The position numbers and the translations under genes were made by a program. Under the pieces are notes generated by a model. That model saw only the letters and a program-made list of their open reading frames with translations. It was not told the origin of the DNA and ran no database searches. Positions 1 to 12,142 of a DNA stretch of 12,142 nucleotides are shown piece by piece (position 1 is the first letter of the stretch; each line of letters opens with the position of its first letter). Origin of the DNA: Oscillospiraceae bacterium (GTDB lineage: Bacteria > Bacillota > Clostridia > Oscillospirales > Oscillospiraceae); the NCBI GenBank assembly GCA_017646545.1, contig JAGCMI010000006.1:1-12142 (forward strand), in the 5' to 3' direction.

Positions 1-387
1 GAAGAAATGAATGCTTCCATCGACGAGGCTGCTGCAAACCTGGCTTCCACCAGACAGGAACTGATCGATGCCATCACCAATGGCGACAAGGCTCTGGACG
101 ACAAGATCGCTGGTCTGACCACCGCTCTGGAAGCTGCCGTCGCTGCCGCTGAGGCTGCTGATGAGGCTCTGCGTACCGAGCTGAACGCTCGTATCGATGA
201 GGCTGTTGCTGCTCTGAACGCTACCATCGCTCAGGTCCAGAAGGATCTGGAAGATGCAAAGGCAGAGCTGGCCGCTAAGGATGCTCAGCTGAACAACCTG
301 GTGATCGTCGCCATCGTGATCGCAAGCATTTCTGCCTGCGGCTGCCTGGCACTGCTGGCACTGATTCTGCTGAAGAAGCGCAGCTAA
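1..387 (+). CDS. Ala-rich coiled-coil protein with C-terminal membrane anchor (5' end outside window)
   Basis: The reading frame is open to the left edge (two Glu codons precede the first visible Met at base 7), so this is probably the C-terminal part of a longer protein. Roughly the first 95 visible residues are Ala/Glu/Asp/Leu-rich with regular hydrophobic spacing, as in a long alpha-helical coiled coil; segments such as ELIDAI, ALEAAVAAAEAA and ELNARIDEAVAAL look like degenerate internal repeats. A single hydrophobic stretch of about 22 residues (VIVAIVIAS to LLALILL) follows, ending in the basic tail KKRS. The layout is therefore an outside-facing or spacer coiled coil anchored at the C terminus. 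There is no LPXTG motif. Codons are strongly restricted (CTG, GCT, AAG, ATC), like those of acsD and acsC, which suggests high expression. I do not recognise the family; a surface or cell-envelope structural role is only inference. Confidence 0.75.
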   Translation, partial: EEMNASIDEAAANLASTRQELIDAITNGDKALDDKIAGLTTALEAAVAAAEAADEALRTELNARIDEAVAALNATIAQVQKDLEDAKAELAAKDAQLNNLVIVAIVIASISACGCLALLALILLKKRS

Positions 388-426
388 GCCAAACGCGTAT
401 TGCGCGGCAAAACCCATAACCTAAGC

Positions 427-456
427 AAGCCCCGGAGCTTCGGCTCCGGGGCTTTT
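427..456 (+). terminator. Strong intrinsic terminator of the coiled-coil gene
   Basis: A perfect 12-bp GC-rich stem (427-438 with 443-454) is capped by a TTCG tetraloop and runs directly into T residues (TTTTCCTTT). It lies 40 bases after the stop codon of the upstream gene, and the stem includes the A/T pairs next to the U-tract. This is a textbook rho-independent terminator. Confidence 0.93.
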
Positions 457-470
457 CCTTTGACTGATAC

Positions 471-503
471 TTGTGTTTTGCGTTGGAGTGTGCTATCATA
501 GCA
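471..503 (+). promoter_or_regulatory. Extended -10 promoter with overlapping palindrome
   Basis: TTGTGT (471-476), a 17-base spacer and TATCAT (494-499) form a vegetative promoter. The TG at 491-492 gives an extended -10 element, which would compensate for the weak -35. The -10 sits inside a perfect palindrome, TGCTAT-C-ATAGCA (491-503), which could be an operator. The next gene starts at 536. Confidence 0.55.
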
Positions 504-535
504 AACAAGAAATTCCGCATATTGGGAGGAATCCT

Positions 536-2389
536 ATGAGAAAGACAAAGATTCGGCTATCTGCGTTGCTGCTGATTCTGGCGATGATGCTGTGCGCCTG
601 CCAAACGGGTGTAACACCCACTACCAACGAGCCCGGTCCCCAGCCCACTGTGGCAGCTGGAGAACATCTGGACGACAATGGGGACGAAATCTGTGACCAT
701 TGCGGCATTGATGTAACGGTGGAACTGGATTTTTATGCCTTTAACGATTTGCACGGTGTGTTTAACGACACGGATACAAACCCCGGTCTGGATGAGCTGA
801 CCGCTTCCTTGAAAAATGCCTATGCCGATGACAGCACCTATGAGATTCTGCTTTCCTCCGGTGATATGTGGCAGGGCAGTGTGGAGTCCAGTTCCAACAA
901 AGGTCAGCTGATGACCCAGTGGATGAACCACATGGGTTTTGTGTCCATGACCATCGGCAACCATGAATTTGACTGGGGCAGCGCCTATATTGCGGAAAAT
1001 GCCAAGCTGGCAGATTTTCCCTTCCTGGGCATCAATATCACCGATGAGAATGTACAAACCCCTTACTGCCAGTCCTCCGTTGTGGTGGAGCGGGGCGGTG
1101 TAAAGATCGGCATCATTGGCGCCATCGGTGATGTGCTTTCCTCGGTTTCCGGTGAATTTACCTCCGGTGTCAGCTTTGCCGCCAGAACGGAACTGACCAA
1201 TATGGTCAAGGAAGAAGCCACCCGCCTGCGGCAGGAAGGCTGCCATCTGGTGATTTACAGCATCCATGCCGGCTATGATAATTCCTATTCCGGCATTAAG
1301 GATATGTCCAGCAATTTGGGCTATTACAATCTGGGCTTGTCCGAGGGTTATGTGGATCTGGTGTTTGAATCCCATAGCCATCAAAGCTATATCATCCGGG
1401 ATAAGCATGGCATTTATCATCTGCAGGGCGGCGGCTATAATTCCGGCATCAGCTTTGCCAACATCTGCTACAATCTGGTGACCAACACCCATGAGGTGGA
1501 GGAAGTAAAGATTCTGGATACCGATGTTTACGAGGATAATTCTCTGGCGGATGATCCCATTGTGCAGCAGCTTTACAGCCAGTATTTTGGCACAGAGGAT
1601 CCCTATGCCACGGTTTTGGGTCGCAACAACACCGTTCGCAACAGCCATGAGATCGGTGAAAAAGTGGCCCAGCTCTATCTGGAAAAGGGCAGGGAACTCT
1701 GGGGCGATACATACAATGTGGTGCTGGGCGGCGGATTTATCAAGACCCGTACCCCCTATGACCTGTCTGCCGGCAATGTGACCTACTCCCAGCTTTACAG
1801 CCTGCTGCCCTTTGACAATGCGCTGGTGCTGTGTGAGCTCACCGGTAAGCAGCTGCGGGAGAAAATGCTGGGTTCCAGCAGCTATTTCTGCGCCTATGAC
1901 GATTCGCTGCGCAGCTCCATCGTGGATACAGAAATTTACTATGTGGTGACGGATACCTATACTTCCTTCTACAAGTACAATATGTTCACAGAAGTGGCTC
2001 GCTTGGAAGATTACTATGCCCGTGACCTGCTGAAAGATTTTATTGCTGACGGCGGCTGGGGCGCGGCTCCTGCGGTGATTTCCCTGGCAGAGGCTAACTC
2101 CATTGGCGCTGCGTTGGGGGCCAATGAGAGCACTCCTGGGGCTTACGAACTGACCGGTGTGGTGACCTCCGTGGTCAATACCACTTACGGCAATCTGTAT
2201 ATTCAGGATGAAGCGGGAAATTCCTTCTACATCTACGGACTTTACGATGCCTCCGGCCGGGTTCGCTATGGTGCCATGGCCAATGCGCCCCAAGTGGGAG
2301 ACCGAATTACTGTGATTGGCGCCATTACCAAGTATGTAAGTAGCCAGGGCACAGCAACCATTGAGATGAAAAATGCTTGCCTGAAATAA
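536..2389 (+). CDS. 5'-nucleotidase-family metallophosphatase lipoprotein with C-terminal OB-like domain
   Basis: Predicted surface-anchored metallophosphatase that removes phosphate from nucleotides or related esters outside the membrane; substrate unproven. The start at 536 follows GGGAGGA at a 5-6 base spacing and gives a clean lipoprotein signal: MRK, hydrophobic core, lipobox LCAC with the lipidated Cys at residue 22. The GTG at 473 is rejected because it would precede the RBS and spoil the signal. Metallophosphoesterase motifs are in order: NDLHG (70-74), GDMWQG (109-114), GNHEFD (141-146), a His in IHAGYD (244) and HSHQ (280-283). A 5_nucleotid_C-type domain spans about 358-505 (GGGFIKTR, then SQLYSLLPFDNALV). 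Residues from about 535 to the end (617) resemble an OB-fold domain as in YhcR-like nucleases and nucleotidases (LTGVV, YIQDEAGNSFYIYG, VGDRITVIG). A short acidic/Cys segment (HLDDNGDEICDHCG, 44-57) follows the linker. Transcribed alone, between two terminators. Confidence 0.9.
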   Translation: MRKTKIRLSALLLILAMMLCACQTGVTPTTNEPGPQPTVAAGEHLDDNGDEICDHCGIDVTVELDFYAFNDLHGVFNDTDTNPGLDELTASLKNAYADDSTYEILLSSGDMWQGSVESSSNKGQLMTQWMNHMGFVSMTIGNHEFDWGSAYIAENAKLADFPFLGINITDENVQTPYCQSSVVVERGGVKIGIIGAIGDVLSSVSGEFTSGVSFAARTELTNMVKEEATRLRQEGCHLVIYSIHAGYDNSYSGIKDMSSNLGYYNLGLSEGYVDLVFESHSHQSYIIRDKHGIYHLQGGGYNSGISFANICYNLVTNTHEVEEVKILDTDVYEDNSLADDPIVQQLYSQYFGTEDPYATVLGRNNTVRNSHEIGEKVAQLYLEKGRELWGDTYNVVLGGGFIKTRTPYDLSAGNVTYSQLYSLLPFDNALVLCELTGKQLREKMLGSSSYFCAYDDSLRSSIVDTEIYYVVTDTYTSFYKYNMFTEVARLEDYYARDLLKDFIADGGWGAAPAVISLAEANSIGAALGANESTPGAYELTGVVTSVVNTTYGNLYIQDEAGNSFYIYGLYDASGRVRYGAMANAPQVGDRITVIGAITKYVSSQGTATIEMKNACLK

Positions 2390-2394
2390 AAAAT

Positions 2395-2427
2395 AAGGGT
2401 GCGGTTCTGCATGAGAACCGCACCCTT
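2395..2427. terminator. Bidirectional terminator between convergent genes
   Basis: A perfect 14-bp stem (2395-2408 with 2414-2427) has a 5-base loop, GCATG. It lies just after the nucleotidase stop codon and just after the stop of the convergent YfhO gene. The minus-strand side runs into ATTTTTTATTT, a good U-tract. The plus-strand side has a weaker T-rich tail (CTATTTATTT). It probably serves both genes. Confidence 0.88.
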
Positions 2428-2434
2428 GTGCTAT

Positions 2435-5230
2435 TTATTTGGATTTTCTTTTCCGCAGCAGATGTTCTGTAACGGTGAAGGCGATGAATACCAGCGCGCA
2501 AGTCGCAGAGATTCGGGCGCCTAACTGGAATGCCTTGTTTTCGTAGCGGAATTCGATATCGTGGGGGCCTTCTGTCAGCATCAGACCCACCATGCAGTCA
2601 CCTATGAGGGTGATTTCTGCTTCGTTTCCGTCCACATAAGCCACCCAGTTGCCGTCCTGGGGGATGGAGGTGTAGAGCAGACCGTCCCGGTTACAATCGA
2701 TGGTGCCTGCCAGATAGGTGTTGGAGAATTCTGTCAGCTGCAGGGTGGAGGCATTCAAAATCTCATAGCCCTGGCGGAAGAGCTCTTCGTTCAAAATGGC
2801 AGCTCTCACGCTGACAGAGGTGCTGGAATGATTGGGGGCGCATTTGATTTTCACTTCCACCACATCACCCGGCTGCACATCTTCAACACCCAGCATCTGG
2901 GAGAGGGAGAAGGTTTCGTTAAACACCAACTGGCCATTGTGCCAGACACTGAAGTTTTTGTGCTTATAGAGATTCAAGTCCAGACAGAAATAGCCTTCCT
3001 TGCCGATTTCATAGGTGTAGGTCAGTGTGCCACCGCTGCTGCCGGTGGAGAAACCGATATGACCGGCAATATTTTGCTGGTTGATGGTGATGTCACCGTC
3101 GCTGGTAAGGGTAAAGGGGGTGCTGGAGATGGTGGACCAGATGGATTTGGTCAGTCCCGTGGCCTGCCGGAACAATTGGTTCTGGAAGGTGAAGGAATGG
3201 TTGTTGATGTTGAACTCGGTTTCCGCCAACTCCGCATTGGCCAGGAAGCCCAGGGGGAGATAGGCGTTGTTTTGCAGCAGGGTAAGACCGTTTTCCTGCA
3301 AAACCACATCGAAATAGGCATTTCCGTCGGTCGTATTGTCCCGTTCCACCAGATATTTTAAGTTGAGGAACAGATTGGCCACGGGGGTGCCTTCTTCGTA
3401 GCAATAGCGGTTCCAGCTGTTATAGCCGGCAGCGCCTAGGCATGTTGTAAATTGTGTGGTGGCCACATTGGCGGAAGAGGAGAAGGTGGAAATGCCGTTG
3501 TAGCCGTTGAGGGCGCCGTCGTTGAGGGTTTGGGCGTGGGTCACTTCTGCGCGGTAGAAGCCATCGTCTTGTTCGTTCATCTTCTGGAAAAGTTCTGCGG
3601 CAGCATTCTCTCCCTTGGGATAGTCATAGTCAGCGATGGAGAAGCCGCTGAAGAACAGCGCGGCATGCAGCACCAGTTCCAGTGCCATTGCGCCTGCAAT
3701 GATGCCGCAGGCTTTATTGCGGCGCTTCAGGGTATCATCCCGATGGATCATGTGCAGTTGTGCCTGGGGCGGATCCTCCTGCTGGGGAGCGCTGAGCGCC
3801 CGGTAAAGCATGCTGAAATGGCTGTGGGAGAGGATCATGCACAGCAGATACAAACCGATGAAGAGGAAATTAAACAGCCAGTAGAGATAATCATTTCCAT
3901 CGTGTCCGCCCAAGAGCAGAAGCAGGATGGTCGCTGCGCCGGCGGTGATGATCTTCCACAGGGGGAAGGTGCTGCGCAGCAGCCATGCCCGGTATGCCAT
4001 GTAGAGCACCACAAAGCTGAAAAGGAAGCTGAAACGATAGGGAATCTGATTGGTGAAATGGAAACCGTGCCAGATATAGTCCAACTGACGGATGATAAAG
4101 CTCAGGCTAAACAGCAGCAAAAGGAAAATGCTGCACAGCTTGTCCCGCAGCTTGACATCATTGGACAGCAGGAACAAAACAGCCAGCGCCAGCGGGAATA
4201 CACCACAGTAAAGATTGGGCAGACCGTCAATGTAGGTGGGTGTCTGTCCGCCGCCTACCTGACCGGCGACCTGACGCATGGCATCAAAGATGGGGGGCAG
4301 GGAAGCCAGCATGGCATCCTTCCAGAGGAAGAAAGTGGCTTCGCCGCTTTCTTTTGCCGTTTTGTAGGCATTCCATGCTTCCCGGGCGGCTGTTTCTGCC
4401 TGGGAGGAAACGATGTTCAGATCAAAATAATCCGGGAATTGATTGACACTGGAATGGGTGTCCTGCAGGGCGGCCAGAGCGGGCAGTTCCAGGATGGTGG
4501 TCATGCCCAGCGCCAGAACGGTGAAAAAGCCAATGATCATCAGATTGGCAAAAAGCCGGCCAATGCTCTTGAAGCGGCAGATTTCGTAGCACCAGAACAG
4601 CAGGAACACAAAAATGCAGATGAAAAAGCCAACATAGTAGTTGGCGGCCACGGCCAAAGTCAGGGTAATGGTGTAAAGCAGGTATTTTCTGTCCCGCAGC
4701 AGCAGGATTGTGCCCAGCGCCACCAGCGGCAGCAGGGCAAAGGTGTCCAGCCACATGATGTTCCACTGATAGCCTAGCGCCCAGGCGCACATGGCATAAA
4801 AACTGCCAAACAGCGGCAGCGACAGATCATCAGAGCCGAAAAGCTTTTTCAGCATGATGGCGAAAAAGCCGCTGGCCAGACCCAATTTGATGGGCATGAG
4901 CATGGTGAAATAGGTCAGCACCCAGTTTTCCGGCAGCAGCACGCTGAGTAGGTTCAAAGGAGATGCCAGGTAATAGGAGATCATACCCAGATAATCCATA
5001 CCCATACCCACACTCCATGTCCACAGCAGGCTGTCGCCGGAGCGCAGCGCCTGCCGGAATTGGCGGAAGAAGGGGTAATATTGGTGGAAATTGTCGGAAT
5101 AGAGCAAGGTGTAGCTGCCAAAGGGGGTGACGGAGGTGATAAAATACACCAGCATCATGATGCTGAAAGGCAGCAGGAAAGAAAGGGCGGTATAATTCCA
5201 TTTGAATTTTTGATTAGGTGGCAGTTTCAT
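2435..5230 (-). CDS. yfhO: YfhO-family polytopic membrane protein (GT-C-type glycosyltransferase candidate)
   Basis: A 931-residue protein with a long multi-spanning N-terminal half. It contains at least ten hydrophobic segments, a soluble, mostly beta-rich domain of about 350 residues, and one last membrane helix (about 907-925) before a basic tail RKRKSK. The N-terminal loop after the first helix carries TLLYSDNFHQYYPF with an Asp at residue 46, where GT-C glycosyltransferases keep a catalytic acidic residue. YfhO proteins of Bacillus and Listeria are implicated in lipoteichoic-acid or wall-polymer glycosylation; the acceptor here is unknown, and no csbB- or gtcA-like partner is in the window. 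The start at 5230 (MKLPP) has GGAGGG six bases upstream; the in-frame ATG two codons earlier abuts that RBS, and the TTG/GTG-type starts further up are less suitable. Monocistronic: promoter at 5264-5292, terminator at 2395-2427. Confidence 0.87.
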   Translation of the reverse strand: MKLPPNQKFKWNYTALSFLLPFSIMMLVYFITSVTPFGSYTLLYSDNFHQYYPFFRQFRQALRSGDSLLWTWSVGMGMDYLGMISYYLASPLNLLSVLLPENWVLTYFTMLMPIKLGLASGFFAIMLKKLFGSDDLSLPLFGSFYAMCAWALGYQWNIMWLDTFALLPLVALGTILLLRDRKYLLYTITLTLAVAANYYVGFFICIFVFLLFWCYEICRFKSIGRLFANLMIIGFFTVLALGMTTILELPALAALQDTHSSVNQFPDYFDLNIVSSQAETAAREAWNAYKTAKESGEATFFLWKDAMLASLPPIFDAMRQVAGQVGGGQTPTYIDGLPNLYCGVFPLALAVLFLLSNDVKLRDKLCSIFLLLLFSLSFIIRQLDYIWHGFHFTNQIPYRFSFLFSFVVLYMAYRAWLLRSTFPLWKIITAGAATILLLLLGGHDGNDYLYWLFNFLFIGLYLLCMILSHSHFSMLYRALSAPQQEDPPQAQLHMIHRDDTLKRRNKACGIIAGAMALELVLHAALFFSGFSIADYDYPKGENAAAELFQKMNEQDDGFYRAEVTHAQTLNDGALNGYNGISTFSSSANVATTQFTTCLGAAGYNSWNRYCYEEGTPVANLFLNLKYLVERDNTTDGNAYFDVVLQENGLTLLQNNAYLPLGFLANAELAETEFNINNHSFTFQNQLFRQATGLTKSIWSTISSTPFTLTSDGDITINQQNIAGHIGFSTGSSGGTLTYTYEIGKEGYFCLDLNLYKHKNFSVWHNGQLVFNETFSLSQMLGVEDVQPGDVVEVKIKCAPNHSSTSVSVRAAILNEELFRQGYEILNASTLQLTEFSNTYLAGTIDCNRDGLLYTSIPQDGNWVAYVDGNEAEITLIGDCMVGLMLTEGPHDIEFRYENKAFQLGARISATCALVFIAFTVTEHLLRKRKSK

Positions 5231-5263
5231 AGTCATCCCTCCGGGATACGTCGATAATGCTAT

Positions 5264-5292
5264 AGTATACCACATTTGCTTTCATTGGTAAA
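5264..5292 (-). promoter_or_regulatory. Vegetative promoter of the YfhO gene
   Basis: Read on the minus strand: TTTACC (5292-5287), a 17-base spacer, then TATACT (5269-5264). The -10 matches the sigma-A consensus at five of six positions and the -35 at four of six. The gene starts 33 bases further on, with its RBS in between. Confidence 0.65.
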
Positions 5293-5300
5293 GGAAAAAT

Positions 5301-5329
5301 ATTCCCGAATGCCGTCGGCATTCGGGAAT
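5301..5329 (-). terminator. Intrinsic terminator of spoIVA
   Basis: A perfect 13-bp stem (5301-5313 with 5317-5329) has a 3-base loop. It lies ten bases past the spoIVA stop on the minus strand and is followed there by ATTTTTCC. The -35 of the next minus-strand gene starts only a few bases later, so this hairpin insulates the YfhO gene from sporulation read-through. Confidence 0.88.
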
Positions 5330-5338
5330 GAAGAAATA

Positions 5339-6802
5339 TTACAAAATCAGACAGACCAGACCCTGGGCCCCTTCGTTGACGATGCGCTGCAGGGTCACCC
5401 GGAACTTCTCCCGTACTTCCTCAGGAAGCTGCAGGAGTTTGGCGGTTAAGCCCTCCTGGATCAAATCGTATACGGACTTGCCGAAAATATTGCTCTGCCA
5501 CAGCTTTTCCGGTTCTTCGCCCCCCAGATAGCTGATGAGATCCGCCGATTGCTTTTCGCTTCCCACCATGGGACTGATCTCGGTGTCAATGTCCACCCGG
5601 ATCATGTGAATGGAGGGGGCGCCAGCCTTCATTTTGACACCGTAGGCGCCGCCCTTACGCAGAACTTCCGGTGGCTGCAGCGTCATTTCCTCCGGGGTGG
5701 GCATGACCACACCATAGCCCGTGGCGCGGACGGAGGAGAGGGCATCAGAAACCTTTTCGTATTCTTTTCGGGTGGCGGAGAGTTCTGTCAGCAGCTGCAG
5801 CAACTGGGCGTCATTTTCAATACTGACCCCGCAGCGGCTGCTGAGAATGTCATAAAACAGCTTTTCCGGCAGGGTGATGGCGCAATCGACACAGCCGGTG
5901 CCCAGATCCATGCTGCGCAGGGTGATGTTTTCCACCTGCTCCAGTTTTTCCAGTTTCTTTAAGGCGGGCTGAACCTGCTCCAGAGTCTGGATCTGACCGG
6001 CACATTCCAGCAGCGCATCAAAAAGTGTGGTTTTCACCGGATCGTCTTGCTCCAGTGCGTTCAGCCATCGTGGCAGATGCAGATTGATCTGCCCAAGAGG
6101 GAAGGCAAACAGCAGCTGCCGCAGCAGATGCAGGATCCCCTCGGTGTCCATGGTCTGACAGTCGGCAATGACGGGCGTGATGCCAAAATGCTGCTGCAGC
6201 GTTTCCTGCAGAGAGAGGGCGGCCTCCGACTTGGGGTAACGGCTGTTGATGATCACAAGGAAGGGTTTTCCCGTGGCTTTCATGTCCTCAATGGCCCGCA
6301 TTTCGGCATCTTCGTAGTCTGCCCGGGGGATATCGGTGATGCTGCCGTCGGTGGTGACCACCAGCCCGATGGAGCAGTGCTCCTGCATCACCTTTTTGGT
6401 GCCCAGTTCTGCCGCTTCCGTCATGGGGATCTCGTAGTCAAACCAGGGGGTGGTCACCATCCGGGGATTGCCGTCCTCTGTGGCACCCACTGCGCCATCG
6501 ACCATGTAGCCCACGGAATCGATCATTCGCACCCGCAGCCGGGTGGTGCCATCGGGGGAGATCTCCACCGCCTCTTCCGGGACGAATTTGGGTTCTGCGG
6601 TCATGATGGTTTTGCCGGAACCGCTTTGGGGCAGTTCGTCCCTGGCCCGTTCCCGACGGTAGGGGTCCGCGATGTTGGGGATCACCAATTCTTCCATGAT
6701 CCGTTTGATGAGGGTGGATTTGCCGGTGCGTACCGGGCCTGCCACGCCAATGTAGATATTGCCCCCGGTACGGGTGGCAATGTGCTCGTAAATGTTTTCC
6801 AT
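5339..6802 (-). CDS. spoIVA: Stage IV sporulation protein A (spore-coat ATPase)
   Basis: SpoIVA is the ATPase that polymerises on the outer forespore membrane, anchored by SpoVM, to form the basement layer of the spore coat. Its length, 487 residues, is close to the roughly 490 usual for the family. The Walker A motif GPVRTGKST is at 22-30. The family hallmarks follow: DPYRRERARDELPQSGSGKTIMTAEPKF (47-73, here split by eye), MIDSVGYMVDGAVGATE (from 93, with the Walker-B-like Asp at 95) and TTDGSITDIPR. The C terminus keeps the hydrophobic ending GLVCLIL expected for membrane/SpoVM contact. The start ATG at 6802 follows GGAGG at about five bases. It is monocistronic. In B. subtilis spoIVA is under sigma-E; a weak candidate is described separately. 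This gene is strong evidence that the organism makes endospores. Confidence 0.97.
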   Translation of the reverse strand: MENIYEHIATRTGGNIYIGVAGPVRTGKSTLIKRIMEELVIPNIADPYRRERARDELPQSGSGKTIMTAEPKFVPEEAVEISPDGTTRLRVRMIDSVGYMVDGAVGATEDGNPRMVTTPWFDYEIPMTEAAELGTKKVMQEHCSIGLVVTTDGSITDIPRADYEDAEMRAIEDMKATGKPFLVIINSRYPKSEAALSLQETLQQHFGITPVIADCQTMDTEGILHLLRQLLFAFPLGQINLHLPRWLNALEQDDPVKTTLFDALLECAGQIQTLEQVQPALKKLEKLEQVENITLRSMDLGTGCVDCAITLPEKLFYDILSSRCGVSIENDAQLLQLLTELSATRKEYEKVSDALSSVRATGYGVVMPTPEEMTLQPPEVLRKGGAYGVKMKAGAPSIHMIRVDIDTEISPMVGSEKQSADLISYLGGEEPEKLWQSNIFGKSVYDLIQEGLTAKLLQLPEEVREKFRVTLQRIVNEGAQGLVCLIL

Positions 6803-6850
6803 AGCCAGCCTCCTTCGGCAGGGGGTGGCCCCGCCAGAGTTTTTCTCTAC

Positions 6851-6880
6851 AGAGTATGTCCCCGGGGTGGGCCATAGAAC
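6851..6880 (-). promoter_or_regulatory. Possible sigma-E promoter of spoIVA
   Basis: On the minus strand, CATACTCT (6858-6851) resembles the sigma-E -10 consensus CATACAnT. About 15 bases upstream is GTTCTAT (6880-6874), only a loose match to the -35. The position, roughly 50 bases before the start codon, fits. The call rests mainly on the known sigma-E control of spoIVA in relatives and on the -10 box. Confidence 0.35.
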
Positions 6881-6955
6881 ACTTGCTTACATGGGAGGCA
6901 AAGGAAATGGGTAAAGCGGATAGAAAGGGGGGATGATTTTTGTTTAGAATGTGTA

Positions 6956-6984
6956 TTGTTTCATCATGAACAAAATGTTAATAT
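6956..6984 (+). promoter_or_regulatory. Promoter of the purine permease gene with imperfect palindrome
   Basis: TTGTTT (6956-6961), a 17-base spacer and TAATAT (6979-6984) form a moderate sigma-A promoter. An imperfect inverted repeat, TGTTTCAT/ATGAACA (about 6957-6972), overlaps the -35 and spacer and could bind a repressor. No purine-riboswitch core is visible between here and the start codon. Confidence 0.5.
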
Positions 6985-7026
6985 GTAAGCAGCATTTCCC
7001 AAACTAAAAAGAAAGGGTTATCCAAA

Positions 7027-8391
7027 ATGCTTGATAAAATCTTTAAGCTATCGAAAAACGGCACCAATGTAAAAACCGAAGTGGTGGCGGGTATCACCAC
7101 CTTCATGACCATGGCCTATATCCTTGCGGTCAATCCCAGTATCCTCTCCGCAGCGGGTATGGATCCCACCGCAGTGTTGCTGGCAACGGCCATCGCCTCT
7201 TTCATCGGCACTTGCTGCATGGCCTTTATGGCAAATCTGCCCTTTGTTCTGTCTGCAGGCATGGGCCTGAATGCTTACCTGGCCTACACGGTGGTTCTGG
7301 GCTTCGGCTATAGCTGGCAGGTTGCGCTGCTGGCGGTGTTCATTGAAGGTTTGATCTTCATCGTGCTTTCTCTGACCAATGTCCGTGAAGCCATCTTCAA
7401 TGCCATTCCTCTGACTCTGAAGCGCGGTGTTTCCGTGGGCATCGGTCTGTTCATCGCCTTTATCGGTCTGCAGAATGCAGGTCTGGTGGTTGATTCTTCC
7501 ACTTTGGTTACCATCACCAGCTTTACGGAGAATTTCTCCACCCATGGCGTTTGCGCGCTGCTGGCGCTGATCGGCACCTTGATTACCGCCATGCTGCACA
7601 TCAAGAAGGTCAAGGGCGCAATTCTGGTGGGCATCGTGGCCACTTGGGTGCTGGTCATTGTATGCCAGCTGTCGGGTATCTATACCCCCTTGGCAGAGGC
7701 CGGTTTCTATTCTCTGATTCCCAGCCAGTTTATCTCCGCAGACTTCTCCAAGCTGGGTCAGACCTTTGGCCAGTGCTTCAGCGTGGACTTCTCCGTGATC
7801 AAGCCTCTGGACTTTGTGGTTGTGATTTTTGCGTTCTTGTTTGTTGACCTGTTCGACACCCTGGGTACGCTGATCGGTGTTGCCACCAAGGCCAATATGC
7901 TGGACAAAGAGGGCCGCCTGCCCGGTATCAAGCCTGCGCTGATGGCCGATGCCATTGGTACTTCTGTCGGTGCTGTGCTGGGCACTTCCACCATCACCAC
8001 CTTCGTGGAGTCCGCTTCCGGTGTGGCCGGCGGTGGCCGTACCGGTCTGACCGCGCTGGTGGCAGGTCTGCTGTTCCTGCTGAGCACTTTGTTCGCTCCC
8101 ATTTTCACCGCCATTCCCTCCTTTGCCACCGCACCTGCGCTGATTATGGTGGGCTTCCTGATGGTCAGTTCTGTCACCGAGATCCGCTTTGATGACGACA
8201 ATCTGGGCGAGGCCATTCCTGCCTATATTGCCATCATTGCCATGCCGCTGTTCTACTCCATCTCCGAGGGCATCAGCCTGGGCATCATCTCCTATGTGGT
8301 GCTCAATGCCTGCACCGGTAAGGCCAAGAAGGTCGCGCCTTTGATGTACATTCTGGCCGTGCTGTTCGTGCTGAAGTACATTTTCCTGTAA
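7027..8391 (+). CDS. NCS2-family purine permease, AzgA/PbuG type (guanine/hypoxanthine/adenine uptake)
   Basis: A 454-residue polytopic membrane protein, the normal length for AzgA-like NCS2 transporters, which import hypoxanthine, guanine or adenine with protons. Visible family features: the N-terminal soluble stretch then VKTEVVAGITTFMTMAYILAVNP (by eye), AGMGLNAYLAY around residue 80, DLFDTLGTLIGVA around 275, and the signature ESASGVAGGGRTGLTALVAG around 327-346. Hydrophobic segments alternate along the whole length, consistent with 12-14 helices. The ATG at 7027 has a purine-rich RBS (AAAGAAAGGG) upstream. It is divergent from spoIVA, with a 224-base shared intergenic region and its own promoter. 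Substrate preference within purines cannot be read from the sequence. It could cooperate with the nucleotidase lipoprotein in nucleotide salvage, but the two are not co-transcribed. Confidence 0.93.
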   Translation: MLDKIFKLSKNGTNVKTEVVAGITTFMTMAYILAVNPSILSAAGMDPTAVLLATAIASFIGTCCMAFMANLPFVLSAGMGLNAYLAYTVVLGFGYSWQVALLAVFIEGLIFIVLSLTNVREAIFNAIPLTLKRGVSVGIGLFIAFIGLQNAGLVVDSSTLVTITSFTENFSTHGVCALLALIGTLITAMLHIKKVKGAILVGIVATWVLVIVCQLSGIYTPLAEAGFYSLIPSQFISADFSKLGQTFGQCFSVDFSVIKPLDFVVVIFAFLFVDLFDTLGTLIGVATKANMLDKEGRLPGIKPALMADAIGTSVGAVLGTSTITTFVESASGVAGGGRTGLTALVAGLLFLLSTLFAPIFTAIPSFATAPALIMVGFLMVSSVTEIRFDDDNLGEAIPAYIAIIAMPLFYSISEGISLGIISYVVLNACTGKAKKVAPLMYILAVLFVLKYIFL

Positions 8392-8400
8392 TAAAAATAA

Positions 8401-8428
8401 CGGAGCGTTCCATTTTCGGAACGCTCCG
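8401..8428. terminator. Bidirectional terminator; probably the ancestral tRNA-Gly terminator
   Basis: A perfect 11-bp stem (8401-8411 with 8418-8428) has the loop ATTTTC. On the plus strand it follows the permease stop by nine bases, with a weak tail CTTCTTT. On the minus strand it is followed by TTATTTTTATT, a much better U-tract, and lies six bases past the CCA end of a displaced tRNA-Gly 3' fragment. It therefore fits best as the original terminator of the tRNA-Gly gene before the 8463-9332 segment was inserted, shared with the permease gene. Confidence 0.85.
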
Positions 8429-8434
8429 CTTCTT

Positions 8435-8462
8435 TGGAGCAGGGTACTTAGAATCGAACCCG
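8435..8462 (-). pseudogene. Displaced tRNA-Gly 3' end (attachment-site-like remnant)
   Basis: Read on the minus strand, this is the T-arm and acceptor end of a tRNA, closing with ACCCTGC and TCCA. It shares 15 contiguous bases (8433-8447) with the end of the intact tRNA-Gly (9331-9345), and a second block of 12 (8451-8462 with 9348-9359). Between the blocks it has TTA where the intact gene has GG, so the T stem cannot form. No D arm or anticodon arm follows. It looks like the original 3' end displaced when an element integrated into the tRNA gene. Confidence 0.8.
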
Positions 8463-8528
8463 TCAAAAATCCTTGTGGCTCTAAGACTTTTTCACTTCGT
8501 GGCTGAACAGATTCTAAAATTCTAGAAT
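8448..8528. repeat. Cluster of ATTCTA/TAGAAT repeats at the island's left end
   Basis: TAGAAT occurs at 8449-8454 and 8523-8528, and ATTCTA at 8511-8516 and 8519-8524. They include an 8-bp inverted repeat (TTAGAATC 8448-8455 with GATTCTAA 8510-8517) and a 10-bp palindrome (ATTCTAGAAT 8519-8528). GTGGCT also occurs twice, about 8474 and 8500. Short repeats flanking an attachment site can be recombinase arm sites; that role is inferred. Confidence 0.4.
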
Positions 8529-8561
8529 GCAATCTGCCGCCAAACAGTTCGACAAATTGGA

Positions 8562-9047
8562 CTACTTAATAATTAGCTCTTCACCACATAACTTTTTATA
8601 TTCCGTGCAAATCAAAACTTCTGTTTCTGTCGAATAAGGAATAATGATATATGGTTTTTTCTTTCCATTATACGCATCGTCTACGCCAGCTTTCGCAACA
8701 GACTTCTTGATGCACAGTACAATATGCGGACGCCTAGCAGAAAGCATTTTTATGCTATAAATGACGGCGTTTGTCTTGAACGCCTTTTTGATTTGGTTTA
8801 ACCTCACGCGTCTGATAATTCCAAATGGGCAATGAACAGTTATATATCCATCGGTAATATCAATCCATTGTATGTTTTTAATGGAATGCAACAACATGAT
8901 TGTGGCAATCAAGAAAAAAATAAAATAACCTACAGAGCCCCAGAAATGGCAAGCTGTGACTAATACGATAAAACCAATCAAAGATATAGACAAGACAATT
9001 ATAGAAAGAATTAAATCAAATATGGAATATTTAATATTAGTTTTCAT
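8562..9047 (-). CDS. Hypothetical AT-rich membrane protein with two N-terminal helices and a PH-like soluble part
   Basis: A 161-residue protein I cannot assign. The start at 9047 (MKTNIKYS) has GAGG six bases upstream; the TTG start seven codons earlier has no such site. Two adjacent hydrophobic segments (about residues 8-33 and 38-56) form a helical hairpin. The remainder is soluble and alternates beta-type strands: WIDITDGYITVHCPFGIIRRVRLNQIKKAF, then PHIVLCIKKS and KKPYIIIPYS (by eye). This order, a membrane hairpin followed by a strand-rich domain with a conserved-looking G-I-I-R-R turn, resembles small bacterial PH-like or YcxB-like membrane proteins; that is only a fold-level guess. 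Codons are A/T-ending, unlike every neighbour, which indicates horizontal acquisition. It has its own near-consensus promoter and sits inside the tRNA-Gly-bounded segment. Confidence 0.75.
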   Translation of the reverse strand: MKTNIKYSIFDLILSIIVLSISLIGFIVLVTACHFWGSVGYFIFFLIATIMLLHSIKNIQWIDITDGYITVHCPFGIIRRVRLNQIKKAFKTNAVIYSIKMLSARRPHIVLCIKKSVAKAGVDDAYNGKKKPYIIIPYSTETEVLICTEYKKLCGEELIIK

Positions 9048-9082
9048 TAGAAACCTCGTCAAATTCAAGTTGGTCTAACTGT

Positions 9083-9111
9083 ATTATACTTTTGACGCAA
9101 TAGATAATCAA
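9083..9111 (-). promoter_or_regulatory. Near-consensus promoter of the orphan island gene
   Basis: On the minus strand, TTGATT (9111-9106), a 17-base spacer and a perfect TATAAT (9088-9083) lie 36 bases upstream of the start codon. This is the best sigma-A promoter in the window by consensus, so the orphan gene is probably expressed. Confidence 0.75.
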
Positions 9112-9168
9112 GATGTTTTCAGACGAACAATACCAGCTACGCTCGTCCGCGCCGCAGTGGATCCGTTC

Positions 9169-9210
9169 GATTCCCTTCCTTTTCTGGATATGGGGGGTAC
9201 GGGAATCGAT
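9169..9210. repeat. Partial tRNA-Gly 3'-end copy within an inverted repeat
   Basis: Bases 9195-9209 are identical to 9340-9354 of the intact tRNA-Gly (acceptor end into T loop), after which the match stops. Upstream, TGGA is retained but the acceptor part is scrambled. The same T-loop sequence occurs inverted at about 9170-9178 (TCGATTCCC with GGGAATCGA), so the pair can form a hairpin. This is a third, decayed copy of the tRNA end. Confidence 0.5.
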
Positions 9211-9244
9211 TTAATCAATGTTTCGCTCGGTCGAGCCCTCGCGA

Positions 9245-9267
9245 GCAACAGTCCCCCGGACTGTTGC
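9245..9267. repeat. Perfect 10-bp hairpin in island noncoding DNA
   Basis: GCAACAGTCC (9245-9254) pairs fully with GGACTGTTGC (9258-9267) around the loop CCC. No clear U-tract follows on the plus strand. Just upstream, 9222-9246 is also rich in short palindromes (CTCGGTCGAG, CTCGCGAG). It lies between the decayed tRNA-end copy and the terminator of the intact tRNA-Gly; function unknown. Confidence 0.6.
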
Positions 9268-9295
9268 ATTTCATCTGTTTGATTCTCGTCTGCGA

Positions 9296-9333
9296 AAAAA
9301 GAAAAGACACCCGGATGGGTGTCTTTTCTTTTT
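9296..9333 (-). terminator. Terminator of tRNA-Gly
   Basis: A stem formed by GACACCC (9306-9312) and GGGTGTC (9317-9323), extended by A-rich and T-rich arms, has the loop GGAT. It is immediately 3' of the tRNA on the minus strand and ends in a long T-run there. It is symmetric enough to act in both directions, but only the tRNA lies next to it. Confidence 0.88.
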
Positions 9334-9406
9334 GGAGCAGGGTACGGGAATCGAACCCGCCTTCACGGCTTGGGAAGCCGTTGTATTACCGATATACGAA
9401 CCCTGC
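9333..9406 (-). tRNA. tRNA-Gly (anticodon CCC), 3' CCA encoded
   Basis: A 74-base gene on the minus strand folds completely. The acceptor GCAGGGT pairs with ACCCTGC, and TCCA is encoded. The D stem is GTAT/ATAC, and the anticodon stem ACGGC/GCCGT holds the loop TTCCCAA, giving anticodon CCC. The T stem is GCGGG/CCCGT with loop TTCGATT. The U discriminator base is typical of bacterial tRNA-Gly. A good promoter lies at 9417-9445 and a terminator at 9296-9333. Its 3' end is repeated, imperfectly, at 8435-8462 and 9195-9209, marking it as an integration target. Confidence 0.96.
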
Positions 9407-9416
9407 ATCGAGAGGT

Positions 9417-9445
9417 ATTGTAGCACAGCAAAAATGAAAATTCAA
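9417..9445 (-). promoter_or_regulatory. Promoter of tRNA-Gly
   Basis: On the minus strand, TTGAAT (9445-9440), a 17-base spacer and TACAAT (9422-9417) sit ten bases before the tRNA 5' end. Both boxes are close to consensus, consistent with a strongly and constitutively expressed tRNA. Confidence 0.78.
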
Positions 9446-9543
9446 CCTATTTTTGTCGAAAGATTTCTGCCGATGGGGCAGAGGTGTGTTTCGGGGGCGC
9501 ACAAATCTTCTTTTTGCCCTTGTATGAAATAACGATTTTGGCA

Positions 9544-9600
9544 AAATTGCGAATTTTCGCGCAATTTGTGGTTGAATTTCCGGGTGCTGTGTGTTAGGAT
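9544..9600 (+). promoter_or_regulatory. cooC promoter with upstream inverted repeat
   Basis: TTGAAT (9572-9577), a 17-base spacer and TAGGAT (9595-9600) form a plausible sigma-A promoter. Immediately upstream is an inverted repeat, AAATTGCG (9544-9551) with CGCAATTT (9560-9567), ending four bases before the -35. Its position suits an activator or a repressor of the Wood-Ljungdahl cluster. A small hairpin (GGGCG/TGCCC, 9617-9631) lies in the leader before the RBS. Confidence 0.55.
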
Positions 9601-9667
9601 GTATCTGTATCAGTATGGGCGTATTATGCCCTTATGACACATACCCTAGCAAAGGAGGATTCCGATT

Positions 9668-10432
9668 ATGCCTCATACCATCGCAGTTGCCGGCAAGGGC
9701 GGCGTGGGTAAGACCACCACCTGCGGCATGCTGATCGACTACCTGTGCAAGAAGAACCGTGGCCCCGTCCTGGTTGTGGACGCAGATGCCAACTCCAACC
9801 TCAACGAGGTTTTGGGCGTGGAAGTGGAAACTTCCCTGGGCGCCATCCGTGAGGAAATGGCACAGGCAGAACTCAAAGGTACCATTCCCAAGGGAATGAC
9901 CAAGGCAGACTATGCCGAATTCAAGTTCAACTCCGCCCTCATCGAAGAGGACGATTTCGATATGCTGGTCATGGGCCGCACCCAGGGTAAGGGCTGCTAT
10001 TGCTATGTCAATGGCGTGCTGAAGACCCAGGTGGACAAGTATGCCAAGAACTACTCCTATATTGTCATGGACAATGAGGCCGGTTTGGAGCATGTGGCTC
10101 GCGGCACATTGCCCCATGTGGACACCATGCTGCTGATCTCCGACTGCTCCCGCCGTGGCGTTCAGGCTGTGGCAAGAGTGGCTGAGATGATCAATGAAAT
10201 GGAGCTCAAGCCCACCCAGATGGGTCTGATCATCAACCGGGCACCGGGTGGTGTGTTGGATGATGGCATCCGCACCGAGATTGAGAAGCACGGTCTGAAG
10301 CTTTTTGGCGTGCTGCCTCAGGATGAAGCGGTCTACCGCTGCGACTGCAACGGTGAGCCCAGCGCCAAGCTGCCGGAGAATGACCCGATGAAGGTTGCCC
10401 TGAAGGGCATCATGCAGTCCATCGGACTGTAA
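9668..10432 (+). CDS. cooC: CooC/AcsF-type nickel-insertion ATPase for CODH/acetyl-CoA synthase
   Basis: A 254-residue P-loop ATPase of the SIMIBI (MinD/NifH-like) class that helps insert nickel into carbon monoxide dehydrogenase or the ACS A-cluster, using ATP-driven dimerisation. The deviant Walker A motif GKGGVGKTT is at 9-17, the second lysine at 10. VVDADANSNL (36-45) is the Walker A' region. The family-defining CXC nickel-binding pair is in GKGCYCYVN (Cys 110 and 112), and MDNEAGLEHVARGT starts at 134. The length fits the family. The ATG at 9668 has AAAGGAGG upstream. It is the first gene of the right-hand cluster and is followed, after a 184-base structured gap, by acsD and acsC. Whether it serves the CODH or the ACS subunit (CooC versus AcsF) cannot be settled from sequence alone. 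Confidence 0.93.
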   Translation: MPHTIAVAGKGGVGKTTTCGMLIDYLCKKNRGPVLVVDADANSNLNEVLGVEVETSLGAIREEMAQAELKGTIPKGMTKADYAEFKFNSALIEEDDFDMLVMGRTQGKGCYCYVNGVLKTQVDKYAKNYSYIVMDNEAGLEHVARGTLPHVDTMLLISDCSRRGVQAVARVAEMINEMELKPTQMGLIINRAPGGVLDDGIRTEIEKHGLKLFGVLPQDEAVYRCDCNGEPSAKLPENDPMKVALKGIMQSIGL

Positions 10433-10444
10433 TCAATTCTGAAT

Positions 10445-10579
10445 ACAAGATCCGACATGGGATGCGCCAATTCCGGTGAAATCCCAAGGCCGCCTGATCA
10501 GCGGGACGCTCTGTGGTCATGAGGCAGAGTGGTACCTTTGGACAGCCGGCAAAACCGCGCCTCCAATGAAGGACTTTGT
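10445..10579 (+). promoter_or_regulatory. Structured leader RNA before acsD (unassigned riboswitch-like element)
   Basis: The cooC-acsD gap folds by eye into a closed multi-helix element. A closing helix pairs 10445-10453 with 10571-10579 (nine positions, one G-U and one A-C mismatch). Inside are a hairpin, TGGGAT/ATCCCA (10458-10463 with 10481-10486), continuing into CGCC/GGTG; CCGC/GCGG (10490-10493 with 10501-10504); CGCTCTG/CAGAGTG (10507-10513 with 10525-10531); and TTGGA/TCCAA (10538-10542 with 10562-10566). The motif GGTGAAATCC recalls the cobalamin-riboswitch core, but the CCCGCCACTG box is absent. ATCCC could instead pair with GGGAT in the acsD RBS (10604-10608), a possible on/off switch. 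No intrinsic terminator follows. Confidence 0.5.
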
Positions 10580-10616
10580 ATAAATTTTAAAAAAATACCA
10601 AGGGGGATAACAAACT

Positions 10617-11558
10617 ATGGCTTTCGTTCCCAAGACGGCACCCTACAGCGGCAAGATCAACGCTGTTACCCTGGGCACCGGTGACAACGCAATCGTCATC
10701 GGCGGTCAGAATGTGCTGCCGTTCTACACCTTCGATGCACCCATCGAAAACGCACCCAAGATCGGTATCGAGGTTTCCGATCTGGCAAACGAGTGGACTG
10801 TTGACAGTCTGAAGGAGTTCTACGCAGGTTGCACCACCATGGCTGACTACGCCAAGAAGGCTGAGTCCGTTGAGGGTGTTGACTTCATCTGCCTGAACTT
10901 CGTGGGCGCTGATCCCAACGGTGCAAACCGTTCCGTGGCTGACTGCGTCGCTGATGCCAAGGCTGTTGCCGACTGCGTCACCAAGCCCATCGTTGTCATG
11001 GGCTGCAAGAACCTGGAGAAGGACGGCGAGCTGCTGGCTGCCATCGCTGAGGCTCTGGCTGGCAAGAATGTCCTGATCATGTCCGCAAAGAACGAGAACT
11101 ACAAGACCGTCGGCGCTTCCGTCGCTCTGGCTAACGGCCAGAAGGTCGGTGCTGAAACCGCTGACGACATCAACCTGGCTAAGCAGCTGAACATCATGAT
11201 GAAGGGTCTGAATGTCAACCCCGCTTCCATCGTGATGGACATCGGTACTGCCGCTGTTGGTTACGGCTACGAGTACGCCGCTTCCACCTTCGACCGTATC
11301 CGTCTGGCTGCCCTGGCTCAGGGTGATGCTGACCTGCAGATGCCCATCCTGGCTGCCGTTTGCAACGACACCTGGGGCGTCAAGGAGTCTACTGCTTCCG
11401 TTGAAGACGAGCCCGCATGGGGCTGCCGCGAAGAGCGCGCCATTTCCATGGAAGTCGCTACCGCTGCTGCTGACCTGACCGGCGGCGCTGACGCTGTTGT
11501 TCTGCGTCATCCCGCTTCTGTGGCTACCATCAAGAAGTTCATCACTGAACTTGTCTAA
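10617..11558 (+). CDS. acsD: Corrinoid iron-sulfur protein small subunit (CODH/ACS delta)
   Basis: A 313-residue TIM-barrel subunit of the heterodimeric corrinoid iron-sulfur protein. With AcsC it holds the cobamide that takes the methyl group from methyltetrahydrofolate and passes it to acetyl-CoA synthase. The length matches the bacterial family. Recognisable stretches include YSGKINAVTLGTG and VIGGQNVLPFYTFD near the N terminus (to about 40), then NFVGADPNGANRS, PIVVMGCKNLEKDGELL, VLIMSAKNENYK, MDIGTAAVGYGYEY and CNDTWGVKES (by eye). ATG 10617 follows AGGGGG at about ten bases. acsC follows after 20 bases with a strong RBS, so the two are co-transcribed and probably made in equal amounts. 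Codon use is highly restricted (GCT, CTG, AAG, GTT), as expected for an abundant enzyme and stronger than in cooC. Expression may be set by the structured leader. Confidence 0.95.
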   Translation: MAFVPKTAPYSGKINAVTLGTGDNAIVIGGQNVLPFYTFDAPIENAPKIGIEVSDLANEWTVDSLKEFYAGCTTMADYAKKAESVEGVDFICLNFVGADPNGANRSVADCVADAKAVADCVTKPIVVMGCKNLEKDGELLAAIAEALAGKNVLIMSAKNENYKTVGASVALANGQKVGAETADDINLAKQLNIMMKGLNVNPASIVMDIGTAAVGYGYEYAASTFDRIRLAALAQGDADLQMPILAAVCNDTWGVKESTASVEDEPAWGCREERAISMEVATAAADLTGGADAVVLRHPASVATIKKFITELV

Positions 11559-11578
11559 TCGGAAGGAGGATACATACC

Positions 11579-12142
11579 ATGGCTCTGAAAGGTCTTGACA
11601 TTTTTAAGCTGTCTCCTAAGACAAACTGTAAGGAGTGCGGCAGCCCCACCTGTATGGCATTCTGCATGAAGGTGGCACAGGGCGCTGTGGAAATCGACAA
11701 GTGCCCCTACTTCTCCGACGACGCTAAGGCAATGCTGAACGAGCAGACTGCTCCTCCCATGAAGACCATCTCCGTGGGCGAGCACAAGCTGGGCGGCGAA
11801 ACTGTTCTGTTCCGTCACGAGAAGACTCTGGTTAGCAAGAACCTGTACGCAGCTTCCGTCTGCACCTGCATGGACGAAGCTACTGTCGACGCAAAGCTCG
11901 CTGCAGCCACCGTCGTTGACTACGAGCGTATCGGTGAGAGAATGTACGTGGAAATGATCCACGTTGCCAACACCCAGGCTGACCCCGCTGTTTATGCAGC
12001 GCTGGTTAAGAAGGCTGCTGCTCTGGGCCGCACACTGGTTCTGGAGTGCTGGGATGTTGAGTGCGCCAAGGCTGCTCTGGAAGTTTGCGGCAAGGATGTG
12101 ATCCTGGACGGCGCAACTCCCGAAAACTGGGAGGCTATGAAC
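11579..12142 (+). CDS. acsC: Corrinoid iron-sulfur protein large subunit, CODH/ACS gamma (3' end outside window)
   Basis: The first 188 residues are visible and the frame is open at the right edge; the full protein is usually about 440-450 residues. AcsC binds the corrinoid in its C-terminal domain and a low-potential 4Fe-4S cluster in its N-terminal domain, which reactivates the cobalt. The cluster motif is complete: Cys 17, 20, 25 and 42 (CKECGSPTC, then DKCP), with the same spacing as in the Moorella protein. Residues from about 90 (NLYAASVC) match the start of the central TIM barrel. ATG 11579 is preceded by GGAAGGAGG and lies 20 bases after the acsD stop. Codon bias is as strong as in acsD. 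Further acs genes (such as acsE, acsB, acsA) would be expected beyond the edge. Confidence 0.95.
   Translation, partial: MALKGLDIFKLSPKTNCKECGSPTCMAFCMKVAQGAVEIDKCPYFSDDAKAMLNEQTAPPMKTISVGEHKLGGETVLFRHEKTLVSKNLYAASVCTCMDEATVDAKLAAATVVDYERIGERMYVEMIHVANTQADPAVYAALVKKAAALGRTLVLECWDVECAKAALEVCGKDVILDGATPENWEAMN

Follow-up and report, generated by a model that had tools for sequence, protein, structure and literature searches.

The gap between cooC and acsD in the genome of an Oscillospiraceae bacterium raises the question of what this segment is, i.e., a regulatory RNA of a known or new type, or a folded piece of DNA that settled there. We analysed the window, the whole stretch of 12,142 nucleotides that contains this locus, and found the gap to be exactly as described in the initial annotation, 184 nt at 10433-10616 (Table 1). 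All the NCBIfam matches of the upstream gene are to MinD/ParA-type ATPases and every one lies under its cut-off; the name CooC is that of the initial annotation and follows gene order. The acsC product, which is truncated, scores 190.7 bits against NF003195, under the cut-off of 306. The genome of the window (G000, in which the window is contig C53) is incomplete (62% complete, 169 contigs). The acsD locus search kept the best 80 of 168 matches; among these, the nearest acsD loci with named records come from MAGs, on contigs that bear the label Oscillospiraceae or Clostridia, and the titles of many point to ruminant guts.

The gap contains a structured element which is carried by three species, rather than by a single strain, and which stands upstream of acsD, 36, 36 and 37 nt from its start. 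The boundaries first proposed for it (10445-10579) were approximately right, the best ends being one base wider on each side (10444-10580). Its outer 20 alignment columns, at P1, are identical at 19-20 of 20 positions between species. For the 3' strand of P2, the window's own fold and the consensus give slightly different registers. The P3 pair at columns 45/97 is A-U in the window and C-G in both relatives, and one P5 stem pair is U-G in the window and C-G in the relatives.

Table 1. Positions in the window of the element, its helices and the neighbouring operon features.
Feature	Position	Strand	Sequence or description	Pairing, support or match
Conserved structured element (whole)	10444..10580	+	137 nt	common to L003 1659-1796 and L009 2827-2963; covariation
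P1, 5' strand	10444..10454	+	TACAAG.TCC	pairs with 10570-10580
P1, 3' strand	10570..10580	+	AGGACTTTGTA	partner of P1 5' strand
P2, 5' strand	10456..10467	+	variable, most compensatory changes	helix 1, columns 13-26
P2, 3' strand	10554..10568	+		covariation
P2c, 5' strand	10473..10477	+	overlaps start of GGTGAAATCC	pairs with 10545-10549; alignment and consensus fold
P2c, 3' strand	10545..10549	+	GCCGG	alignment and consensus fold
P3, 5' strand	10482..10489	+	closes three-way junction	pairs with 10535-10542
P3, 3' strand	10535..10542	+		covariation
P4 hairpin	10490..10504	+	CCGC-CUGAUCA-GCGG	invariant in three species
P5 hairpin	10507..10531	+	CGCUCUGU-GGUCAUGAG-GCAGAGUG	loop invariant
cooC-like gene, upstream operon gene	9668..10432	+	MinD/ParA-type ATPase	ORF; NCBIfam matches
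acsD	10617..11558	+	acetyl-CoA decarbonylase/synthase delta subunit	NF040759, 446.6 bits vs cut-off 430
acsC	11579..12142	+	gamma subunit; runs past window end	NF003195
acsD ribosome-binding site (RBS)	10600..10607	+	AAGGGGGA	19 nt past element end

The closed multi-helix fold that had been proposed was recovered. The 137-nt element reaches a minimum free energy of -52.5 kcal/mol (z -2.95, equalled by 1/200 shuffles), the whole gap folds with a z of -2.11 (6/200 shuffles as good), and the homologous elements fold at -67.8 kcal/mol (z -4.21) and -60.7 kcal/mol (z -2.28). By itself, folding energy would be modest evidence for the element, and covariation is stronger evidence. Covariation among homologous gaps, to which the initial annotation had pointed as a check, is present: in the three-sequence alignment, 8 of the 46 consensus pairs have changed on both sides and still pair, which none of 500 shuffles attained, and 95.6% of the cells pair, which none of 500 shuffles equalled, these counts being taken with the relatedness among the three sequences that the shuffle test keeps. 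Controls with slid partners gave at most three double-sided compensations versus the eight observed, with the advantage over slid versions that the consensus structure derives from being built on the same three sequences. Six of the eight compensated pairs belong to helix 1 (P1/P2) and two to P3; P4 and P5 are nearly invariant and so stand outside the reach of the compensation test. A special structural role of this gap in general found no support: z values of -2 or below are found in 32 of 62 cooC-acsD gaps and in 21 of 46 other same-strand gaps (same loci, same strand, 60-300 nt, crude gene calls), so that control gaps are about as often strongly folded.

The core of the element (columns 42-100, i.e., 10483-10541) is made of P3, P4, P5 and their junction, a three-way junction with two hairpins. 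Over these 59 columns, L003 and L009 are identical (59/59) and the window shares 53/59 with either relative, whereas identity in the variable stems (P2 region) falls to 32/57, 24/57 and 31/58 (42-56%) over the three pairs (Fisher test of core versus variable stems, 5e-5 to 1e-10). For comparison, third codon positions agree at 62-67% in cooC and at 73-84% in acsD. Thus, the core has changed less than near-neutral sites have, and the stems vary while compensating. With respect to the window, core identity (90%) is close to that of the whole acsD gene (88-89%). Such a conserved core within variable stems is an aptamer-like pattern, seen here in no more than three sequences. A short protein-coding gene was also considered and rejected: one open frame runs through the core, without a conserved start (the GTG at 10476 of the window is GCA in both relatives) and without a Pfam match in a scan of three frames, those of the window only.

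The element has a narrow distribution. It is present in 3 of 79 readable cooC-acsD gaps, the window counted, which come from 82 loci (L001-L082) minus three, i.e., L002, which is L009's gap in the opposite orientation, and L032 and L070, which are cut. In the CooC+AcsD tree of the 79 loci, the three carriers appear as one clade; the adjoining locus, L015, has a different palindromic gap without the element. A covariance model of the element found it in two of the 136 genomes of the genus. In the family set, 2 of 400 genomes matched, the window's own and G296, which contains the L003 sequence and is filed in a neighbouring genus. In the order (394 genomes), relative (296) and phylum (398) sets, matches came from the query's genome or G296 only, in searches whose filters, at this scale, may miss weak matches (sets of 136, 400, 2, 394, 296 and 398 genomes, 1,626 in total and overlapping, with handles to G1268). 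By blastn within the genus, the carriers matched at E 4e-31 and 1e-21 and the remainder at 1e-3 or worse; at E <= 1, 119 of the 136 genomes match somewhere, and strongly in two only. The L003 locus lies on contig SVLN01000060.1 (G296:C27), which is assigned to the other genus and clusters with L009 in the tree. With a length of 3,650 bases, this contig may have been misbinned; alternatively, the genus may be narrowly drawn. Beyond cellular genomes, the window's gap had no match in plasmids at E 0.1, and the L003 gap gave one weak match each in phages (E 0.6) and plasmids (E 0.5). A pattern scan of viral sequences returned at least 120 chance matches for a 15-mer, none for the long core, and 3 and 2 for parts of it; six of the matched viral loci, scored with the covariance model, reached a best E of 0.29.

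The gap itself is a changeable place, its length ranging between 35 and 478 nt and its contents varying by lineage among the 79 loci. The cooC-acsD gaps of L004-L082 hold many unrelated palindromic repeats, some of which have copies elsewhere in the fetched loci. Hence the question of whether the element derives from a MITE-like palindromic repeat, since decayed or domesticated, which a single insertion in the common ancestor of the three species would have brought in and whose folded form may be DNA. It shares with the MITE/REP-like repeats of the same gap in other Oscillospiraceae its location, its hairpin fold and its inverted-repeat ends, TACAAG.TCC and GGACTTTGTA, the outer stem being then the terminal inverted repeat. 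The two strands, moreover, are hardly distinguishable: the minus strand folds at -51.2 kcal/mol versus -55.0 for the plus strand, and double-changed pairs number 9 on the minus strand versus 8 on the plus strand. G-U pairs outnumber A-C pairs by 13 to 2 on the plus strand and by 12 to 6 in the minus strand's own structure, a weak test of strand. The sole promoter-like match in the gap is also on the minus strand (10613-10584), with 1.2 such matches expected per shuffled 2.6-kb region. Since the minus strand comes close to the plus strand in folding, shows as many compensations and carries this promoter-like site, a plus-strand RNA as the working form is unproven, and a DNA hairpin or a repeat origin is compatible with the covariation. 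On the other hand, G000 (62% complete), G034 (81%) and G296 (77%), all incomplete genomes, yielded a single copy of the element each, the core is conserved far above its surroundings, and the P2 stem is compensated, all of which separate it from the repeats. We consider a MITE-like origin somewhat unlikely.

As for known RNA families, Rfam 15 at gathering thresholds gave no family in the element, with a tRNA elsewhere in the window as the only match, and at E <= 10, over the gap and the three carrier loci, the element matched nothing beyond noise. The covariance search of the gap thus disclosed no known class, and with the compensatory changes described above, the label of unassigned structured element given to it at the outset is upheld. 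A RAGATH-33 match (11.1 bits for a cut-off of 120.4, mostly inside cooC) was discarded as noise. The element is an orphan, clade-specific structured element within the operon.

One specific identity had been suggested, i.e., that GGTGAAATCC resembles the cobalamin-riboswitch core, and this resemblance did not survive comparison. AcsCD bind a corrinoid, so that a divergent cobalamin (B12) riboswitch upstream of a corrinoid-protein gene would make sense, and GGUGAAAUCC is part of the core of the RF00174 family. The likeness is a 10-nt string found in one of three sequences, at 10475-10484 of the window only; the same columns read GGCAGTTGCC in L003 and GGCAGAGACC in L009, which replace GGUGAAAUCC there. 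RF00174 has no match here, even at E <= 10, and the model does work: it detects a cobalamin riboswitch in the window's own genome (G000:C106, 57.3 bits) and matches in 6/6 genomes searched, lying in the three carriers on a contig other than that of acsD. As the motif is absent from the relatives and a working model is silent at this place, the cobalamin reading fails, and we regard it as highly improbable. A resemblance of AGTGGTACC to a T-box was also dropped: the string occurs in the window only, the relatives having GTGGTGCC instead, and no T-box match came from Rfam.

The initial annotation further proposed that ATCCC can pair with the acsD RBS, which would suggest translational control. 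Both partners exist, ATCCC and AAGGGGGA, but their pairing is not favoured and translational control is unsupported. Bringing the core's C-run into pairing with the RBS costs 8.8 kcal/mol in the window, 13.6 in L003 and 6.6 in L009. The mean unpaired probability of the RBS is 0.36-0.37 with or without the element, as estimated by in silico deletion in all three; it is predicted to pair mostly with its own downstream surroundings in either case. Sequestration of the RBS as the default fold was therefore rejected, on account of the pairing cost and of the unchanged accessibility. Moreover, the RBS appears independent of the element, since AAGGGGGA is present in 75 of 79 cooC-acsD gaps and AGGGGGA in 77 of 79. 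Simple scans of the gap revealed no terminator-like and no plus-strand promoter-like site; with the RBS results above, no riboswitch expression platform of the terminator or RBS-switch type was seen.

These results bear directly on the idea of a ligand-responsive riboswitch or aptamer of a new class, which would act on acsD through a fold change outside the minimum free energy model. The invariant junction and loops set within variable, compensated stems are what an aptamer would look like. The loops of P4 and P5 (10494-10500 and 10515-10523) each contain a 6-nt palindrome, UGAUCA and UCAUGA, invariant like the loops. These palindromes could allow a loop-loop contact or dimerisation, and a kissing contact of 5 pairs between L4 and L5 is predicted at -5.3 kcal/mol. 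The length of this run is at chance level, as shuffled loops reach at least 5 pairs in 14% of cases; both loops are palindromic in 0.17% of shuffled loop pairs, a measure picked after the loops had been seen. The loops being invariant, pairing between them is beyond the covariation test. Purine-type riboswitches have a three-way junction and two hairpins with pairing loops, a plan that the element shares in that its loops could pair; they differ in that P4 has 4 bp and P5 8 bp here, with no Rfam match. Considering also that the element lacks both a terminator-like site and a favoured RBS-sequestering alternative, and occupies a single location in three species, we find such a riboswitch quite unlikely. 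A bolder proposal, in our opinion improbable, is that of a novel kind of sensing RNA built on a three-way junction, whose loops would kiss or, being palindromic, form dimers; it would have arisen within the carbon-fixation operon of one small Oscillospiraceae clade and would control the corrinoid-protein genes acsDC.

The same loops, invariant atop variable supporting stems, would also suit a binding site on the mRNA for a regulatory protein, e.g., an RNA chaperone or an autoregulating subunit, and the single operon location would agree with a feedback on AcsD/AcsC. Nevertheless, 76 of 79 gaps before acsD do without the element, so that other loci do not require a general feedback site for AcsCD, and no candidate binder emerged; we judge this explanation unlikely.

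Our own preference, held tentatively as one possibility, goes to a lineage-specific structured intercistronic mRNA element that would set acsDC relative to cooC by processing or stability of the transcript. A post-transcriptional role on acsDC is favoured because the gap has no terminator-like and no plus-strand promoter-like site, the predicted accessibility of the RBS is unaffected and the data fit a single transcript. For the latter point, a TTGAAT-17-TAGGAT string precedes cooC in all three carriers and occurs in 3 of 78 upstream regions (shuffled rate, 0.0013); it scores under the threshold of the promoter scan and is consistent with, though no proof of, a single transcript across the gap. 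With transcription running through the element, the cooC-acsD-acsC transcript would fold into one closed module between cooC and acsD, in which P1 and P2 would zip the ends and P3 would open a three-way junction with the conserved hairpins P4 and P5. The transcript would be cut in the strip 3' of the cooC stop, and the element would shield the 5' end of the acsDC part, without engaging the RBS further downstream. More AcsD and AcsC than CooC would result from one operon. The invariant core would probably add a sequence-specific contact, by a protein or by a loop-loop fold.

Processing and stabilization by intergenic stem-loops are documented in Clostridium, as described in excerpts of PMC4423207 and PMC8219983. 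With the SRPS intercistronic stem-loops, as they appear in excerpts of PMC4423207, the element has in common a stable stem-loop located between genes of an operon encoding a multi-subunit complex; the folding energies of all three elements qualify as stable in that sense, the shared transcript being presumed. However, position and stability are what defines the SRPS stem-loops, whereas the element has an invariant three-way-junction core, which a generic protective hairpin would not need. An SRPS stem-loop goes with a mapped processing site and unequal transcript levels, whereas the element is known from its sequence and predicted fold, and it lies 5' rather than 3' of the gene for which a higher transcript level is presumed to be needed; in the same excerpts, protection is weaker at 5' ends than at 3' ends. 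The frequency of strong folding in other same-strand gaps also argues against processing and protection. Between the cooC stop and the element, the strip measures 11, 12 and 57 nt, and its A+T content is only 53% in L009; as length and make-up differ among the carriers, no shared cleavage signal is visible.

In acetogen transcriptomes, the RNA elements named in excerpts of PMC6239172, PMC5651825 and PMC12456013 are Rfam classes, e.g., cobalamin, FMN and Moco, and none is named at acsD; nor is any RNA element in the cooC-acsD gap mentioned in these excerpts or in those of PMC4423207. In Eubacterium limosum and Sporomusa, according to excerpts of PMC5651825 and PMC12456013, the genes of the acs cluster stand in another order. 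If the element does control acsDC, it would offer a point of post-transcriptional control over the Wood-Ljungdahl pathway of gut-type bacteria, and it would be a recently arisen, selected element at a place where relatives hold unrelated repeats or nothing.

Elsewhere in the window, a tRNA gene (9336-9406, minus strand, 57.6 bits) lies between unrelated upstream genes and cooC, and a full-length gene for stage IV sporulation protein A (5339-6802, minus strand, 601.5 bits) indicates that the organism belongs to a spore-forming lineage. In the cooC leader (9590-9667), TTGAAT-17-TAGGAT is followed by a short hairpin, TATGGGC..GCCC. Strings of the type TTGAATT ... GTATCnATATGGGC are found 5' of cooC in several element-free relatives, e.g., L006, L010 and L011, so that a conserved promoter followed by a cooC leader hairpin is likely.
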